A stretch of DNA of 64,000 nucleotides from NCBI GenBank assembly GCA_945956935.1, contig CAMFJD010000003.1:1-64000 (forward strand). The letters run 5' to 3'. Below the pieces are notes generated by a model that was given only the letters and a program-made list of their open reading frames with translations, made no database searches and was not told the origin of the DNA. Positions 1-64,000 of the stretch are shown here, one piece after another. A program made the translations under genes and the position numbers. Source of the DNA: an uncultured Bacillota bacterium. GTDB taxonomy: Bacteria > Bacillota_I > Bacilli_A > Culicoidibacterales > ZOR0006. Every line of letters starts with the position of its first letter. The stretch's first letter is position 1.

Positions 1-19
1 TCTGTAACTGTAAGAATTT

Positions 20-736
20 TTAATTTTTTTGGTCCAATTTCTTGACATCGTACCACGTACTACGTACAAAAGGACTCATCCCCAAAACAACCGCCATTAA
101 AATGAAACCAATGATTATCATCATCACTTGTCTCTTTATTCGTTGATTTATAGGGTGTACTATTAGTCCATATACTGTTGAACCAATAGCTATAACGGTT
201 GCTAGTATTGTTGTAATCTGTATCATTTGACTAACTAAATACTCATGAGCTAAAACCGTACCAAATATTATCCAAATAATAGTATGCGTGCGTTTCCATC
301 CACGTACTCTTTTTTGTATCGGTCGAAAACTCGTCAAAAATAAATACACTAAAACAGCGCAAGGAATTAGTGCACTAAAAAGAATATATCCATACTCATT
401 CAAAGTAAATTGTCCGTGATACAAAACTAAAACAGTCGTTGCCACTACATGTAGTGCAAATGCATGAAATGCAATTAACCCTTGTTCTCTTTGCCATCGC
501 ATCTGTTTTTTTAATACATCAACAAAGTCGTTCTCTCCCCACTTATGGACTTGACTTACATTTTTCATCGCTACTGTCAAAGCTAAGGCGAGCATGCCAA
601 ATCTTGCACTATAAACAATAATAATTCTAATTACACTTGTATCAGTAACGACAATACTTATAACCATTCCTATAATCAACAAAGCAATTGCTCCATAATG
701 TAGAAATCGCCATAAGTATGCTGTAGTGTCCTTCAT
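20..736 (-). CDS. ferric-reductase-like / MsrQ-like heme membrane protein
   Basis: A 238-residue polytopic membrane protein with about six hydrophobic segments. Two segments carry spaced histidines: His91 and His96 in a helix after an Arg/Gln-rich loop, and His151 and His164 in a helix preceded by GWKR. This pattern resembles the heme-binding helices of the ferric reductase-like transmembrane domain family (MsrQ, YedZ). That family passes electrons through b-type heme to a partner protein, but no partner or flavin/NAD domain is encoded nearby. The ATG has a strong SD (AAGGAGGGGG) just upstream. It is a monocistronic gene downstream of the nucleoside transporter operon, from which a terminator separates it. 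Assignment rests on histidine placement and topology only; another small heme or quinone membrane protein is possible. Confidence 0.5.
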   Translation of the reverse strand: MKDTTAYLWRFLHYGAIALLIIGMVISIVVTDTSVIRIIIVYSARFGMLALALTVAMKNVSQVHKWGENDFVDVLKKQMRWQREQGLIAFHAFALHVVATTVLVLYHGQFTLNEYGYILFSALIPCAVLVYLFLTSFRPIQKRVRGWKRTHTIIWIIFGTVLAHEYLVSQMIQITTILATVIAIGSTVYGLIVHPINQRIKRQVMMIIIGFILMAVVLGMSPFVRSTWYDVKKLDQKN

Positions 737-842
737 ATTTCCCCCTCCTTTCTTTTTACTATAAAATGAATATCTTAAAATGCCTACTCATATACTTTAA
801 AATTTTGTTTCTAATAATAATCCTTGCTATTTTTCATGAAAT

Positions 843-880
843 AAAAAAAAGCGTCCAACATTCTCGTTGAACACTTTTTT
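843..880 (-). terminator. terminator of the nup operon
   Basis: An imperfect 9-bp stem (GTGTTCAAC with GTTGGACGC, two G-U pairs) is followed on the minus strand by a run of eight T. It lies directly after the nupQ stop codon. Confidence 0.7.
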
Positions 881-881
881 A

Positions 882-1829
882 TTATCGACTACTTTTGTCG
901 TAAGGTATACCCAATGCCTTTGGTGCCATTGCATTTCTTGAAAACAGAACAAGTGCAACTACAACAAAAATATACGGTAATGCAAAGTATACTTGTTCTG
1001 GAATTGGTACACCTGGGAATAGGCTGTTTCCTGTTACACCAATTACACGTAACAACCCAAAGAATAACCCTGCTGTCATAACACTAAACGGACGCCATTG
1101 CCCAAAGACTAAAATAGCTAATGCCATAAATCCTGCACCATTAATTGTATATGGAGCAAATTTTCCAGCGAACGCTAACATTTGTAATGCTCCACCTACG
1201 GCAGCTAACATACCCGAAATCATCACAGCTTGATATCTCATTTTTGCAACGTTAATCCCCATTGAATCCGCCGCACCCGGATGTTCTCCACATGCACGTA
1301 AACGCAAACCAAATGGTCGTTTATAAATCACATACCATGTAACAACAACAACAACTGCGACAAGCATCACACGCCAGTCAAATAATCCACCAATTACCGG
1401 AATGTCTTTTAAACCTGGAATAAGAAATGATGCTGCGTTTTGTCCAATACCAATTGATTCAGTCTCTTTCCCTTGGAAAATAATTTGTGTCAGATACATG
1501 GTGAAACCTAATGCTAACATATTTAAAGCAATTCCACTAATTGTCTGATTTGCACGCAATGAAATCGATGCATAAGCATGAATTAATGAAAATACTGCAC
1601 CTGCAATGACTGACAAGCCAATACCAATCAATACCGAGACAAGAAAGCTAAGTCCCATGTCTTGTAAAATTAACGATGTTGCAGTTGTGACAAATGCACC
1701 AACAATCATTAATCCTTCTAAACCGATGTTAACAACACCACTTCGTTCACTAAATAATCCACCCATAGCAACGATGATAAGTGGTGAAGCAAATAAAAGC
1801 ACGTTAATAATTAATCCCATAATATCCAT
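882..1829 (-). CDS. nupQ: nucleoside ABC transporter permease, NupQ type
   Basis: A 315-residue integral membrane permease of the branched-chain amino acid/ribose-type BPD_transp_2 family, the second permease of a BMP-type nucleoside importer. Recognisable family stretches are the N-terminal GGLFSERSGVVNIGLEG loop and the cytoplasmic coupling loop around GEHPGAADSMGINV that contacts the ATPase. About eight to nine hydrophobic helices are present. Its ATG overlaps the stop codon of nupP by one base (TAATG), so translation is coupled. It is last in the nupO-nupP-nupQ gene order and is followed by a terminator. The specific nucleoside transported cannot be read from the sequence. Confidence 0.9.
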   Translation of the reverse strand: MDIMGLIINVLLFASPLIIVAMGGLFSERSGVVNIGLEGLMIVGAFVTTATSLILQDMGLSFLVSVLIGIGLSVIAGAVFSLIHAYASISLRANQTISGIALNMLALGFTMYLTQIIFQGKETESIGIGQNAASFLIPGLKDIPVIGGLFDWRVMLVAVVVVVTWYVIYKRPFGLRLRACGEHPGAADSMGINVAKMRYQAVMISGMLAAVGGALQMLAFAGKFAPYTINGAGFMALAILVFGQWRPFSVMTAGLFFGLLRVIGVTGNSLFPGVPIPEQVYFALPYIFVVVALVLFSRNAMAPKALGIPYDKSSR

Positions 1830-2947
1830 TATTTACTCACCTCTACTTTCTGTTGTCGTTGTTTTTTTATCCGTTTGAGTGTCCATTGATCGGCGAAACG
1901 TTCAAATAAATAACCTGATGCAACAAATAAAAGAATCAATGAACTAATAATTTCAACAATTTCAGCAGGGACTTGTGCAAATGCTTGCATTGAAGCAGCG
2001 CCTGCCTTTAATCCCCCTAATAAGAGTGCTGAGAAAAACACTCCAACACCAGTACTATTTCCGAGCAAAGCAACCGCAATTCCATCAAATCCGATTGCAT
2101 AATAACCAGTTAATCCTTGTTCAACATCTATCTTACCTAATGAGATCATATAAATCGCACCTGCAACCCCTGCAAATACTCCAGCTATTGCCATTGATAA
2201 CGCAATATTACGATTCACTTTCATTCCGGCATACTGTGCTCCACTTGGATTTAAACCAACTGCTCGTAATTCGTATCCAAATGTTGTTTTATTAATGATG
2301 AATGAAAATACAATACATGCAATAATAGCAATAAAAATACCAAAGTTTATACGTGAATTGGGAAATAAAAATGCTAGTATTTCAGTAAAAAATGGCACTT
2401 TTAATGTTGCAGTTGATTGCATTGCCATTGATTGAGCAGGATTCATTGGATTCGGAATAAAATTCAAAATCCAATAGTTTACAAGATATAGAGCTGTATA
2501 ATTTAACATAATTGAAACAACTACTTCGTGTACTCGATATCGTGCTTTTAAAATACCTGGAATAAACCCCCAAACAAACCCTGCTGCACCACCTGCGACA
2601 ATCATTAATGTTGTATGTAATAGTGCTGGTAATTCCACATGAATCCCAATAATAACTGCAACAAGTCCACCTATTGCCAATTGTCCTGGTGCACCAATAT
2701 TAAATAAACCGGTACGAAAAGCAAAAGCAACGGCTAAACCAGTTAAAATAATTGGTACTGTCCGGAACAACCACTCTCCCATATAGTACTGATTTCCAAA
2801 TACACCACTAAATAGTGCACCAAACGCCTCAATTGGGTTTCTTCCTGATGCAATGATAATAAGCGCACCAATCACAAAAGCCGATAGGATTGACAACATG
2901 GGGATTAACACTTTCCGCCAATTAATACGTGCTATAAGCTTATCCAT
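1829..2947 (-). CDS. nupP: nucleoside ABC transporter permease, NupP type
   Basis: A 372-residue permease, partner of nupQ in the importer. It has an N-terminal transmembrane segment (about residues 13-33), the family motif FRTGLFNIGAPGQL near residue 77, and the coupling loop RAVGLNPSGAQYAGM. The start ATG overlaps the end of the nupO coding sequence by eight bases, and an SD (GGAGG) lies within nupO, indicating translational coupling. Together with nupO and the BMP lipoprotein it forms a complete Gram-positive nucleoside importer of the YufNOPQ/NupNOPQ type. Confidence 0.9.
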   Translation of the reverse strand: MDKLIARINWRKVLIPMLSILSAFVIGALIIIASGRNPIEAFGALFSGVFGNQYYMGEWLFRTVPIILTGLAVAFAFRTGLFNIGAPGQLAIGGLVAVIIGIHVELPALLHTTLMIVAGGAAGFVWGFIPGILKARYRVHEVVVSIMLNYTALYLVNYWILNFIPNPMNPAQSMAMQSTATLKVPFFTEILAFLFPNSRINFGIFIAIIACIVFSFIINKTTFGYELRAVGLNPSGAQYAGMKVNRNIALSMAIAGVFAGVAGAIYMISLGKIDVEQGLTGYYAIGFDGIAVALLGNSTGVGVFFSALLLGGLKAGAASMQAFAQVPAEIVEIISSLILLFVASGYLFERFADQWTLKRIKKQRQQKVEVSK

Positions 2948-4472
2948 GGTTTACTCCTCCTTCATACTGTCCACCAGCCATTAAATATCCAAGTTCTCGT
3001 TCATTTGTATCCTTAGCATCCAAAACTGCAACAATTTTTCCTTCACAAATAACTGCGATGCGATCTGATACATTCAAAATCTCGTCTAATTCAAATGAAA
3101 TCAATAAAACTGCACGATTTTTATCGCGTTCTTCGATAAGTTTACTATGAATGAATTCAATTGCTCCAACATCTAAACCACGTGTTGGTTGTGATGCAAT
3201 TAACAATTTTGGTGAGCGATCAACTTCGCGAGCAATAATTGCTTTTTGTTGATTTCCACCTGACATTGATCGTGCTGATGAGTGAATCCCATGAGCACTA
3301 CGAACATCAAATTCATCTGTTAAACCTGTCGCATAATCCATAATCGCTTTATCATTTAAAATTCCGTATTTGGAATACGGTTGTTCATAATAATTTTGCA
3401 GCACCATATTTTCCGATAAAGTAAAGTCTAAAATTAATCCATGTTTATGACGGTCGGCAGGAATGTGCCCAATTCCTGTTTGTGTCCGTTTTCTTACGGG
3501 TAGTTTCGTAATATTTTTTCCATTCAGTGTGATATTTCCGGCATAAATCTTACGCAATCCGGCAATTGCTTCGACAAGCTCTTCTTGACCATTTCCATCA
3601 ATTCCGGCAATTCCAAGAATCTCACCTTCTTGAATTGTTAAATTTAGCCCATCAACAGCATGAAGTCCACGAGCATCTTTGACTGTTAAGTTTTCAATAC
3701 TTAAAATATCAGCTCCAGGATTTGATGGACCTTTTTCAACAATGAAGTTCACTTCACGTCCAACCATCAATTCTGCTAATTGATTTTCATTCACATCTGC
3801 AACATTAACGGTATCAATATATTTCCCACGGCGGATAACTGTACAACGATCAGCAACTTCCTTAATCTCTGCCAGTTTATGCGTAATTACAATAATTGAT
3901 TTTCCTTCTCTGACAAGCCGCTTCATTATACTCATTAATTCCGTGATTTCTTGTGGTGTTAATACTGCAGTAGGTTCATCAAAAATAAGAATATCAGCAT
4001 GACGATACAACATTTTTAAAATTTCAACCCGTTGTTGCATACCAACACTAATATCTTCAATTTTAGCATTTGGATCAACATTTAAATTGTATTTTTCAGA
4101 TAACTCCGCTATTTCTTGCGCTGCTGTCTTCAAATCAATTTTACCATTCTTTACTTGCTCCATACCTAAAATAATATTTTCTGTCACCGTAAAGTTGTGC
4201 ACGAGTTTAAAGTGTTGATGCACCATTCCAATACCTAATTCATTAGCAAGATTTGGATTGGTAATATTCACTTTTTCTCCACGTACACGAATTTCTCCAC
4301 CATCTGGCGAATACAGTCCAAAAAGAACACTCATCAGTGTTGATTTACCTGCCCCATTTTCACCTAATAAGGCGTGTATTTCTTGCGGGCGTAACTGTAA
4401 AGTGATGTTATCATTAGCGACAAAACCACCAAATTCTTTACGGATGTCTAGCATCTCAATTACGTACTCCAT
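2940..4472 (-). CDS. nupO: nucleoside ABC transporter ATPase with two NBDs, NupO type
   Basis: A 510-residue protein with two fused nucleotide-binding domains, as usual for sugar and nucleoside importers. The first domain has Walker A GENGAGKST (residues 37-45), a signature segment SVGMQQRVEIL and Walker B LIFDEPTAVL. The second has the degenerate Walker A typical of this family (GIDGNGQEE), the signature SGGNQQK and Walker B LLIASQPTRGLD. It energises uptake through NupP and NupQ. It starts 307 bases downstream of the BMP lipoprotein gene, with a terminator in the gap, so lipoprotein and ATPase/permease levels are probably uncoupled. The SD is AAGGATG. Confidence 0.92.
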   Translation of the reverse strand: MEYVIEMLDIRKEFGGFVANDNITLQLRPQEIHALLGENGAGKSTLMSVLFGLYSPDGGEIRVRGEKVNITNPNLANELGIGMVHQHFKLVHNFTVTENIILGMEQVKNGKIDLKTAAQEIAELSEKYNLNVDPNAKIEDISVGMQQRVEILKMLYRHADILIFDEPTAVLTPQEITELMSIMKRLVREGKSIIVITHKLAEIKEVADRCTVIRRGKYIDTVNVADVNENQLAELMVGREVNFIVEKGPSNPGADILSIENLTVKDARGLHAVDGLNLTIQEGEILGIAGIDGNGQEELVEAIAGLRKIYAGNITLNGKNITKLPVRKRTQTGIGHIPADRHKHGLILDFTLSENMVLQNYYEQPYSKYGILNDKAIMDYATGLTDEFDVRSAHGIHSSARSMSGGNQQKAIIAREVDRSPKLLIASQPTRGLDVGAIEFIHSKLIEERDKNRAVLLISFELDEILNVSDRIAVICEGKIVAVLDAKDTNERELGYLMAGGQYEGGVNHG

Positions 4473-4779
4473 TTCAAAACATCCTTTCCACGTATTATAA
4501 AAATTCTGATTTCATCATACCATTTTTCTATTCGCTTTTAAACTCAAGACCTTTATTTTCATTAAGAATTCTAAATATTTAAACATGCTTTATCTGTCTC
4601 ATTCGATTTTGAATTACTCAAAAAATAAAACGTATTTCAAATGAATATCTACATATATATTTCATATGTTTTCAATTACCATGAAAACAAACTAAATATT
4701 TACCGAATCAACTTCATACCTTAAAAAAAAACACTTGCCTAAGCAAGTGTTTTCATTGTACTTGTTTCATTACAAACAA
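4473..4779 (-). other. intergenic gap between bmp and nupO
   Basis: This AT-rich spacer of 307 bases holds the terminator hairpin of the BMP lipoprotein gene at its upstream end. I see no further gene, RNA motif or convincing promoter. It probably allows attenuated read-through from bmp into nupO. Confidence 0.5.
4723..4752 (-). terminator. terminator after the BMP lipoprotein gene
   Basis: A perfect 9-bp stem (AACACTTGC with GCAAGTGTT, 4-base loop) is followed on the minus strand by eight or more T. In this transporter arrangement such a hairpin commonly gives excess binding protein over ATPase and permease; here that is an inference. Confidence 0.8.
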
Positions 4780-5853
4780 CTAGTAAATTTTTGCCTCTTG
4801 AACTGGGAAATCAGTACTTGTTTGCACACTGATTTCACCTGACTTCATCGATTCTGTTGTTTTACCAACTAAATCTAATACTGCTTGATCAGTAATGTTT
4901 GGGTTTTCTGTAGGTAAACCTACTGCATCTTCATTAATTCCAAGTACTTGTACTTGTCCAAATGCTGCCGTTCCTTCTTTGATTGCTTCCAACGTTTCAT
5001 TTACAGCAATCCCTACATGTTTCACTGCTGATGTTAATACAACAGATTTTCCATCTTCGTATAGTCCATCTTCATACTGATCACGATCAACACCAATTAC
5101 CCAAGCATCTGTTCCTTGAGTCACTAATTCTTTTGCTTGCTCAATAACACCTGTTCCAACTCCACCTGCTGCTACGAAAATGATATCCATTCCACTTGCA
5201 TACATTGCTGCTGCTTTTTGTTTTCCAATTGTTGTATCAGTAAAACTATTTGCATATTGAACATCTACTTTAATATCTGGGTTTACAGCTTTCGCTCCTT
5301 GAATATATCCAGCCGCAAAGTTCATAACTGCCGGAAGAGGTACTCCACCGATAAATCCAATTGTATCTTTTTGTGTTGTTGAAGCTGCTACTACACCTGC
5401 AAGGTATCCAGCTTGTTCTTCACGGAATAAGATTGATGCAACATTATCTAAAGAAATTTCTTCTTCATTTACTGTTGGTGTTGCATCTAAAATAATATAT
5501 TTCGTATTTGGATTCGCTTGTGCAGACACAGCCATTCCCTCTGAAAACTTAAATCCAGGTGCAACAACTACTTGATTTTGTGCGGCTGACGTATCTAAGT
5601 TTGGTTGAATATCACTATCTTGTTTTGTTTCAATGTATCCTGTTTTCACACCTTCATTTGCAGCCTTGAATGCCTCAACACCTTCCCAAGATCCTTGGTT
5701 AAATGATTTGTCATTGATTCCACCTGTATCAGTTACTAAACCGACTGATGCTACCGGTAAATCAGATTCACCGTCTGTTGTTGAGCTTCCACAAGCTGTT
5801 AACCCTAATGTAAATACTAGAGCTAAAGAAGTTAATGCTAATAATTTCTTCAT
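4780..5853 (-). CDS. bmpA: BMP-family nucleoside-binding lipoprotein
   Basis: A 357-residue substrate-binding lipoprotein (basic membrane protein/NupN family) that captures nucleosides outside the cell for the NupOPQ importer. The signal peptide ends in the lipobox LTAC, with lipidated Cys21. Family segments are VTDTGGINDKSFNQ near residue 40, FIGGVPLPAVMNFAAGY around residue 170 and WVIGVDRDQYEDG. The SD GGAGGT precedes the ATG. A clear promoter lies upstream and a terminator downstream. A diverged paralogue lies immediately upstream (6148-7191) on the same strand. Confidence 0.92.
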   Translation of the reverse strand: MKKLLALTSLALVFTLGLTACGSSTTDGESDLPVASVGLVTDTGGINDKSFNQGSWEGVEAFKAANEGVKTGYIETKQDSDIQPNLDTSAAQNQVVVAPGFKFSEGMAVSAQANPNTKYIILDATPTVNEEEISLDNVASILFREEQAGYLAGVVAASTTQKDTIGFIGGVPLPAVMNFAAGYIQGAKAVNPDIKVDVQYANSFTDTTIGKQKAAAMYASGMDIIFVAAGGVGTGVIEQAKELVTQGTDAWVIGVDRDQYEDGLYEDGKSVVLTSAVKHVGIAVNETLEAIKEGTAAFGQVQVLGINEDAVGLPTENPNITDQAVLDLVGKTTESMKSGEISVQTSTDFPVQEAKIY

Positions 5854-5887
5854 GAGAGTACCTCCAAATAATTTGTTCTTCTGCTAT

Positions 5888-5915
5888 ATTGTACTACAAG
5901 TTATTTTAAAATCAA
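5888..5915 (-). promoter_or_regulatory. promoter of bmpA
   Basis: On the minus strand -35 TTGATT and -10 TACAAT are separated by 16 bases, about 35 bases upstream of the bmpA ATG. Just upstream lies AAACGCTTGC (near 5940-5955), a 10-mer also present in the adhE cre-like site, so catabolite control is possible. Confidence 0.65.
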
Positions 5916-6147
5916 ACGTTTTATTAAAGAACAATCTACTAGCAAGCGTTTTCCAAGCTTTTTTTGGTGATATTTACTAATTTTATCATAATTTTCACGA
6001 ATTAAACTTTACTTTTTTCACTTTTCGATAAAGATTTACACATCGTTTATTACTTTTCATTCATATTGACGGTTACTATTTCCAAACAAATTTTTATTAT
6101 ACCCATATTTTTAGGAATTGTACCAAATTTGCTATCTTCTAAATTAT

Positions 6148-7191
6148 CTATTTCATATTTTCATCTTTAGTTATTTCATCGATTATTTGGATTTCACCTG
6201 TTGCAAGTTTTTGTTCAATATCGGATACTCTCTCAATATTTCCTTGAAATGAAAAATTGGGGTTTATTTTCGTAACACCAACTGACTGAGTCGTAATATC
6301 TAAGATGTTCATTTGACCAAATTGAGCTGTACCATCTAAAATATTCGCAACTACTTCAGCTATTGCACGATCAAAATGTTTGACAGCAGATGTTAAAACT
6401 ACAGATTGCCCATCAGTAGTATATATCCCCTGTTCATATTGATCACTATCAACACCAATAACCCAAACCTTTTGACCACTTTTTACCAATTCTTTAGCTA
6501 CTTCAATTACTTGTTGGTTACTCTTTCCATTCGCACCAAAAACAATGTCACAATTTTTTTCATATAATCTTTTCGCTTTTTCATAACTTTGTACATCATC
6601 TACAAAGCTATTCGTATAATCGATTACAACTTCAATATCGTTCTGAATAGCTTTTGCTCCTTGAACATAACCTAATTCAAATTTTTTTACTGGATCAATC
6701 TGTTCACCACCAAGAAAACCAATTGTATTTGTCTTAGTTGTAATTGCAGCAATAACACCTGCTAAATAACCTGCTTGTTCTTCACGAAAATCAATCGCAA
6801 TAATATTTGGTAACATTTCATCAAGCTCACCATCTAAGAAAATATAGCCTGTTTCAGGATTTTCTTTAGCAGATTCTACAATAGCCTCTGAAAAGTTCAT
6901 ACCTGGCACAATAACAATGTCATTTTTCTTCGCTTGTTTATTAATATTTTCTACACGCTGACTTTCTGACTCAGTCACACTATAGTCTAAACGAACCATA
7001 TGGAATTCGCGCAGATCTTGAATACCATTCCATACAATGTTGCTAAATGATTGTCCATACAATCCATCCGTATCTGCGATAAACCCGACACTTGGTATCA
7101 CTAAATCACTCACTATTATCTTTTGACTTATATACATACAAACCACACAAATACCAACAATTATCAATATTTTTACAACGATTTTTCTCAT
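6148..7191 (-). CDS. diverged BMP-family paralogue, membrane-anchored
   Basis: A 347-residue BMP-fold protein paralogous to the neighbouring nucleoside-binding lipoprotein. Shared segments include TIGFLGGE, VQGAKAI, WVIGVDSDQYEQG and VVLTSAVKH. The N terminus is a hydrophobic segment whose cysteines lie in VGIC and VVC contexts, without the small residue required at -1, so a canonical lipobox is missing and the protein is probably held by a signal anchor. The ligand-loop segment that reads GGINDKSFN in the lipoprotein is DGLYGQSFS here. I chose the ATG at 7191 because AAGGGGG sits 8 bases before it; the first ATG at 7209 has no SD. It could be a second nucleoside receptor or a sensor, comparable to Med-like BMP proteins of Bacillus. 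Confidence 0.75.
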   Translation of the reverse strand: MRKIVVKILIIVGICVVCMYISQKIIVSDLVIPSVGFIADTDGLYGQSFSNIVWNGIQDLREFHMVRLDYSVTESESQRVENINKQAKKNDIVIVPGMNFSEAIVESAKENPETGYIFLDGELDEMLPNIIAIDFREEQAGYLAGVIAAITTKTNTIGFLGGEQIDPVKKFELGYVQGAKAIQNDIEVVIDYTNSFVDDVQSYEKAKRLYEKNCDIVFGANGKSNQQVIEVAKELVKSGQKVWVIGVDSDQYEQGIYTTDGQSVVLTSAVKHFDRAIAEVVANILDGTAQFGQMNILDITTQSVGVTKINPNFSFQGNIERVSDIEQKLATGEIQIIDEITKDENMK

Positions 7192-7237
7192 GCCCATTGC
7201 CCCCTTCATGCCCTAGGTGCTATACTATTCACATTTT

Positions 7238-9577
7238 TTAATCGTTTAGTTGTAACACTTGCCTTGGCTTTGTTCCCTCATTTGGACCAATAATTCCCTT
7301 TGCTTCCATCATTTCCATTAATCGTGCCGCGCGATTATAACCAACCTTAAATCTTCGTTGAATAAGTGATGTCGATGCTTTTTGTTGTTCGATGACAAAT
7401 TGAATGACCTCAGGTAAAAGTGTGTCACTATCACCAGTATTTTCTAATTCTGCTTCCAAATTTGTCGCCTGTGCAATAGCTAGTAACTGTTCATCATATT
7501 GAATAGTCGGTTGCTGTGCTTTAATAAAATCAACAACATCCATAACTTCCTGTTCGCTCACATATGCACCCTGCACACGTAACGGTTTACTTTCACCGCT
7601 CGGAAAAAAGAGCATATCTCCTTTACCAACAAGTGCTTCTGCTCCACTCATATCAAGAATTGTTCGCGAATCAATTTGCGATGAAACAGCAAATGCAATA
7701 CGCGATGGAATATTTGCTTTAATCACACCTGTAATGACGTCCACCGATGGTCGCTGAGTCGCAACGATAAGATGAATACCCGCCGCACGTGCCATTTGCG
7801 TAATTCGCATAATTGACTCTTCGACATCTTTTGAAGCCACCAACATTAAGTCTGCCAATTCATCAATAATGACAACAATAAATGGTAACTCACTCCCACT
7901 CTCAGCTTGCTTATTGTACCCTTCAATATTTCGCACGCCATTTTGAGCAAATAATTCATATCGTTCTTCCATCTCTTGAACAATTTTTCTTAGTGCAAAC
8001 GCTGCTTTTTTGGGATCTGTCACAACAGGTGCCAATAAATGTGGAATGTGGTTAAAATAACTTAACTCAACCTTTTTTGGATCAATTAATAATAATTTCA
8101 CTTCCTCAGGTTTTGTTCGCATTAATATACTCGTAATAATACCATTAATACATACTGATTTTCCACTTCCGGTTGATCCAGCTACGAGTAAATGTGGCAT
8201 TTTATCGAGTTGTGCAGTCACTGTTTCCCCGGAAATATCTTTTCCAAGAGCAACTAACAAACGATTTTCAGGTCGATCATATGTTGTTGTTAATGTTTGT
8301 TTCAATGAAACCATCGCCACAACCGGATTTGGAACTTCTATACCAATTGCTGCTTTTCCAGGAATCGGTGCCACAATCCGAACATCTTTTGCCGCTAAAC
8401 TGAGGGCAATATCACTAGAAAGATTTACAATCCTACTCACTTTGACACCAGGATCTGGTTGGATTTCATATTGGGTTATTGCTGGACCAATATTAACAGC
8501 ACTGATTGTAATCCCAATTTTAAAACTAGTAAATAATTGGTGGAGCCGGTCAACATGCTCCTCAATTGTTTCTTTCATTTGACTCAAATCAGTTGCTGGT
8601 ACATCTTTTAGCAATGTAATTGGTGGAAGTTCATATGCCGATGATTCTCTATGCTTTCCGCTTACTCCTTGTTCATCAAACTCTCGCTCAATTATGGTTT
8701 CAGTTTTAGCAATATGTACTTCTAGCCCTTCCATATTTTCATTTTCTTCCATAAGAGGTGCTTTCGTTTCAACAGCATGTTTAGCAGTAGGCCTATGATC
8801 AGTAAAAAAATCATCTGGGAATAGTGGACTTGTTTGTTTCTTTTCTACTGCTTCAACATCATAAAAAGTATGCGTCTCTTGCTTTTTTCCACGATTTTGT
8901 TGCCACATATTCATTTGATTTTGTGCCTTATCTACTGTTTTCTTCGTTTGATCAAATGTTTTTGCAACGGATTCTGCCAACGATTTTTGACGTATAAACA
9001 AACTAAATAAAATAATTATCATTCCACTTAATAAGAGTGTTCCTACTCGTCCAATCAACTGTATGCTCATTTGGGCAACTGTGGTCCCAATTACTCCGCC
9101 ACCTAAATCTAATAATGTTATCCACCCTTGTTCCTGAAGAGTTTGAACATTGGTAAGCGATACTCCTAGTTCAATTACCTCTACATTCAAAGCACTCATG
9201 CACACTTGTCCAACAATGAAAATACTTATCCCTGCGAACCAATTCAATGAAAAATGTAATTGTTCTTGATACCAGATAATTAAACAACCAATCATCGCCA
9301 TAGCTAGCCAAAATATTGGTGCAAACAAGCCAAACAAATATCCACTCCAAGAAAACAATTCAATACCTATCCATCCAAATTTTCCTATTGTAATACAGGC
9401 TAATAAAATTAAAAAGACCCCGACTGTTTCATACCAAATATGTTTTGGAATTGATAATTGTGTCTGTTTTTTTTTAGCTGATTTCTTCTTTATCATTGAC
9501 TTTTTTTGTTGTGTTTGAGACGTTTTTTTCATCGACGTTTTCCGTTTTGATGTCTGGGGTCGTCTTGTTGGCGTCAT
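7238..9577 (-). CDS. ftsK: DNA translocase FtsK/SpoIIIE
   Basis: A 779-residue membrane-anchored DNA pump that clears chromosomal DNA from the division septum. A Lys/Thr-rich N terminus precedes about four to five transmembrane helices (residues 45-195), a charged linker, and the motor: Walker A GSTGSGKS (467-474), Walker [10 protein letters not shown], and the conserved [18 protein letters not shown] segment. The C-terminal gamma winged helix (last about 65 residues, containing [14 protein letters not shown]) would read KOPS/SRS orienting sequences. The ATG at 9577 is preferred over 9601 because AAAGGAG lies 7 bases upstream. The position beside an RNase J gene matches the Bacillus spoIIIE region. 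Without sporulation genes in view, FtsK-type function in vegetative division is the safer reading. Confidence 0.93.
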
Positions 9578-9609
9578 ATCTACACTCCTTTCTTTTGTCA
9601 TTTCCTATG

Positions 9610-9635
9610 AAAAAAGAGCGGAAACCGCTCTTTTA
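9610..9635 (-). terminator. terminator of the RNase J gene
   Basis: The stem AAAGAGCGG/CCGCTCTTT with a 3-base loop is followed by T residues on the minus strand. It overlaps the RNase J stop codon and sits just ahead of the ftsK SD. Confidence 0.8.
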
Positions 9636-11291
9636 TTTCACTTCCATAATGACTGGAATAATCATTGGGCGACGTTTTGTTTGTTTAAAGACATACTTCC
9701 CTAGACCTTCACGAATTGTTTGCTTCAATAACGACCACTCAATGCCATGCTCACTAATACATGCATCTAAACGTTCATTTACAAGTTCGTACATAGCATC
9801 CATTAAATCTTGTGATTCTTTGATGTAAATAAAGCCACGTGTTACAATTTCAGGTCCAGAAACAACTTTCTTCTTACTCTTACTTACTGTTACCATAACT
9901 AATACAACACCATCTTGCGATAGTTGTTCACGATCCCGTAAAACAACACTTCCAACATCACCGGCAACTGTTCCATCAATGAGTACATCTTCAGCAACAA
10001 TACGATCAAGCGTTTCGACAAGCTCACTATCAGTAAATACGGCAAACTCCCCATTATCACGAATAATTGTCCGCTCATAAGGAATCCCTACCTGCGTCGC
10101 CAAATCAGCATGCTCAACTAAGTGACGATATTCTCCACTCGTTGGATACACATATTTTGGCTTCATAAAATTAATCATCATTTTCAAATCTTCTTGCGCC
10201 GCTATTGTACTTGCTAAACTTTTTTTATCTATACTCACTACTTTTGCACCTGTTTTGAAAATTGCATCACCTGCTTGGGCAGCCACAATTTCTGTTCCTG
10301 GTACTGGTGGTGTTGCTAAAACAACCAAATCTTCCTCGTCTATTTGAATCATTTTATCGGCATGTGTAGACATACGATATAATAAATTAAATGGTAATCC
10401 ACTATTTCCTGCCACAATAACAGTTAATTTTTCACGATATTTGTTTAAATCCTTTGCACCTACCAAAGTACCATTTGGCATATCTAAATATCCAAGTTTC
10501 AATGAAATATCTATCATTCGTTGTGCACGGACACCAGCAATAAATATTTTACGTCCGAATTCAACAGCAGTATCAATAATTTCTTGTACACGACGAATAT
10601 CTGTCGCATATGCTGAAATGATAATGCGTTGTTCACATGAGTCAAAAATATCTGTTAATTCTTTACGAAATGTTTGTTCATTTGCTGCATACCCAGGTGT
10701 TTCAACTCCACGACTTACTTGCATTAATGCTAGTACGCCTTGTTGTCCAATTGCACCTAATGTTGCTAAATCAGTTGCATAACGAATACCCGCACTTTGA
10801 TCAAAAACAAAGTCACTTGTGAAAACAATAGCCCCATCATGTGTGTTAATTGCGATTCCTACTGAATCAGGGATACTATGTGTTGTCTTGAAGAAACGTA
10901 CTGTCACATCTTTACTAAATTTCAATTCAGTTTGGCTGTTAATTGTTTGCTTCCGTCCAGTATAGCGCACTTTTTCTTGACGTAATAAGTCTTCGGCAAT
11001 TGCGAGTGTTAATTTTGTTCCATAAATTGGAAATGGGTGTTGCGCAAGTAAGCTCGGTAATGCACCGATATGATCTTCATGTGCGTGCGTTAAGAAAACA
11101 CCCTTTACGCGCTTTTTGTTTTCAATTAAGTAATCAAAGTTTGCGACAATTTTATCAATCCCTAACATTGTTTCTTCAGGATATTTCAATCCTGCATCGA
11201 TGACGAAAATTTGTTCATCAACTTCAATGACATATAAATTTTTTCCGTTTTCGGCTTGGCCACCAAGCGCGACAATTTTTATCGTTGCCAT
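9633..11291 (-). CDS. rnjB: ribonuclease J, RNase J2-like
   Basis: A 552-residue metallo-beta-lactamase/beta-CASP ribonuclease for 5'-exo and endonucleolytic mRNA and rRNA processing. The metal motif HAHEDH (residues 69-74) is intact. The overall sequence (LGGQAENGKNLYVIEVD, YPEETMLGID) and the position near ftsK and pnp fit the RNase J2 branch (YmfA region of Bacillus). The C-terminal motif reads TSGEYRHL. To my recollection B. subtilis J2 has changes in its HxHxDH motif, whereas this protein keeps all metal ligands. SD AGGAGG. The promoter is at 11375-11403. The J1/J2 assignment is inferred; RNase J identity is firm. Confidence 0.9.
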   Translation of the reverse strand: MATIKIVALGGQAENGKNLYVIEVDEQIFVIDAGLKYPEETMLGIDKIVANFDYLIENKKRVKGVFLTHAHEDHIGALPSLLAQHPFPIYGTKLTLAIAEDLLRQEKVRYTGRKQTINSQTELKFSKDVTVRFFKTTHSIPDSVGIAINTHDGAIVFTSDFVFDQSAGIRYATDLATLGAIGQQGVLALMQVSRGVETPGYAANEQTFRKELTDIFDSCEQRIIISAYATDIRRVQEIIDTAVEFGRKIFIAGVRAQRMIDISLKLGYLDMPNGTLVGAKDLNKYREKLTVIVAGNSGLPFNLLYRMSTHADKMIQIDEEDLVVLATPPVPGTEIVAAQAGDAIFKTGAKVVSIDKKSLASTIAAQEDLKMMINFMKPKYVYPTSGEYRHLVEHADLATQVGIPYERTIIRDNGEFAVFTDSELVETLDRIVAEDVLIDGTVAGDVGSVVLRDREQLSQDGVVLVMVTVSKSKKKVVSGPEIVTRGFIYIKESQDLMDAMYELVNERLDACISEHGIEWSLLKQTIREGLGKYVFKQTKRRPMIIPVIMEVK

Positions 11292-11374
11292 TTTATTCCT
11301 CCTTGTATATGTTGCGATTCCTGCTTATTTTTACCGTTGTTGGACAAAAGTGAATTGTTCGTCCCAGTACTTTC

Positions 11375-11403
11375 ATTATACTAGAAAATATTGCTATTGA
11401 AAA
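11375..11403 (-). promoter_or_regulatory. promoter of the RNase J gene
   Basis: On the minus strand -35 TTTTCA and -10 TATAAT are separated by 17 bases, with an untranslated leader of roughly 75 bases before the ATG. Confidence 0.6.
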
Positions 11404-11432
11404 CAAACAGGTGCTTTTATTTTGCAAAAAGC

Positions 11433-11464
11433 AAAAAAACATCTCCGAAAGGAGATGTTTTTTC
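11433..11464 (-). terminator. terminator of adhE
   Basis: A 10-bp perfect stem AAACATCTCC/GGAGATGTTT with a 4-base loop (GAAA on the plus strand). T runs flank both sides, so it can act in either direction. It lies 6 bases after the adhE stop codon. Confidence 0.85.
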
Positions 11465-11469
11465 ATAAA

Positions 11470-14130
11470 TTATTTCGTTTCTTCAGCTTTATAGTCATAC
11501 GCTGTACGTAAGATTTCCATCATATCTGCCACTAATGGTAAACGTGGATTTGCTGGTGAACATTGATCTTCATATGCATACATCGCAATTTTTTCTAAAT
11601 TTGCTTCATATGTCCCTTTATCAATTCCTTGAGATGCAAAGTTTAATGGTACATTTACTTCTGCAATTAAACGTTCACATGCTAATGCAAAGCTCTCAAC
11701 ACCTTCTTCTGGAGTTGATGCTGGTAATCCTAACATTTGTGCAATTTCTTGATATTTTTCATTTGCTTTATAATAATTATATTTTGGCCATGTTGCTGGC
11801 TTTTGCGGTTGTGTTCCGTTATAACGGATAACATGTGGCATTAAAATCGCATTTGCACGACCGTGTGGTACGTGGTATTCTCCACCAATTTTATGTGCTA
11901 ACGAGTGATTAATACCTAAAAGTGCATTTGAGAATGCCATACCAGCAATTGCTGATGCATTATGCATTTTTTCGCGTGCTTCTGGATCTTTCGCTCCATT
12001 CTTCACTGCGCTTGGTAAATATTTGAACACTAATTTAATTGCTTGTAATGCTAATCCATCAGTATAGTCATTTGCAACTGTTGAAACGAAAGCTTCAATT
12101 GCATGTGTTAACACATCTAATCCTGTATCGGCAGTAATTGATGCTGGTAAGTTCATTGTGAACGCAGGATCAATAATTGCTACTGTTGGCGTCAATGCGT
12201 AGTCAGCTAATGGATATTTTTTATTTGCTTTTTTATCAGTAATTACAGCAAACGGTGTAACTTCAGAACCTGTTCCAGATGTTGTTGGAACACAAACTAA
12301 TTTCGCTTTTTTCCCTAATTCTGGGTAGCGGAATGCACGTTTACGGATATCCATAAATTTTTGTTTTAAATCATTGAAGTCTACTTCAGGGTGCTCATAG
12401 AACAACCACATTCCTTTAGCAGCATCCATCGGTGATCCCCCACCTAATGCAATGATTGTATCTGGTTGGAATGAACGCATTAATTCTACACCTTTATGAA
12501 CTGTCTCCAAGCTTGGGTCTGGTTCAACATCTGTGAATAATTGTACGTGTACATGGTTACGACGACGATCTAATTGATCAGTAATGCGTTTTACATATCC
12601 TAAATCAACCATTGAACGGTCAGTAACAATCATCACTTTTGTCACGTCTTGCATTTGTTTTAAGTATTCAATTGAGTTTTGTTCGAAATAAATCTTTTGC
12701 GGTACTTTGAACCATTGCATATTGTTATTACGTCTCCCCACTCGTTTGATATTTAATAAATTCACAGCACCAACGTTATTTGATACTGAGTTCCCACCAT
12801 AAGAACCACATCCTAATGTTAATGATGGCATGAAAGCATTATAAACATTTCCAATTCCACCAAATGTTGAAGGTGAATTCCAAATGACACGAATTGCTTT
12901 TACACGTAATCCGAATTCTTTTGCCAGATTTTCATCTGAAGTATGGATTGCCGCTGAGTGACCTAATCCGTGGAATTCAACCATCTGTTCAGCCATTTTC
13001 ATTCCTTCATCAGTTGACGTTGATTTTAACACTGCTAGAATTGGTGATAATTTTTCACGAGTTAATGGCTCATTTGGACCAACTTCTTTACACTCACCTG
13101 CTAAGATAACTGTATTTGCTGGTACATTAAATCCTGCTTGTTCTGCAATCCAAGTTGCTGGTTTACCAACGATGTTTGCATTTAGTTTTGCTCCTGAACA
13201 TGATTTGTCATTTGCCTTACATCCAAATGCAAAATCTTCTAATAATGCTTTTTCTTTTGCATTAACAAAATACACACCATATTTTTTAAATTCTTCAATT
13301 GTTTGATCATAAATTTCTTGATCAATGATTGCTGCTTGTTCCGACGCACAAATCATTCCGTTATCAAATGCTTTTGACATCACGATATCATTCACCGCTT
13401 GACGAATATTTGCTGTTTTTTCAACATAAGCCGGTACATTCCCAGCACCAACTCCTAACGCAGGTTTTCCACATGAGTATGCTGCACGCACCATTGCGTT
13501 TCCACCTGTTGCTAAAATTGTTGATACCCCATTATGATTCATCAATGCTGATGTTCCTTCCATTGAAGGTGTTTCAATCCATTGAATACAATCTTCAGGC
13601 GCTCCCGCAGCTACTGCTGCATCATATACAATCTTCGCTGCTGCAGCTGAACATTGTTGCGCTGATGGATGAAATGCAAATACAATAGGATTACGTGTTT
13701 TTAAAGCAATTAATGCCTTGAAAATTGCTGTTGATGTTGGATTTGTTGTCGGTACAATACCACAAACAACTCCAACTGGCTCAGCGATTTCCGTAATTCC
13801 TGTTGATTGATCTTCATGAATAATTCCAACTGTTTTTAAGTGACGCATATTGTTTACAACGTGCTCACATGCAAATAAGTTTTTAATTGCTTTATCTTCG
13901 AATACACCACGCCCTGTTTCTTTTACAGCGTGCATTGCTAAATCCCCATGTTTATCTAATGCTGCTACTGAAGCCTTTGCAACAATATAATCAACTTGTT
14001 CTTGGTTTAATCCATAAAATTTGTCTAATGCCACTAATGCTTTCTCAACAAGTGTATTCACTTCTTGTTGTGCTGGGCTTACTGTAGGCACTGCTACTTC
14101 TTCAGTAACTTGCGTCTTTTTCGTTGCCAT
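11470..14130 (-). CDS. adhE: bifunctional acetaldehyde/alcohol dehydrogenase AdhE
   Basis: An 886-residue fusion of a CoA-acylating aldehyde dehydrogenase (N-terminal half) and an iron-dependent alcohol dehydrogenase (C-terminal half). It converts acetyl-CoA to ethanol and regenerates two NAD+. The ALDH catalytic Cys is Cys261 in GMICASEQ. The ADH half shows [10 protein letters not shown] and the iron-ligand region [16 protein letters not shown]. AdhE proteins assemble into spirosomes. The start is ATG 14130, with GGAGG 9 bases upstream; the longer frame from GTG 14169 lacks an SD and would run into the Rex site. The promoter carries two Rex-type boxes and a cre-like site, fitting induction at high NADH and catabolite regulation. 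Confidence 0.96.
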
Positions 14131-14153
14131 GTTACGACTCCTCCAAAATTCAA

Positions 14154-14171
14154 TTGTGATTTTTTTCACTT
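14154..14171 (-). promoter_or_regulatory. candidate Rex operator, downstream of the adhE -10
   Basis: TTGTGATTTTTTTCACTT on the plus strand matches the Rex half-site pattern TTGTGA-n6-TCACAA at 16 of 18 positions. It falls about 10-30 bases downstream of the predicted transcription start, where binding would block RNA polymerase. Confidence 0.7.
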
Positions 14172-14188
14172 TTTTATTTACAAGTGAA

Positions 14189-14217
14189 ATTGTAGCATAA
14201 CGCTTTCATTGTTTCAA
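14189..14217 (-). promoter_or_regulatory. adhE promoter
   Basis: On the minus strand -35 TTGAAA and -10 TACAAT are separated by exactly 17 bases. Rex-type boxes flank the promoter on both sides. Confidence 0.75.
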
Positions 14218-14223
14218 GCATTT

Positions 14224-14241
14224 TTGTGATTTTTTTCACAA
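14224..14241 (-). promoter_or_regulatory. perfect Rex operator upstream of the adhE -35
   Basis: TTGTGATTTTTTTCACAA is a perfect palindrome in its half sites (TTGTGA-n6-TCACAA), the known recognition pattern of the NADH-sensing repressor Rex. It lies 6 bases upstream of the -35 element. Confidence 0.8.
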
Positions 14242-14248
14242 AAATTTA

Positions 14249-14262
14249 TGCAAGCGTTTACA
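14249..14262 (-). promoter_or_regulatory. cre-like CcpA site upstream of adhE
   Basis: TGTAAACGCTTGCA on the minus strand matches the cre consensus TGWNANCGNTNWCA at 13 of 14 positions. It is about 30 bases upstream of the -35, a location compatible with CcpA activation or roadblock-free repression. Confidence 0.6.
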
Positions 14263-14363
14263 TAAAATATAAAAATTTTTAAAATATACTTTATTCTTAC
14301 TTCCACATCGGACTCTTTCCCTCAACTGATTCATTCACACCGTGATTATAACCGTTTTTATTT

Positions 14364-15203
14364 CTAGATAAAAAAATATTTTTCTACCATCTTCACAATA
14401 CCATCTTCATCATTTGAATTAGTAATTTCATCAGCAGTCATTTTCACTGTTGATCCTGCATTACCCATTGCCACACCAATACCTGCATACTCCAACATAG
14501 TAATATCATTTTCTCCATCACCAAAAGCGAGTAACATTTCTCGTGTATAACCAAGCTGTCCAAAAATCGTATCCAATGCTTTTGCTTTATCAATACCTTG
14601 TGCAGTAAATTCAAAATAAAATGGGGCTGTAAAAACTGCATTAAGCTTCTTCTTAAACGGTTGTGCTATCTGCTCTGCATATCTTTTCAAATAATCACTA
14701 TCGCCGGCAATAAGAATTTTGTTCAATCGATAATTCGCAAATGCTGCTAAATCCTCTTTTTCACAGAGATGAAAATTCCCACCACGTGCCTCATACTGAA
14801 TAATATTAATATCAGTATCATCATGTCTAATAAAGCAATCAAACACATCATTTACATATAAATAGTCACCATAATCAATCATTGCTTTCACCTTAAATTG
14901 TTTTACATGCTCTAACACCGCTTGACCATCTTCAATGCTCATCGTTTCATTTAATAAAACGTCACCAGTTTTTACGTCGACAATTTTTGCACCATTAAAA
15001 CTCACCAATAATCCCTCGTATTGATCCATTTTCAATTCATGTGCCAACTGCATCAAACCAGTTGTCGGCCTCCCAGAAGCTAAAATCAATCGTATGCCTT
15101 TTTTTTGTACTTGCAATAACGCTGCCTTTGTCTTTTCACTCAAACACTTCTGACTATTCAATAATGTCCCATCGACATCCATAGCAATAACACGAATATC
15201 CAT
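14364..15203 (-). CDS. HAD-superfamily Cof-type phosphatase
   Basis: A 279-residue HAD phosphatase of the Cof/YidA subfamily (type IIB cap). Motif I is DVDGTLL (nucleophile Asp9), motif II is ASGRP, and the C-terminal motifs III/IV are DKAKALD and FGDGENDITML. Such enzymes dephosphorylate small phospho-sugars, flavin or pyridoxal phosphates; the substrate cannot be inferred. SD GGAGG lies before the ATG. It stands alone between adhE and the S1 protein gene. A related but different HAD enzyme is at 43835-44629. Confidence 0.88.
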   Translation of the reverse strand: MDIRVIAMDVDGTLLNSQKCLSEKTKAALLQVQKKGIRLILASGRPTTGLMQLAHELKMDQYEGLLVSFNGAKIVDVKTGDVLLNETMSIEDGQAVLEHVKQFKVKAMIDYGDYLYVNDVFDCFIRHDDTDINIIQYEARGGNFHLCEKEDLAAFANYRLNKILIAGDSDYLKRYAEQIAQPFKKKLNAVFTAPFYFEFTAQGIDKAKALDTIFGQLGYTREMLLAFGDGENDITMLEYAGIGVAMGNAGSTVKMTADEITNSNDEDGIVKMVEKYFFI

Positions 15204-15292
15204 GCTATATCCTCCTTTATTTTGATTTAATTTGAGTATACCCTATTTCCATAACTTATTTCAGACCTTTTACTTTTTTATTTTTTATAGCA

Positions 15293-15318
15293 ATAAAAAA
15301 AAAGCCCAAAGGCTTTTT
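15293..15318 (-). terminator. terminator of the small S1 gene
   Basis: The stem AAAAAGCC/GGCTTTTT with a 4-base loop is followed by a long T run on the minus strand, 9 bases past the stop codon. Confidence 0.8.
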
Positions 15319-15326
15319 AAACGATT

Positions 15327-15578
15327 TTATTCAGCATCTACATCTTTGCGAGATAAGCTGATACGTCCGTTTTCGTCAATGCTGATTACTTTTACAGTAA
15401 TTACATCCCCAACTTGTACATAATCAGCTACGTTTTTAACGAACTCATCTGCTAATTGTGAAATATGTACTAATCCGTTACGACGGTCAGCAACGCGAAC
15501 GAATGCTCCGTATTGCTCAATACGTACTACTTCTCCATCAATGATGTCGCCTACTTGAATGTTTGTTTGGTTTTCCAT
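15327..15578 (-). CDS. small S1-domain RNA-binding protein (YabR/YugI type)
   Basis: An 83-residue protein made of one S1 OB-fold domain: [28 protein letters not shown] and VGDVITVKVISID are textbook S1 strands. Relatives are the Bacillus YabR and general stress protein 13 families, which associate with ribosomes or RNA. It starts at the ATG with AGGAG 9 bases upstream; the longer open frame to 15716 upstream has no SD and is not credible. It lies immediately downstream of pnp, which carries a very similar S1 domain at its own C terminus, but it is separated from pnp by a terminator. Confidence 0.88.
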   Translation of the reverse strand: MENQTNIQVGDIIDGEVVRIEQYGAFVRVADRRNGLVHISQLADEFVKNVADYVQVGDVITVKVISIDENGRISLSRKDVDAE

Positions 15579-15900
15579 GAATAAATACTCCTTTAGTATA
15601 AAACAAATTCGACAACTTTTTTCAATAGCTGTTTCCAACGATAAAATGGCTGTTGTCAACCCAATATGTCTGAACTTCCCCCTGAATACAAAATAAAATA
15701 CTAAGTACTTAAGCAAAATTCATTTTTCATACTATTTCATTGTACACGATAATCGATAAAAAAGCGACTACTTTTATCATTTTTTCGATAATTTCATCTA
15801 TATAGCACAATGATATAGGCTTTACTTCATGACACTAACTCAAATTTCATACTTTTCCCAAAAATGAAAAGCCCATATAGCAATATACGGGCTTTTCATT
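15579..15900 (-). other. intergenic region between pnp and the S1 gene
   Basis: This 322-base spacer holds the pnp terminator at one end and presumably the promoter of the S1 gene. A TACAAT -10-like hexamer occurs at 15739-15744 (minus strand) without a good -35. Nothing else was recognised. Confidence 0.4.
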
Positions 15901-15902
15901 TT
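15861..15902 (-). terminator. terminator of pnp
   Basis: A perfect 14-bp stem, AAAATGAAAAGCCC with its complement, encloses a 14-base loop and overlaps the pnp stop codon. Confidence 0.8.
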
Positions 15903-18015
15903 ATTCTGCTTCTTGTTCTACTTTTTCAGGTTTTGGTAACAATATTTTTATTGAAGCATTTGCACGACCTTGTTGATCAATTTCGGTAACTTTTACTTTC
16001 ACAATATCACCAATTTTTACAACATCTTCGGTTTTTTCAACACGTTCATGTGCTAATTGTGAAATGTGTACTAAAGCATCTTTTCCTGGGAATAACTCAA
16101 CAAATGCCCCGAATTTTTCAACACGTACAACTTTCGCCTCATAAATAGCGTTTAATTCAACTTCACGTGTTAAATCTTCAATGATTTTTTGTGCTTTATT
16201 AATCATTTCACGACTATCACTATAGATGAATACTCGACCATCTTCTTCAATATCAATTTTCACGCCTGTTTCTTCAATGATTTGATTAATTTGTTTTCCA
16301 CCAGTTCCAATAACCGTGCGAATCTGTGGTACTTTAATTTGCATTGCTGCTACCTTCGGTGCGGTTGCTGCTACATCTTCACGTGGTTGTGGGATAGTTG
16401 CAACAAGCGTCTCTAAAATATGCATACGACCTTTGTATGCTTGCTCCAATGCTTCTGCTAAAATCTCACGTGTAATTCCTTTAATTTTGATATCCATTTG
16501 CAATGCTGTAACACCGTTAGCTGTTCCTGCTACTTTAAAGTCCATATCACCTAAATGATCTTCGAGTCCTTGAATATCTGTTAAAACAGTGTAGTTTGTT
16601 CCATCACTAATCAATCCCATTGCAATACCAGCTACAGGCGCAACAATTGGTACACCAGCTGCCATTAATGCCATTGTTGATGAACAAATACTCGCTTGTG
16701 ATGTTGATCCATTTGACTCTAACACCTCTGATACAACACGAATTGTGTACGGAAATGTTGTTTCATCTGGTAAAACATAACTTAATGCACGTTCACCTAA
16801 AGCACCATGACCAATTTCACGGCGTCCTGGGGCACCCATACGTCCTGTTTCTCCAACTGAAAATGGCGGGAAATTATAGTGATGCATAAAGCGTTTTGTC
16901 TCTTCACCATCTAAACCATCTAATACTTGATGCTCCCCTGCTGCTCCCAGTGTTACAACGCTTAATGTTTGTGTTTCACCACGTGTAAATAAAGCTGTTC
17001 CATGTGTCAAAGGTAATAAATCTGTTTCAGCTGATAGCGGACGAATTTCATCAATCGTCCGACCATCAGGACGAACCTTGTCTTCTGTGATTAAACGACG
17101 AACTTCATTTTTCACAATTTCATTTACAACTTCTTTTGCTTGTTTGATTACTTTTGTTTCTACTTCCTGCATTTCATAATGAGCAACTACTTCTGCTTGT
17201 AATGCATCAATTGCAGCATAACGATCTTGTTTACCAGGAATACTTGCCGCTGCTATAAGTTGTGATCCAACCATTCGTGTAACTGTTTCTTGAATGTCTG
17301 TTGGAATTTCATATAAAACAACTTCACGTTTTTCTTTTCCAATCGCTGTACGAATTTCATTTTGGAAGGCAATTAACTTTTGAATTTGTGCATGTCCAAA
17401 CATAATTGCTTCCAACATAATTGCTTCTGGCACTTGATTTGCTCCAGCTTCAACCATATTAATAGCATCCATAGTTCCAGCAACCGTTAAATCAATTTGA
17501 CTTTGTTCCATTTGCGCACGTGTTGGATTAACTACGAATACATCATCAATCAAACCGACACGAACACCGGCAATTGGACCTTCAAATGGAATATCTGACA
17601 CAGTTAATGCTAACGATGATCCAAACATTGCTGCCATTTCCGGTGAATTATCTACATTTGCACTCATCACTGTATTGACGATTTGCACATCATTACGGAA
17701 CCCTTCCGCAAATAATGGACGAATTGGACGATCAATTAAACGCCCTGCTAAGATAGCATTTTCGCTTGGTCTTCCTTCACGTTTAATGAATCCACCCGGA
17801 ATTTTTCCAGCAGCATACAAACGCTCATCATATACAACCATTAACGGAAAGAAATCTAAATCTTTTGGGTCTTTACTTGCAACAACCGTTGAAAGTACGA
17901 CTGTATCTTCATAACGGACTAATACTGCTCCGTCTGCCTGTTTTGCTAACTGTCCGATTTCTACTGTAAGCGTGCGCCCACCTAATGCGGTACTAAATAC
18001 ATGTTTTTCTGCCAT
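15901..18015 (-). CDS. pnp: polyribonucleotide nucleotidyltransferase (PNPase)
   Basis: A 704-residue 3'-5' phosphorolytic exoribonuclease, a ring-shaped trimer in mRNA decay. Order: first RNase PH domain (residues 1-145), alpha-helical linker, second catalytic RNase PH domain (from about 310, LTRGETQ-type segment [15 protein letters not shown] and the [18 protein letters not shown] loop), KH domain ([11 protein letters not shown] near 565) and C-terminal S1 domain (residues 625-695). Length and domains are complete. SD AGGAGAG precedes the ATG. A promoter lies 40-65 bases upstream and a terminator follows, so it looks monocistronic. RNase Y and RNase J, its usual degradosome partners, are also encoded in this window. 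Confidence 0.97.
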
Positions 18016-18053
18016 GCTTTCTCTCTCCTCTTGTTCATATCACTCATTATCCT

Positions 18054-18082
18054 AACATATTTACTTGTAATTTAATAGTCAA
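18054..18082 (-). promoter_or_regulatory. promoter of pnp
   Basis: On the minus strand -35 TTGACT and -10 TATGTT are separated by 17 bases, about 39 bases upstream of the pnp ATG. Confidence 0.55.
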
Positions 18083-18307
18083 TTCACTGGAATTCACCGA
18101 AAAAAAACAGGGTATTTTCTCATACTATTTCCTTAAAAATCCCTAGTATATACATATAAATCCATCATGATCATTGATAGTTTTTTAACAAATTTATTTA
18201 CTATAAAATGATATACTATAAGATAGACATTTGTAAAAGTTATAGTAGCTTATTTGTCTCCCATAACTTGCTATATATTTATTTTTTAATGAAAGAGAGG
18301 TATTTTC

Positions 18308-19102
18308 ATGAATACGCACTTTAAACATCGCCCTGTTAGTCAGCGCTTTGCACTCATCATATTTTTAAGCATCTGTTTACTATTTACACTGATAATCGGT
18401 TCTTTTTGGCAATGGACAAAAACATATGCAACACCCTCTAATACAGCTAACACAGTGTTGAGCACATTGCCTAATTCAGTCAGTTTTTCAACAACCCATG
18501 ACAACGAATGGCTCGTATTTTTCCCAACAACAAATAAAAAAACACAAGGTATTATCTTATACCCTGGTGCACGTGTGACTTCCTATGCCTATAGTCAGAT
18601 TGCAAGTACATTAGCAAGTGAAGGTTATCCTGTTATTATTCCTCAAATGCCTTTTAATCTTGCTTTATTCCATGGAAATGTATATCAAGATATTATTACA
18701 CATTTTCCTACTGTCAAAAATTGGGTACTTGGCGGTCATTCACTTGGAGGTGCATCTGCCTCAATGCAAATTGATCCAATCAACACCTCACTTTCATCCG
18801 AAACAATTAACGGATTATTCTTCCTAGGTGCATACCCTACAGCTGATTTTTCAACGACTAATTTTCCGATGCTCAATATTTGGGCGAGTAATGATGGACT
18901 TGTCAATGAACAAAAAAGAGCAGATGCCTTATCCAAATTTTCAACACAAACAACACAAGTTATGATTGATGGTGGTAATCATGCTCAATTTGGGCTATAT
19001 GGACCACAAACTGATGATGGTATCGCAACAATTTCTGCTGAACAACAACAAATTATAATTGTTGAAGCATTCTTACAATGGCTACCAACTTTAACAAACT
19101 AA
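18308..19102 (+). CDS. membrane-anchored alpha/beta hydrolase
   Basis: A 264-residue protein with one N-terminal transmembrane or signal segment (about 14-33) and an extracellular alpha/beta-hydrolase domain. The nucleophile elbow is GHSLGG (Ser145). Likely acid and base are Asp196 (WASNDGLV) and His225 (GGNHAQFG), giving a complete triad. It resembles the compact alpha/beta-hydrolase_5 family of esterase/lipase-like enzymes; the substrate is unknown. The start has GAGAGG 9 bases upstream. It is divergent from pnp and convergent with murI, with a very strong shared terminator. No signal peptidase motif is obvious, so it is probably membrane-tethered. Confidence 0.8.
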   Translation: MNTHFKHRPVSQRFALIIFLSICLLFTLIIGSFWQWTKTYATPSNTANTVLSTLPNSVSFSTTHDNEWLVFFPTTNKKTQGIILYPGARVTSYAYSQIASTLASEGYPVIIPQMPFNLALFHGNVYQDIITHFPTVKNWVLGGHSLGGASASMQIDPINTSLSSETINGLFFLGAYPTADFSTTNFPMLNIWASNDGLVNEQKRADALSKFSTQTTQVMIDGGNHAQFGLYGPQTDDGIATISAEQQQIIIVEAFLQWLPTLTN

Positions 19103-19153
19103 AAATGAGCTCCCCCCATTATTTGAATCCAAATAATGGGGGGAGCTCATTTT
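19102..19153. terminator. bidirectional terminator between the hydrolase gene and murI
   Basis: A perfect 23-bp stem containing GAGCTCCCCCCATT and its complement encloses a 6-base loop. It overlaps the last base of the hydrolase stop codon and serves both convergent genes. Confidence 0.9.
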
Positions 19154-19178
19154 GTCAATCGAAACCGTACATACTTTT

Positions 19179-19922
19179 TTAATGTAGTTCAACATGTTCA
19201 ACATTGAACATAAACTCGGGAACTAATTTAGTCAACAATTGTTGAAAGTGAGTAACACTCCCTGTTGTGAGTATACGCTGATATCCACTTTTTGTAACAT
19301 TGGTCGGTAAGTGCTCCCTAACTGTTAGTGCAGGATCTAGCAACACACATCCTGGTAAAACATTCTGAATTGATTCAGACAAAAATGGATAATGCGTACA
19401 TCCTAGTAAAATTGCCTGAATACATTCACCTTTTAATGGCTGTAATACCTGTGAAATATTAGATTCATCATACTGTTGTGTTTCTACATACAAAGCAAAT
19501 GGCGGTGTTGCTAATGCAAAACAATTATATGAATCGAGTGCATTTTGATACATATGTGAATTAATTGTTTTTGTCGTCGCAATGATTGCCAATTGTTGAT
19601 AGTCATATTGTTGCACGAGTTCAATACCACATTCAACAATACTGATGATTGGAATCATAAATCTAGCACGAATTTCCGGTAAACAATTCGCAGAAATCGT
19701 ATTACACGCAATAACAATGGCTTGTACTTGATAATGTTCTACTAAATAATGAATCATTTCGGTCGTAAATACTGTCAGTTCTTCAGTTGTCCTTTCACCA
19801 TATGGGCATCTTGCTTGGTCACCTAAATAAACAAAATCCAGCATAGGCTGTTGAACTAACAATGCCCGTACGACGCTCATCCCACCAAAACCTGAATCGA
19901 TAATACCGATTGGTTTGTTCAT
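19179..19922 (-). CDS. murI: glutamate racemase
   Basis: A 247-residue enzyme that converts L- to D-glutamate for peptidoglycan. The N terminus IGIIDSGFGGMSV carries the catalytic-site Asp9/Ser10. The two catalytic cysteines are Cys73 (IACNT) and Cys175 (LLGCTHYP). The ATG at 19922 is chosen because GAGGTG lies 6 bases upstream; an upstream start at 19943 lacks an SD. Length is normal for the family. It forms part of the scattered D-amino-acid wall supply in this window together with alr and ddl. A cytoplasmic homodimer is expected from the family. Confidence 0.95.
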   Translation of the reverse strand: MNKPIGIIDSGFGGMSVVRALLVQQPMLDFVYLGDQARCPYGERTTEELTVFTTEMIHYLVEHYQVQAIVIACNTISANCLPEIRARFMIPIISIVECGIELVQQYDYQQLAIIATTKTINSHMYQNALDSYNCFALATPPFALYVETQQYDESNISQVLQPLKGECIQAILLGCTHYPFLSESIQNVLPGCVLLDPALTVREHLPTNVTKSGYQRILTTGSVTHFQQLLTKLVPEFMFNVEHVELH

Positions 19923-20011
19923 TCTCTTCACCTCTTTATACATCTTTTCATTTTATCACATTTCACTCAATAAAAAAACTCTCTCTCTGACTATGACTAT
20001 GACCTACACAA

Positions 20012-20056
20012 AAATGCATCTTGATTAACGTTTGTTTCTCCATTAATCAAGATGCA
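20012..20056 (-). terminator. probable terminator of the LemA-like gene
   Basis: A perfect 14-bp stem (TGCATCTTGATTAA with its complement) encloses a 14-base loop, followed on the minus strand by only four T. The stem is strong but the U tract is weak. Confidence 0.55.
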
Positions 20057-20077
20057 TAACTGCTGCTATTCAAATTA

Positions 20078-20575
20078 TCATTCACTCAACGGTTCTGTTG
20101 CAAAGTTAAAGACACTTGCAATCATATTAGTTGGAAAACTTTCAAGCTTATGATGATACTGAAGTACAATATCATTATACAACATTTGAGCTAACGTAAA
20201 GCGTTGGTCAATCGTATGTAACGTTCTTAATGCATTTCCATAATTGCTATCAGCAAAAAATTCTGCTGTTTCAAATATTTCGCTGAGCTGTTGTGTAATC
20301 CTTTTCTCAATTACCAATGTTTCTGATACTGTATTAGCTACTGTCGCATCTTGAATTGATTGTTGCAGCGCTGTTTTCAATTCCGTTGGCACTTGTATAT
20401 TTTCATTGAGAAAGCGTTGTAAAATACTCCGGCGAGAGCGCAGAAGCTCCTCTAGATGATTCCAAGCATTGTCAATACGACCACGATAACTAATTAAGCC
20501 ATTATACTCCCAAACAGTATATAAAGCAAGAATAAGGAAAATAGTAAATACAATTAATAAGAATTCAGTGTTCAT
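20078..20575 (-). CDS. LemA-family membrane protein
   Basis: A 165-residue protein with one N-terminal transmembrane helix (residues 3-20) followed by a helical domain. The family hallmark segments are the post-membrane AWNHLEELLRSRRSILQRF and the C-terminal YNDIVLQYHHKLESFPTN followed by IASVFNF, equivalent to the LemA motif YN-x-Y-N-x-FP-x-F. LemA proteins usually face the cytoplasm behind an outside N terminus; their molecular role is unclear. I start at ATG 20575, which has GGGGAG 9 bases upstream; more upstream ATGs lack an SD. No HtpX-type protease gene, a frequent partner, is nearby. Confidence 0.75.
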   Translation of the reverse strand: MNTEFLLIVFTIFLILALYTVWEYNGLISYRGRIDNAWNHLEELLRSRRSILQRFLNENIQVPTELKTALQQSIQDATVANTVSETLVIEKRITQQLSEIFETAEFFADSNYGNALRTLHTIDQRFTLAQMLYNDIVLQYHHKLESFPTNMIASVFNFATEPLSE

Positions 20576-20760
20576 AGTTGTCACTCCCCACATAAAGTTG
20601 TTATTTTTATTATTATAGCACTCTAAAAAATAAAACCAATACTTTCGCTTCATATTCATTTAATATACACTTTTCAACATAGATATACACTGTTTTTTCA
20701 GTGAGAAAGAGGTATAATAAAAGATACAAACTCTTGTAATAATTAAGGAGGCCATTAAAA

Positions 20761-21648
20761 ATGAAACAATATTTTTTGTCTTATACACTTCCCAAACTCG
20801 TGTTTGCTCCTGTTCCATTTAATTATGGTATCCAATCAGCACGTAACTTACCACATAAATCTTTATATGACTTGCCTTATTTACAACACATCACCAAAAA
20901 AGCTTTTTATTTTGATTCAAGTTTCGGTTACCGTATTCGTGGGCAGATTTTTTTTACACACAAAAAAAGCAAGCACTATATCATTCTACTACACGGATAT
21001 TATGGGAATCAGGTTGAATCACTAAACCTTGTTCCACTCTTTTTAAAATGTGATTTCAATGTAATTATTGTCGATGGGAGGCATCATGGTAAAAATAATA
21101 AGACTTTTGTCAGTTTTGGTATTTTTGAACGCCAAGATATGAAATTACTCGTCGATTTATTAATCCCTAAACTTGAGCACGATGCTATTCTTGGATTGTT
21201 TGGACATTCTCTTGGTGCAGCAGTTGCACTACAAACCGCTGCGATTGATTCACGTATTCAATTCATAATTGCAAGTGCTCCATATAATCGGCTCGACGAA
21301 ACGCTTGCATCGCATTTTCTTTATCGTAAACAAACTTGGTTATCTACAAACGATTGGCAAACATTTTTTAGTGGTGCAAATCATCTGTATAATATCAATT
21401 TTCAAAAACTTGATGTAGCATCAAGCGTACAACATATCCAATGTCCTGTGCTTTACTTACATGGATTAGACGACCGACAAAACCCTACATATATGTCGGC
21501 TGAACTTCACTCACTCACGCCGCACTCTGTTTTCTTTACTTTCCCCAATACGACACATAATACTATTTTTCTCCGCAATTATGACGATGTACAATTAATT
21601 ATTGATGTTTTTCTCAATTATGCGATTCAATTTCAACTTGATAAATAA
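20761..21648 (+). CDS. alpha/beta hydrolase (YqkD-like)
   Basis: A 295-residue serine hydrolase of the BAAT/AXE1 or YqkD-like type. The oxyanion segment LLHGYYGN is followed by nucleophile Ser150 in GHSLGA, acid Asp237 or Asp238 (HGLDDRQ) and base His266 (NTTHNTI). The N-terminal 40 residues could include a weak membrane-associating segment. AGGAGG precedes the ATG and a -10 TATAAT lies at 20713-20718 with a poor -35. Its 3' end overlaps the convergent SprT-like gene by 35 bases. The substrate is unknown. Confidence 0.8.
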   Translation: MKQYFLSYTLPKLVFAPVPFNYGIQSARNLPHKSLYDLPYLQHITKKAFYFDSSFGYRIRGQIFFTHKKSKHYIILLHGYYGNQVESLNLVPLFLKCDFNVIIVDGRHHGKNNKTFVSFGIFERQDMKLLVDLLIPKLEHDAILGLFGHSLGAAVALQTAAIDSRIQFIIASAPYNRLDETLASHFLYRKQTWLSTNDWQTFFSGANHLYNINFQKLDVASSVQHIQCPVLYLHGLDDRQNPTYMSAELHSLTPHSVFFTFPNTTHNTIFLRNYDDVQLIIDVFLNYAIQFQLDK

Positions 21649-22102
21649 CCACTTTACCTTGGCATTGTTTGCATCGGCTTTGCGCAATTTTATTTGCAAA
21701 TTGTTGCGTTATCCGATACCTCGTCCCTAGCATCATATTACAATTCTGACAAATAATTTGATACTTCGCACGATGAAAGTCTGGTGAAACTTCAAATGTT
21801 GCTTTCTGAGATATACCTAGCAATCGACACATTCCTTTGAATTCCTTACCATGTCCATAAATCCTATGTTGTGTATCTAAATAATAATGAATATATTCGT
21901 GTGTAGCAACTTGATGTAAAAGTTGTGAATCTTTTATGAGTGCAGATTGAAATCGAAACCAGCGTCGATTCGTCTTAGAACAATAGCAGTACTGACCCAA
22001 CGTTCGTTGAAATCGTGAATTTATTTCAATAGGTAAAAGATGTGCCTGTGTTTTGAATTGCTGATCAAGTCGATAGTATATTTCCCTTACTTTATTTTCC
22101 AT
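21614..22102 (-). CDS. SprT-like zinc metalloprotease-fold protein
   Basis: A 162-residue SprT-like protein. The zinc motif HEYIH (in ATHEYIHYYLD) and a downstream HGKEFK segment are typical of the SprT/Spartan family. The C terminus has a zinc ribbon with CQNC and CKQC pairs. Family members resemble DNA-protein crosslink proteases, but the bacterial short forms are uncharacterised. In Bacillus the similar YdcK gene follows tex; here the genes are far apart. SD GAGGG precedes the ATG. The 3' end overlaps the convergent hydrolase gene. Confidence 0.82.
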   Translation of the reverse strand: MENKVREIYYRLDQQFKTQAHLLPIEINSRFQRTLGQYCYCSKTNRRWFRFQSALIKDSQLLHQVATHEYIHYYLDTQHRIYGHGKEFKGMCRLLGISQKATFEVSPDFHRAKYQIICQNCNMMLGTRYRITQQFANKIAQSRCKQCQGKVVIYQVEIESHN

Positions 22103-22130
22103 TCAATTCCCTCTTTTCTCATATGGAAAA

Positions 22131-22158
22131 AGAAAAAGCACCTAAGGGTGCTTTTTTT
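22131..22158 (-). terminator. terminator of yneF
   Basis: The hairpin AGCACC/GGTGCT, extended by A/T pairs, is followed by an A-rich plus strand (T run on minus). It abuts the yneF stop codon. Confidence 0.75.
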
Positions 22159-22432
22159 ATTTTTTCTTCGAAAATTTTGCTGTTAATTTATCGAAAGCAT
22201 TTGGACCTTTTGTCGCTGTTGTATTTTGTGATTGCATTGTACGCATAACTGCTGCAACTTGCTTTTTAGAAGGCATACGCCCCATTTGCTTCATCATCTC
22301 TGTTACAACAATTTCATTTACAGGTGGATTTTTTTCCATTTGTTTTTGCATCCAAAAACGTGTCCCAAAGTAACCACCAGCAAGCCCGATGAAAATTCCA
22401 AATACAAGCCACCAAATATTTTCTAATGCCAT
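22157..22432 (-). CDS. yneF: YneF/UPF0154 family single-pass membrane protein
   Basis: A 91-residue protein with one transmembrane helix (residues 5-24) and the diagnostic family stretch KNPPVNE followed by MMKQMGRMPSKKQVA. UPF0154/YneF is conserved in low-GC Gram-positives and has no assigned molecular function. The C-terminal Lys-rich tail is longer than in typical members. I start at ATG 22432, with AGGAG 9 bases upstream; the longer open frame lacks one. It is monocistronic. Confidence 0.85.
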   Translation of the reverse strand: MALENIWWLVFGIFIGLAGGYFGTRFWMQKQMEKNPPVNEIVVTEMMKQMGRMPSKKQVAAVMRTMQSQNTTATKGPNAFDKLTAKFSKKK

Positions 22433-22588
22433 TTGCTTCAACTCCTTCCACTTTTTACTCTCAACCACCATTTTAACAAATTTATCGGACTTCGACAATT
22501 CATTTTCGTTTTTTCATTCATCACATGTTAAATTTAGGTGTATCCATTTCTATCATTTGATAATCGATAAACAAAAGTGGCTCTTTTA

Positions 22589-23056
22589 TTAACGAATAAT
22601 ATAGATATCACACGGAGTATTTTTGACGATATATGAAGATACTGATCCTAAAACTAGTTTTTGAAAAGTGGATTTCGTTGTGGCACCGACAACAATTACT
22701 GATGTTTCAGGATGTATCACTTGCTGAATTAATTCTAGTTTGGGCTCACCGCCAACTTGAATTTGATAATCAACCAATTTTACTCCTAGTTCATATGCTT
22801 CTTGTTCATATGCTGCGAGCATTTCAGCTATTTGTCGGCTTAATGGTTTTGAATCCACACTCATTGTCCAATCATCAAATCCATCTTCGACAAACTTTGG
22901 TGATTGTAAATTATTCGCATTAGGTGGCAATACAGCTAATAAATACAGTTCACTATCAGGATGTTCTTTCGCTAATCTCGCCGCACGTTGAAATGCTCGA
23001 TATGACTGCTTTGACTGATCAATTCCCACAATTATTTTTGTATATACTTTTTCCAT
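22589..23056 (-). CDS. universal stress protein UspA family
   Basis: A 155-residue single USP domain, with N-terminal beta strand KIIVGIDQSKQS and C-terminal ATP-loop-like segment VGATTKSTFQKLVLGSVSS. The second Gly of the usual G-x2-G-x9-G(S/T) motif is replaced (GATT), so ATP binding is uncertain. Unlike its neighbours the ATG at 23056 has no SD. A short frame with a good SD (23032-23085) overlaps the start and may couple translation. Function in stress survival is inferred from the family only. Confidence 0.85.
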   Translation of the reverse strand: MEKVYTKIIVGIDQSKQSYRAFQRAARLAKEHPDSELYLLAVLPPNANNLQSPKFVEDGFDDWTMSVDSKPLSRQIAEMLAAYEQEAYELGVKLVDYQIQVGGEPKLELIQQVIHPETSVIVVGATTKSTFQKLVLGSVSSYIVKNTPCDIYIIR

Positions 23057-23085
23057 ATGCAGTTTCTACTAAAAATTCCACGCAT
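23032..23085 (-). CDS. possible 17-residue leader peptide before uspA
   Basis: An ATG with AAAGGTG 6 bases upstream opens a 17-codon frame that overlaps the first 25 bases of the stress protein gene in another frame and ends in TAA. The stress protein's own ATG lacks an SD. This could be a leader peptide allowing reinitiation, or chance. No homology can be judged at this length. Confidence 0.25.
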   Translation of the reverse strand: MRGIFSRNCIWKKYIQK

Positions 23086-23508
23086 CAAAATCACCTTTAA
23101 TATCGGTGAATATTTGTTCAACTATGAAATTTTTAGTATGCTCCTTTCTCGATAATTTACTTAAACACATCATGACAATACATACGTTTCTTATACTTCA
23201 ATAATATCGTATTCAGCCTTCTTTTACTAGTATTGTTTCAATTTATTACACGTGAATTTTATCTTTTCAAATGTATGAAAAAACCGACTCAATTACTATG
23301 CATATATCCAACAATCTGCTTATTCTTCCGATATGTATATTCGTCTACCTATTACATATTCAACGCCTATATGCTTAACAACAACGTAATATATGCTCCT
23401 TCTATCCAGTAATCACTATAGATATACTTGTTTTTCACAATACATTATTGAAAATACTAAATTAAAAGCAAGCAACCATACACTAAAACTGTATGGTTGC
23501 TTGCTTTG
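23057..23508 (-). other. 452-base intergenic region between uspA and ricA
   Basis: Apart from the ricA terminator at the right end and the possible leader peptide at the left, this AT-rich stretch contains no credible gene, tRNA or recognisable riboswitch. An AAAGGAG sequence near 23145 is not followed by an open frame of useful length. Confidence 0.4.
23462..23507 (-). terminator. terminator of miaB-ricA
   Basis: A perfect 17-bp stem (AAAGCAAGCAACCATAC with its complement) encloses a 9-base loop, with a short T run following on the minus strand. Confidence 0.8.
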
Positions 23509-23847
23509 TTATAAATTTATTTCTACATCAGTAATAATCGTTTGTAACAAATCATTGATTTCACGCTGTAATTCTCGATATTGATTCCAAAGTGGAATAG
23601 CGTCTAATTCATTTTCAAGATTTATAATATTTTGCTCATGTATATCAAGTGCAGCTTGCTTTTGATAATGCTTAGCATTAACAAGTGCTTTACGCTCTAA
23701 TTTTATCTGTGATTGTAAAGCATGAATTTTATCGTGATTCACCATTTTTTGTTCAGCTTGTTGGAATGCTTGAACTAGTGATGAAGCAATAACAGTCTGA
23801 ACGACATCTTCCCATGCTGCCAGTGTTTGCTCATTAGTTGTCATCAT
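23509..23847 (-). CDS. ricA: RicA/YmcA, YlbF-family regulator of RNase Y
   Basis: A 112-residue all-helical protein of the YlbF/YmcA family (former DUF964). In Bacillus, RicA (YmcA) forms an iron-sulfur complex with RicF and RicT that directs RNase Y processing and phosphorelay output. The sequence is a helical hairpin with conserved AFQQAEQKM and the C-terminal YRELQREINDLLQ. Its ATG overlaps the miaB TAA by one base, an arrangement retained from Bacillus (ymcB-ymcA). The RNase Y gene is two genes upstream. Cysteines are absent from this subunit, so any cluster ligands must come from partners. Confidence 0.82.
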   Translation of the reverse strand: MMTTNEQTLAAWEDVVQTVIASSLVQAFQQAEQKMVNHDKIHALQSQIKLERKALVNAKHYQKQAALDIHEQNIINLENELDAIPLWNQYRELQREINDLLQTIITDVEINL

Positions 23848-25307
23848 TATTCACCAATATATGTTCCATTTAAAGACCATGTACGAATATCCGTGATTTT
23901 AACTGGAACAATCTGTCCAATAAGTGATTCAGGACCTTCGAAATTTACTAATTTCAATGATTCTGTATATCCCGAAAGTACTGCATCATTTTTTTGACTC
24001 GTTCCTTCAACTAACACATACTGTACTGTATCTAAATATGCTTGATTATGTTGTAACGCATGCTCATTTACGATGGCATTCAAACGTTGTAAACGTGCTT
24101 TTTTCGTTTCTTCATCAATATTATCGATCATTTTTGCCGCTGGAGTTCCTTCACGTGGAGAATAAATAAATGTATATGCTCCATCGTACTGTAATTCTTG
24201 ACATAATTGTAGCGTTTCATCAAACTGTTCATCTGTTTCATTTGGAAACCCAACAATAATATCTGTTGTTACTGCAACACCTGGAATTTGTGTACGAATT
24301 TTATTATATAATTCTGTATATGTTTCTTTGTTATATTGCCGTCCCATCAGCTTTAAAACACTGCTACTTCCTGCTTGAACAGGCAAATGTACATGTGGCA
24401 TCAAATTCCCACCTGAAGCGAGTACGGCTACCATTTCGTCAGTAAAATCCCACGGATGACTCGTTGTAAATCGTACACGTGGAATATTAATTTTTTGGAC
24501 ATCTGCTAATAAATCAGAGAAACGGTAGGTAATATCTAAATCTTTTCCATAGCTATTTACATTTTGACCAAGTAGTGTAACCTCTTGATATCCTAATTCA
24601 GCTAACTCACGGACCTCATTTAAAATATCTTCTGGTTGACGACTACGCTCTTTTCCACGTGTATATGGTATGATACAGTATGTACAGAATTTATCACAAC
24701 CATAAGCAATATTTACCCATGCCTTTAAATTACCATTTCGTGTCTTTGGTAAATTTTCAATAATGTCTCCCTCTTTTGACCAGACTTCAACAACCATTTC
24801 TTTATTCATCAATGCATCACGTAAAATTTGTGGTAAACGATGAATGTTATGCGTTCCAAAAATCATATCAACATGTTGATGTTTTTGTAAAATACGGTTA
24901 ATAACTTCTTCTTCTTGCGTCATACAGCCACATACACCAAGTATCATTTCAGGACGTTCACGCTTTAATGCTTTTAAATGCCCTAAAATACCGAATACTT
25001 TGTTTTCAGCATTTTCACGCACCGCACATGTATTTAATAATACGATATCGGCAGTCTCCATCACATCTGTACGCTCATACCCCATTTGTTCAAATATTCC
25101 TGCCATTACTTCTTCATCATGTTCATTCATTTGACATCCATATGTACGAATGAAGAAGCTTTTTCCTTTTCCGGCTGCAATCATATCAGTTGGAATTTCA
25201 AATGCATCAGTAATAACTTGCGGAGCTGCCTTACTTCTTTTTTTGGCTTCTTTTAATGATGGTGCTGTTCCTTTAAAATATTTACTATAGTCTTTTTTTG
25301 TTTCCAT
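23847..25307 (-). CDS. miaB: tRNA-2-methylthio-N6-dimethylallyladenosine synthase
   Basis: A 486-residue radical-SAM methylthiotransferase that modifies A37 of tRNAs reading UNN codons. The UPF0004 N-terminal domain has the three auxiliary-cluster cysteines ([26 protein letters not shown]). The radical-SAM triad is [13 protein letters not shown] domain closes the C terminus ([14 protein letters not shown]). The ATG at 25307 is preferred (AAAGGAAG upstream) over the TTG at 25313. It is coupled with ricA and follows ymdB. Confidence 0.95.
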
Positions 25308-25358
25308 ATTCAACTTCCTTTACTTTTTTCCTTCAATTACTTCAATACAGTACGTTTA

Positions 25359-26156
25359 TTAATAAAGTTTTGTTTCTTCTGTAATAATATCCCACTGAAT
25401 ATTTGTCGCTTTTCCCGTCTTATCATCAATCTCAATAATGACATAGGATAATTGTCTTGGACCACTTGCAACCGTAAAACGTTCTGACATCCCTGTTGTA
25501 AAACGAGCTAAAATCGTTTCACGTGTGACCCCAATTACTCCATCTCTTGGTCCGGTCATTCCAACATCACTTAAATGTGCTGTTCCTTTTGGTAAAATAC
25601 GCCCATCATTTGTTTGGACATGTGTATGTGTACCAACAACAGCTGATACACGACCATCTAAATACCAAGACATAGCAATTTTTTCACTTGTGGTTTCAGC
25701 ATGAAAATCAACGAAAATAACATCAGCTTGCGGTTTCACTTCCAGCAATAACTCATCAATTCTCTCAAATGGACACGAATGAGTTTGCATAAATGTTTTT
25801 CCTTGTAAATTAATTACAGCAATTTTTGTTTGATTACATTGGTAAATAACGTAATCTTTTCCTGGTGCATTTTTATACATATTACCGGGTCTCACTAAAT
25901 ATTTTACAGTGTCGATAAAATTAAAAATGTCTCGATTATCAAAAGTGTGGTTCCCCATCGTAACAACATTCACACCTAACTCTAAAAAACGTCGATAAAT
26001 CTTTTCAGTAATTCCTTTACCATGGGCACTATTTTCACCATTTGCTATGACTACTTGTGGTTTATATGTTTGTTTTAATTTATGTAAATGTAATTCTACC
26101 ATTTCACGACCTGGCGAACCGTAAACATCACCAATAAATAACACTCGCATGCTCAT
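25359..26156 (-). CDS. ymdB: YmdB-family metallophosphoesterase
   Basis: A protein of about 265 residues of the YmdB family, a dimetal phosphodiesterase that hydrolyses 2',3'-cyclic nucleotides and affects biofilm and motility in Bacillus. Metal-site segments are FIGDVYGSPGR, ANGENSAHGKG, MGNHTFDN, DFHAETTSEK and GTHTHVQT, all intact. Two ATGs, 26156 and 26150, share a GAAGAG element; homologues begin at MRVLFIGD (26150), so the start is uncertain by two codons. Gene order rny-ymdB is conserved. A terminator after rny separates the two transcripts at least partly. Confidence 0.93.
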   Translation of the reverse strand: MSMRVLFIGDVYGSPGREMVELHLHKLKQTYKPQVVIANGENSAHGKGITEKIYRRFLELGVNVVTMGNHTFDNRDIFNFIDTVKYLVRPGNMYKNAPGKDYVIYQCNQTKIAVINLQGKTFMQTHSCPFERIDELLLEVKPQADVIFVDFHAETTSEKIAMSWYLDGRVSAVVGTHTHVQTNDGRILPKGTAHLSDVGMTGPRDGVIGVTRETILARFTTGMSERFTVASGPRQLSYVIIEIDDKTGKATNIQWDIITEETKLY

Positions 26157-26270
26157 GATCACTCTTCTCTATTTATGTTTCACTTCTTCAAGTGTACTAG
26201 CATTTATTTTACCATATCCCTGCTTATTTTCCTAATAGCTTGCGTAGTAAATTCAGCGAATTTTTAAAAA

Positions 26271-26303
26271 TTAAAAGACCATAAGGAATATCCTTATGGC
26301 CTC
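26271..26303 (-). terminator. terminator after rny
   Basis: The stem AGGCCATAAGGA/TCCTTATGGTCT (one G-U) with a 3-base loop is followed by TTTTAATTTTT on the minus strand. Confidence 0.8.
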
Positions 26304-26307
26304 TATT

Positions 26308-27885
26308 TTATTTAGCAACCTCAACTGCTCTCATTTCACGAACAACTGTTACTTTAATTGTTCCAGGATATTCAAGCTCATTTTCAATACGCTCTTTCAC
26401 ACTCCGTGCAATTTTATAAGCTGATGTATCATCAACCGCATTCGGTTGCACAACAATTCGAATTTCACGACCTGCTTGAATCGCAAACGATTTTTCCACA
26501 CCTGGAAAATCATTTGCGATACCTTCTAAGTTTTCAAGACGTTTCACATAGTTTTCAAGTGATTCACGTCGTGCTCCTGGACGACTTGCGCTCAAAGCAT
26601 CTGCCGCTGCAACAAGTACTGAAATCACCGAAGTTGGTTCGATATCCCCGTGGTGTGATCCTATTGCATTAATAACGAATTCTGGTTCTCCATATCGCTT
26701 TGCTAGTTCCATCCCTAACTCAACATGACTGCCTTCAAGTTCATGATCAATAGCTTTTCCGATATCATGGAAAAGCCCAGCACGTCTTGCCATCGTTACA
26801 TCCTCACCTAATTCACCTGCTAATAAGCCTGCAATAAAGGCAACTTCTATTGAATGTTGTAACACATTCTGACCGTAACTCGTACGGAATTGTAATTTCC
26901 CTAATATTTTCACTAAATCTGGATGTACAGTTCCGACAACTGTTTCAAATACAGCATGTTCCCCTTGTTCGCGAATAAACTCATTGACATCACGTCGTGA
27001 TTTTTCAACAATTTCTTCAATACGGCCTGGGTGAATACGTCCATCCTCTACTAGAGTTACAAGTGTCCGTTTCGCAATTTCACGACGAACTGGATCAAAA
27101 CATGACAAGACGACTGCTTCTGGTGTATCATCAATAATCAAATCAACACCTGTTAGTGTTTCTAAAGTACGAATATTTCGTCCTTCACGCCCAATAATTC
27201 GTCCTTTCATTTCGTCATTTGGCAAGTTGACAACAGAAACTGTTCGCTCACTCACAACTTCTGCCGCATATCGTTGAATCGCTGTAGAAATTAAATTTTT
27301 TGCATTGCGATCCGCAGTTTGTTTTGCCTCAAGTTCACGTTCTTTAATATAAGCTATCATTTCATGCGCAGTTTCTTCTTCCACTTGTTGGAAAATCTCT
27401 TGCTTTGCTTGCTGTTTCGTATATCCTGCAATTTCTTCTAAGCGTTCCTCTTGTACTTGGTACATTTGCTCCACTTTGTTTTCTAACTCTTGGATTTGCT
27501 GTTGTTTACTCACTAAGTTGCTATCACGCTCTTCAAGTGTTTGTTCACGACTATCCAATGCATGGGCACGTCGCTCAATCCCTTCCTCACGTAACCGCAT
27601 GCGTTTTTCATGTTCTAATGCCTCTTCACGACGATCTTTTACGACGCGATCAGCCTCCAATTTTAAACGTTGTGTTTCTTGTTTTGCTTCCAATAAGAGC
27701 TCTTTTTTTGTTGTAGTTGCTTCTTTTTTTGCATCATCAATAATTGAACGAGCTGTTTGTCCAATGCGTTCAAATTCTGCTTCTTTGCGTTTTAATCCAA
27801 GTTTTACTCCGATAAAGTAACTCACTACCGCAACGATAAGAGCGATAAACAAAATGGAGATCATTAATACAAATTCTGAATTCAT
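26308..27885 (-). CDS. rny: ribonuclease Y
   Basis: A 525-residue membrane-anchored endoribonuclease that starts bulk mRNA decay. A single N-terminal transmembrane helix (residues 4-26) leads into a long charged coiled coil (about 30-200), then a KH domain ([13 protein letters not shown]) and an HD domain ([11 protein letters not shown]), all in family order and full length. SD GGAGG lies before the ATG. The RNA-decay neighbours ricA, rnjB and pnp are in the same window. Confidence 0.97.
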
Positions 27886-28111
27886 GTTGTTAAACCTCCA
27901 TTGAAAATATGAAACTTTTATATAGTCGAAAAATACTGATGTATCTGCATTATTATCTGCCTACACATTCTGATTTGATAAATAAAAAGTTGTCTAAATT
28001 TATTCTATTATTCCTATATCTAAAAGTCAACTAAACGGCTTGTTATTATAGTCACATTTTCTATTCTTTAAGTTTTTTTATTGTGATACGGGACCGTTTT
28101 CGTATTTTTTA

Positions 28112-28146
28112 CAAAAATAAAAAGCGTTTGCAAACTGCAAACGCCA
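28112..28146 (-). terminator. terminator of recA
   Basis: A perfect 9-bp stem GCGTTTGCA/TGCAAACGC with a 3-base loop is followed by TTTTTATTTTTG on the minus strand, 4 bases from the stop codon. Confidence 0.85.
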
Positions 28147-28149
28147 TTT

Positions 28150-29187
28150 TTACTTCTCTGTTTTTTCATTTTCTGACTCAATCGCAATTGATTCATCTTC
28201 AATCAATCCACAGCCTACACGAATATTATGCTCTAATCGTTGTGCTTTAGCCTCATCATTCGCAAAATATGCTTTCGCATTTTCACGCCCCTGACCAATA
28301 CGTTCACCTTCATAAGCATACCATGATCCAGCTTTTTCAACTAAACCAAGTTCTACACCTAAATCAACGAGTTCACCTATTTTTGATACCCCTTGACCAT
28401 ACATAATATCAATCTCAGCAATTTTAAATGGTGGTGCCACTTTATTTTTTACAACTTTGACTTTTGCTTTTGACCCAATGATATCAGATCCATCTTTTAA
28501 AGCCTCGCCTTTACGTACTTCTAAGCGCACAGATGAATAGAATTTCAACGCACGTCCTCCAGGTGTTGTTTCTGGATTTCCATACATAACCCCTACTTTT
28601 TCACGTAACTGATTAATAAATAAAGCAATTGTATTCGACTTGCTAATAACACCTGCTAATTTCCGTAGTGCCTGAGACATTAAACGTGCTTGTAATCCAA
28701 CGTGTGAATCACCCATCTCTCCTTCAATCTCAGCACGTGGTACAAGGGCTGCGACTGAATCGACAACTACCATATCAATTGCACCACTACGAACAAGTGC
28801 TTCTGTAATTTCGAGTGCTTGCTCGCCAGTATCTGGTTGCGATAAAATTAACTCTTCAATATTCACTCCAAGGTTTGCTGCATACACCGGGTCTAATGCA
28901 TGTTCTGCATCGATAAAAGCTGCTGTTCCCCCTGCTTTTTGTACTTCAGCAATTGCATGTAAGGCAACTGTTGTTTTACCCGAACTCTCTGGTCCGTATA
29001 CTTCAATAATACGCCCTTTTGGAAATCCACCAGTACCAAGTGCGACATCTAACATAATTGATCCCGAAGATACACACTCAACTTTTTGATGTGCGTGATC
29101 CCCTAACTTCATAACTGCACCTTTTCCGAATTGTTTTTCAATTTGTTTCATCGCCGCATCAAGTGCTTGTTTACGATCATTACTCAT
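28150..29187 (-). CDS. recA: recombinase RecA
   Basis: A 345-residue DNA strand-exchange ATPase and SOS co-protease. Walker A is GPESSGKTT, Walker B follows at [12 protein letters not shown], the L2 loop region is [17 protein letters not shown] and the C-terminal acidic tail is short. The ATG at 29187 has AAGGAGA about 9 bases upstream; the longer frame (29235) has none. A -10 TATAAT is visible near 29244, but no GAAC-n4-GTTC SOS operator could be found upstream. The pgsA and cinA genes that precede recA in Bacillus are missing here. Confidence 0.97.
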
Positions 29188-29352
29188 TCCTATTCCATCT
29201 CCTTTATTAACTTGTATTTGTATCAATTTATTCATTCATTTTATTATACGCATAAAATCAACGCTTTTTCCTTTTAAAACTTGCTGACGTTTTATGTCGT
29301 ATCGACAAATAAATTCTAACATCTTTTTTTCAAAATGACAAGTTTTTTGTTT

Positions 29353-29811
29353 TTATCGTTCATTGTTAACAATGCCAAGTTCCCCTTGTCGATGAAATTC
29401 TCGTTTTGGCATAAGAGTTGTACTAATAACCCATAACGAGATAAGTACAACCAAAATAATAAACACCATAAAAAAGCGCTGCAAAACATCTATTACTTTA
29501 TATTGCCTTTGCGTTCGCTCAGTTGCACGCTTTTTCTGTTCAAAAAGCAACTGTGAAACATGAATTTCACCTTTTTCCTCATAATCATTTTCATCAACAT
29601 GATCAATTAATATCCGTGCGTTCAAACCTAGGTAATATGCATAGGTCCTGATATATTGTTTGATATAAAATTCTTCATTAAACTCTTCATAATTATCTGC
29701 TTCTAATGCACACAAAAATTGTTGATTAATTTTCGTTTCACTTGCAGCTTGTTCAATGGTAATTGATTTTGCTTCTCGAGCTTGTTGGAGTTGCTGTCCT
29801 ATCGTCGGCAT
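29353..29811 (-). CDS. rodZ: RodZ/YmfM-like HTH membrane protein
   Basis: A 152-residue protein with a cytoplasmic RodZ-type helix-turn-helix (IGQQLQQAREAKSITIEQAASETKI split across residues 4-28), a basic juxtamembrane region (KKRATERTQRQ) and one transmembrane helix (about 107-130), ending in a short outside tail. RodZ links MreB to wall elongation; the truncated extracellular part matches short YmfM-like forms. ATG 29811 has AGGAGAT just upstream. Position ahead of recA corresponds to ymfM in Bacillus, with the intervening genes lost. Confidence 0.78.
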   Translation of the reverse strand: MPTIGQQLQQAREAKSITIEQAASETKINQQFLCALEADNYEEFNEEFYIKQYIRTYAYYLGLNARILIDHVDENDYEEKGEIHVSQLLFEQKKRATERTQRQYKVIDVLQRFFMVFIILVVLISLWVISTTLMPKREFHRQGELGIVNNER

Positions 29812-29954
29812 AATATCTCCTTTTCCTCTCACATCATTCTCTTCTACTTCATTATACCACTTAAACACTACGATACTCTAGTAGGTTTTCTATTTCCTAG
29901 CAATAAATTATCACCAATACATGCAAGCTCCTGTTGAAGGTGAGCTTACTGCCA

Positions 29955-29990
29955 CAAAAAATAAAAAGAGAGCTCTTTTTTAGAGAGCTC
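29955..29990 (-). terminator. terminator of the first oppA
   Basis: The stem GAGCTCT/AGAGCTC is followed by TTTTTATTTTTTG on the minus strand, 22 bases past the stop codon. Confidence 0.75.
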
Positions 29991-30011
29991 CACGATTATT
30001 AAACTGTTATA

Positions 30012-31673
30012 TTAGTTTCCTGGTACATAATCAGCCCATTTGAAGAATCCTGTGTTTCCTCCATAAGCTGAGTATACAATCCCAGTTAAACCTTCTTGTT
30101 GTACAAATGCACGTCCTGATTGCATTAATGGAATCATCGCTTGATCTTCTTCAATCACTAATTTTTCCATTTCAGCAAATTTTTCCATACGCTCAGTCAT
30201 TTGTCCCTCAGCATTTAGTGCCATACCTTCTGCATATAATGCATCTGCTGCTGGATTTGAATATTTTCCATAATTGTGGCTATCTGTTGATTCGGCAATT
30301 ACCATCATTGTTGATGGATCTGCGTAGTCTGGTCCCCATCCTTGCCATGCCATTTCAAAGTCACCTGCTGCTAATTGATCAAAGTAGCTTGCCGATGGAA
30401 TTTTACGTAATTCAACTGTTACACTTGGTAATGCTGTTTGAATTTGTGATTGTAACACTTCCATTAAACGCGTGTTACGTGGTGACTCAACAAATGAAAT
30501 TTCAACTGTTGCTGAATTTTGCCCTGTTGCTGCATATGCCGCATCTAAGTACTCTTGTGCTTTTGCTGCATCTGCCGTTGTTGAAAATTGACCAGCAAAT
30601 GATTGCTCGCGGAAATCAACTCCATTGTCATCAGCTACTACACCTTGTGTAATTAAATAATTTGCTGGGAATGATCCGTTTTTGTACACTTGATTTGCAA
30701 TAACATCACGATCAATTGCAGTTGATAACGCTTTACGGAAATCAGCATTTTGCAACATTGGATTTGTATTATTGTTATTTTGGTTTACAGAAAGATACCA
30801 GATTGATAAATCTTTTACCGTTCCAAATCCGGCGTTATCTTTATAGCGGTCATAATAATCTCCTGATACATTCATGCGTGTTAATTCACCTGATTCAAAT
30901 AACTGTACTGTAGTTGCTTCATCTTGAACAACACGGAATGTTACTGATGGCAAGCTTACTGTTTCAGCATCCCAATATGTATCATTTTTTGTTAAAACTA
31001 ATTGTTGGTCTTTATCCCAAGCTGTAATTGTGAATGGACCATTTGATAATAATGTATCTGCAGATGTTCCATATTTATCCGCACCTACACTCGTATAAAA
31101 CGCTTCATTCACTGGGAAAAATGTTGGGAATGACAATAATGATAAGAAGAATGGTGTTGGTTCCGCTAATTTTACTTCTAATGTTTTATCATCTACTGCA
31201 GTAACATTTAATGGTCCAGCATAATCAGTTGTTCCGGCACCTGATCCACCCTCAATATATGACATAAATGATGCATATCCTGCTGCTGTTTCTGGCTTAG
31301 CAACTGTATTCCATGCAAAAACAAAATCATCTGCTGTTACCGGTGTTCCATCTGACCATTGTGCATCACGTAAATTAAAAGTATACGTTAATTGATCATC
31401 ACTTACCGACCAATCTTTTGCAATTGCAGGCTCAATAATAGTTCCTTCCGCATTGTAACGAACTAACCCTTCCATAGAGTTTTGTAAAATACCTAATTCT
31501 GATGAAGTTGACTCAGTCAAATTGTTTAATTTTGTAAAGTCTGATACAACAGGTAATGTAATTGGTTGTGATCCTTCTGCCGTCCCACCATCAGTTGCTC
31601 CACCACATGCTGCGAGTGATACAGTTAATGCTGCTGTTGTCGTAACAGCAAAAATGCGCTTTAAGTTCTTCAT
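30012..31673 (-). CDS. oppA: OppA-type peptide-binding lipoprotein, copy 1
   Basis: A 553-residue solute-binding lipoprotein of ABC family 5 (SBP_bac_5). The signal peptide ends in LAAC with lipidated Cys23. Characteristic parts are the TYTFNLRDAQWSDGTPVTADDFVFAW segment near residues 95-120, the GPF(T)-type strand and the WGPDYADPSTMM motif that closes over bound peptide. Substrates are probably oligopeptides. No permease or ATPase genes are adjacent, so it must use an importer encoded elsewhere. SD AGGGGG. It is a close paralogue of the next gene, sharing most of its length and its promoter. Confidence 0.9.
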   Translation of the reverse strand: MKNLKRIFAVTTTAALTVSLAACGGATDGGTAEGSQPITLPVVSDFTKLNNLTESTSSELGILQNSMEGLVRYNAEGTIIEPAIAKDWSVSDDQLTYTFNLRDAQWSDGTPVTADDFVFAWNTVAKPETAAGYASFMSYIEGGSGAGTTDYAGPLNVTAVDDKTLEVKLAEPTPFFLSLLSFPTFFPVNEAFYTSVGADKYGTSADTLLSNGPFTITAWDKDQQLVLTKNDTYWDAETVSLPSVTFRVVQDEATTVQLFESGELTRMNVSGDYYDRYKDNAGFGTVKDLSIWYLSVNQNNNNTNPMLQNADFRKALSTAIDRDVIANQVYKNGSFPANYLITQGVVADDNGVDFREQSFAGQFSTTADAAKAQEYLDAAYAATGQNSATVEISFVESPRNTRLMEVLQSQIQTALPSVTVELRKIPSASYFDQLAAGDFEMAWQGWGPDYADPSTMMVIAESTDSHNYGKYSNPAADALYAEGMALNAEGQMTERMEKFAEMEKLVIEEDQAMIPLMQSGRAFVQQEGLTGIVYSAYGGNTGFFKWADYVPGN

Positions 31674-31749
31674 ATAAATTGCCCCCTTGTGTTCTTCTTT
31701 CTTTCGACTACAATAGTTTGCCTTCAAAACTTTTGTAGTATTGTTTTGA

Positions 31750-31778
31750 ATTATATTAGTTAGAAATTAATTTGTAAA
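31750..31778 (-). promoter_or_regulatory. promoter of oppA copy 1
   Basis: On the minus strand TTTACA and TATAAT are separated by 17 bases. The stretch from the -10 onward (TATAATTCAAAACAATACTA) is nearly identical to the one at the copy 2 promoter. Confidence 0.75.
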
Positions 31779-31910
31779 GGCTAAAATTCGCTTTTTTTGA
31801 CAAAAACGTGAAATAGCCGACATTTTTAGTATTTTTTCATAAAAAATTCTTCATTTTCGTTTCTTATGATGAGTTTTTTGCGTGATAATAATTTTTTATT
31901 TCTGTGAAAA

Positions 31911-31943
31911 GAAAAAAACACAGATATTTCACTGTGTTTTTTT
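31911..31943 (-). terminator. terminator of oppA copy 2
   Basis: The stem AAAACACAG/CTGTGTTTT with an 8-base loop is followed by T residues on the minus strand. Confidence 0.75.
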
Positions 31944-32003
31944 ATATTGAAGAAGGTACTTTTAACAAAGAAGAATAAAAACTTTTTGACAATTATAAAT
32001 TAT

Positions 32004-33668
32004 TTATTCAGTTACATATGATGCCCATTTATAAAACCCTGTATTTCCGCCAAATGCCGAATCTACAATATCAGATACACCAGGTTGTGTTACATATGAA
32101 GAGGCTGATTGCATTATAGGAATGATTGGTTGATCATCAATCAATACTTTTTCTGCTTCAGCAAATTTTTCAAAACGTGCTTTCACCTCATCACTTCCAG
32201 ATAATGCTAAACCTTCAGCATATAATGCGTCATATTCTGGATTGTTATATTTCCCATAGTTATGACTATCAGTTGACGTGAAAATTGATAACATTGTTGA
32301 TGGATCAGCATAATCAGGTCCCCATCCTGCCCAAGCGATTTGATAATCTCCAGCTGCTAATTGATCGTAATAACTTGCTGATGGTAATTTACGCAATTCA
32401 ACTGTTAATCCAGGCAATACTTCTTGAAGCGTTGCTTGCAATACTTCCATTAAACGTGTATTTCGTGGTGATTCAACAAACGAAATTTCAATTTTTGCAC
32501 TATCTTGATTTGTTTCACTTAATGCTTTTTGGAATAATTCTACTGCCTTATCTTTATTTTGTGTTGAGTCGAATTTACCTGCGAATGATTCATCACGGAA
32601 GTCAGTACCACCATTGGCAACTAATCCTTTTGTCACAATATAATTCGCTGGAAACGATCCATTTTTATATACTTGTGATGTCACAAGTTCACGATCAATG
32701 GCATATGATAATGCTTGACGGAAATTTTTATTCGCAACAATTGGATTCGTATTGTTATTATCAACATTTAATGTCAAATACCAAATAGTTGTATCTTCAT
32801 CAGTATAAAAGTTTTCATTATCTTTATACTGGTCATAGTAATCACCTGATACACCCATACGAGTTAATTCCCCTGTTTCGAACAATTGAATACGTGTCGA
32901 TTCATCTCCTACGACTTGGAAAGTTACCGATGGAACTTCGACAACATCTGCTTCCCAGTACTTATCATTCTTACTGAACACTAACTGTTGATCACGATCC
33001 CACGTTGTTAATTCAAATGGACCATTTGATAACAATGTGTCTGGTGATGTTCCGTATTTATCAGCACCTACACTTGTGTAAAATTCTTCATTTACTGGAA
33101 AGAATGTCGGGAATGTCAATAAAGATAAGAAGAATGGTGTTGGTTCTGATAATTTCACCTCTAATGTTTTATCGTCCACTGCATTCACACTTAGTGGACC
33201 AACATAATCAGGTGTTCCCGCCCCTGTTCCACCGTCAATATACGTCATAAATGATGCGTAACTTGCAGCTGTTGCTGGATCTGCTACTGTGTTCCATGCG
33301 AATACAAAGTCATCTGCCGTTACTGCCGTTCCATTTGACCATTCTGTGTCACGCAAATGAAATGTGTACGTTAATTGATCATCACTGATTTCCCATTTTT
33401 CTGCCATTCCTGGTTCAATTTCTTTTCCATCTTGGCTATATCGAACAAGGCCTTCCATAACATTTTGTGCAATCCCTAATTCTGATGATGTCGATTCTGT
33501 CAAATTGTTAATTTTAGTAAAGTCATTTTGAACAGCTAATTTCATTGGTTGTGATGTACCAGAATCCCCTGTTCCACTACCACTATTTGATGTACTACCG
33601 CAGGCTGCTAACGAAACAGTTAGTGCTAATGATGTTGTCACGGCAAATAATTTCTTCGTATTTTTCAT
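32004..33668 (-). CDS. oppA: OppA-type peptide-binding lipoprotein, copy 2
   Basis: A 554-residue paralogue of the previous gene with lipobox LAAC (Cys23), the same SBP_bac_5 fold and matching motifs (TYTFHLRDTEWSNGTAVTAD, WAGWGPDYADPSTML). The two proteins differ throughout at scattered positions, so the duplication is not recent at protein level. ATG 33668 has AGGGG upstream. A promoter of the same structure lies about 90 bases upstream. Both copies are transcribed separately. Different peptide ranges or sensing roles are possible; the sequence does not decide. Confidence 0.9.
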   Translation of the reverse strand: MKNTKKLFAVTTSLALTVSLAACGSTSNSGSGTGDSGTSQPMKLAVQNDFTKINNLTESTSSELGIAQNVMEGLVRYSQDGKEIEPGMAEKWEISDDQLTYTFHLRDTEWSNGTAVTADDFVFAWNTVADPATAASYASFMTYIDGGTGAGTPDYVGPLSVNAVDDKTLEVKLSEPTPFFLSLLTFPTFFPVNEEFYTSVGADKYGTSPDTLLSNGPFELTTWDRDQQLVFSKNDKYWEADVVEVPSVTFQVVGDESTRIQLFETGELTRMGVSGDYYDQYKDNENFYTDEDTTIWYLTLNVDNNNTNPIVANKNFRQALSYAIDRELVTSQVYKNGSFPANYIVTKGLVANGGTDFRDESFAGKFDSTQNKDKAVELFQKALSETNQDSAKIEISFVESPRNTRLMEVLQATLQEVLPGLTVELRKLPSASYYDQLAAGDYQIAWAGWGPDYADPSTMLSIFTSTDSHNYGKYNNPEYDALYAEGLALSGSDEVKARFEKFAEAEKVLIDDQPIIPIMQSASSYVTQPGVSDIVDSAFGGNTGFYKWASYVTE

Positions 33669-34143
33669 ATAATTAAACCCCTTATATTTCAAATTTTACC
33701 ATCCCTACACGTTCTCTCCTTTTTGCTAGAATGTTGTTCGGTTGTGGTATTGATTTGAATTATATGAAGATAAATACCCTTTGTAAACGGTAAAAAGCAA
33801 AAAAAAGCGTTTGTTTTTAAAAAATAAAGTATAATTTAAGGTTTTTTAACAAGAAAACACTTTCCTTTTTTGTTAATTGCACAATAATAAATTATTTTCA
33901 TTTAATTTTTTATCATTGTTTTGATAATTTATTATCACCTTTTATTATTATCACTTAAGAGTCCTATAGCCTTCATACTTCTATCGATGTTTACTCGGTG
34001 TACTTACTTGCCATTTCTTACAAATTTAGTATCTTTGTTCTCATTTAATATTCAAATCAAAATTCGATTGAGTATAACTTAAAGTGATTCACAACACTCT
34101 CAAAATCACCCGACCCAAAGACTTTAACAATTCCATTTGGCAG
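33669..34143 (-). other. 475-base region between rnpB and oppA copy 2
   Basis: The right part (from oppA) contains the copy 2 leader and promoter. The remainder (about 33800-34143) is very AT-rich, with no credible gene or structured RNA that I can recognise. Confidence 0.5.
33759..33787 (-). promoter_or_regulatory. promoter of oppA copy 2
   Basis: On the minus strand TTTACA and TATAAT are separated by 17 bases, followed by TCAAATCAATACCACAA, which is shared with the copy 1 promoter apart from two positions. Confidence 0.75.
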
Positions 34144-34174
34144 TAAAAAAAAGCATCAACAAATGTTGATGCTT
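34144..34174 (-). terminator. terminator of rnpB
   Basis: A perfect 10-bp stem AAGCATCAAC/GTTGATGCTT with a 4-base loop is followed by a T run on the minus strand. Confidence 0.88.
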
Positions 34175-34189
34175 GCTCATAACTGAGTC

Positions 34190-34587
34190 TTATGTCTAGT
34201 TGTACCTCATAAGCCATGTTCTGTCCTACTGTACTCCAATCGGCTATCACCTCGTACCTGTAGCGATAATCATTTATCTTTAGTATTTCTACTAATCCCC
34301 TCGCCGTTCTGAGTTCCTTTGAGGCGGACTCCCCTACCAAATTTTGGGTTTCTCACTCGCGGGGTTTACCAACGTTTCATCGTTTCACTTTCGTAAAACG
34401 CTCGTCTCTGTGGCACTTTATAACTACTCGACCATAGTATTTTACCTTAGGTTATTTCGTTGCCGTCAAATCTAACTTTGCCTTAGCTTATGTCTTCACT
34501 AAGCACGAACACTACAAACATCACAGTTTGTGTGAGCATGGACTTTCCTCTACACTTCTAAAAAGTACAGCGATTATCTCAGTACTG
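34190..34587 (-). ncRNA. rnpB: RNase P RNA, type B
   Basis: The catalytic RNA of RNase P, about 400 nucleotides. Conserved segments in order on the minus strand are GATAATCGC, GAGGAAAGTCCATGCTC (P4/J region), GTAGTGTTCGTGC, AAAGTGCCACAG, GGTAAACCCC, GAGAAACCCAAA with TTTGGTAGGGGA, GTACGAGGTGAT and the 3' block ACAGAACATGGCTTA. Order and wording match the Bacillus-type molecule closely. Ends are approximate: the 5' end is placed from the -10 at 34593-34598, and the 3' end by alignment ahead of the terminator. Location next to gpsB is as in Bacillus. Confidence 0.95.
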
Positions 34588-34592
34588 TTACT

Positions 34593-34620
34593 ATTATACA
34601 GACTTCTTTTACTTTGTAAA
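34593..34620 (-). promoter_or_regulatory. promoter of rnpB
   Basis: On the minus strand TTTACA and TATAAT are separated by 16 bases. The -35 lies within the last codons of gpsB, so the RNA is transcribed independently of the gene in front. Confidence 0.75.
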
Positions 34621-35082
34621 TGTAAATTGTAACGTTTTTTCAATTTCTTCTTCTGTCAATGGTTGCGAAGCTTCAAAAGCCATACTTGATTGATGTTGTC
34701 CTTCTTCTTGATCAAGTATTTCTTGTTGCGATTTTAACGATGGTGTAGCTAACGTTTTTTCAATTTGTGCAACCTGACGCTCTAACTGCGCAACACGCTT
34801 GATTACATCATAATTGGTAAATTGACTTGATTCCGTACGTGTCGGCTGTTGTCCTGGGAGTGTGGCTGGCGTTTTTTGAACGCGTTGCAAAGCATTATTT
34901 AAATCACGATGTAGTGCCTCATTTTCTTTACGCAAGCGTGCAATTTCCTTCTCGAAAGCAACATAATCTTGAATAATTTGATCTAAATACTCATCTACTT
35001 CACTTTGGCTATAACCACGAAGTTCAGTTCGAAAATCTTTTTCTAAAATTTCAGCTTGTGTTAATTTTGATAATTGCGACAT
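34609..35082 (-). CDS. gpsB: cell-division adaptor GpsB (DivIVA-like)
   Basis: A 157-residue coiled-coil protein that links penicillin-binding proteins to the division and elongation machinery. The N-terminal DivIVA-type membrane-binding domain reads ILEKDFRTELRGYSQSEVDEYLD, followed by coiled coil (residues 40-65), a linker and a short C-terminal trimerisation-like helix. It is longer than Bacillus GpsB (about 98 residues) because of the linker. ATG 35082 with AGGGG upstream is preferred over TTG 35088. GpsB is known to bind class A PBP N termini; the PBP1 gene lies divergently next door. Confidence 0.9.
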   Translation of the reverse strand: MSQLSKLTQAEILEKDFRTELRGYSQSEVDEYLDQIIQDYVAFEKEIARLRKENEALHRDLNNALQRVQKTPATLPGQQPTRTESSQFTNYDVIKRVAQLERQVAQIEKTLATPSLKSQQEILDQEEGQHQSSMAFEASQPLTEEEIEKTLQFTFTK

Positions 35083-35285
35083 GTGCAATCCCCTATCTTT
35101 GATTATATTTTATAATAACTCATTCTATTTTTTAATGAGCATTACTTTCTATTTATTATTGTAACAAAATTATTCTCAGTATCGCAAGTATTCATTCGTT
35201 ATCATACCTATCTTTTCCCAAAACTGATGCTTGCTTCACTTTCCTTTTATTTCGCTTTTATAGTATACTAGTCATGGTGATTAAA

Positions 35286-35900
35286 ATGATACGCTATCCA
35301 AATGGAAAATCTTATCAAAGTGCTCTTATAGAAAAGAAGACTTCTGATAAGCAATTAAAAAAGAAAACGGTTGATTTTGCTAAACGCGGAATGTCACTTG
35401 AGCAAGAATTAAATATTGCAAATGAATATTATCTCGCTCGTGGTCTTGCAGTAATTCATAAGAAACCAACCCCAATTAATATTGTTCATGTGCATTATCC
35501 TAAACGATCTGCTGCTGTAATTAAAGAGGCTTACTTTCAAACTCCATCAACAACTGATTACAACGGCCTTTATAACGGTCACTATCTCGATTTTGAAGCA
35601 AAGGAAACTCGCCTAAAAACCGCATTTCCACTGACAAATTTTCATAATCACCAAATTCAGCATATGGTACATATAAAAAAACTTGGTGGAATTTGCTTTG
35701 TAATTGTCCGTTTCTCGGCTCTAGAACGTACTTTTTTACTCGATGCCGATATTGTCATTCGTTTTTGGCTTGCTAAAGAAACCGATGGACGCAAATCTAT
35801 TCCACTCACATGCTTTGAATCTGAAGGAACTGAAATTCGAAGCATTGGGTACCCTACCCTTAACTATTTAACAACAGTTCAACAAATTTATTTTTCTTAG
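35286..35900 (+). CDS. recU: Holliday junction resolvase RecU
   Basis: A 204-residue homodimeric endonuclease that resolves recombination intermediates. Nearly every family landmark is present: MIRYPNGK start, [48 protein letters not shown] (active-site Asp/Glu/Lys) and the C-terminal [20 protein letters not shown] start at ATG 35286, which matches homologues and has GGTGA 5 bases upstream. ATG 35274 is an alternative, but a -10-like TATACT at 35263-35268 would put the transcript start at it. The recU-PBP1 operon is conserved in Bacillus. Confidence 0.95.
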
Positions 35901-35912
35901 GTGGTGAATAAA

Positions 35913-38621
35913 ATGACCCAAAATCAAATGCCCTCTCGAAGTGCAAAAAAAACTCAACAAACTAAAAAGAAGAAAACAACACGTAAATTTAAGTTTTTTA
36001 ATTGGCGTGTATTTATCGGAACACTTGGTGTCCTCTTTTTAATCGGTGTTGCAACAGGATTTGTAATCTTAAATCATTTTATTGACACGAGACCTACAAT
36101 TGATATCAACGCCTTAAAAGAGGTTCAGTCTTCTGTCATGTATGATAAAAACGGTGAAATAGTTGCGAATTTCAAAGGAACGTACTATGAACCTATTGAA
36201 TACAATCAACTCGCTGACGTGTATATTGATGCTGTTGTTGCAACCGAAGATGCCAACTTTTTTGTCCATAACGGTGTCGATGTAAAACGAATTGCAGCGT
36301 CACTTGTCAGTAACATTATTGCTAATGATATTGTCGGTGGTGGAAGTACGATTACACAACAGCTACTAAAATCTACCACCCTTTCTTCTGAACAAACATA
36401 TGAACGTAAAATTTATGAGGCAATTCTCGCTCTAGAACTTGAACAAAAAATGTCAAAAGAAGAAATTTTCGAAGCTTACGTCAACACAATCAATTTTGGA
36501 CCTGTATATGGTGTCGGTTCCGCAGCACGTTATTATTTTAACAAATCTGTTTCTGAACTCACACTTCCTGAAGCTGCCATGTTAGCTGGTATCCCACAAT
36601 TGCCAAGCTATCATAATCCATACTTGGATATTCAAACAGCAACAGAACGTTACCAAACAGTATTAACGCTTATGGTTCGTCACGGTTATATTACTGAAGC
36701 AGATGCTTCTACTGCAAAACAAATGCCCCTTGCTGACCTACTCCAAGAAAGTGAATATTCAAATTCAAGTGCCTACTATACATATATGTCTGCTGTAACT
36801 GATGAAATTTTAGAAAAAACAGATTTCGATCCAACAACACAGCAGCTCAACATCTATACAAATCTTGACACAAACATGCAAGATTATGCCAATGATTTAC
36901 TTGATTCTGGATTGATTGAATTCCCAGATGATCAATATCAAGCAGCTTTTGTCTTTAGTGATACCCAAACGGGTCAAGTCTATGCTATTGGTGGAGGCCG
37001 TGGACAAAACTCATCATTTGGATTCAATTTCGCTACTGAAGGTGGAAGACAACCCGGTTCAACAATCAAACCACTACTCGATTATGGACCAGGTATTGAG
37101 CGTTATAAATGGTCATCTCATCAACTCTTTACAGATGAAGAATATCAATATTCTGATGGTGTAAAATTTTACAATTATGACTTTAGCTATAAAGGCGATA
37201 TGTCTATGACTGAAGCCATTGCTGATTCACGAAACGTCACTGCTGTTAAGGCTTTTCAAGAAGTTGGTGCCGCATATGCAGATCAATTCATCAAGAAATT
37301 AGGAATTGATTTCGGCGAGCCGCTTCACGAAGCTTACGCACTTGGTGGCGGTAAAGAAGTAACACCATTACAAATGGCTGGTGCTTACGCTACCTTTGGA
37401 AATGGTGGTAAATACAATGAACCTTATTTTGTCACAAAAATTACTGACAATAACGGGAATGTCCTCTATGAACACACCGCTACAAACGAACAAGTCATGA
37501 GTGCAGGAACAGCAGAAATTATGAATAATATGCTTCTTTATTCAACAAACGCTGGACTTGCAGGGCGTGGAAGTATATCAGGAATGAGTGTAGCAGCTAA
37601 AACAGGAACGACAACGTATGCTCAAGAAACAATTGATTCACTCGGACTACCAAACAATGCTGATAAAGATCACTGGTTTGTTGGATATACACCTGAATAT
37701 ACGATGGCTGTATGGGGTGGATACGATACTGTCTCAGCTGAATATTACAATAAATTTGCCAATGCACCAATCGTTAGCTCTATCTTCCGTTCAATGATGA
37801 GTACATTTGGAACATATGGAACGTCATTCCCAACTTCTTCTGAAGTTGTATCAAAAACCGTTCTAAAAAATACATGGCCAACTGTACTCGCTGCAGATGG
37901 GACACCTGCTGAAGAAACAGAAATAGCTTGGTTCTTTAAAGGTACTGAACCAACAACTGTTGGTCAAGCTGTTGAAATATCATTGTCATCACCTAGCGCT
38001 AATCTAAGCGTATCAGGACAGAATATTGTAATGACTTGGCCAGCGGTCACACCACAATTTTCGACAACTGATGAAGAAGTACTCAAACGTTATCAAGAAT
38101 CTGTTGGAAAAGTTATCTATATCGTTTATGGTATTACTGCTAGTGGTGAACAAGTGGAATTATACCGAGGTGATTCCCTAACATACAGCAATACAGTTGA
38201 CTCTTTAAAGCAGTATACTCAATTTGGATTTGTAACTACACTTGAGAATAACGATACTACAAGTGGCATGTCTACTGCAAAAAATCCAGCACTGACTCCC
38301 GAAACTTGTCCAACTGGTCAGGAACTTGTTAACAATAAATGTCAACCTATCACATGTCCAGAAGGTCAACAACTCGTAGGTAATGACTGTCAGCCTATCA
38401 CGTGTCCTGAAGATCAACAACTCGTAGGTAATGAATGCAAACCTGTTGAAACACCTGAATGTCCAGAAGGTCAAGAACTTATCGACGGTGTCTGTCAAGA
38501 ACCATCATCTGTTCCAGACAATGAGGGAAGTGGTGATGTTACACGAACAACAACCAATCGCCTTGCGCCCTTTTCTTGGCCGTTCTTCAGTCCATATTTA
38601 AGTAATATATTTAAATACTAA
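35913..38621 (+). CDS. ponA: class A penicillin-binding protein 1A with Cys-rich tail
   Basis: A 902-residue bifunctional peptidoglycan synthase. A Lys-rich cytoplasmic tail is followed by one transmembrane helix (about 33-53), a GT51 glycosyltransferase domain (catalytic Glu in VATEDANFF, then GGSTITQQLLK), and a transpeptidase domain with nucleophile motif STIK in GGRQPGSTIKP, SRN and KTGT. A fibronectin-III-like domain follows (about 685-780). The C terminus then adds four Cys-rich repeats and a Pro/Phe-rich end that are unusual for this family. GTG 35901 directly follows recU, but ATG 35913 has GGTGG at proper distance. It is co-transcribed with recU, probably localised by GpsB. Confidence 0.95.
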   Translation: MTQNQMPSRSAKKTQQTKKKKTTRKFKFFNWRVFIGTLGVLFLIGVATGFVILNHFIDTRPTIDINALKEVQSSVMYDKNGEIVANFKGTYYEPIEYNQLADVYIDAVVATEDANFFVHNGVDVKRIAASLVSNIIANDIVGGGSTITQQLLKSTTLSSEQTYERKIYEAILALELEQKMSKEEIFEAYVNTINFGPVYGVGSAARYYFNKSVSELTLPEAAMLAGIPQLPSYHNPYLDIQTATERYQTVLTLMVRHGYITEADASTAKQMPLADLLQESEYSNSSAYYTYMSAVTDEILEKTDFDPTTQQLNIYTNLDTNMQDYANDLLDSGLIEFPDDQYQAAFVFSDTQTGQVYAIGGGRGQNSSFGFNFATEGGRQPGSTIKPLLDYGPGIERYKWSSHQLFTDEEYQYSDGVKFYNYDFSYKGDMSMTEAIADSRNVTAVKAFQEVGAAYADQFIKKLGIDFGEPLHEAYALGGGKEVTPLQMAGAYATFGNGGKYNEPYFVTKITDNNGNVLYEHTATNEQVMSAGTAEIMNNMLLYSTNAGLAGRGSISGMSVAAKTGTTTYAQETIDSLGLPNNADKDHWFVGYTPEYTMAVWGGYDTVSAEYYNKFANAPIVSSIFRSMMSTFGTYGTSFPTSSEVVSKTVLKNTWPTVLAADGTPAEETEIAWFFKGTEPTTVGQAVEISLSSPSANLSVSGQNIVMTWPAVTPQFSTTDEEVLKRYQESVGKVIYIVYGITASGEQVELYRGDSLTYSNTVDSLKQYTQFGFVTTLENNDTTSGMSTAKNPALTPETCPTGQELVNNKCQPITCPEGQQLVGNDCQPITCPEDQQLVGNECKPVETPECPEGQELIDGVCQEPSSVPDNEGSGDVTRTTTNRLAPFSWPFFSPYLSNIFKY
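38307..38506 (+). repeat. four tandem Cys-rich repeats in the PBP1 tail
   Basis: Four in-frame units of 15-19 residues with pattern CPxGQxLVxNxCxP, two cysteines each (eight in all), occupy about residues 799-864. The nucleotide sequence repeats the same way (CCAGAAGGTCAACAACTCG-like blocks). They are outside the cell and could form disulfide-linked knots or bind a ligand. Confidence 0.85.
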
Positions 38622-38623
38622 AT

Positions 38624-38665
38624 CAAAAAAGGAGTCCTGATATTCATATCAAGGACTCCTTTTTG
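38624..38665. terminator. bidirectional terminator after recU-ponA
   Basis: The outer stem AAAAAGGAGTCC/GGACTCCTTTTT, extended inside by TGATAT/ATATCA with a bulge, is flanked by A and T runs on both sides. It serves ponA and the convergent floA operon. Confidence 0.85.
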
Positions 38666-38666
38666 T

Positions 38667-39029
38667 TTATCGTTTCCTATTATTTCTTAATGCAACAGGT
38701 TTTGCTAAAATTTCACTCATTACAATACTGTTACGTATATTCATTTGATTCATAACAATTCCTGTGACTTCTGATTGCACTCTAGTAGGACTAACAGGTT
38801 TCTCTCTCTGTTCAGGCATTGGCTCATTTTGAATCGCTACTATTTGATGATTGTCACTATAATCAATAGTCTCACATTCAACTGAATCGACGAATTGTTG
38901 TTCATCATTTCTTTTATTTTGTCTAAATATATTATTCAAAGGTATTGTTGGTTTGCTAAATTCTTCATTTGAAATTGGAATTAATTCTGATAAAAAACTA
39001 TCAACTTTATCTAATAACGACTTACCCAT
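38667..39029 (-). CDS. hypothetical protein, third gene of the floA operon
   Basis: A 120-residue soluble protein of unrecognised family, with no membrane segment. It has a polar Gln/Glu/Asn-rich middle and a conserved-looking C terminus with two methionine- and isoleucine-rich strands or helices followed by the basic end RNNRKR. Its ATG overlaps the floA TAA by one base, so it is translationally coupled to the flotillin-like protein and may act with it. Loss of coding potential is not indicated: frame and codon use resemble those of neighbours. Confidence 0.6.
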   Translation of the reverse strand: MGKSLLDKVDSFLSELIPISNEEFSKPTIPLNNIFRQNKRNDEQQFVDSVECETIDYSDNHQIVAIQNEPMPEQREKPVSPTRVQSEVTGIVMNQMNIRNSIVMSEILAKPVALRNNRKR

Positions 39030-40027
39030 TATTTCGAATCCGTAATTGTTGTCGTTGCATGTTCGACTTGAGCAATACTTTCACGCATACTTGTATCTGC
39101 TTGAATATTTTGCAATTGATAGTAGTCATTAATTCCTAAATTTCCATTTCGGAAAGCTTGGGCTATCGCTTGTGGCACTTCAGACTCTGCTTCAACAACT
39201 TTCGCTTTCATTTCAACAACTTTCGCTTTCATTTCTTGTTCATAAGCAATTGCCATCGCACGCTTTTCTTCTGCTTTCGCTTGTGCAATTTGTTTATCAG
39301 CTTCTGCTTGATCAGCCTGTAACTTAGCACCAATATTACGTCCTACATCAATATCAGCAATATCAATTGATAAAATTTCAAATGATGTCCCAGAATCCAA
39401 GCCTTTTTCTAATACCGTTTGCGAAATTGAATCTGGATTTTCAAGCACAGACTTATGAGCAGCACTCGAACCTACCGTCGTAACTACACCCTCGCCTACA
39501 CGAGCAATAATTGTTTCTTCGCCCGCTCCACCTACGAGACGCTCAATATTTGCCCGAACTGTTACTTTAGCTTTTACCATAACTTCAATTCCATCTTTTG
39601 CCACTGCAGAAATTAACGGTGTTTCAATCACTTTTGGATTTACACTCATTTGTACAGCTTCAAGTACATTTCGTCCTGCTAAATCAATTGCAACAGCTTG
39701 CTCAAATTCGAGTGGAATATCTGCCCGCTGTGCTGCAATTAAAGCATTAACAACTGTATCTACATTTCCACCTGCTAAATAATGTGCTTCTAATTTGTCA
39801 ATTTCTAACTCTAGTCCCGCTTTAGTTGCCTTAATTAACGGATTAATAATTCGTGCCGGTGCTACACGTCGGAATCGCATCCCAATTAATGTTGCAATTG
39901 AGACATTGACACTTGAAAAGCGTGCTGTAATCCATAATCCAACCGGTACAACTGTTAATAAAATAATTAATAATATAAATACCAATATCATTGGAATAAT
40001 AAAAAATAATACTTCCGTTCCCATCAT
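39029..40027 (-). CDS. floA: flotillin-like protein FloA
   Basis: A 332-residue membrane scaffold of bacterial lipid domains. A hydrophobic N-terminal hairpin (residues 5-28) precedes an SPFH/PHB-like domain with [56 protein letters not shown] and an Ala/Glu/Lys-rich coiled coil with the repeat [15 protein letters not shown]. Identity to Bacillus FloA (YqfA) is visible along the whole length. The ATG at 40027 has GGGAAGG 6 bases upstream, whereas ATG 40033 overlaps the nfeD TGA. The nfeD-floA-third gene order is the expected operon. Confidence 0.95.
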
Positions 40028-40029
40028 AA

Positions 40030-40500
40030 TCATCCTTCCCTCTCTTCTTCTAACTCACGTACCGAACGCACAAATAATTTCCGATGATTCACACGCACAA
40101 TTTTCACGCGATCACCTTTCTGAATAATATTCCCCTGTGCAATAGCATCGTACAATTCCCCATTTTGCTCAATTGTTCCACCCGGTCGTAATACGGTATA
40201 GGCAACTGCCTCACTATCTAACAAGTGTGTCAATGATTGACTTGGTTGACCAGACACCTCTGTACGCAAAAAAATATCTTTGGCTCTCCTAGTAAAAGCA
40301 ATAAAAGCAACTAGTAAAAGAATCAAAATACCAATGGATAAAATAGACACAGCAATATTATTGGCTGTAATCATTAAAACGATCGTTGCTGCAACAAAAC
40401 TTAAAAAACTTAGTAGTGCAAATGCACCAATACCTGGAATAAATATCTCAATTGTTGCTAAAATAATCCCTAAAACTACTAATCCAATTACCCATTCCAT
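40030..40500 (-). CDS. nfeD: short NfeD-family membrane protein
   Basis: A 156-residue member of the NfeD family in its short form: about four transmembrane helices (residues 3-70) and a C-terminal OB-fold domain ([22 protein letters not shown] and [10 protein letters not shown]). It lacks the ClpP-class serine protease domain found in long NfeD proteins such as YqeZ. NfeD proteins partner with flotillins and stomatins; floA follows immediately with overlapping stop and start. SD AGGGGG precedes the ATG. Confidence 0.88.
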
Positions 40501-40542
40501 GTACCTATCCCCCTTTCATAAGAATATGCTCAATTATAACAC

Positions 40543-40585
40543 AAAAAAAGAAAGTATCGCTTAAAATGTTGATACTTTCCCTTTT
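40543..40585 (-). terminator. terminator of pdxK
   Basis: A 9-bp stem GAAAGTATC/GATACTTTC with a 12-base loop is followed by seven T on the minus strand. Confidence 0.75.
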
Positions 40586-40590
40586 TTTCA

Positions 40591-41400
40591 TTAAATTTTA
40601 TGACGTAATGCGCTATGTTTTGTCGGACCTACATATTGATTTAATGCGAATCCTTCTTCAATAGCTGCAGTAATGAAAGTTTTTGCTATGTGAATCGCCG
40701 CTAATGGTGTTTCTCCCTTGGCTAATTCCGCACAAATTGCCGCTGAAAATGTACAACCTGCTCCATGTGTATACGTTGTATGTGCACGTGGGGCAACAAG
40801 GTGTGTCATAGTTTCACCATCAAAAACAACATCTATTGCCTTTCCATCTAAATCATGCTTTCCACCTTTTACAACGACATATTTTGCACCACTCGCGTGA
40901 ATAATACGGGCAGCATCCTCCATTTGCTCAATTGTTTCAATCGGTGGCATTTGAGCTAGTTGAGCCGCTTCAAATAAGTTTGGTGTGACAACTGTTGCCA
41001 ATGGGACAAGATGCTCGCGTAATGCCTGTGCTACTTCTGGAAAAAGTGGTTGATCAGCACCTTTACAAACAAGCACAGGATCAACTACAATATTTTGCAA
41101 TGCATATTTTTTAATATTTTCAACAACAAGTTCAATAATTTCAACTGTGGCTAACATTCCTGTTTTCGTTGCTTGTACACCTATTCCTTGCACAATTGTA
41201 TTAATTTGTGCCTGGATTACATCAAGTCCAATTGGAAATACTTGGTGACTCCATTGATTGCTTGGATCCATCGCTACAATAATTGTTAATGCCGACATTC
41301 CATATACATCACGTTCCTGAAATGTTTTTAAATCAGCTTGAATTCCTGCACCTCCACTGCTATCTGAACCAGCAATCGTTAATACTTTCGGTATACTCAT
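40591..41400 (-). CDS. pdxK: pyridoxine / hydroxymethylpyrimidine kinase
   Basis: A 269-residue ribokinase-fold kinase of the ThiD/PdxK group. Markers are TIAGSDSSGGAGIQADLKTF at the N terminus, VVDPVLVCKG, VVTPNLFEAAQL and the anion-hole motif HGAGCTFSAAI with the catalytic residue. Such enzymes phosphorylate HMP in thiamine synthesis or pyridoxal/pyridoxine in B6 salvage; the VCKG type includes the Bacillus PdxK. No thiamine genes are nearby, so salvage is plausible but not proven. It stands alone between nfeD and acpP with its own terminator. Confidence 0.85.
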   Translation of the reverse strand: MSIPKVLTIAGSDSSGGAGIQADLKTFQERDVYGMSALTIIVAMDPSNQWSHQVFPIGLDVIQAQINTIVQGIGVQATKTGMLATVEIIELVVENIKKYALQNIVVDPVLVCKGADQPLFPEVAQALREHLVPLATVVTPNLFEAAQLAQMPPIETIEQMEDAARIIHASGAKYVVVKGGKHDLDGKAIDVVFDGETMTHLVAPRAHTTYTHGAGCTFSAAICAELAKGETPLAAIHIAKTFITAAIEEGFALNQYVGPTKHSALRHKI

Positions 41401-41517
41401 TTTTTTCTTCCTCCATTTTTTTGCTTTATTATTTTTATCATAACTTTTTTTCCAAAAAGTGCAACTATTTTCTGTTATTTTTTAAACTTACCAAAGAATA
41501 TGTCATGATATTTTATA

Positions 41518-41553
41518 TAAAAAAACAGCCTGTTATATTCATACCAGACTGTT
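41518..41553 (-). terminator. terminator of acpP
   Basis: AACAG-(T)-CTG pairs with CAG-(G)-CTGTT across a 12-base loop and is followed by a T run on the minus strand. Confidence 0.65.
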
Positions 41554-41561
41554 AGATATTT

Positions 41562-41792
41562 TTATTTATTTGCTTCAACAAAGTCAACAATGTTTTGAAC
41601 TGTCTTCATGTTCATTAATTCTTCTTCTGGAATTTCAATTCCAAATTGTTCTTCTGCTTCCATAACAACTTCCATAACTGCTAATGAATCTGCTTCTAAA
41701 TCTTCTTGAATACGTGCTTGTGGAGTTACTTGATCCATTTCTACTCCTAATTGATCTACTAAAATTTCTGCTACTTGTTCAAATGTTGTCAT
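41562..41792 (-). CDS. acpP: acyl carrier protein
   Basis: A 76-residue acidic four-helix carrier of fatty acyl chains. The phosphopantetheine site is Ser36 in EADSLAVME, and helix II reads VMEAEEQFGIEIPEEE. Holo-ACP synthase is encoded about 6.5 kb away (48323-48667). SD AAAGGAA precedes the ATG. The promoter carries a FabT-like operator over its -35, and the FabT-like gene is directly upstream, supporting regulation with fatty acid synthesis. Confidence 0.96.
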   Translation of the reverse strand: MTTFEQVAEILVDQLGVEMDQVTPQARIQEDLEADSLAVMEVVMEAEEQFGIEIPEEELMNMKTVQNIVDFVEANK

Positions 41793-41835
41793 ATCTATCG
41801 TTTCCTTTCAAATTTCTATTTTCGCTTCTTGATTT

Positions 41836-41864
41836 ATTGTAACGGAAAATAGTTTGATATTCAA
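41836..41864 (-). promoter_or_regulatory. promoter of acpP
   Basis: On the minus strand TTGAAT and TACAAT are separated by exactly 17 bases; the -35 sits inside the FabT-like palindrome. Confidence 0.75.
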
Positions 41865-41865
41865 G
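41851..41865 (-). promoter_or_regulatory. FabT-like operator
   Basis: AGTTTGATATTCAAG (plus strand) fits the inverted repeat TTTGA-n3-TCAAx recognised by FabT-type regulators of fatty acid genes. It overlaps the acpP -35 element, so binding should repress acpP. Confidence 0.55.
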
Positions 41866-41897
41866 GTATTTTCCAAAAATATTTTTACTATTCTATT

Positions 41898-42338
41898 TTA
41901 GACTTGTTTATCGTATTGATAACGAAAATATTTTAAGATTGCTATCACTTCTGCTTCGTTAAAATATGGTTGTGCCTCTTTTAAACGATCACGAAAGAAA
42001 TTTGTGTATGCTTGCGCAGCTTCAATTCCTTGTTCATTCAGTTTAACAAAAATGACACGTTTATCATGCTGTTGTCGTTCACGTTGTAAGAAACCTTTCC
42101 GCTCTAAACGTGATACAACTGATGTTAATGTTCCCATCGTAATACCTAGTGTCTTTGCGAGTGTACTCATTGTTGGTTCAGCAGTTCGCTGTATTAAACC
42201 TAACAAACGAAACTCATTGAGTGTAATATGAGAAAATCCACATTTATCAAGATACATGCGTTCATCCGCAGCAATTGCAATATCTGCTTTTAAAAATTCA
42301 TCAATTATGACATGGGTAAGCTGTGTTAAGTCTTTCAT
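41898..42338 (-). CDS. fabT: MarR-family regulator, FabT-like
   Basis: A 146-residue winged-helix regulator. The recognition region MSTLAKTLGITMGTLTSVVSRLERKGFLQRERQQ and the wing with the DKR motif are standard MarR. The order and spacing match FabT of Streptococcaceae, which represses the fab operon when bound to acyl-ACP. Placement immediately upstream of acpP, and a TTTGA-n3-TCAA box in the acpP promoter, support that name, but the rest of a fab cluster is not in view. The start is ambiguous between ATG 42347 and 42338. Confidence 0.72.
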   Translation of the reverse strand: MKDLTQLTHVIIDEFLKADIAIAADERMYLDKCGFSHITLNEFRLLGLIQRTAEPTMSTLAKTLGITMGTLTSVVSRLERKGFLQRERQQHDKRVIFVKLNEQGIEAAQAYTNFFRDRLKEAQPYFNEAEVIAILKYFRYQYDKQV

Positions 42339-42369
42339 TATCACCATATCCTTTCTTTTCTTAACTTCT

Positions 42370-42398
42370 ATTATACTAGAAAATTCTTCTTTTTTAAA
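42370..42398 (-). promoter_or_regulatory. promoter of the MarR/FabT-like gene
   Basis: On the minus strand TTTAAA and TATAAT are separated by 17 bases. It faces the divergent promoter at 42409-42436; a CTTTGCAAAG palindrome lies between them at 42408-42417. Confidence 0.65.
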
Positions 42399-42408
42399 TG
42401 TGAACCCT

Positions 42409-42436
42409 TTGCAAAGTAGTTTTTTTTCGTTATAAT
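42409..42436 (+). promoter_or_regulatory. promoter of the small gene at 42477
   Basis: TTGCAA and TATAAT are separated by 16 bases on the plus strand. The -35 is part of the palindrome CTTTGCAAAG, a possible operator. Confidence 0.65.
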
Positions 42437-42476
42437 TGAATCTAATGATTTAAAAATTAAAAAAGGGGTTTTGTTT

Positions 42477-42806
42477 ATGGGACATTTTACTGAAAAAACA
42501 TTGTTTACACATCACTCATCATTTAATGATGAAAATAAGCTCAAACCAGTTTATGCTTTTTTCGCTCTTTTAGAAAGCTTTGAAAACGGGGTAAAAGCAC
42601 TAAAAGTTATGGTCGATGACTACCATATTTGGGTTGAAGAAATTGAATTTGTAGATAATTTAAATGAGTTTATTATTTTACATGATCATGATGCATATGA
42701 CTCTTTTATCAAGCACATTCGTAAGCAATTACGTGGACAAAAAACTTATCAAGCGGATATGGTACGTTTTCTCTTACGTGAAGCGAATCAACGCCTCGAA
42801 TCTTAA
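42477..42806 (+). CDS. hypothetical 109-residue protein
   Basis: I do not recognise the family. The protein is soluble, with alternating strands and helices (KPVYAFFALLESFENGVKALKVMVDDYHIWVEE near the middle, a helical end RQLRGQ-type RKQLRGQKTYQADMVRFLL). AGGGGT lies before ATG 42477. It has its own good promoter, divergent from the FabT-like gene, and its own terminator, so it is a real monocistronic gene. A small alpha/beta domain is likely; no function is implied. Confidence 0.7.
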   Translation: MGHFTEKTLFTHHSSFNDENKLKPVYAFFALLESFENGVKALKVMVDDYHIWVEEIEFVDNLNEFIILHDHDAYDSFIKHIRKQLRGQKTYQADMVRFLLREANQRLES

Positions 42807-42807
42807 A

Positions 42808-42836
42808 AATAAAAAGGCATATGCCTTTTTATTTTT
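42808..42836 (+). terminator. terminator of the small gene
   Basis: AAAAAGGCAT/ATGCCTTTTT forms a self-complementary hairpin followed by ATTTTTG. Confidence 0.75.
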
Positions 42837-42887
42837 GCCTATGTTATAATAAAAACAAGTATTTATTTGTAGAAAGGATTCCCATCC

Positions 42888-43817
42888 ATGGCCACATTTA
42901 TTACAATTGACTTTGAAACAGCTAATCACTATCGAAATAGTGCGTGCGCACTCGGAATTACAAAAGTACACAATGGTACAATTATAGAATCTCGGTCATG
43001 GCTTATTCGTCCCAACCATATTGCGTTCCACGAAAAAAATATTGCTATTCATCACATTTTTCCAGAAATGGTCATGCATGAACCTACCTTTGGCATGTTA
43101 GCCGCCGAAATTATGCCCTACTTTGAAGAATGTGATTTTGCAATTGCACACAATGCTCCTTTTGATTTTGGTGTCCTATCAGCATTGTTGCAAACATACG
43201 ATTTACCAATTCCAGTATTTCAATATAGCTGTAGCGTACAAATGGCGCGTAAAGCATGGCCTCACTTATCAAGTCATAAACTCAATGATTTAGCTACTGA
43301 ATTCGGATTTCAGCTCAATCATCACGATCCAAAAGATGACTCACGTGTTTGTGCTGAAATTATTATAAAATTATTTCAGCAATTTCATTTCACTTCAATC
43401 ACCGACTTTGATACATATTTTCAAACAGCGTATACAAAACAATTCACTACGATCATTCCCAAAAAAAAGCAAAGTCAACTTCGTGTTATCCAACCCGAAA
43501 CAACTGAATTTGACCAAACACATCCATTCTATCATCAAACACTCGTTTTTTCTGGACGATTTCATTCACTTTCAAGACAACAAGCAATTGTTGCTTGTGT
43601 AAATGTTGGCGCTATTCACCAACGTGATATTTCAAGTTATACTGATATCCTCGTCATTAGTGAACGTGACTATCAACATTGGCAACATAACAAAGGTATG
43701 TCACATAAGCTTGCCTTTGCATTGCAACACAATCGGTCACACTCTGCAAGGCAAACAATACACATCATCACTGAACTCCAATTTTTAGATATATTAAAAA
43801 GTAGGCATGACACATAG
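42888..43817 (+). CDS. DEDDh 3'-5' exonuclease fused to a BRCT-like domain
   Basis: A 309-residue protein. The N-terminal exonuclease (residues 3-165) has the DnaQ-type metal ligands Asp8 and Glu10 (IDFET), Asp93 (HNAPFDFGVL) and the HHDPKDDSR segment with the last His/Asp. The C-terminal 90 residues (from QTLVFSGRF about residue 217 to the end) have the BRCT strand pattern, with VFSGRF and a predicted Gly-rich turn. Similar exonuclease-BRCT architectures occur in Gram-positive DNA polymerase III epsilon-like proteins. It probably trims or proofreads DNA in repair. SD AAAGGA; the -10 TATAAT is at 42845-42850. The stop codon lies in the shared terminator. Confidence 0.82.
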   Translation: MATFITIDFETANHYRNSACALGITKVHNGTIIESRSWLIRPNHIAFHEKNIAIHHIFPEMVMHEPTFGMLAAEIMPYFEECDFAIAHNAPFDFGVLSALLQTYDLPIPVFQYSCSVQMARKAWPHLSSHKLNDLATEFGFQLNHHDPKDDSRVCAEIIIKLFQQFHFTSITDFDTYFQTAYTKQFTTIIPKKKQSQLRVIQPETTEFDQTHPFYHQTLVFSGRFHSLSRQQAIVACVNVGAIHQRDISSYTDILVISERDYQHWQHNKGMSHKLAFALQHNRSHSARQTIHIITELQFLDILKSRHDT

Positions 43818-43836
43818 TTATCATACCTACTTTTTT
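43797..43836. terminator. bidirectional terminator between exonuclease and HAD genes
   Basis: AAAAGTAGGCATGA pairs with TCATACCTACTTTT (one mismatch) across a loop of about 10 bases; T runs follow on both strands. It overlaps the end of the exonuclease gene. Confidence 0.75.
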
Positions 43837-44629
43837 ATTTTGTTTCATTTATTTTAGCAATAGCTGCTACTGCCTCGGCTACACTTTCCACAACATAATC
43901 CGCTTTTGCTTGAATTTTTGGTGCTGCATGATGAAATGTAAAACTATATGGTGTTTGTTCAAACATTGATACATCATTAGCCGCATCACCAATCACAGCA
44001 ATTTCATTTGGTGTAATTTGCATATGCGCTAAAAATTTGGCAACTGCAGTTCCTTTTGAAATAGCAACTGGTCCAATATTTATTTCATGACCATCGTTAA
44101 AAAGTTCAAATTCTCCAGGCATTATCACATTGATTTGTTCAACAAGTTGTGTAATTGCTTGTTCGCTACCTTGAATAAAATATTTAATCGGGAAAATAGT
44201 TTCCCCAAATTGCGCTACAACATCTGACTGCTCGAACACATGACCATCTTTGTAGCGATCATGGACATCTTTATTCCCATGATAATAAACCATCTCTCCA
44301 TCATTCGCCTCAATCGTTGTTAACTGCTCTGTGAGTAACTGTAACTGTTGTTGCATAAACTGATTCGCTTCGACTGATAAACGTTTCTCAAATAAACACT
44401 CACCACTTTCACTATGAATATGTGCACCATTACAACTAATTCGATGACTGACTGGACCAATTCCTTCTTGTTGAGCAAATAATTCTATTTCAAAATCAGC
44501 TCGCCCAGTAGCAATGATAAATTGTCCACCATTTGATATAAAAGTAGCAATCGCTTGTTTATCTTCTTCACTCACTTGACGATTACGAATTAATGTCCCA
44601 TCTAAATCACAAATAAAATATCGAATCAT
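43835..44629 (-). CDS. HAD-superfamily Cof-type phosphatase
   Basis: A 264-residue HAD-IIB hydrolase. Motif I DLDGTLI (Asp8), motif II ATGRA, a substrate-determining cap, and motif IV VIGDAANDVSMFEQ. These enzymes act on small phosphates; the substrate is unknown. Start: ATG 44629 has GGGAAG at proper distance, while ATG 44635 is too close. It resembles the HAD gene at 14364-15203 in architecture but the two are clearly distinct sequences. Confidence 0.88.
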   Translation of the reverse strand: MIRYFICDLDGTLIRNRQVSEEDKQAIATFISNGGQFIIATGRADFEIELFAQQEGIGPVSHRISCNGAHIHSESGECLFEKRLSVEANQFMQQQLQLLTEQLTTIEANDGEMVYYHGNKDVHDRYKDGHVFEQSDVVAQFGETIFPIKYFIQGSEQAITQLVEQINVIMPGEFELFNDGHEINIGPVAISKGTAVAKFLAHMQITPNEIAVIGDAANDVSMFEQTPYSFTFHHAAPKIQAKADYVVESVAEAVAAIAKINETK

Positions 44630-44665
44630 ATTCATCTTCCCTCTTATTTTATTGATATAACATTA

Positions 44666-46810
44666 TTATATCATATATTGTAAGCTTATCGTTTGTCGGA
44701 TTTCATCTATTTCAATTATCTCTACTTGAACAATATCATTAATCGATACAACTTCAAGTGGATGCTGAATTCGTTTGCCAAATTTGGATTTATGAATCAA
44801 ACCATCTACTTTTACACCAATGTCTACAAAAGCGCCAAAATCAACAATATTGCGAACTGTTCCCTCTAGTATCATTCCCACTTCTAAATCGGAAAATTTC
44901 AACACATCTTTTCTCAACAATGGTTGTGGATACTCGTCACGCGGATCACGGTTAGGTGCGCACAATGCCGCCAAAATATCGGAAACGATAATGTGACTAG
45001 CATTGATTGCATCACTCAATGCTTCTACCTTAACACTTGCAATTTTCTCTTCTAGTGCACTACTTCCTAGTGAAGTCGTCTCAAAGCCAAGTTCCTGTAA
45101 AATTTTCATTGCTACTGGATAACTTTCTGGATGAATCGGTGTTGTATCAAATGGATGTATCCCTTGTTGAATACGTAAAAACCCTGCTGCCTGTTCAAAT
45201 GTTTTAGCACCTAAACGTGGAACGTTTTTTAATTGCTCTCGACTTGTAAATGCACCGTTTGTATCTCTATACTGGATAATTTGTTTCGCTACTGTTGCAT
45301 TTAATCCAGATACTGCTGTTAGCAATTGAACACTCGCTGTATTAAGTTCAACCCCCACTTTATTTACTGCACTTTCAACTACTGCCTGTAATTCATCTTG
45401 CAATTGATTGCTAGGAAGATCATGTTGGTATTGACCTACTCCAAGTGACTGTGGATCAATTTTAATTAATTCTGCTAATGGATCAAGTACACGTCTAGCA
45501 ATTGATACCGCGCTTCTTTGTTCAACTTGTAAGTCTGGAAACTCAGCAATCGCTTGCTTACTTGCCGAATAGACACTTGCACCAGCTTCACTTACAAGTA
45601 AATATGCAACATCATCTTGTCGCTTTTTCAAAAGTTCGGCAATAAATTCTTCACTCTCTCGACTTGCTGTTCCATTTCCAATCGCAATAAGTGTGACTCC
45701 ATACGCATCAATTATTTGATTCAGTACTTTTTGAGCAGCTTCTTTTTGTTTTGCTGATTGGTGTGGATAAACGACTGCAATGTGTTCAAGTGCTCCTTGT
45801 GCATCGATTACTGCTAATTTGCAGCCTGTTCGATAAGCAGGATCTAATCCTAAAATAATTCTACCTTTCAATGGTGGCTGTAAGAGTAATTGTTGAATAT
45901 TTTGACTAAAGACAGTAATTGCTTGGGTTGATGCTCGCTGTGTGAGTTCTTGACGAATCTCACGTTCAATGCTTGGGAAAATTAATCGTTTATATGCATC
46001 TTGATAACATTTTTCAATGTATTGACAAAGCGAGTCATCTAATTTAGTCATGAGATATGCCATGACATATGCTGTTACTTTTACCAAGTCAGCGGCGAGT
46101 TTTACTTGTAAAATACCGAGCTTTTCACCGCGATTCAAAGCCAGGACTTGATGATTTTGTACATGAGCTACTTTCATTTCATATGCATAGTACATTTTAA
46201 ATGTTTGTTTTTCGTCAACGCTTCTTGACTTCTGTTTACTCACAATAAATCCATATCGCTGAAAATGCTGACGTACAGCTTGTCGAATAAAAATCCGTTC
46301 ACTAAACCACTGCGCCAAAATAAATCCTGTTTGCTCAAATACTTGTTGTGTGGTTATGAGCTCATCACGATAAAATTGTTGTGCCATAGTTGCTAATTGT
46401 TCATATGTGTACTGTCCAGATAATACACTTTTGGCAAATGGTTCTAATCCAAGAGCAATTGCTGCCGTCGCTTTTGTTTGACGCTTTTGTTGAAATGGTA
46501 AATATAAATCATCAAGTTCTGTCATTTTACGCGCGGCAATCAGTTCCTTTTTCAATTGATGAGTTAACATTCCTTGCTCATCAATTAAACGAATAATTTG
46601 CTCACGACGTTTTTCCAACTGCTGTATACTTTGCCACTGCTTAGCAATATTACGAATTTGTGTCTCATCTAGTGATCCCGTCTGTTCTTTTCGATAACGG
46701 GCAATAAATGGCACCGTATTCCCTTCATCAAGTAGCTGTAGTGTTGTCATAACTGCTTGAATTGGTATCTGTAGTTGTTTTGCGACTTCTTGGTATAATT
46801 GTTCTGTCAT
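44666..46810 (-). CDS. tex: Tex-family S1 RNA/DNA-binding protein
   Basis: A 714-residue Tex protein (YdcI type), conserved in bacteria and related to eukaryotic Spt6. Domains are the helical Tex-N region (1-200), the YqgF-like RNase H fold (GRIILGLDPAYRTGCKLAVID near residue 320), helix-hairpin-helix motifs (around 485-545, GLNATVAKQIIQYRD) and a C-terminal S1 domain (LEVGMILEGTVRNIVDFGAFVDIG). It acts in transcription-associated processes in other bacteria. The start is the ATG at 46810, with AAGGAG 9 bases upstream. It lies two genes after alr. Confidence 0.93.
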   Translation of the reverse strand: MTEQLYQEVAKQLQIPIQAVMTTLQLLDEGNTVPFIARYRKEQTGSLDETQIRNIAKQWQSIQQLEKRREQIIRLIDEQGMLTHQLKKELIAARKMTELDDLYLPFQQKRQTKATAAIALGLEPFAKSVLSGQYTYEQLATMAQQFYRDELITTQQVFEQTGFILAQWFSERIFIRQAVRQHFQRYGFIVSKQKSRSVDEKQTFKMYYAYEMKVAHVQNHQVLALNRGEKLGILQVKLAADLVKVTAYVMAYLMTKLDDSLCQYIEKCYQDAYKRLIFPSIEREIRQELTQRASTQAITVFSQNIQQLLLQPPLKGRIILGLDPAYRTGCKLAVIDAQGALEHIAVVYPHQSAKQKEAAQKVLNQIIDAYGVTLIAIGNGTASRESEEFIAELLKKRQDDVAYLLVSEAGASVYSASKQAIAEFPDLQVEQRSAVSIARRVLDPLAELIKIDPQSLGVGQYQHDLPSNQLQDELQAVVESAVNKVGVELNTASVQLLTAVSGLNATVAKQIIQYRDTNGAFTSREQLKNVPRLGAKTFEQAAGFLRIQQGIHPFDTTPIHPESYPVAMKILQELGFETTSLGSSALEEKIASVKVEALSDAINASHIIVSDILAALCAPNRDPRDEYPQPLLRKDVLKFSDLEVGMILEGTVRNIVDFGAFVDIGVKVDGLIHKSKFGKRIQHPLEVVSINDIVQVEIIEIDEIRQTISLQYMI

Positions 46811-46848
46811 CCTTATGCTCTCCTTTGAAAAAGAGCAGTGTAATCGCA

Positions 46849-47190
46849 CTACTCTTTTGATTGAATATCCGAATCATCAACAACACGATAATCAGCATCA
46901 ATAACCGATTCACTTTGTTGTTGTGCACGTTTAGCTGTGTCTTGCTGTTCATAAAATTGACCAAATTGTTGCTCAAATTGTTCTTGTTGCATTTGCCGGC
47001 GTTTTTGCTTCTGATAACGGCTATACACAATATATGCTATTATCAAAACAATGATAAATGGTGGAAGGCTAAATATAATATTGAAGAATAAAGATATTCC
47101 ACCGAAAATTAACATTATTATCAAAATCGCCCATAACCAACACCCTAGTGTGCTTTTGTTTGCTCCACCTGAATTATACTCTATTTGCAT
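46849..47190 (-). CDS. hypothetical two-helix membrane protein between alr and tex
   Basis: A 113-residue protein with two hydrophobic helices (about 18-37 and 43-62) and a long charged cytoplasmic tail rich in Gln, Glu and Arg ending in SDIQSKE. The family is not recognised. ATG 47190 has AAGGAG 7 bases upstream. It starts 11 bases after the alr stop and ends 38 bases before the tex start, so all three are probably co-transcribed. In Bacillus this slot holds the NdoAI/NdoA (MazEF) toxin-antitoxin genes and the rsb genes; the sequence does not resemble these. Confidence 0.7.
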   Translation of the reverse strand: MQIEYNSGGANKSTLGCWLWAILIIMLIFGGISLFFNIIFSLPPFIIVLIIAYIVYSRYQKQKRRQMQQEQFEQQFGQFYEQQDTAKRAQQQSESVIDADYRVVDDSDIQSKE

Positions 47191-47201
47191 AATCAAACTC
47201 C

Positions 47202-48305
47202 TTACTTCTCTGTCGTATTCTTAAATACTTTTGGTACTCGCATATCGATGCCACACATGACTTCATACGAAATTGTTCCAAGTTCTTTTGCTACTGTTTG
47301 AATTGGAATATGTGGACCAAATAATTCTACTAAGCTCATGACTGCAAACAACTTTGGTAGCCGCACCATTAATTGATCCATACAAATACGACCAATAATT
47401 TCACACATATATCCTTGGATAAAAACATATCGTCCCTGATTTTTACGCCACCATCCATCAGCATAACCGATTGGTACAATACCAATATAACCATCTTCTG
47501 TGCAAGTATAAGTAAATCCATACCCCACTTTCTCACCAGCACGCACTTGTTTCACTTCCAATAACCGGCTATACAGTCCCATTGCTGGTTGAAGTGTAAA
47601 CGGCAAGTCTAATGGTTCATCTGCGCATCCGTACATAAGAATACCTAGACGAACACTATTTGTACGCTCATCATCTGCTAAACGAATTGTTCCGTAAGAA
47701 TTACTCGCATGAATATACTGGAAATTCATTCCAATTGTATCAAGTAATGCTATAAATTTAGTATATTGTTCACGCATCGCTGTTTCGTCCGAATCATCAC
47801 TCGTTGCAAAATGAGTAAATAAACCAACAATTTCAAAACTTTCATGATTTGATAATGTCATCAACAATTTTTGCATTTCCTCGTGTGTCTTCACGCCTAA
47901 GCGATTCATTCCACTATCATACTTCAAATGAACTTGTACCGGTTTTCCACTATAAGCCAACGCTTGCTCTAACCATTGCCAATCAGAAACTGTCACCTGT
48001 AACATATACTTTTGAGCAACCGCCAAATAGTGAGGTGCAATTTTACCAACAACTAGAATTGGTGCTTGGATCCCTGCTTCACGCAATTCAATGCCTTCAT
48101 CTAGATTGGACACACAAAGTCCATGAACCCCTGCTATTAAAGCAGCTTGTGCAACCGCAACCGCACCATGATGGTATGCATCTGCTTTTACTACTGCAAA
48201 AACATGCTTTTCTTTTGCGTAATATTTTTTGATATTTTTAATATTTGATTGAATTGCTGTGATATCAATTTCTAGCCATGTATCACGGTGAATCGCTGAT
48301 TTCAT
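47202..48305 (-). CDS. alr: alanine racemase
   Basis: A 367-residue PLP enzyme that makes D-alanine for peptidoglycan and teichoic acids. The PLP lysine is Lys40 in FAVVKADAYHHG (common form KANAYGHG). Further motifs are KYDSGMNRLG, SNSYGT, VRLGILMYG and the C-terminal GRICMDQLMVRLP with catalytic neighbourhood. Full length. SD AGGAG precedes the ATG. It follows acpS closely (17 bases apart) and precedes a small membrane protein and tex; ddl lies 10 kb away. Confidence 0.95.
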   Translation of the reverse strand: MKSAIHRDTWLEIDITAIQSNIKNIKKYYAKEKHVFAVVKADAYHHGAVAVAQAALIAGVHGLCVSNLDEGIELREAGIQAPILVVGKIAPHYLAVAQKYMLQVTVSDWQWLEQALAYSGKPVQVHLKYDSGMNRLGVKTHEEMQKLLMTLSNHESFEIVGLFTHFATSDDSDETAMREQYTKFIALLDTIGMNFQYIHASNSYGTIRLADDERTNSVRLGILMYGCADEPLDLPFTLQPAMGLYSRLLEVKQVRAGEKVGYGFTYTCTEDGYIGIVPIGYADGWWRKNQGRYVFIQGYMCEIIGRICMDQLMVRLPKLFAVMSLVELFGPHIPIQTVAKELGTISYEVMCGIDMRVPKVFKNTTEK

Positions 48306-48322
48306 ATCGTATTCACTCCTTT

Positions 48323-48667
48323 TTATTCTTCAATAATAACAAAAGCCGTCGCGTGAATCGTATCGTGTGTTAATGATAGATGAACCTTCCGATTCGCCTG
48401 AGTTTGACCATGCAAATACACAAAAGGTGCCCCTAAGTCATCATTTAAAATACTTAAATCTTGGAACTTCACTTCACCAATTCCTGTCCCACATGCTTTG
48501 GCGTATGCTTCTTTTGCTGCAAAACGACCAGCTAAAAATTGTTGTTTATGCAGCAATGTCATTTTTGTCATAAAGATCCTTTGCTCTTGTTCTGTCAATA
48601 TTTTTTTTGCTAATCGCTCCGTCATTCGTTCTAGTTCAACGCTATCAACTCCGATTCCAACAATCAT
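48323..48667 (-). CDS. acpS: holo-[acyl-carrier-protein] synthase
   Basis: A 114-residue enzyme that transfers 4'-phosphopantetheine from CoA to ACP Ser36. Family motifs IGVDSVELERM with Asp8 and FAAKEAYAKACGTG (Glu/Lys active site), VHLSLTHD. It forms a trimer in relatives. Its ATG overlaps the TAA of the upstream gene by one base (TAATG), so translation is coupled to the HMA-fold protein. The acpS-alr order is widespread in Bacillota. Confidence 0.95.
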   Translation of the reverse strand: MIVGIGVDSVELERMTERLAKKILTEQEQRIFMTKMTLLHKQQFLAGRFAAKEAYAKACGTGIGEVKFQDLSILNDDLGAPFVYLHGQTQANRKVHLSLTHDTIHATAFVIIEE

Positions 48668-48882
48668 TACAATACAACAACTCCTACTTTAGTAATAGCA
48701 TCTAAAATTTGTTGTCCCGAATGTAGGGTGTCATCGTCATATGTCACTGTTACTGTTTGCAAGCTATCTGATACACTTGCTTTCGTTACACCAACAACAC
48801 TGTGTAAAGCCGCGGTTAATAATTCAACTTGAGTATGGTTATCTATTCCTTCAACAACTAAAATTAATGTTTTTGCTTTCAT
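48667..48882 (-). CDS. HMA-fold protein lacking the CxxC metal motif
   Basis: A 71-residue beta-alpha-beta-beta-alpha-beta protein with the layout of CopZ-type heavy-metal-associated domains. In the usual GMTCxxC loop the aligned residues are G12-I-D-N15-H-T-Q18, so both metal-binding cysteines are gone. A copper-chaperone role is therefore unlikely; an interaction or sensing role is possible. It is first in an acpS-alr transcript with its own promoter, with acpS translation coupled to it. SD GAGGAAA. Confidence 0.72.
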   Translation of the reverse strand: MKAKTLILVVEGIDNHTQVELLTAALHSVVGVTKASVSDSLQTVTVTYDDDTLHSGQQILDAITKVGVVVL

Positions 48883-48911
48883 ATCAATTTCCTCTTTTCA
48901 CTGTTTTTTTC

Positions 48912-48940
48912 ATTGTACGACTTTTTCTAGAAAGTTTAAA
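48912..48940 (-). promoter_or_regulatory. promoter of the HMA-acpS-alr operon
   Basis: On the minus strand TTTAAA and TACAAT are separated by exactly 17 bases, 30 bases upstream of the first ATG. Confidence 0.7.
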
Positions 48941-48961
48941 TAGCTTCAAGATGAAATTCGC

Positions 48962-49717
48962 TTAATATTCACTTTCATACATCCCTAAATAGATGTATGC
49001 ACTCACTTTAATGAGCACATATACATAAAATAGTTGCAAGAGTACTTGAACTGCTGAAATCGATAAATATTCCGCTTGCTCATCTAGTGGTGTCAATGAA
49101 AGTGGAACAATCGGAATGCTTGGAAAAATAGCTGCAATCATTTGAAATATCCAGCTCACAACCAGAAAAAAAGCAATCGCAATTCCTACAAGGATACATA
49201 ATTTCCACCACCAACTTAAATGGCTCATAAACTGAGAACGAAAAAGCATATAAACAATTGTCACAATCCAGGTCATTCCTAATGATGTCAACACTGTCAA
49301 GCAAAAAGCCAGTACCCAATACACAATATTTTCACCTATTTGAAAATCAAACATTTGAACATAAGATGTAAATAATGGTAACCTATGTACCGCAATACTA
49401 ACTAATATTGTTGTAACTCCCGCAATGCTCATATACATAAGCATAAAGAAGCATGTCAATTTTCCAAAAAGATGATCAACTTGAAAGTGTGAGCCAATTC
49501 GATGTAAAAAGCGAATCATTCGAATCATCATAACAGGAAAAAGCAATATTGGACATAGCAATAAAAATGCAAATAAACTTCCTAATACAAAGATAACGGT
49601 TGTATCTTTCAAAAATGAAAAAATACTACTCAGTAAAATCGTCAAGATTAAATACATGGCACTTCCATAAAAAAATGGTTTGTTGACTTCCAATTGCATT
49701 TCTAACAGTGTTTTCAT
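48962..49717 (-). CDS. six-helix membrane protein of the relQ operon
   Basis: A 251-residue integral membrane protein with about six hydrophobic helices and no recognised motif. The family is not identified. Its ATG overlaps the stop of the preceding ABC gene by four bases (ATGA), so the two are translationally coupled and it is the probable membrane partner of that ATPase-like protein. It ends only 22 bases before the HMA-acpS promoter and no terminator hairpin is visible between them, so read-through into acpS is possible. Confidence 0.7.
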   Translation of the reverse strand: MKTLLEMQLEVNKPFFYGSAMYLILTILLSSIFSFLKDTTVIFVLGSLFAFLLLCPILLFPVMMIRMIRFLHRIGSHFQVDHLFGKLTCFFMLMYMSIAGVTTILVSIAVHRLPLFTSYVQMFDFQIGENIVYWVLAFCLTVLTSLGMTWIVTIVYMLFRSQFMSHLSWWWKLCILVGIAIAFFLVVSWIFQMIAAIFPSIPIVPLSLTPLDEQAEYLSISAVQVLLQLFYVYVLIKVSAYIYLGMYESEY

Positions 49718-50403
49718 TCATACACCTCCCGATACTTATCAATAATAGTAGTATCCCCTTTACTTTGCCATTGTGTCAAATTATACTCACGATACATCCG
49801 ACCACCATCAAAAAAAATGACATGTTCAAATATTTGATCAGCTAATTCAATATGATTTGTACTAATAATAACTGTCGCATCTTGTTGACGATACGTTTGT
49901 AAAATACGTACAATCCGTTCTCTACTTACAAAATCAATGCCTGCAAATGGTTCATTCAACAAATACAATTTTGCCTTCCTACTCAAAGTAAGAGCAATAA
50001 GGACACTTGCTTCCATCCCTCTTGTTAAACTGCTTAATGGCCACTGCAAATCAATCATTAATTGTTCACACAAGATTTGACATTTTTGATGATCAAAATC
50101 GGAAAATAGTTGCTGATACATGAATAATACTGTTGCAATATTACTGTCACTTGGAAACATCCGCAAATGTTCTAAATAAGCAATTTCTTGCCGATGACTA
50201 TAGTGAAGTGGTGTGTGATTCAACACAATTTTACCGTTATTTGGTTGCATTGTCCCTGCAATCAAACGTAAAATAGTTGTTGTTTCTAAACTGTTTGGTC
50301 CAAGTAATCCAACAATTCCTGTTGTTTCAATCATAAATGAACACCGAGATAAAATTGTTTTATGATACACTTTCTTCGTCACACACTCAAATTTAATGTT
50401 CAT
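49714..50403 (-). CDS. ABC-ATPase-like protein with degenerate Walker motifs
   Basis: A 229-residue protein with the fold and order of an ABC nucleotide-binding domain. The Walker A position reads GPNSLETTT (residues 35-43) instead of GPNGxGKTT: the Lys is Thr41 and the Gly is Glu40. Walker B reads LYLLNEPF with Asn150 for Asp, though Glu151 is kept. The signature is LTRGME (126-131, in SSLTRGMEA) and the H-loop His184 is present. I checked the reading in the nucleotide sequence (codons AGT TTA GAA ACA ACA ACT). ATP hydrolysis is therefore doubtful. ATG 50403 has AGGAG 7 bases upstream, inside the end of the previous gene (11-base overlap). Confidence 0.8.
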   Translation of the reverse strand: MNIKFECVTKKVYHKTILSRCSFMIETTGIVGLLGPNSLETTTILRLIAGTMQPNNGKIVLNHTPLHYSHRQEIAYLEHLRMFPSDSNIATVLFMYQQLFSDFDHQKCQILCEQLMIDLQWPLSSLTRGMEASVLIALTLSRKAKLYLLNEPFAGIDFVSRERIVRILQTYRQQDATVIISTNHIELADQIFEHVIFFDGGRMYREYNLTQWQSKGDTTIIDKYREVYE

Positions 50404-51301
50404 GACTATACTCCTGTTCGATTTCTCCATTTAAAAATTGTTCAACGAATTTTGCACATTGAAGCGGCTGTTCGCTCAATGGTAAATGCCCTGCTTGTTC
50501 AACGAAAACAATTTTCGACTGTGGAATTGTCCATTTAACAATCTTCCCCTTCTTTATATCATATAAAGGATCATCCATTCCCCACATAAGTAATGTATTT
50601 TTCGCCTGTACATGCGTAAGAAAACTTTCGGAAAAAAATAGACTGTATTGTTCATACCAGCTTGTTATTGCCAGTTCAAATTTCTCGCTTTGTTCACAAA
50701 TCGTTTTCATCCATGTTTTAAAATCATAATGCTTTAATAACGTTGGTTCTGAGAAATACAAGTACATCAATTGTTCGAAATCAGCTTGTGTTTTCACAAT
50801 ATATGGTGACTGTTTTCCATTTTCAATCATTTGGGTATAGAGTGTTTCTGTTTTATTCGTTCGTAAATGCGTTAAATTGGTTAGAACAAGTTTCTCTTCG
50901 GAAACTAAATTTGCATGCATAAGCAATAATGTTGCACCAAACGATTGACCAATAAACGCCTCAATTGGGTATTTTGCTCGTAATTGCTGGCAAAGTTGCT
51001 CAAAAAAGCTCACTTGCCCTTCTAATGTCCAGTACAATTCATCATTACTTGAATCCCCATGTCCAAGCCAATCAATAACCAAAACACGATATTTTTTTCC
51101 AAATGCTAATGCAAATGCTGCTAAATTTTCCTTTACTTCATATAATCCTGGAAGACAAACAAGTACCGGCAAATCAGTTTGAGCATTCGTCAAAAAATAA
51201 TGAATTGATTGATTAAATACTGCTATTTCGTATACTTGTAATGCCGGTTGCTTTCGAAATCGTTGTTTATATAAATGCTTTTTTTCTTTTCCTTTTAACA
51301 C
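50393..51301 (-). CDS. alpha/beta hydrolase with GTG start
   Basis: A 302-residue serine hydrolase. Oxyanion/HG region LVCLPGLYEVKEN, nucleophile Ser120 in GQSFGA, acid Asp243 or Asp244 (GMDDPLYD) and base His272 (AGHLPLSEQP), all in the proper order. The start is GTG 51301 with GGAGG 7 bases before it. It starts 2 bases after relQ stops and overlaps the ABC-like gene by 11, so it belongs to the same transcript. The substrate is unknown; a role with the alarmone synthase or membrane protein cannot be seen directly. Confidence 0.8.
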   Translation of the reverse strand: MLKGKEKKHLYKQRFRKQPALQVYEIAVFNQSIHYFLTNAQTDLPVLVCLPGLYEVKENLAAFALAFGKKYRVLVIDWLGHGDSSNDELYWTLEGQVSFFEQLCQQLRAKYPIEAFIGQSFGATLLLMHANLVSEEKLVLTNLTHLRTNKTETLYTQMIENGKQSPYIVKTQADFEQLMYLYFSEPTLLKHYDFKTWMKTICEQSEKFELAITSWYEQYSLFFSESFLTHVQAKNTLLMWGMDDPLYDIKKGKIVKWTIPQSKIVFVEQAGHLPLSEQPLQCAKFVEQFLNGEIEQEYSHEH

Positions 51302-51303
51302 GA

Positions 51304-51933
51304 TTATGCCTCCTTATTTTGTTCATGTGATACAATTTGTTGACGGATGACCGACATCTCGCTATCAAGTTGTGTTGCTACAAGTGCTGTTTGCTTCAAT
51401 GCATCGATTGCTTGTTGAGGAATACTCCCATTTTGGTATTTGTATTGTAGCTTATGTTCAGTCGCAGCCCAAAAATCCATTGATAGCGTACGGATTTGAA
51501 TTTCAACTGGAATCCAAACAACACGCTCATGCAAAACTACTTCTATTTCAGCAAGTACATGAACACTACGATATCCCGATGGTTTAGGTTTTTGGATATA
51601 ATCTTTTACTTTCATAATTCGATAATCATCACGATGTTGCAGATGTTGTAAAATTAAGTATACATCTCCCTCAAAATTCGTAACAATTCTTGCACCAGCG
51701 ATATCATGTAACTTTGTCGTAATATTATCTACTGTTTCATCCAAAGATTTTTTTTGTAATTTTTTTTGAATTGATTCAATTGATTTGACCCGTACTTTTA
51801 AATGTTCTATCGGTGAATATCCTAAACGAATTTTCCAATCCATATCAATGATATTCAGATCACTTTTTAATTCTTCAATCGCAATTTGATACCGTGTCAT
51901 TATCAGTTTCCATTGTTGTAAGTCAAGTCCCAC
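51304..51933 (-). CDS. relQ: small alarmone synthetase RelQ (YjbM type)
   Basis: A 209-residue synthetase-only RSH protein that makes (p)ppGpp from ATP and GTP/GDP. The catalytic region has IAGARIVTNF, GYRSVHVLAEIEV and the motif VEIQIRTLSMDFWAATEHKLQYK; no HD hydrolase domain or ACT domain is present. N terminus QQWKLIMTRYQIAIEELK parallels YjbM (QWERFLVPYRQAVEELK), supporting GTG 51933 as start, although its AAGGAG lies 13-14 bases upstream, longer than usual. It is first in a four-gene operon with a hydrolase, an ABC-like protein and a membrane protein. Tetrameric, allosterically activated by pppGpp in relatives. Confidence 0.92.
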   Translation of the reverse strand: MGLDLQQWKLIMTRYQIAIEELKSDLNIIDMDWKIRLGYSPIEHLKVRVKSIESIQKKLQKKSLDETVDNITTKLHDIAGARIVTNFEGDVYLILQHLQHRDDYRIMKVKDYIQKPKPSGYRSVHVLAEIEVVLHERVVWIPVEIQIRTLSMDFWAATEHKLQYKYQNGSIPQQAIDALKQTALVATQLDSEMSVIRQQIVSHEQNKEA

Positions 51934-52105
51934 TCTATATCACACACTCCTTTTTAATCTAATTACTACGTTTTGGTTTCGTTTTTACAGCAATTTCATT
52001 GTATTTATCAGTTAAAAATGGTACATTCAACAATGTATTGCATCTTTTTGCTACACTTTCATCCTCTATACAGCATCGACATTTTAATGAATATCCTTTC
52101 TTATT

Positions 52106-52122
52106 TTACCGATTTTCGGTAA
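52106..52122 (+). promoter_or_regulatory. inverted repeat in the cls leader
   Basis: TTACCGATTTTCGGTAA is a perfect 7-bp palindrome with a 3-base spacer, 42 bases upstream of the cls ATG. It could be an operator or a small hairpin; no U tract follows. Confidence 0.4.
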
Positions 52123-52164
52123 TGATTGCAAAGGACAAAATTGAAAAGGAAGGTTTCTTATACT

Positions 52165-53727
52165 ATGAGCAAACGACGTAAGCCATGGAAAAACAATAAG
52201 AGTTGGTTCAATACAATCGCTTTTTATATTGTATTGGCATCTTTTATTTCAATTACTTGTTATACACTTTATCAAAGTGGACAATTAGCTCTCATCTACT
52301 TATTTTTAACTATTTTAGCCGGTATTCTTTCATTCACTGTTTTTCTCTATATTTTCTTAGATGAAAATATAGACACTTCAACTAAATGGGCATGGATTCT
52401 TTTAACTGCCTTGCTACCTGGAGTCGGAATTGTTATTTACTTTCTCTTTGGTCGTACAACAAACCGCATTAAATCATTCAAGTTAAAACTTGTTACTGAT
52501 GCAAAATTTGCAGATCTTGATAAAAATTTAACACCTTTACATGAGAAAATACACATCGATAACGACATTGAACGCAGCCAAATTGCATTCATTGAACGCG
52601 TCACACCGAGACCTTTTTATCATAATACACAAACAGAAGTACTCATTGGAGAACATTTTTATGCAGAACTGATTCGAATGATTGACTCTGCTAAAGATCA
52701 TGTTCATATGGAATTTTTCATTGTGCGTGATGATGAAGTTTCCCAACCAATTTATGATGCTATGATGCGAAAAGCTCGTGAAGGTATCAACGTACGCTTT
52801 TTAATTGATGCAGGAGGAAGTATGGGAACAATTAAAGAAAAATCACTTCAAACGCTCGTTAAAAGTGGTGTAAAAGTCTCTTTTTTTGGCCGTCCTAAGG
52901 CGCTCTTAATGGATTCTTCTGCCAATTGGCGAAATCACAGAAAGTTTGCTGTTATCGACGGGAAAGTCGGTTTTGTCGGTGGTTTTAATATCGGTAATGA
53001 GTACGTCTATGGAAATATTCGCACACAAAACTGGCGTGATACACATGTCAAACTTACTGGTGATGCCGTTAAAAGTATTCAAACGGCTTTTATTCAAGAT
53101 TGGTATTATTCAACTGAAGAATCAGTATTTACAAAACGAATCGAAACATTTTTCCCTGATATTCAAGGAGTAAATAATTCTGGATATGTGAAACTTATTA
53201 CTGATGGACCTGATGCTAAACAACAACAAGTGAAAGCTGTATTATTTAAACTCGCCTCTTCAGCGACAAGCCGTATTTGGATTACTAGTCCCTACCTTGT
53301 ACCTCCTGATGAATTAATTGCCGTTTTAAAAACAGCTGCAACTTCTGGAGTTGATGTTCGCATTGTTATCCCACAAAATCCAGATAAGCGCTTTGTTTAT
53401 ACCGCTAGTGAAAGTTATATCAATGAATTATTGCAAGCAAATGTACGTGTTTTCAAGCTGAAAAATTGCTTTCAACACAGTAAAATTTTTATTATTGATG
53501 ATATATTTGCAATGTGTGGGTCAACAAATTTTGATCGCCGAGCACTTGAGATCAACTTTGAAGATATGGCTCTCTATTATCGCCACAAAGCAGTTATTGA
53601 CTTAACCGCAACAGTTGCAAAAGACCTCGATAATTCACTTGAAATTACTAAAGAACTTTGGGAAAAACGTGCCTGGTATCGTCATATTTTTGAATCAGTT
53701 GCTCGCTTAATGGCCCCATTATTATAA
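52165..53727 (+). CDS. cls: cardiolipin synthase
   Basis: A 520-residue phospholipase-D superfamily enzyme that joins two phosphatidylglycerols into cardiolipin. Two N-terminal transmembrane helices plus a third (about 15-100) precede the catalytic region with two HKD motifs: HRKFAVIDG (NHRKFAVIDGKVGFVGG) and HSKIFIIDD. The intact FFGRP... and NIGNEY elements fit the family. The ATG at 52165 has AAGGAAGG upstream; the TTG at 52126 lacks an SD. It is monocistronic, divergent from relQ. Confidence 0.94.
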   Translation: MSKRRKPWKNNKSWFNTIAFYIVLASFISITCYTLYQSGQLALIYLFLTILAGILSFTVFLYIFLDENIDTSTKWAWILLTALLPGVGIVIYFLFGRTTNRIKSFKLKLVTDAKFADLDKNLTPLHEKIHIDNDIERSQIAFIERVTPRPFYHNTQTEVLIGEHFYAELIRMIDSAKDHVHMEFFIVRDDEVSQPIYDAMMRKAREGINVRFLIDAGGSMGTIKEKSLQTLVKSGVKVSFFGRPKALLMDSSANWRNHRKFAVIDGKVGFVGGFNIGNEYVYGNIRTQNWRDTHVKLTGDAVKSIQTAFIQDWYYSTEESVFTKRIETFFPDIQGVNNSGYVKLITDGPDAKQQQVKAVLFKLASSATSRIWITSPYLVPPDELIAVLKTAATSGVDVRIVIPQNPDKRFVYTASESYINELLQANVRVFKLKNCFQHSKIFIIDDIFAMCGSTNFDRRALEINFEDMALYYRHKAVIDLTATVAKDLDNSLEITKELWEKRAWYRHIFESVARLMAPLL

Positions 53728-53740
53728 AAATCACCAAAAT

Positions 53741-53778
53741 AAAAAGCAGGATTCATTCAAGTGATACCTGCTTTTTTT
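53741..53778. terminator. bidirectional terminator between cls and deoD
   Basis: AAAAAGCAGG and CCTGCTTTTT form a 10-bp stem with a 16-base loop and T or A runs on either side. Confidence 0.75.
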
Positions 53779-53779
53779 T

Positions 53780-54481
53780 CTATGCAATTTCAAGCGCAAT
53801 TTTCATCATATCAGTAAATGTTTTTTCGCGCTCTTCCGCTGTTGTTTCTTCCCATGTTACCAATGAATCAGACACAGTTAAAATACAAAGTGCTTTTGCA
53901 CCTAAATGCGTTGCTGTCATGTACAATGCTGCAGCTTCCATTTCAACACCTAGTACACCCATTTGTGCCCACTTTTTCCATGCGTCAGGCTGTGCATTGT
54001 AGAAAATATCACTTGATAAAATATTTCCAACATGGTAACGCACACCTAAGCTATCTGCTTGATCTACTGCTGCACGCAATAATCCCCAGTCTGCAACTGG
54101 TGCAAATGTTCCAGGTAAATTATATTGACTTTGCCAGTTTGAATTCGTTGATGTTGCTTGTCCAATAATAATATCACGTACATGTACGTCTTCTTGATAT
54201 GATCCACATGATCCAATACGGATTAAATTTTTTACACCAAATTGTGTTATTAACTCATGTGCATAAATACCAATTGATGGCATTCCCATTCCTGATCCCA
54301 TAACAGAAACACGCTTCCCATTATATGTTCCCGTATATCCTAACATTCCGCGAACATCATTTACTTGTACAACATTATCCAAGAAATGTTCGGCGATGTA
54401 TTTCGCTCGTAATGGATCTCCTGGAAGTAAAATAGTTTCTGCAAAATCGCCCTTTTCGGCACGAATATGTGCTGTTGCCAT
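53780..54481 (-). CDS. deoD: purine nucleoside phosphorylase, DeoD type
   Basis: A 233-residue hexameric-type phosphorylase that releases purine bases and ribose-1-phosphate from nucleosides. Family segments are HIRAEKGDFAETILLPGDPLRAKYIAE, GSGMGMPSIGIYAHEL, IRIGSCGSYQ and the base-binding VEMEAAALY with TVSDS. ATG 54481 has GAAGGT about 9 bases upstream. It complements the nucleoside importer at the start of the window in salvage, though the genes are far apart. Confidence 0.95.
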   Translation of the reverse strand: MATAHIRAEKGDFAETILLPGDPLRAKYIAEHFLDNVVQVNDVRGMLGYTGTYNGKRVSVMGSGMGMPSIGIYAHELITQFGVKNLIRIGSCGSYQEDVHVRDIIIGQATSTNSNWQSQYNLPGTFAPVADWGLLRAAVDQADSLGVRYHVGNILSSDIFYNAQPDAWKKWAQMGVLGVEMEAAALYMTATHLGAKALCILTVSDSLVTWEETTAEEREKTFTDMMKIALEIA

Positions 54482-54583
54482 AATTAAAATACCTTCTTTC
54501 ATAAATAGATAATTATATTATACAATTAAACATGCTTTCCTCATACCCTTTCAAGCATTTTTTTTCCTAATCACACCTTTTTC

Positions 54584-54592
54584 TGGTATGAT
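54584..54592 (+). promoter_or_regulatory. extended -10 promoter of bcp
   Basis: TGGTATGAT is an extended -10 element (TGnTATGAT) located 30 bases upstream of the bcp ATG. No clear -35 is visible. Confidence 0.5.
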
Positions 54593-54621
54593 AAAGACAT
54601 AATTAAAATGGAGGAATAATT

Positions 54622-55092
54622 ATGATTGAACTAAACACACTTGCACCAAATTTTACACTTTACGGACAAGATGAGCAACTTCATACATTAAGTGATTATC
54701 GTGGAAAATATGTTGTCTTATATTTCTATCCACGTGATTTAACAGCTGGATGTTCATTACAAGCAGAAAACTATCAGGCATCTCTTCGTGAATTCGAGAA
54801 AATCAATGCTACTATTGTTGGAATTAGCCGTGATACTGTCAAACGTCATCAAAAATTTTGTGAAACAAAAGGACTTTCATTTTTACTCCTTGCCGATCCT
54901 GATGAAACAGTTTGTGAACAATTCGGTGTGATGCAACAAAAAATGATGTATGGAAAACAAGTTCGCGGTATTCAACGTTCAACATTCATCATCGATCCAC
55001 AGGGAGTATGTGTAAACATTGCTCGTAATGTTAAAGCAAAGCTCGACACTGATGCAACTTTAACGCTCCTCAAACAATTGCAATCACAATAA
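54622..55092 (+). CDS. bcp: thioredoxin-dependent peroxiredoxin, BCP type
   Basis: A 156-residue peroxiredoxin of the BCP/PrxQ group that reduces peroxides. The peroxidatic Cys44 lies in LTAGCS, where the usual motif is TPGC, so the conserved Pro is Ala here. A resolving Cys at the +5 position of PrxQ is absent, making it a 1-Cys-like enzyme on sequence. Arg-like DNA position RGIQRSTFIID supports the fold. AGGAGG lies before ATG. Monocistronic with a strong terminator. Confidence 0.88.
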   Translation: MIELNTLAPNFTLYGQDEQLHTLSDYRGKYVVLYFYPRDLTAGCSLQAENYQASLREFEKINATIVGISRDTVKRHQKFCETKGLSFLLLADPDETVCEQFGVMQQKMMYGKQVRGIQRSTFIIDPQGVCVNIARNVKAKLDTDATLTLLKQLQSQ

Positions 55093-55131
55093 AAAAATCC
55101 ACAGTTTAACTGATTAAACTGTGGATTTTTA
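55091..55131. terminator. bidirectional terminator after bcp
   Basis: A perfect 17-bp stem AAAAATCCACAGTTTAA with its complement, 4-base loop, between the convergent bcp and the hypothetical gene. Confidence 0.85.
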
Positions 55132-55434
55132 TGTATAACTTGGGAAATCTGCTGGAAAATAATCATCAAGGTTCGGAGCATAATCAATTCGAAGCGAACA
55201 TATGCCATTCGCACAAAAACTCTTCACCTCTACACCACGTTCCCACTGTGTATTGTAATGCTTTAAGACAATGCGTTGTTCGTTCAAAATTAATCGTTCA
55301 ATGACAGCACGTGGTTTTTCAACAAGAAAGTCTGTATTAAGTTGGTAACTTCCTCTTACATCCGTAATGATTGGTTGTCCAGAATCATCAATACCCCAAC
55401 GAATTGCAGCAATATGAAAATAAAATTGTTTCAT
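55129..55434 (-). CDS. hypothetical 101-residue protein
   Basis: A soluble protein of mixed beta character (VRGSYQLNTDFLVEKPRAVIER and CSLRIDYAPNLDDYF). The family is not recognised. Two cysteines occur close together (FCANGIC). ATG 55434 has GAGGTG 5 bases upstream. It lies downstream of the polysaccharide deacetylase gene with about 75 bases between them, convergent with bcp. No partner is suggested beyond this. Confidence 0.65.
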   Translation of the reverse strand: MKQFYFHIAAIRWGIDDSGQPIITDVRGSYQLNTDFLVEKPRAVIERLILNEQRIVLKHYNTQWERGVEVKSFCANGICSLRIDYAPNLDDYFPADFPSYT

Positions 55435-55508
55435 ATACACACCTCACTCATATTTGTCCATTTCACTGTAGCTTTTTCTCAGATAAAAAGCAATAAAAAC
55501 ACTCTACA

Positions 55509-56369
55509 TTATGATGGTTTTCGATGCTGTACAAAATCTGCTCCGTCCGGTAATGCCGTTAGAACAAAACCTTGCTGTTGTAACCCTTCGATAATTTGTG
55601 GTAATGCTTCAACAGTTGTACCTTTTGCTACAGTATCATGTAACAAAATTACAGGTGCTTGTTGATACTCTGATTGTTCAAGTGTTGCTTTTTTTATCAA
55701 ATTCGCAGCAACGTGCTGTCCAGATGCATCCATTGAATCTACATTCCAATCAATATAATTCACCCCTATTTCTGTCAACCATTGCCGTGTGGCAGACACA
55801 ACCTCTGCATTTCCTGCTTGATTACTAGAGCCACCTGGATGACGAAATAGCGTAACATCTTTTCCAGTATACTGTTTAATAACATCATTTGATTTCAAAA
55901 AATCTGCTTTGAAATTATCTAAACTCGCATAAATTTCACGATAATTATGTGAATAGCTATGTGAGCCAATTTGATGTCCTGCAGATACAATCGCCTTCAT
56001 TTGCTCAGGATACGACTCAACCATGTACCCTGGAACAAAAAAAGTTGCTTGAACATCATAACGTGCTAAAATTGCCAAAATTGCTTCAGTATTTTCACCC
56101 GGTCCATCATCAAACGTTAAAAATGCTGTTTTCTGAGCGAGTACTTGTTGTTGAGCAAGTTTATCTTTAAATTGTTGTTCTAACGTATCTCCTTGAACAA
56201 CTAGCTCATCATATTTTTTTTGTAGTGTATTGATATCTTCTGTCAATATCATGACTTTTTTTTGTTCTACAATAACATTGATACAAAAATAACTTGTTGC
56301 TACTAGTAATGTAGATAATACAATTGCCATCAATACAAATGGCTCTTTCTTTAAATGTTTGTGACTCAC
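55509..56369 (-). CDS. membrane-anchored polysaccharide deacetylase
   Basis: A 286-residue type II membrane protein: short basic N terminus, one transmembrane helix (about 11-33), a coiled-coil stalk (36-78) and a NodB deacetylase domain (from 82). Motifs are TFDDGP (85-90), the metal motif with His137 and His141 (GSHSYSH), FRHPGG, the substrate-binding WNVDSMD and LLHDT with the catalytic His. It probably deacetylates peptidoglycan or another wall polymer, in the manner of PdaA/PgdA proteins. Its ATG overlaps the TGA of the upstream small gene by four bases. Confidence 0.88.
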   Translation of the reverse strand: MSHKHLKKEPFVLMAIVLSTLLVATSYFCINVIVEQKKVMILTEDINTLQKKYDELVVQGDTLEQQFKDKLAQQQVLAQKTAFLTFDDGPGENTEAILAILARYDVQATFFVPGYMVESYPEQMKAIVSAGHQIGSHSYSHNYREIYASLDNFKADFLKSNDVIKQYTGKDVTLFRHPGGSSNQAGNAEVVSATRQWLTEIGVNYIDWNVDSMDASGQHVAANLIKKATLEQSEYQQAPVILLHDTVAKGTTVEALPQIIEGLQQQGFVLTALPDGADFVQHRKPS

Positions 56370-56602
56370 CCTTGAACATCACCTTTCAAAATATGCTGCC
56401 ATTCATTAACTACTTGATTTTCCTTTTCAATTTGTTTGAGTAACTGTTGTTGTTGTTGTTCGAGTATTACCTGATTTTCTTTCAAAACACTTACATAATA
56501 ATCCGTTATATAATAAGCACTAAATAAACAAATTAAACACCCAAACAGTATGCTTATTCGTACACATAACTTCATAACTGATTGCTTTTGATCTCTCTTC
56601 AT
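56366..56602 (-). CDS. small coiled-coil membrane protein coupled to the deacetylase
   Basis: A 78-residue protein with one transmembrane segment (about 12-32) followed by a Gln/Glu-rich coiled coil (LKENQVILEQQQQQLLKQI) that ends with GDVQG. The family is not recognised. It overlaps the deacetylase gene by four bases and shares its architecture of helix plus coiled coil, so it may form a heterodimeric stalk with it. SD GGAG lies 11 bases upstream of ATG. Confidence 0.65.
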   Translation of the reverse strand: MKRDQKQSVMKLCVRISILFGCLICLFSAYYITDYYVSVLKENQVILEQQQQQLLKQIEKENQVVNEWQHILKGDVQG

Positions 56603-56744
56603 GTAATTTTCAGCTCCACTCCTATTACATTATAACACTTTCATTATAACAAAATTTCAACCTTAACTACGATTAGAACTCAAAAGTTAAAAGTGTTTTC
56701 CATTAAATAATATGAATGAATCAACGAAAATAATTTAACCATGT

Positions 56745-57692
56745 TTATTCCCTATATTCAATACACTCAATCGTACTTTCATAAATTGACTGTGTCACTA
56801 AATATGTTCTTATTTGTTTAATAATAGCTTGGTTATCAGCTAATGGTCTTATCCGGAGTTGTAAACAAGCAACTTGCTCTTCACCATCAAGTGACCAAAG
56901 TTGAAATTTTTCAATTGTTTGAATATCTTTATTCAATGCCATTAATTCCATTTCTATCTGTATTTTTTGCTGTTCATCCAATGTAACCCCCATGATAATT
57001 GCACACACAATTCGTGCATTTTTCACAATGTTTTTAAACATAATAGCACTAATAACTAATGAAAGTAACGGATCCATCCAGTACCAATCAGTAAATGCAA
57101 TAACACCTCCTACGATGAGTACTGCCACCCAGCCAAGTAAGTCCTCTAACAAATGTAACATAACTGTCCGATCTAGAATCTTTTTTGATCCCTGCATTCG
57201 CCAAACAGCAAGTCCATTAGCAATAATACCTACAATTGCAATCCAAACCATCCCGACACTATGAACAGGCTCAGGCGAAAATAATCTTGGTAATGCTTCA
57301 CTCACAATAAAAACTGTACTGCATGTTAGTACAACAATATTTAACAATGCAGCAAGTACCGGCAATCGTTTCCAACCAAAATTATATTTTATCGGTGCTT
57401 TTTTCGTTGATATTCGTTGCATCCACGCCGATAAACCAAGTGCAATGCTATCACCTAAATCATGAAGTGCATCTGATAAAATAGCGGTACTTCCCGTCCA
57501 TAGTCCACCAACTACTTCAATCAACACGAAAATAATATTTAAACCGAATGCAATCCATAAGTTTTTTTCACTTGTATGTTCATCGTGATGATTATGGCCA
57601 CCAAGTATTGAATGGCTATGTTTATGGTCATGATCATGGCAATCATGCTCGTGAATATGATCTTTTTTAGTATTACCGTGTATGTGTTTCAT
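56745..57692 (-). CDS. czcD: CDF-family cation efflux protein (CzcD-like)
   Basis: A 315-residue metal/H+ antiporter. The N terminus is very rich in His and Asp/Glu (HIHEHDCHDHDHKHSHS region), six transmembrane helices follow, and the metal site is SDALHDLGD in helix II with a second HLLEDLLGW in helix V. The C-terminal ferredoxin-like domain (from about 240) regulates dimerisation. Substrate is likely zinc (cobalt or cadmium possible) because a CzrA-like repressor is coupled in front. ATG 57692 has AAGGAG 9 bases upstream; the GTG at 57695 is alternative. Confidence 0.9.
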   Translation of the reverse strand: MKHIHGNTKKDHIHEHDCHDHDHKHSHSILGGHNHHDEHTSEKNLWIAFGLNIIFVLIEVVGGLWTGSTAILSDALHDLGDSIALGLSAWMQRISTKKAPIKYNFGWKRLPVLAALLNIVVLTCSTVFIVSEALPRLFSPEPVHSVGMVWIAIVGIIANGLAVWRMQGSKKILDRTVMLHLLEDLLGWVAVLIVGGVIAFTDWYWMDPLLSLVISAIMFKNIVKNARIVCAIIMGVTLDEQQKIQIEMELMALNKDIQTIEKFQLWSLDGEEQVACLQLRIRPLADNQAIIKQIRTYLVTQSIYESTIECIEYRE

Positions 57693-57993
57693 CACAACCC
57701 GCTCCTTTCACATGATCTAGCCCATTCGAAAGTAAGATTTGAATATGTCTATCTGCCAATGAATAATATATTTGCTGAGCTCTTCGGTCTTGTTTAATGA
57801 GTCTAGCTGTTCGCAATTGCTTCAAATGCTGACTTGTAGCTGACTGACTTATCCCGCTCACCTCACATAATTCACTTACACATGCTGGTCCCTGTTGTAA
57901 GAATAGTACTATTTGCAATCGAACGGGATGACTCACTTGTTTATAAATCTCACTTAATCGTTCAATTTGTTCGTATGTAGCTGTGTTATTCAT
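57673..57993 (-). CDS. czrA: ArsR/SmtB-family metal repressor (CzrA-like)
   Basis: A 106-residue winged-helix repressor. The recognition helix region CVSELCEVSGISQSATSQHLKQLR and the dimer helix at the C terminus are typical. The alpha5 region (DRHIQILLSNGLDHV) has Asp and His ligands at positions matching the zinc site of CzrA/SmtB-type proteins. Its end overlaps the start of czcD by 20 bases in another frame, so repressor and pump form one operon. ATG 57993 has AAAGGTG upstream. Cysteines in helix alpha3 (CVSELC) could extend the metal range. Confidence 0.82.
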   Translation of the reverse strand: MNNTATYEQIERLSEIYKQVSHPVRLQIVLFLQQGPACVSELCEVSGISQSATSQHLKQLRTARLIKQDRRAQQIYYSLADRHIQILLSNGLDHVKGAGCDETHTR

Positions 57994-58012
57994 AAATATC
58001 ACCTTTTCCTTA

Positions 58013-58030
58013 TATTCGTATATTCTAATA
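58013..58030 (-). promoter_or_regulatory. possible CzrA operator
   Basis: TATTCGTATATTCTAATA on the plus strand is an imperfect inverted repeat (TATTxG/CxAATA) just upstream of czrA, at the expected position for autoregulation. No firm promoter hexamers can be assigned. Confidence 0.35.
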
Positions 58031-58040
58031 TATTGATTAT

Positions 58041-58075
58041 ATAAAAGACCATTGATATTGTCAATGGTCTTTTAT
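58041..58075 (-). terminator. terminator of the ddl operon
   Basis: A perfect 15-bp stem ATAAAAGACCATTGA with its complement, 5-base loop, immediately after the ddl stop codon. Confidence 0.8.
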
Positions 58076-58078
58076 ACT

Positions 58079-59305
58079 TTATTTTGTACCTTTACTTCCT
58101 GATGATGCAGAATAATTTGCTAATAAGTTTGTATCATATGAAAATGTTTTTTGTTGGCGACGACGTTCACGCTTCAATGCTAATGTCAATAATTCAGTCG
58201 TTAACTGCGTAAAATCAACACCTGTATGTTGCCATAAATAAAATGCTAACGAACCAGGAATTGTATTAATTTCATTGACATAAATATTCCGTGTATTCCC
58301 ATCCATTAAAAAGTCAATACGTGCTACTCCACTACTATTTAATGATTTAAATGTTTCTACTGCTAATCGTTGAATTGTAGCAGTTTCTTCATCACTGATA
58401 CGCGCAGGAATAATGCGATTTGTCGATGCCATTCCTTGTGATTTAGTTCCAGTTGTTTGTGTCTTTACTCCAGCTTTAACACCTTTAGCACCAGAGCCAC
58501 CTTGATATTTATCTTTATAACTTAGAAATTCATCGCTTCCCATGACTTCTTCAAGTACAGAAGGTTTTGCGTGCTCAAAATCTCCAAGCACAGAACAATT
58601 CATTTCAACTAGGTTTTGTACAATCGATTCGACTAATACTTTATCATCATATTGACAAGCTTCTTCAATCGCATCAATTAATTCATCTTGATTTTTCGCT
58701 AATGAAATACCGACACTTGAACCAAGATTTGCAGGCTTAACAATGACAGGATAGCCAATTTTTGTTTCGACATCATCGATGACACTTGTTTGCTCATTGA
58801 ACCAACGATTCGTATAAAACCATACATAGGGTGTAATTGGAACTCCTGCATCACGTAAAATATTTTTCATATACACTTTATCTTGTCCAACGGCTGCTGC
58901 CCCAACATTACAACCTACATACGGTAACCCCAACATTTCAAAATATCCTTGTAAGGAACCGTCTTCACCATTTGTCCCATGAATCACTGGGAATGCCACG
59001 TCAAGCTGTGCTATTGGCTTATTTCTGAATGCTTTAAATGGAAAAGTATATAAGTAATAATTTCCTTTATCTTGGATCAAATTTACACGTGTTGCCTGAC
59101 TTAATAATTGCTTCTCATCTTTATAGTTCGCAACATCACTCAATACTTCGCCAGTATACCATTCACGATTTTTCGTAATATAAACAGGTATAACTTCATA
59201 TCGCTCTGTATCAATTGCTGCCATTGCTTGGTTCGCTGAGATAACTGAAACTTCATGTTCTACACTCTCGCCACCAAAAAATACTCCTACACGAATTTTC
59301 ATCAT
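58079..59305 (-). CDS. ddl: D-alanine-D-alanine ligase
   Basis: A 408-residue ATP-grasp ligase for the D-Ala-D-Ala ends of peptidoglycan. Markers are VFFGGESVEHEVSVISA, PVIHGTNGEDGSLQGYFEM, KPANLGSSVGIS and the omega-loop EFLSYKDKYQGG. The DFLMD... VNEINTIPGS end fits a Ddl. Between GG at residue 270 and SQGMAS at 289 lies a Gly/Lys/Thr-rich insertion of about 18 residues not common in the family; a Ser-rich tail extends the C terminus. The D-Ala rather than D-Lac preference cannot be settled by eye. SD AAGGAG. Last of the four-gene operon. Confidence 0.92.
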   Translation of the reverse strand: MMKIRVGVFFGGESVEHEVSVISANQAMAAIDTERYEVIPVYITKNREWYTGEVLSDVANYKDEKQLLSQATRVNLIQDKGNYYLYTFPFKAFRNKPIAQLDVAFPVIHGTNGEDGSLQGYFEMLGLPYVGCNVGAAAVGQDKVYMKNILRDAGVPITPYVWFYTNRWFNEQTSVIDDVETKIGYPVIVKPANLGSSVGISLAKNQDELIDAIEEACQYDDKVLVESIVQNLVEMNCSVLGDFEHAKPSVLEEVMGSDEFLSYKDKYQGGSGAKGVKAGVKTQTTGTKSQGMASTNRIIPARISDEETATIQRLAVETFKSLNSSGVARIDFLMDGNTRNIYVNEINTIPGSLAFYLWQHTGVDFTQLTTELLTLALKRERRRQQKTFSYDTNLLANYSASSGSKGTK

Positions 59306-59321
59306 TCATTCTCCTTTGTTT

Positions 59322-59930
59322 CTACTCACAATATGTCTCTTGTTTTTTTTGCCAAATATCATGTGCACAAATAATTTCTGCATATGTGTTTTTTCTTGAT
59401 AATGGTGGTAAATCATTGAGTTCAAACCACTCAACAGATACTGTTTCATGATTTGGCTTCGGTGCTCCGCCCACGATTTTACCTATGAAATAAAAACATA
59501 GTACATCATATATTGATTGAACTTCCAAGTATCGATTACGATCAAATACTGCAACAAGTCGTTCTAATTCACATACATAGCCAGATTCTTCAAAAATTTC
59601 TTTTACGGCTGCTTCACTTGGTGTACTGTTTACATCGACCCATCCACCGGGCAATGACCAATAACCACTATCACGTTCTTGAACAAATAAAATTTTATTA
59701 TCATCATTTACAACTAACGTTCGTACAGCTGGTTGTGGTGTTGGATATTCAAAATCAATGTATACATCTCGTGGTTCAATAGCATTTTCTGTATAACTAG
59801 CTAACATCCGCTGTGCTGATTGAGCTAATAATTTGTAATTATCAAGTGCATACGGATCCGTTGAATATTGCTGGCCAATATGTGCAGTTGCCTGTACTTC
59901 TTTGATAAAATCCAGAAACTCATCTCTCAT
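59322..59930 (-). CDS. Nudix hydrolase with Nudix_N domain
   Basis: A 202-residue hydrolase of nucleoside diphosphates linked to another group. The N-terminal Nudix_N helical segment (QATAHIGQQYSTDPYALDNYKLL) is followed by the Nudix box GGWVDVNSTPSEAAVKEIF with EESGY, giving GX5EX7REUXEE-like metal ligands (the Arg position is Lys). Substrates of this subgroup include ADP-ribose or UDP-sugar type compounds. SD AGGGTGA. It sits 15 bases after the MurF-like gene and 16 before ddl, so it may deal with a nucleotide from wall synthesis; that is inference. Confidence 0.88.
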   Translation of the reverse strand: MRDEFLDFIKEVQATAHIGQQYSTDPYALDNYKLLAQSAQRMLASYTENAIEPRDVYIDFEYPTPQPAVRTLVVNDDNKILFVQERDSGYWSLPGGWVDVNSTPSEAAVKEIFEESGYVCELERLVAVFDRNRYLEVQSIYDVLCFYFIGKIVGGAPKPNHETVSVEWFELNDLPPLSRKNTYAEIICAHDIWQKKQETYCE

Positions 59931-59945
59931 GACCAATCACCCTTT

Positions 59946-61583
59946 CTATTCATTAAATGAATCTGGCAAATCATTTGCCAACAAAACAAATGCTTTTTGT
60001 GTGCCAACGATACGTCGCATCGTTTCAAATGCTTCGTAAATATTTTGAACAACATAAATATTATCAGTTGGATAATGAACACTTGCAAGGCCTGATTGAA
60101 TTGGTTCTGTTTGCTTTGGTCCCACCAAAATGACTACGTCTGTTGTTTCTTTCATATACGTACCGTACAAAAAGTTCAATTGTGCTTGTTGCTCGCCTAA
60201 TTCAATCATTCCTGGTGTAATAACCACTCGATGCCCTGGCATACGCCCTAATACTTCTAATGCCATTTTCGTACCTACCGGATTAGCATTGAAAGCATCG
60301 TCAATAATTGTAATATTTCCTTGCTTTTTCATTTCTAAACGATGTGCTACTGGTTGTACTTTTCGTGTTGATTTCTGAAGTATATCAAATGATAGACCCA
60401 TTTGATGGCCGAGTGCAACAGCCGCTAATAGATTATAAATGTTATGACGGCCCAACAATTTTGTTGTGAATATCGCATTTTCACCTGTTTGTGTTTGTGT
60501 CACAGTAAAAGACATTCCTGTTGTATCAAATTGAATATCACTCGCACGATATAACACGTCTTCTTGTTCAATTCCATACCAAATCTGTTGACAATTATTT
60601 TGAATATTATACGTACGAATCAACTCATCATCACGATTTAAAATTGCTAATCCATCACTTGGCAATGATTCAATCAATTCAAATTTTGTGCGTTGAACAT
60701 TCTCAATTGAGCCAAATGATTCTAAATGTTGCGGACCAATTGATGTTAAAATACCATGTTTGGGATAAACGATTTCACAAAGCTCACGAATTTCTCCCAG
60801 TTTATAAGCACCCATTTCAGCAATGAAAACATCATGGATTGGCTTCAATAATGTCCGTGCTGTAATCGTTAGACCCATCGGTGTATTATAACTTTCTGGA
60901 GTCATCAATACTTGTCGTTCGTCTCCCAATAATGTTGCAACAATATTCTTGGCACTTGTTTTCCCATAACTACCGGTAATTCCAATCACCGTTAAATGTT
61001 TACTATCTTTAACTATTTGACGTGCCTCATTAATAAAGCGATTTCGAATAGCAGATTCAACTGGTTTATTGATTGTATTAGCTAATAATACTAGATAATA
61101 CTCACTTGCTGTTAATACGAGTAATACAAGTGGAATAATTGCCATATTACCTGCTACAAACACAAATCCAAGCGTTGTAATAATGATTATAAGATGAATA
61201 AATATTATTGTCATAATCAATCGTTTCACACGCGCAGTCAAAACAAGTGGCTTTTTCGTATTTTTTTTACGTTGATTACGAAGTTTGAAAGCTAAATAAC
61301 TTTGTACACTAATAGTAATTACTACTGCTATCCATATAACTAAAGTACTTACTTGCCAAAAAGCAATAATTATGACAGGAACTAATGGTGCAAACTCTAC
61401 CCATGGCAATACACGATTGACATGGTTGTTCATCCAACTACTGTATCGTTTAAAATCATACACATTTTGTTGTAACATATGTAATCCGTCTTGAATTTTT
61501 AACACACTATATACACTAATTGCAACGAATGCAATAATTAAAGCAATCATAAACATAACCGCTGGTAAATCAACAACTATCAT
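59946..61583 (-). CDS. murF: membrane-anchored MurF-like Mur ligase
   Basis: A 545-residue protein. The first 175 residues contain about four to five transmembrane helices (8-28, 65-100, 120-170) and no Mur N-terminal UDP-substrate domain. From about 195 a Mur ligase catalytic domain follows: P-loop GITGSYGKTS (201-210), MGAYKLGEI with the metal Glu, the DDAFNANPVGTKMALEVL motif typical of MurF and a C-terminal ligase domain. It probably adds D-Ala-D-Ala or a similar dipeptide, with the neighbour ddl supplying it. The fusion to a membrane region is unusual for MurF and suggests the substrate is lipid-linked. SD GGAGAAA. Confidence 0.82.
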   Translation of the reverse strand: MIVVDLPAVMFMIALIIAFVAISVYSVLKIQDGLHMLQQNVYDFKRYSSWMNNHVNRVLPWVEFAPLVPVIIIAFWQVSTLVIWIAVVITISVQSYLAFKLRNQRKKNTKKPLVLTARVKRLIMTIIFIHLIIIITTLGFVFVAGNMAIIPLVLLVLTASEYYLVLLANTINKPVESAIRNRFINEARQIVKDSKHLTVIGITGSYGKTSAKNIVATLLGDERQVLMTPESYNTPMGLTITARTLLKPIHDVFIAEMGAYKLGEIRELCEIVYPKHGILTSIGPQHLESFGSIENVQRTKFELIESLPSDGLAILNRDDELIRTYNIQNNCQQIWYGIEQEDVLYRASDIQFDTTGMSFTVTQTQTGENAIFTTKLLGRHNIYNLLAAVALGHQMGLSFDILQKSTRKVQPVAHRLEMKKQGNITIIDDAFNANPVGTKMALEVLGRMPGHRVVITPGMIELGEQQAQLNFLYGTYMKETTDVVILVGPKQTEPIQSGLASVHYPTDNIYVVQNIYEAFETMRRIVGTQKAFVLLANDLPDSFNE

Positions 61584-61604
61584 TTATTTTCTCCATTCTT
61601 TTTC

Positions 61605-62351
61605 CTAATGATTTAAAAAACTATCTAAAATTGCTAATACTTGTGGCAGTCGCTCTAAATACGCATAATGTCCTACGCCTGGCAAAACAACAAGCCCGGC
61701 ATTTGGTATCTTTGTTTCCATAATTTTTGCGTCACTCACAGGTGTTGCATCATCAAGTTCACCCCAAATGAGTAGCACAGGCACTTGGATTTTTGGCATC
61801 AAATACTGTAAATCTTCATTGACTACTTTTGATAATACTTGCTTCATAATCACAGATGCATTTTGATAATCACTGCTTCCAGCACTCGCTTGATATTTAG
61901 CTTTCATCTTATCAAAACCTGGTATACTCATGATTTTTTTCCCAAGCTTATAACTATATACACGGGCATAATAGTCAAATCCACGTTTTGGCTTTACTCC
62001 TGCAGCATCAAATAAAACAACTTTATGTACAGGATGTTGCTGTCCTGCATAAATGATTGAAATTCGTCCACCAAAAGAGTGCCCCATTAATGTCGGAGTT
62101 TGGATATCAAAATACTGAATAAATGACTCCAACATTTTTGCATATTCATATACATCCCAAGCACTCGGCGGTTCGGGACTTTCACCAAATCCCGGAAAAT
62201 CAATTGTCCACACTCGATGGAATTGCTTTAAATGATCATGAATTGGTTGCATCATAGCAATATTCTGCCCCCATCCATGTAATAAAATAACATCACTCCC
62301 TGATCCTTCTACAAGATAATTTATTTCTGTTCCATGAACTGTTACCTTCAT
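61605..62351 (-). CDS. alpha/beta hydrolase, first gene of the murF-ddl operon
   Basis: A 248-residue serine hydrolase of the canonical alpha/beta type: oxyanion HGW (residues 25-27), nucleophile Ser92 in GHSFGG, acid Asp200 (WGELDDATP) and base His228 (GVGHYAYLE). No signal peptide. It precedes the Mur ligase by 21 bases and lies in the same transcript as Nudix and ddl. Its ATG has only a weak GAGAAG SD. A -10 TATAAT is seen near 62405 with a poor -35. Possible roles in wall precursor metabolism are suggested only by context. Confidence 0.82.
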   Translation of the reverse strand: MKVTVHGTEINYLVEGSGSDVILLHGWGQNIAMMQPIHDHLKQFHRVWTIDFPGFGESPEPPSAWDVYEYAKMLESFIQYFDIQTPTLMGHSFGGRISIIYAGQQHPVHKVVLFDAAGVKPKRGFDYYARVYSYKLGKKIMSIPGFDKMKAKYQASAGSSDYQNASVIMKQVLSKVVNEDLQYLMPKIQVPVLLIWGELDDATPVSDAKIMETKIPNAGLVVLPGVGHYAYLERLPQVLAILDSFLNH

Positions 62352-62469
62352 TTTCTTCTCACAACCTAACTTTATTTTTCAATCAAAGACACATCACTCC
62401 ACATTATAATATAAAAATCCCTTTGCGACTAGGTTTTGAGACAAATCACGCTATCTTCTTACCAAAAAA

Positions 62470-62489
62470 ATCAGTATAATAACACTGAT
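62470..62489 (+). promoter_or_regulatory. inverted repeat over the GNAT -10
   Basis: ATCAGT at 62470-62475 and ACTGAT at 62484-62489 surround the -10 hexamer TATAAT (62475-62480). A dimeric repressor could bind here; the -35 is not clear. Confidence 0.4.
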
Positions 62490-62521
62490 ATCTGTTATTT
62501 ATAAGAAAAGGAGTATCTTTT

Positions 62522-62995
62522 ATGCGTACACAATCACCAAGACTAGAACTTGTTTCTGTGAATTCGACATTTTTTGATTATTTTGATTTAACAAAACATG
62601 GTGCTCACATTCAAACTTTTACTGAGCAGCTCAATGAAAACCCTCGTTTAGATGGACTTGGCCCATGGCTTATTTTCTTAAAGAATACCCATGAAATCAT
62701 TGGTGATACCGGTGTGAAAAAGCGCCTTGACGAACAAACACTCGAAATCTCAATTGAAATATTCCAAGAATATCGTGGTCACAATTACGGAGCTGAAGCA
62801 ATCATTGCTTTTCGTCAGTTTGCATGTAGTAAAAATATCCATTATCTTGTCGCTCGTGTTTCAAATAATAATATAGCTGCACAGCGCCTTTTTGAACGTG
62901 CAAATTTCATTCGTCAAGAAACACAAAACGATGTAACCACTTACCGTTATGTCAATTTAAACTGGATTGAAAAGATTGAAGATCAATCAAATTAA
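62522..62995 (+). CDS. GNAT N-acetyltransferase (RimJ/RimL-like)
   Basis: A 157-residue acetyltransferase_3-type GNAT protein. The acetyl-CoA loop region is QEYRGHNYGAEAI (R/Q-x-x-G-x-G/A) near residue 82, with ARVSNNNIAAQRLFERANF as the family C-terminal segment. Possible substrates are protein N termini, amino acids or antibiotics. AAAGGAG precedes the ATG. It is monocistronic, with a terminator just after the stop. Confidence 0.85.
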   Translation: MRTQSPRLELVSVNSTFFDYFDLTKHGAHIQTFTEQLNENPRLDGLGPWLIFLKNTHEIIGDTGVKKRLDEQTLEISIEIFQEYRGHNYGAEAIIAFRQFACSKNIHYLVARVSNNNIAAQRLFERANFIRQETQNDVTTYRYVNLNWIEKIEDQSN

Positions 62996-63030
62996 ATAAA
63001 AAAGCAGTGCGGGCAACACTGCTTTTTTAT
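62996..63030 (+). terminator. terminator of the GNAT gene
   Basis: The stem AAAAAAGCAGTG/CACTGCTTTTTT with a 7-base loop is followed by a T run on the plus strand, just after the stop codon. Confidence 0.85.
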
Positions 63031-63293
63031 TTAACTATTTACGGTAGTTTATCTACCAATTTGTTTGTTTTCGGAAAGAGTTTTTCATGAAATAACAATT
63101 ATTTTATCTGGGCAAGAAATAAAATAATTTAGGTAAATACGATGTAAAAACACAAGCCATTTTGGGCAAAAATAGTTGTATTTTACAGTAAAGCCAACTG
63201 ATACGAGTTATAACTGTTCGCCTTACATGCTTTATTATAGGTGATTTATGTGACAATAATTTGACAAATAGGTTAAAATCATGAAAATACCAA

Positions 63294-64000
63294 TTACTCT
63301 TTCAACAAATACATCACAAATTCCAATTGCTCTTTGTAATGATTTAATTCATACCGCATATAGTGTGCATCTAAAATTGCTTTAACAATTGATAATCCTA
63401 AACCAGTTCCTGTCAACATCTTATTTCGTGATCCCTCAACCACATAAAATGGTTCCCAAATTTTATCAAAGTTCAAGTCAGTTTCAGGTGAAAGACCATT
63501 TTTAATCGCAAAAACAATAGCACGTTTTTGATACTTGATAACGACTTCAATTTGTTTGTTTGCTGTGTATTTAAAAGCATTACTTATTAAATTATTTAAT
63601 ACCATTTCCATTTTTTGTTTATCTGCAACAACCCGTAGCTGCCTTACCCGTTTATCAATTGTAATTTTCAGTTGTACGTCATGATGATACGGATTCACTT
63701 CATATTTTTGCATAACTGCTTCAAACTGATCAACAAAATTATATGCTTGCCATTCTAATGGATCTTTTTCAAGTTTTGCTAGGGTCAACAAACGCTCCAA
63801 TAAAATGGTAATAGCATCTGCTTGTTCCGAAATAATTTGTGCATATGTACCATCGTCTAAACCTTCTTCTATGCCATATGCATATGCTTTAATCAATGCG
63901 AGTGGAGTTTTTATTTCATGGGAAATATTAGAACTAAATGCTTTCAAATTTTGATTTCGTTCCAATAACTTTTGGTGTGTTTTTGACAACTCTTGACTCA
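63294..64000 (-). CDS. histidine kinase, 3' part (partial)
   Basis: The visible C-terminal part (about 235 residues) runs off the right edge of the window; the frame stays open to base 64000, so no true start is seen. It has a HisKA domain with the phospho-acceptor in SHEIKTPLAL, and a HATPase_c domain with N-box NNLISNAFKY, the F-box region and GTGLGLSIVKAIL. This is a sensor kinase of a two-component system; the response regulator and sensor part must lie beyond the window. The 263-base region between it and the GNAT gene contains no gene; a weak GGTAG/CTACC hairpin sits at about 63042-63057. Confidence 0.9.
   Translation of the reverse strand, partial: SQELSKTHQKLLERNQNLKAFSSNISHEIKTPLALIKAYAYGIEEGLDDGTYAQIISEQADAITILLERLLTLAKLEKDPLEWQAYNFVDQFEAVMQKYEVNPYHHDVQLKITIDKRVRQLRVVADKQKMEMVLNNLISNAFKYTANKQIEVVIKYQKRAIVFAIKNGLSPETDLNFDKIWEPFYVVEGSRNKMLTGTGLGLSIVKAILDAHYMRYELNHYKEQLEFVMYLLKE

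What the first reader, a model, noticed from the sequence alone, without database searches (positions are those of the whole stretch)
38307..38506. Class A PBP ending in four tandem Cys-rich repeats
After the usual catalytic and FN3-like domains the PBP1 tail has four CPxGQxLVxNxCxP units with eight cysteines, in an extracellular protein. Extracytoplasmic Cys-rich modules are rare in Bacillota PBPs. The repeats could make disulfide knots, bind a wall or surface ligand, or link to another protein. Repeat number may vary between strains because the DNA also repeats.
Basis: partly seen in the sequence, partly recalled or inferred. Interest (0 to 1): 0.55.

Follow-up and report, generated by a model that had tools for sequence, protein, structure and literature searches.

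The report
Wall synthase with cysteine-hairpin tail
A bacterium's only two-in-one cell-wall-building enzyme ends in a chain of small cysteine-bearing loops where related bacteria often carry a floppy tail, which may be a sturdier way to reach into the wall.

Summary
Window 35901-38621 encodes a 906-aa PBP1A-family class A PBP whose only eight cysteines form four C-x10-C units in the tail (38307-38495). It is not an assembly artefact: a sister species (matching Firmicutes bacterium ZOR0006) has five units, identical in residues but with synonymous DNA differences. In both genomes this is the only Transgly-domain protein. The other two genomes held for the order have two such PBPs each, without the array. 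Similar arrays occur in other exported proteins: hydrolases before a C-terminal anchor, lipoproteins after the lipobox, autotransporter-type proteins. In ZOR0006 an array also ends an LCP wall-polymer enzyme; its ortholog in the window's genome has an acidic Pro/Glu/Thr tail there instead. AlphaFold2 models the repeats as four beta-hairpins (pLDDT 79.6, pTM 0.44). Best reading: an anionic, probably disulfide-stapled stalk in the place of the disordered C-terminal tail of many Bacillota class A PBPs (in B. subtilis, implicated in sensing wall gaps). Disulfides and function are inferred. No DsbA, VKOR or CcdA passed cut-off in the genome, but a membrane-anchored CxxC thioredoxin-like protein is encoded. 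New variant of a known kind.

The parts
35274..35900 (+). recU gene directly upstream
   Evidence: Pfam RecU E 1.4e-59; ORF
35901..38621 (+). class A PBP, PBP1A family, 906 aa (an ATG lies at 35913)
36003..36086 (+). N-terminal transmembrane helix, residues 35-62
   Evidence: helix in the low-confidence model; hydropathy segment
36153..36674 (+). Transgly (GT51) domain, residues 85-258
36945..37787 (+). Transpeptidase domain, residues 349-629
37965..38243 (+). strand-rich region between transpeptidase and repeats, residues 689-781; FN3 not confirmed
   Evidence: secondary structure of a low-confidence model; no Pfam match
38307..38342 (+). Cys unit 1, CPTGQELVNNKC
   Evidence: hairpin
38355..38390 (+). 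Cys unit 2, CPEGQQLVGNDC
   Evidence: hairpin
38403..38438 (+). Cys unit 3, CPEDQQLVGNEC
   Evidence: hairpin
38460..38495 (+). Cys unit 4, CPEGQELIDGVC
   Evidence: hairpin
38499..38618 (+). C-terminal end, residues 867-906, poorly conserved, hydrophobic aromatic finish
   Evidence: pN/pS ratio 0.67 against ZOR0006
38626..38664 (+). stem-loop followed by T run, probable intrinsic terminator
   Evidence: -21.7 kcal/mol, z -6.87

Best explanation
The tail is an array of roughly 16-residue units, each a small beta-hairpin probably pinned by its own C-x10-C disulfide. Together they make an anionic, semi-rigid, probably protease-resistant stalk at the far end of the only class A PBP. It stands where many Bacillota class A PBPs carry a disordered C-terminal tail and most likely does a similar job, reaching into the wall so that the synthase engages it or finds thin places. 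Shown: the array, its spacing, its restriction to this genus among the PBPs examined, sequence constraint on the units, and replacement of an equivalent array by an acidic Cys-free tail in LCP orthologs. Predicted: hairpins. Inferred: disulfides, stalk, wall-reaching role.
For: C-x10-C within units in 53 of 56 units across 9 proteins (3 are C-x7-C), while 43 gaps between neighbouring units vary from 1 to 7, which suggests pairing within a unit. AF2 of the repeats: mean pLDDT 79.6, a hairpin in 4 of 4 units. ZOR0006: 28 synonymous and 0 non-synonymous differences summed over 10 pairs of its 5 units. Sole Transgly protein in both genus genomes. LCP swap: an LCP protein of G001 (PF03816, E 4e-38) ends in five C-x10-C units; the ortholog in the same gene neighbourhood of the window's genome ends in P/E/T repeats without Cys. 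Net charge of the repeats -11 over 68 residues here and -15 over 84 in ZOR0006. Similar arrays sit next to anchors in other exported proteins. B. subtilis PBP1 has an anionic C-terminal disordered domain that stimulates synthesis on wall damage (PMC13270295, passages).
Against: No redox chemistry was tested. DsbA-type, VKOR and CcdA families gave no match over cut-off in the window's genome, and a parity test of Cys in exported proteins was inconclusive (17 even, 8 odd, p 0.11). pTM 0.44 leaves the arrangement of the hairpins uncertain. The C-terminal disordered region of C. [quoted passage not shown] Only two species are known here to carry the PBP array, and the LCP swap is one ortholog pair.
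Confidence: 0.5

Rival explanations
1. The units are binding modules: each hairpin presents a surface that binds a wall polymer, a partner protein or a host ligand, and several copies add avidity.
For: Repeat number varies while residues are constrained: 0 non-synonymous differences among the five ZOR0006 units. Arrays recur on surface proteins of several kinds.
Against: Residues between the Cys differ widely among carriers (alignment), and an equivalent array is replaced by an acidic Cys-free tail in LCP orthologs.
Confidence: 0.2
2. Filler or free-thiol tail: a tandem repeat that grows by slippage, not disulfide-bonded in a reducing gut, of little consequence.
For: No DsbA, VKOR or CcdA over cut-off. 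Units 2-3 are a recent-looking DNA repeat. C. difficile PBP1 tolerates loss of its tail (PMC12539705).
Against: ZOR0006 units diverge in DNA but not in residues; pN/pS of the repeat region is 0.29, against 0.40 for the preceding region and 0.67 for the C-end (unit-to-unit alignment is ambiguous). All Cys are kept in pairs.
Confidence: 0.2
3. Intermolecular tether: the Cys form disulfides with other PBP copies or with another Cys-tailed protein such as the LCP of ZOR0006.
For: A second Cys-array wall protein is present in G001.
Against: No second array was found in the window genome by search or in the stretches scanned, so no obvious partner there; fixed C-x10-C spacing suggests pairing inside a unit.
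Confidence: 0.07

Closest known systems
Class A PBPs with C-terminal extracellular disordered tails (B. subtilis PBP1, C. difficile PBP1, streptococcal PBP1a)
   Same: Same enzyme class; extension at the same end, outside the cell; anionic as in B. subtilis (PMC13270295 passages; PMC12539705 passages).
   Different: Here the extension is predicted as ordered hairpins with paired Cys rather than disordered; streptococcal tails are described as protected by O-glycosylation (PMC12539705 discussion passage).
Other exported proteins with C-x10-C arrays: GHL10-type hydrolases and lipoproteins of Bacilli, alphaproteobacterial autotransporter-type proteins
   Same: Same Cys spacing and a similar CPxGxxxVxGxC pattern.
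   Different: There the array usually lies next to a membrane anchor or between parts of the protein; in the PBP it is at the distal end. Common descent of the arrays was not tested.
LCP (LytR-CpsA-Psr) protein of G001/ZOR0006
   Same: C-terminal array of five C-x10-C units on another wall enzyme in the same genus.
   Different: Different enzyme; the array is absent from the ortholog in the window's genome.
TNFR-type and EGF-type Cys-rich stalks of animals
   Same: Elongated series of small Cys-bearing modules; best rows by structure.
   Different: Z at most 2.9 with rmsd 4 to 8; no Foldseek match at E <= 0.001. Not evidence of kinship.

Membership tests
Class A PBP, PBP1A family (TIGR02074) | GT51 glycosyltransferase and transpeptidase domains on one chain | tested here: met
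   Transgly 188 bits, Transpeptidase 130.3 bits
Class A PBP, PBP1A family (TIGR02074) | score above the curated cut-off | tested here: met
   518 against 508.75 bits
Class A PBP, PBP1A family (TIGR02074) | SxxK, SxN and KTG motifs | tested here: met
   STIK, SRN and KTGT read in the translation; KTG located by script
Class A PBP with C-terminal disordered tail | extracellular extension after the transpeptidase domain | tested here: met
   277 residues follow the transpeptidase match
Class A PBP with C-terminal disordered tail | tail is disordered | tested here: inconclusive
   repeats predicted as hairpins, block pLDDT 65-89; last 45 residues under 50, but in a poor full-length model
Class A PBP with C-terminal disordered tail | tail senses or helps repair wall gaps | not testable with these tools
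   needs a genetic test
EB module (PF01683) | score above Pfam's gathering cut-off | tested here: not met
   18 against 24.3 bits, E 0.003
MXAN_6577-like cysteine-rich protein (NF041328) | score above cut-off | tested here: not met
   tested on array L048 (23.6 against 100 bits) and on the ZOR0006 PBP array, which did not list it
TNFR cysteine-rich domain | same fold | tested here: inconclusive
   Z at most 2.9

The most novel reading that the evidence does not exclude
The array is a redox-gated ruler. With its hairpin disulfides intact it is a stiff anionic probe that spans wall gaps and licenses the only class A PBP to synthesise; when reduced it collapses and retunes wall repair. The same module is plugged onto other wall enzymes such as LCP, as an interchangeable alternative to disordered tails.
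Probability: 0.1. Interest if true: 0.75.

Novelty: new variant of a known kind. Interest (0 to 1): 0.45.

Why it matters
C-terminal tails of class A PBPs are thought to sense wall gaps through disorder. These two sister species offer a natural experiment: a structured, cysteine-bearing tail on the sole class A PBP, and an LCP ortholog pair in which an array and an acidic Cys-free tail replace each other. That makes it testable whether disorder, charge, length or stiffness is what counts. It also bears on how Bacillota without a recognised DsbA/VKOR pair might form extracellular disulfides.

Tried and rejected
Assembly artefact: rejected, since an independent genome (ZOR0006 record JTLC01000044.1, locus L040) has the homologous array.

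Common in the PBP family: rejected for the sample. Of 22 PBP sequences (20 of 60 genomes at E <= 1e-100), only the two of this genus have the array. For 6 of the 22 the script found no KTG motif and gave no tail count; their total Cys is 2 or 3.

Viral origin: the viral-contig scan gave 4 loci, each with a single isolated unit; not pursued.

Conserved C-terminal aromatic peptide shared with other families: not supported by shuffles (smallest fraction 0.022 among 40 comparisons, uncorrected; the two genus members do not match each other, 0.708).

Disulfide signature by Cys parity: inconclusive. Cys depletion of exported proteins depends on how they are called (0.35% of mature residues, 0.76%, against 1.09% and 1.06% in ORFs without hydrophobic segments); the second set holds evident false positives.

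VKOR: one hit below cut-off (18.4 against 27.5 bits) in a 52-aa frame opposite a long plus-strand ORF; treated as spurious. The DSBA-type protein of G002 has no evident signal sequence.

Structural kin: no Foldseek match at E <= 0.001; VIA rows were all at Z under 3. The full-length AlphaFold2 model had mean pLDDT 35.3 with two sequences, so only its secondary structure is mentioned.

Paper searches on this repeat: (the last for the letters CPEGQ, CPDGQ, CPTGQ). From the listings none appeared to describe such a PBP; only the open library was searched. Daniels 2010 (cysteine exclusion) and Brunet 2022 (PBP1 disordered tail) were not held and are known here only through citing papers.

Full report
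The finding holds. Window 35901-38621 (+) encodes a 906-aa protein with Transgly and Transpeptidase domains, scoring above the PBP1A-family cut-off, just downstream of recU. All eight cysteines lie in four C-x10-C units at 38307-38495. Random placement does not give this.

Distribution. The same-genus genome G001, whose PBP matches the record of Firmicutes bacterium ZOR0006 (locus L040), has a 939-aa ortholog with five units. These are identical in residues but differ in DNA: 28 synonymous and 0 non-synonymous differences summed over ten pairs. So unit number differs between species and the residues look constrained. The order holds four genomes in this collection. The two genus genomes have one Transgly protein each and the other two genomes have two each; none of those four other PBPs has Cys in its distal tail. 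Three overlapping scans of the class or phylum found array matches in 9 of 395, 5 of 392 and 12 of 394 genomes, with different queries and thresholds. Among the matches whose frames I read only the two genus PBPs were PBPs; L031 and L108 are masked and L104 was not resolved. A scan of the species-genome collection gave 13 confirmed loci from 38 pattern matches, of which 1 is a PBP, that of ZOR0006. Its patterns were strict, so absence there is not proof.

What the unit is. Across nine proteins 53 of 56 units are C-x10-C and three C-x7-C, while 43 gaps between neighbouring units run from 1 to 7 residues, mostly 3 or 4. Fixed spacing inside and variable spacing between units suggests that the two Cys of one unit pair. 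AlphaFold2 on the window's repeats, with eight related arrays in the alignment, gave mean pLDDT 79.6, pTM 0.44 and a hairpin in each of four units. Solved structures gave only weak similarity to TNFR- and EGF-type stalks, Z at most 2.9. The tail reaches no Pfam cut-off; the EB module falls below its own.

Where else it sits. In other Bacilli the arrays lie just before a C-terminal hydrophobic segment in large hydrolases (Pfam GHL10 tested for L046 and L048 only; the others judged by eye) or just after a lipobox-like start in lipoproteins. Four alphaproteobacterial MAG proteins of autotransporter type carry them (Pfam tested for L041 only). Shared ancestry of these arrays was not tested.

A natural swap. 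In G001 a second protein, with an LCP domain (PF03816, E 4e-38), ends in five C-x10-C units. Its ortholog in the window's genome, 67% identical in the alignment and in the same neighbourhood (genes I recognise as yvyE-, mreB- and murA-like), ends at that point in acidic P/E/T repeats with no Cys. An array and an acidic tail thus replace each other in orthologs. This is the strongest argument for a stalk-like role, and it rests on one ortholog pair.

Analogy. B. subtilis PBP1 has an anionic 14.9-kDa C-terminal disordered domain that stimulates synthesis on wall damage (PMC13270295, passages). Many Bacillota class A PBPs have such tails; in C. [quoted passage not shown] The array here is anionic too, -11 over 68 residues. 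I therefore read it as a structured counterpart of such tails, in which stapling may protect against proteases. The role is inferred from position, charge and exchange; it is not shown.

Redox. Thioredoxin_4, VKOR, DsbD_TM and DSBA gave no match over cut-off in the window's genome or G001. A membrane-anchored thioredoxin-like protein with CSAC is encoded in both, with a neighbour bearing CGDS. NCBIfam's PedC/BrcD bacteriocin disulfide isomerase model is its best hit but well below cut-off (49.5 against 120 bits). A similar pair is in G002, so it is not specific to array carriers. The LCP domain has four Cys conserved between the two species; an actinobacterial LCP has a stabilising disulfide (PMC6381275, passages). 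Cys parity in exported proteins was inconclusive. A paper on clostridial enzymes notes anaerobes with DsbA-like proteins but no regenerating partner (PMC12453122, passages).

Verdict: an uncommon variant of the class A PBP tail, found here in one genus only; new as a variant, with an inferred function.

Noticed in passing
L111 and L115 7981-9615 (G001); L151 14282-15730 (G000:C7:54282-55730): LCP orthologs whose C-terminal tails differ in kind: five C-x10-C units in G001, acidic P/E/T repeats in the window's genome.
   Followed up: yes
L072 2793-3805 (G000:C16); L074 1809-2922 (G001); L090 (G002): Neighbouring pair of membrane-anchored thioredoxin-like proteins, one CxxC and one CGDS, with distant similarity to PedC/BrcD.
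   Followed up: partly
window 38626-38664: Strong stem-loop with a T run just after the PBP gene, missed by the consensus terminator scan.
   Followed up: partly
window 38577-38618 and the C-terminus of the L040 PBP: Both genus PBPs end in an aromatic, hydrophobic stretch, but the two do not align with each other.
   Followed up: partly
L041, L042, L044, L045: Alphaproteobacterial autotransporter-type proteins with C-x10-C arrays in their N-terminal part.
   Followed up: no
window 39191-39235: Perfect 21-bp tandem repeat (2.1 copies) inside the neighbouring minus-strand 334-aa gene.
   Followed up: no

Follow-up and report, generated by a model that had tools for sequence, protein, structure and literature searches.

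The window, i.e. the whole stretch of 64,000 nucleotides from an uncultured Bacillota bacterium that was analysed here, contains an intact gene for a stand-alone ABC nucleotide-binding domain (NBD) in which the Walker A motif, the Walker B aspartate and the H-loop histidine are replaced, and the altered motifs are conserved in a second species of the same genus. We propose that this domain, termed pseudo-NBD in the following, is probably a vertically inherited canonical NBD that lost its ATP site and was reselected as a nucleotide-independent structural or regulatory subunit of a 2+2 ABC-2-like complex.

Loss of the ATP site

ABC proteins are defined by their use of ATP, which in the ABC stroke is clasped by Walker A of one NBD together with the signature of its counterpart. 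The product of the pseudo-NBD gene (49714..50403, minus strand) scores 49.4 bits against the PF00005 (ABC_tran) profile (gathering cut-off 25), and its best NCBIfam scores, those for PmtA and LptB, are both far under the cut-off. It has neither a Walker A of the form GxxGxGK[ST], nor the Asp and Glu pair of Walker B, nor the H-loop His. Walker A, G35-T43, reads GPNSLETTT (50275..50301, minus strand, as are all motifs of this gene), with Gly38 replaced by Ser, Gly40 by Glu and Lys41 by Thr, and Walker B, L146-F153, reads LYLLNEPF (49945..49968), with Asp150 replaced by Asn and Glu151 kept; on all of this the sequence and an alignment with 41 canonical relatives agree with the initial annotation. 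The signature region, which had likewise been described as kept, is so only in part, as the motif LTRGMEA (L126-A132, 50008..50028) retains Gly129 but has Thr instead of Ser127; Met130 is a frequent variant in the family (14 of the 41 canonical relatives). His184, taken initially for the H-loop histidine, is off by one: in the alignment, with which HMMER against 1vpl concurs, the His column of the H-loop segment STNH (S181-H184, 49852..49863) is occupied by Asn183, and the column of His184 holds Leu, Gln or Met in each of the 41 relatives. Asp157 of the D-loop is kept. In the canonical relatives Gly40, Lys41, Asp150, Glu151, Asp157, His183 and Ser127 are each invariant (41/41) and Gly38 is present in 40/41, a few rows of this column table being one locus entered twice. 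Without Lys41, the two glycines, Asp150 and the H-loop histidine, and with a Glu at position 40, the protein would be very unlikely to bind and hydrolyse ATP normally.

All complete NBDs that were examined elsewhere in the source genome (about 34 loci out of 60 or so PF00005 matches) contain G-x4-GK[ST], except for the C-terminal half of an RbsA-type fused ATPase. This ATPase is encoded within the window (2940-4472, minus strand), the degenerate Walker A of its C-half, GIDGNGQ, being a known pattern. A pattern back-translated from GPNSLETTT was found in only 2 of 392 genomes of the phylum, i.e. in the source genome (G000) and in ZOR0006 (G001).

AlphaFold, supplied with a shallow alignment of five sequences, predicted the pseudo-NBD with a mean pLDDT of 64 and values <50 for the stretch after Walker A, and a Foldseek search with this model had ABC NBDs, TM0544 and LptB among them, as hits at a TM of about 0.6. 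With so few sequences and no canonical NBD as control, we draw no conclusion on the shape of the P-loop.

Conservation of the altered motifs within the genus

The Firmicutes bacterium ZOR0006, which belongs to the same genus, has an orthologue that is 67% identical and lies in a preserved gene order. It was the only close relative in a scan of genome contigs; viral contigs contained no relative, and a mobile origin or a phage relative of the pseudo-NBD was thus rejected. The initial annotation had named a homologue with the same genomic context and a normal GxxGxGKT as the observation that would speak against its reading; the homologue with this context in ZOR0006 carries the identical altered motifs.

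In this comparison, which is confined to two genomes, 28 of 28 motif columns are identical as compared to 67% overall; in a test that pools chosen motifs, 0 of 20,000 shuffles reached 28 identical columns. The longest identical run, 16 residues, is not exceptional when taken alone (p 0.10). Within residues 32-47, 11 of the 16 codons differ silently and there is not a single amino-acid change. Over the whole gene dN is 0.25 and dS about 1.6, i.e. close to saturation, which renders the dN/dS ratio rough. The dN values of the neighbouring genes for Tex (0.28) and the RelA-like protein (0.27) are similar, and the membrane partner of the pseudo-NBD evolves faster (0.55). Judging by these substitutions purifying selection acts on the altered site, the direction being clear although the ratio is rough.

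Ancestry of the pseudo-NBD

The canonical relatives have a single NBD gene, which overlaps with the gene for a six-helix protein behind it, an arrangement that matches the pseudo-NBD locus, and several of their loci have a small GntR-type regulator in front, as judged by appearance. In a tree of 42 NBDs the pseudo-NBD pair joins a canonical NBD of the same order, G002a (98/79), and together they fall within a 37-row subfamily (100/99) of such NBD and six-helix pairs. The stem of the pair measures 2.6 changes/site and its tips 0.27 and 0.32, so that the placement depends on a long branch and the exact sister is uncertain. G002a and the pseudo-NBD are reciprocal best hits, the best match of G002a in the source genome being the pseudo-NBD gene, and sequence kinship to the canonical relatives extends down to an E of 1e-46 (G002a). 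Single ancestry, with the catalytic site lost once, is supported by the tree, in which the changes look like a single burst in the genus ancestor that gave way to constraint.

Gene neighbourhood and membrane partner

The reading frame of the pseudo-NBD is intact and encodes 229 residues from an ATG at 50403. A Shine-Dalgarno-like AGGAG (50411..50415, minus strand) is located 7 nt 5' of this ATG and the ZOR0006 orthologue begins at the equivalent residue, which backs the start codon; the intact frame and the good Shine-Dalgarno sequence noted at the outset were thus confirmed. In transcription order the neighbourhood, all on the minus strand, starts with the RelA-like gene (51933-51304), followed by a gene for an alpha/beta hydrolase (PF00561; 50393..51301), whose orthologue occupies the equivalent place in ZOR0006, the pseudo-NBD gene and, 3' of it, the gene for the coupled membrane protein (251 aa, 6-7 hydrophobic helices; 48962..49717), and then by the genes for an HMA-like protein of 71 aa (48882-48667), AcpS (48667-48323) and Alr (48305-47202). 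The hydrolase gene overlaps the start of the NBD gene by 11 bp, and 4 bp (49714-49717) are shared by the NBD and membrane genes. Such overlaps are the usual mark of translational coupling, and the hydrolase and NBD genes are probably on one transcript. The membrane gene is separated from the HMA-like gene at its 3' side by a gap of 79 bp, which harbours a promoter-like TTTAAA-17-TACAAT (48912-48940, minus strand). As the GTACAAT portion of this element recurs in the corresponding gap of ZOR0006, a new transcript may begin 5' of the HMA-like gene. A second NBD gene is absent from the locus in both the source genome and ZOR0006.

Several features of the neighbourhood and the window are observations in their own right. 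The hydrolase (50393-51301) has a likely triad, Ser120-Asp244-His272; in the ZOR0006 hydrolase (L002:2171-3073) the His272 column holds Gln (HASQLP), i.e. catalytic loss may have begun there. The HMA-like (CopZ-type) protein (48667-48882) is devoid of the metal-binding cysteines of CxxC, as is its ZOR0006 orthologue (62% identical), and is, by these residues, a second degenerate yet conserved protein close to the pseudo-NBD. Farther away, the window contains an ordinary bacterial RNase P class B RNA (34205-34585, minus strand) and two pairs of adjoining genes that are apparent tandem duplications, one for PnrA/Bmp-like substrate-binding proteins (4780-5853 and 6148-7209, minus strand) and one for oligopeptide-binding-like proteins (30012-31727 and 32004-33692).

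In size, helix number and coupling the membrane partner of the pseudo-NBD matches the canonical partners. Kinship to them is not detectable at the sequence level, and a canonical partner, L003, fails equally. No convincing relative of the membrane protein outside the genus was found in 395 genomes of the class, and the source genome contains its gene in a single copy. The motif [GAS]Y[LFI]xxx[LI]P[VIY] ([GAS]YLTxTLPV), which lies in the first cytosolic loop of 12 of 13 canonical partners (among L004-L017), is missing from the partners of both the pseudo-NBD and G002a. As this loop is the expected site of NBD coupling, the interface between NBD and membrane protein may have been remodelled. The AlphaFold model of the membrane protein (pLDDT 48) is unusable.

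Proposed function of the pseudo-NBD

We suggest that the ancestor of the pseudo-NBD was the canonical NBD of a small bipartite ABC-2-like exporter, consisting of NBD and six-helix protein, and that descent was vertical. The ATP site would have been lost on the branch to the genus, and selection would then have re-fixed the NBD as a nucleotide-independent subunit. As the former active-site motifs are fully conserved in the genus, this face is, in the simplest interpretation, still in use, and its most probable role is that of a permanent interface between two NBDs. Two pseudo-NBDs would most likely form a constitutive homodimer under two copies of the membrane protein (2+2), the shared complex being suggested by analogy, and this dimer would serve as structural or regulatory cytosolic base of a complex that works without an ATP-driven stroke. 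The complex might act as scaffold, sensor or gated channel, perhaps serving the co-encoded hydrolase. The initial proposal of a pseudo-ATPase that acts together with the membrane protein coupled to it is supported by the motifs conserved in ZOR0006; its regulatory role is something we only infer. More tentatively, both ATP sites may have been discarded and the NBD dimer reselected as a constitutive nucleotide-free base, converting an exporter into a non-ATP machine, e.g. a channel, a sensor or a hydrolase platform. On the other hand, the kept Glu151, Asp157 and Gly129 are not obviously needed by a purely structural NBD and could allow residual nucleotide binding.

Kept residues might also fit an asymmetric heterodimer, in which the pseudo-NBD would be the degenerate half and a canonical NBD encoded elsewhere the other, as in TM287/288, TmrAB, TAP or ABCG5/G8. 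Heterodimerization is a known route by which degenerate NBDs persist (PMC7756269), Glu151 and the signature Gly129 are in place, and the source genome provides dozens of canonical, unlinked NBDs. However, the locus has no second NBD in either species, the nearest NBD in the source genome is just 24-26% identical to the pseudo-NBD, the membrane gene has no second copy and the canonical relatives have one NBD gene, making such a pairing unlikely. Similarly doubtful is that the remodelled P-loop (SLETTT) binds a non-canonical ligand or that ATP is hydrolysed slowly via Glu151: the conservation of all 28 old active-site columns within the genus and the presence of Glu151 and Asp157 would agree with it, but Lys41, both P-loop glycines, Asp150 and the H-loop His were lost together, and Glu40 places a negative charge at the would-be phosphate position. 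Finally, the many lost consensus residues and the very long stem branch could be taken as signs of decay, early decay having been considered initially, or of a strain mutation or sequencing error, all of which we rejected as highly improbable, for the independently sequenced ZOR0006 has the same replacements, neither reading frame is broken, most codon changes in the motif are silent and the dN does not exceed that of housekeeping genes nearby.

Comparison with known systems

A stand-alone NBD in which Walker A, the aspartate of Walker B and the H-loop histidine disappeared together, and which has been frozen since, is a natural test of a nucleotide-free ABC complex, and canonical relatives of the same order allow a comparison of the states before and after the loss. 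It is also a warning, as annotation pipelines will label the pseudo-NBD 'ATP-binding protein'. Our literature search for stand-alone pseudo-ATPase NBDs yielded nothing relevant, which is weak evidence of absence.

The locus resembles the bipartite ABC-2-like exporters of the YtrB/YhcG and PmtA/PmtC type in Firmicutes, in which the gene for an NBD of ~230 aa overlaps the next gene, which encodes a six-helix protein of ~250-290 aa. In contrast to these, the pseudo-NBD lacks the ATP-site residues, the loop motif [GAS]YLTxTLPV is missing from its membrane partner and the locus has no adjacent GntR/YtrA-like regulator. With the heterodimeric exporters (TM287/288, TmrAB, TAP, MRP1, CFTR, ABCG5/G8) the pseudo-NBD shares that selection keeps an NBD site that hydrolyses abnormally (PMC7756269). 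In these exporters a degenerate site is combined with an active one and can retain ATP for minutes (PMC7756269), whereas in the pseudo-NBD Walker A itself has disappeared and the locus offers no partner NBD. The RbsA/NupO-type fused ATPases, one of which lies within the window as described above, are likewise bacterial proteins with an NBD devoid of the Walker A lysine (PMC11466899). In these, the degenerate C-half is fused to an active N-half (PMC11466899), whereas the pseudo-NBD is a stand-alone gene in a locus without any intact site.
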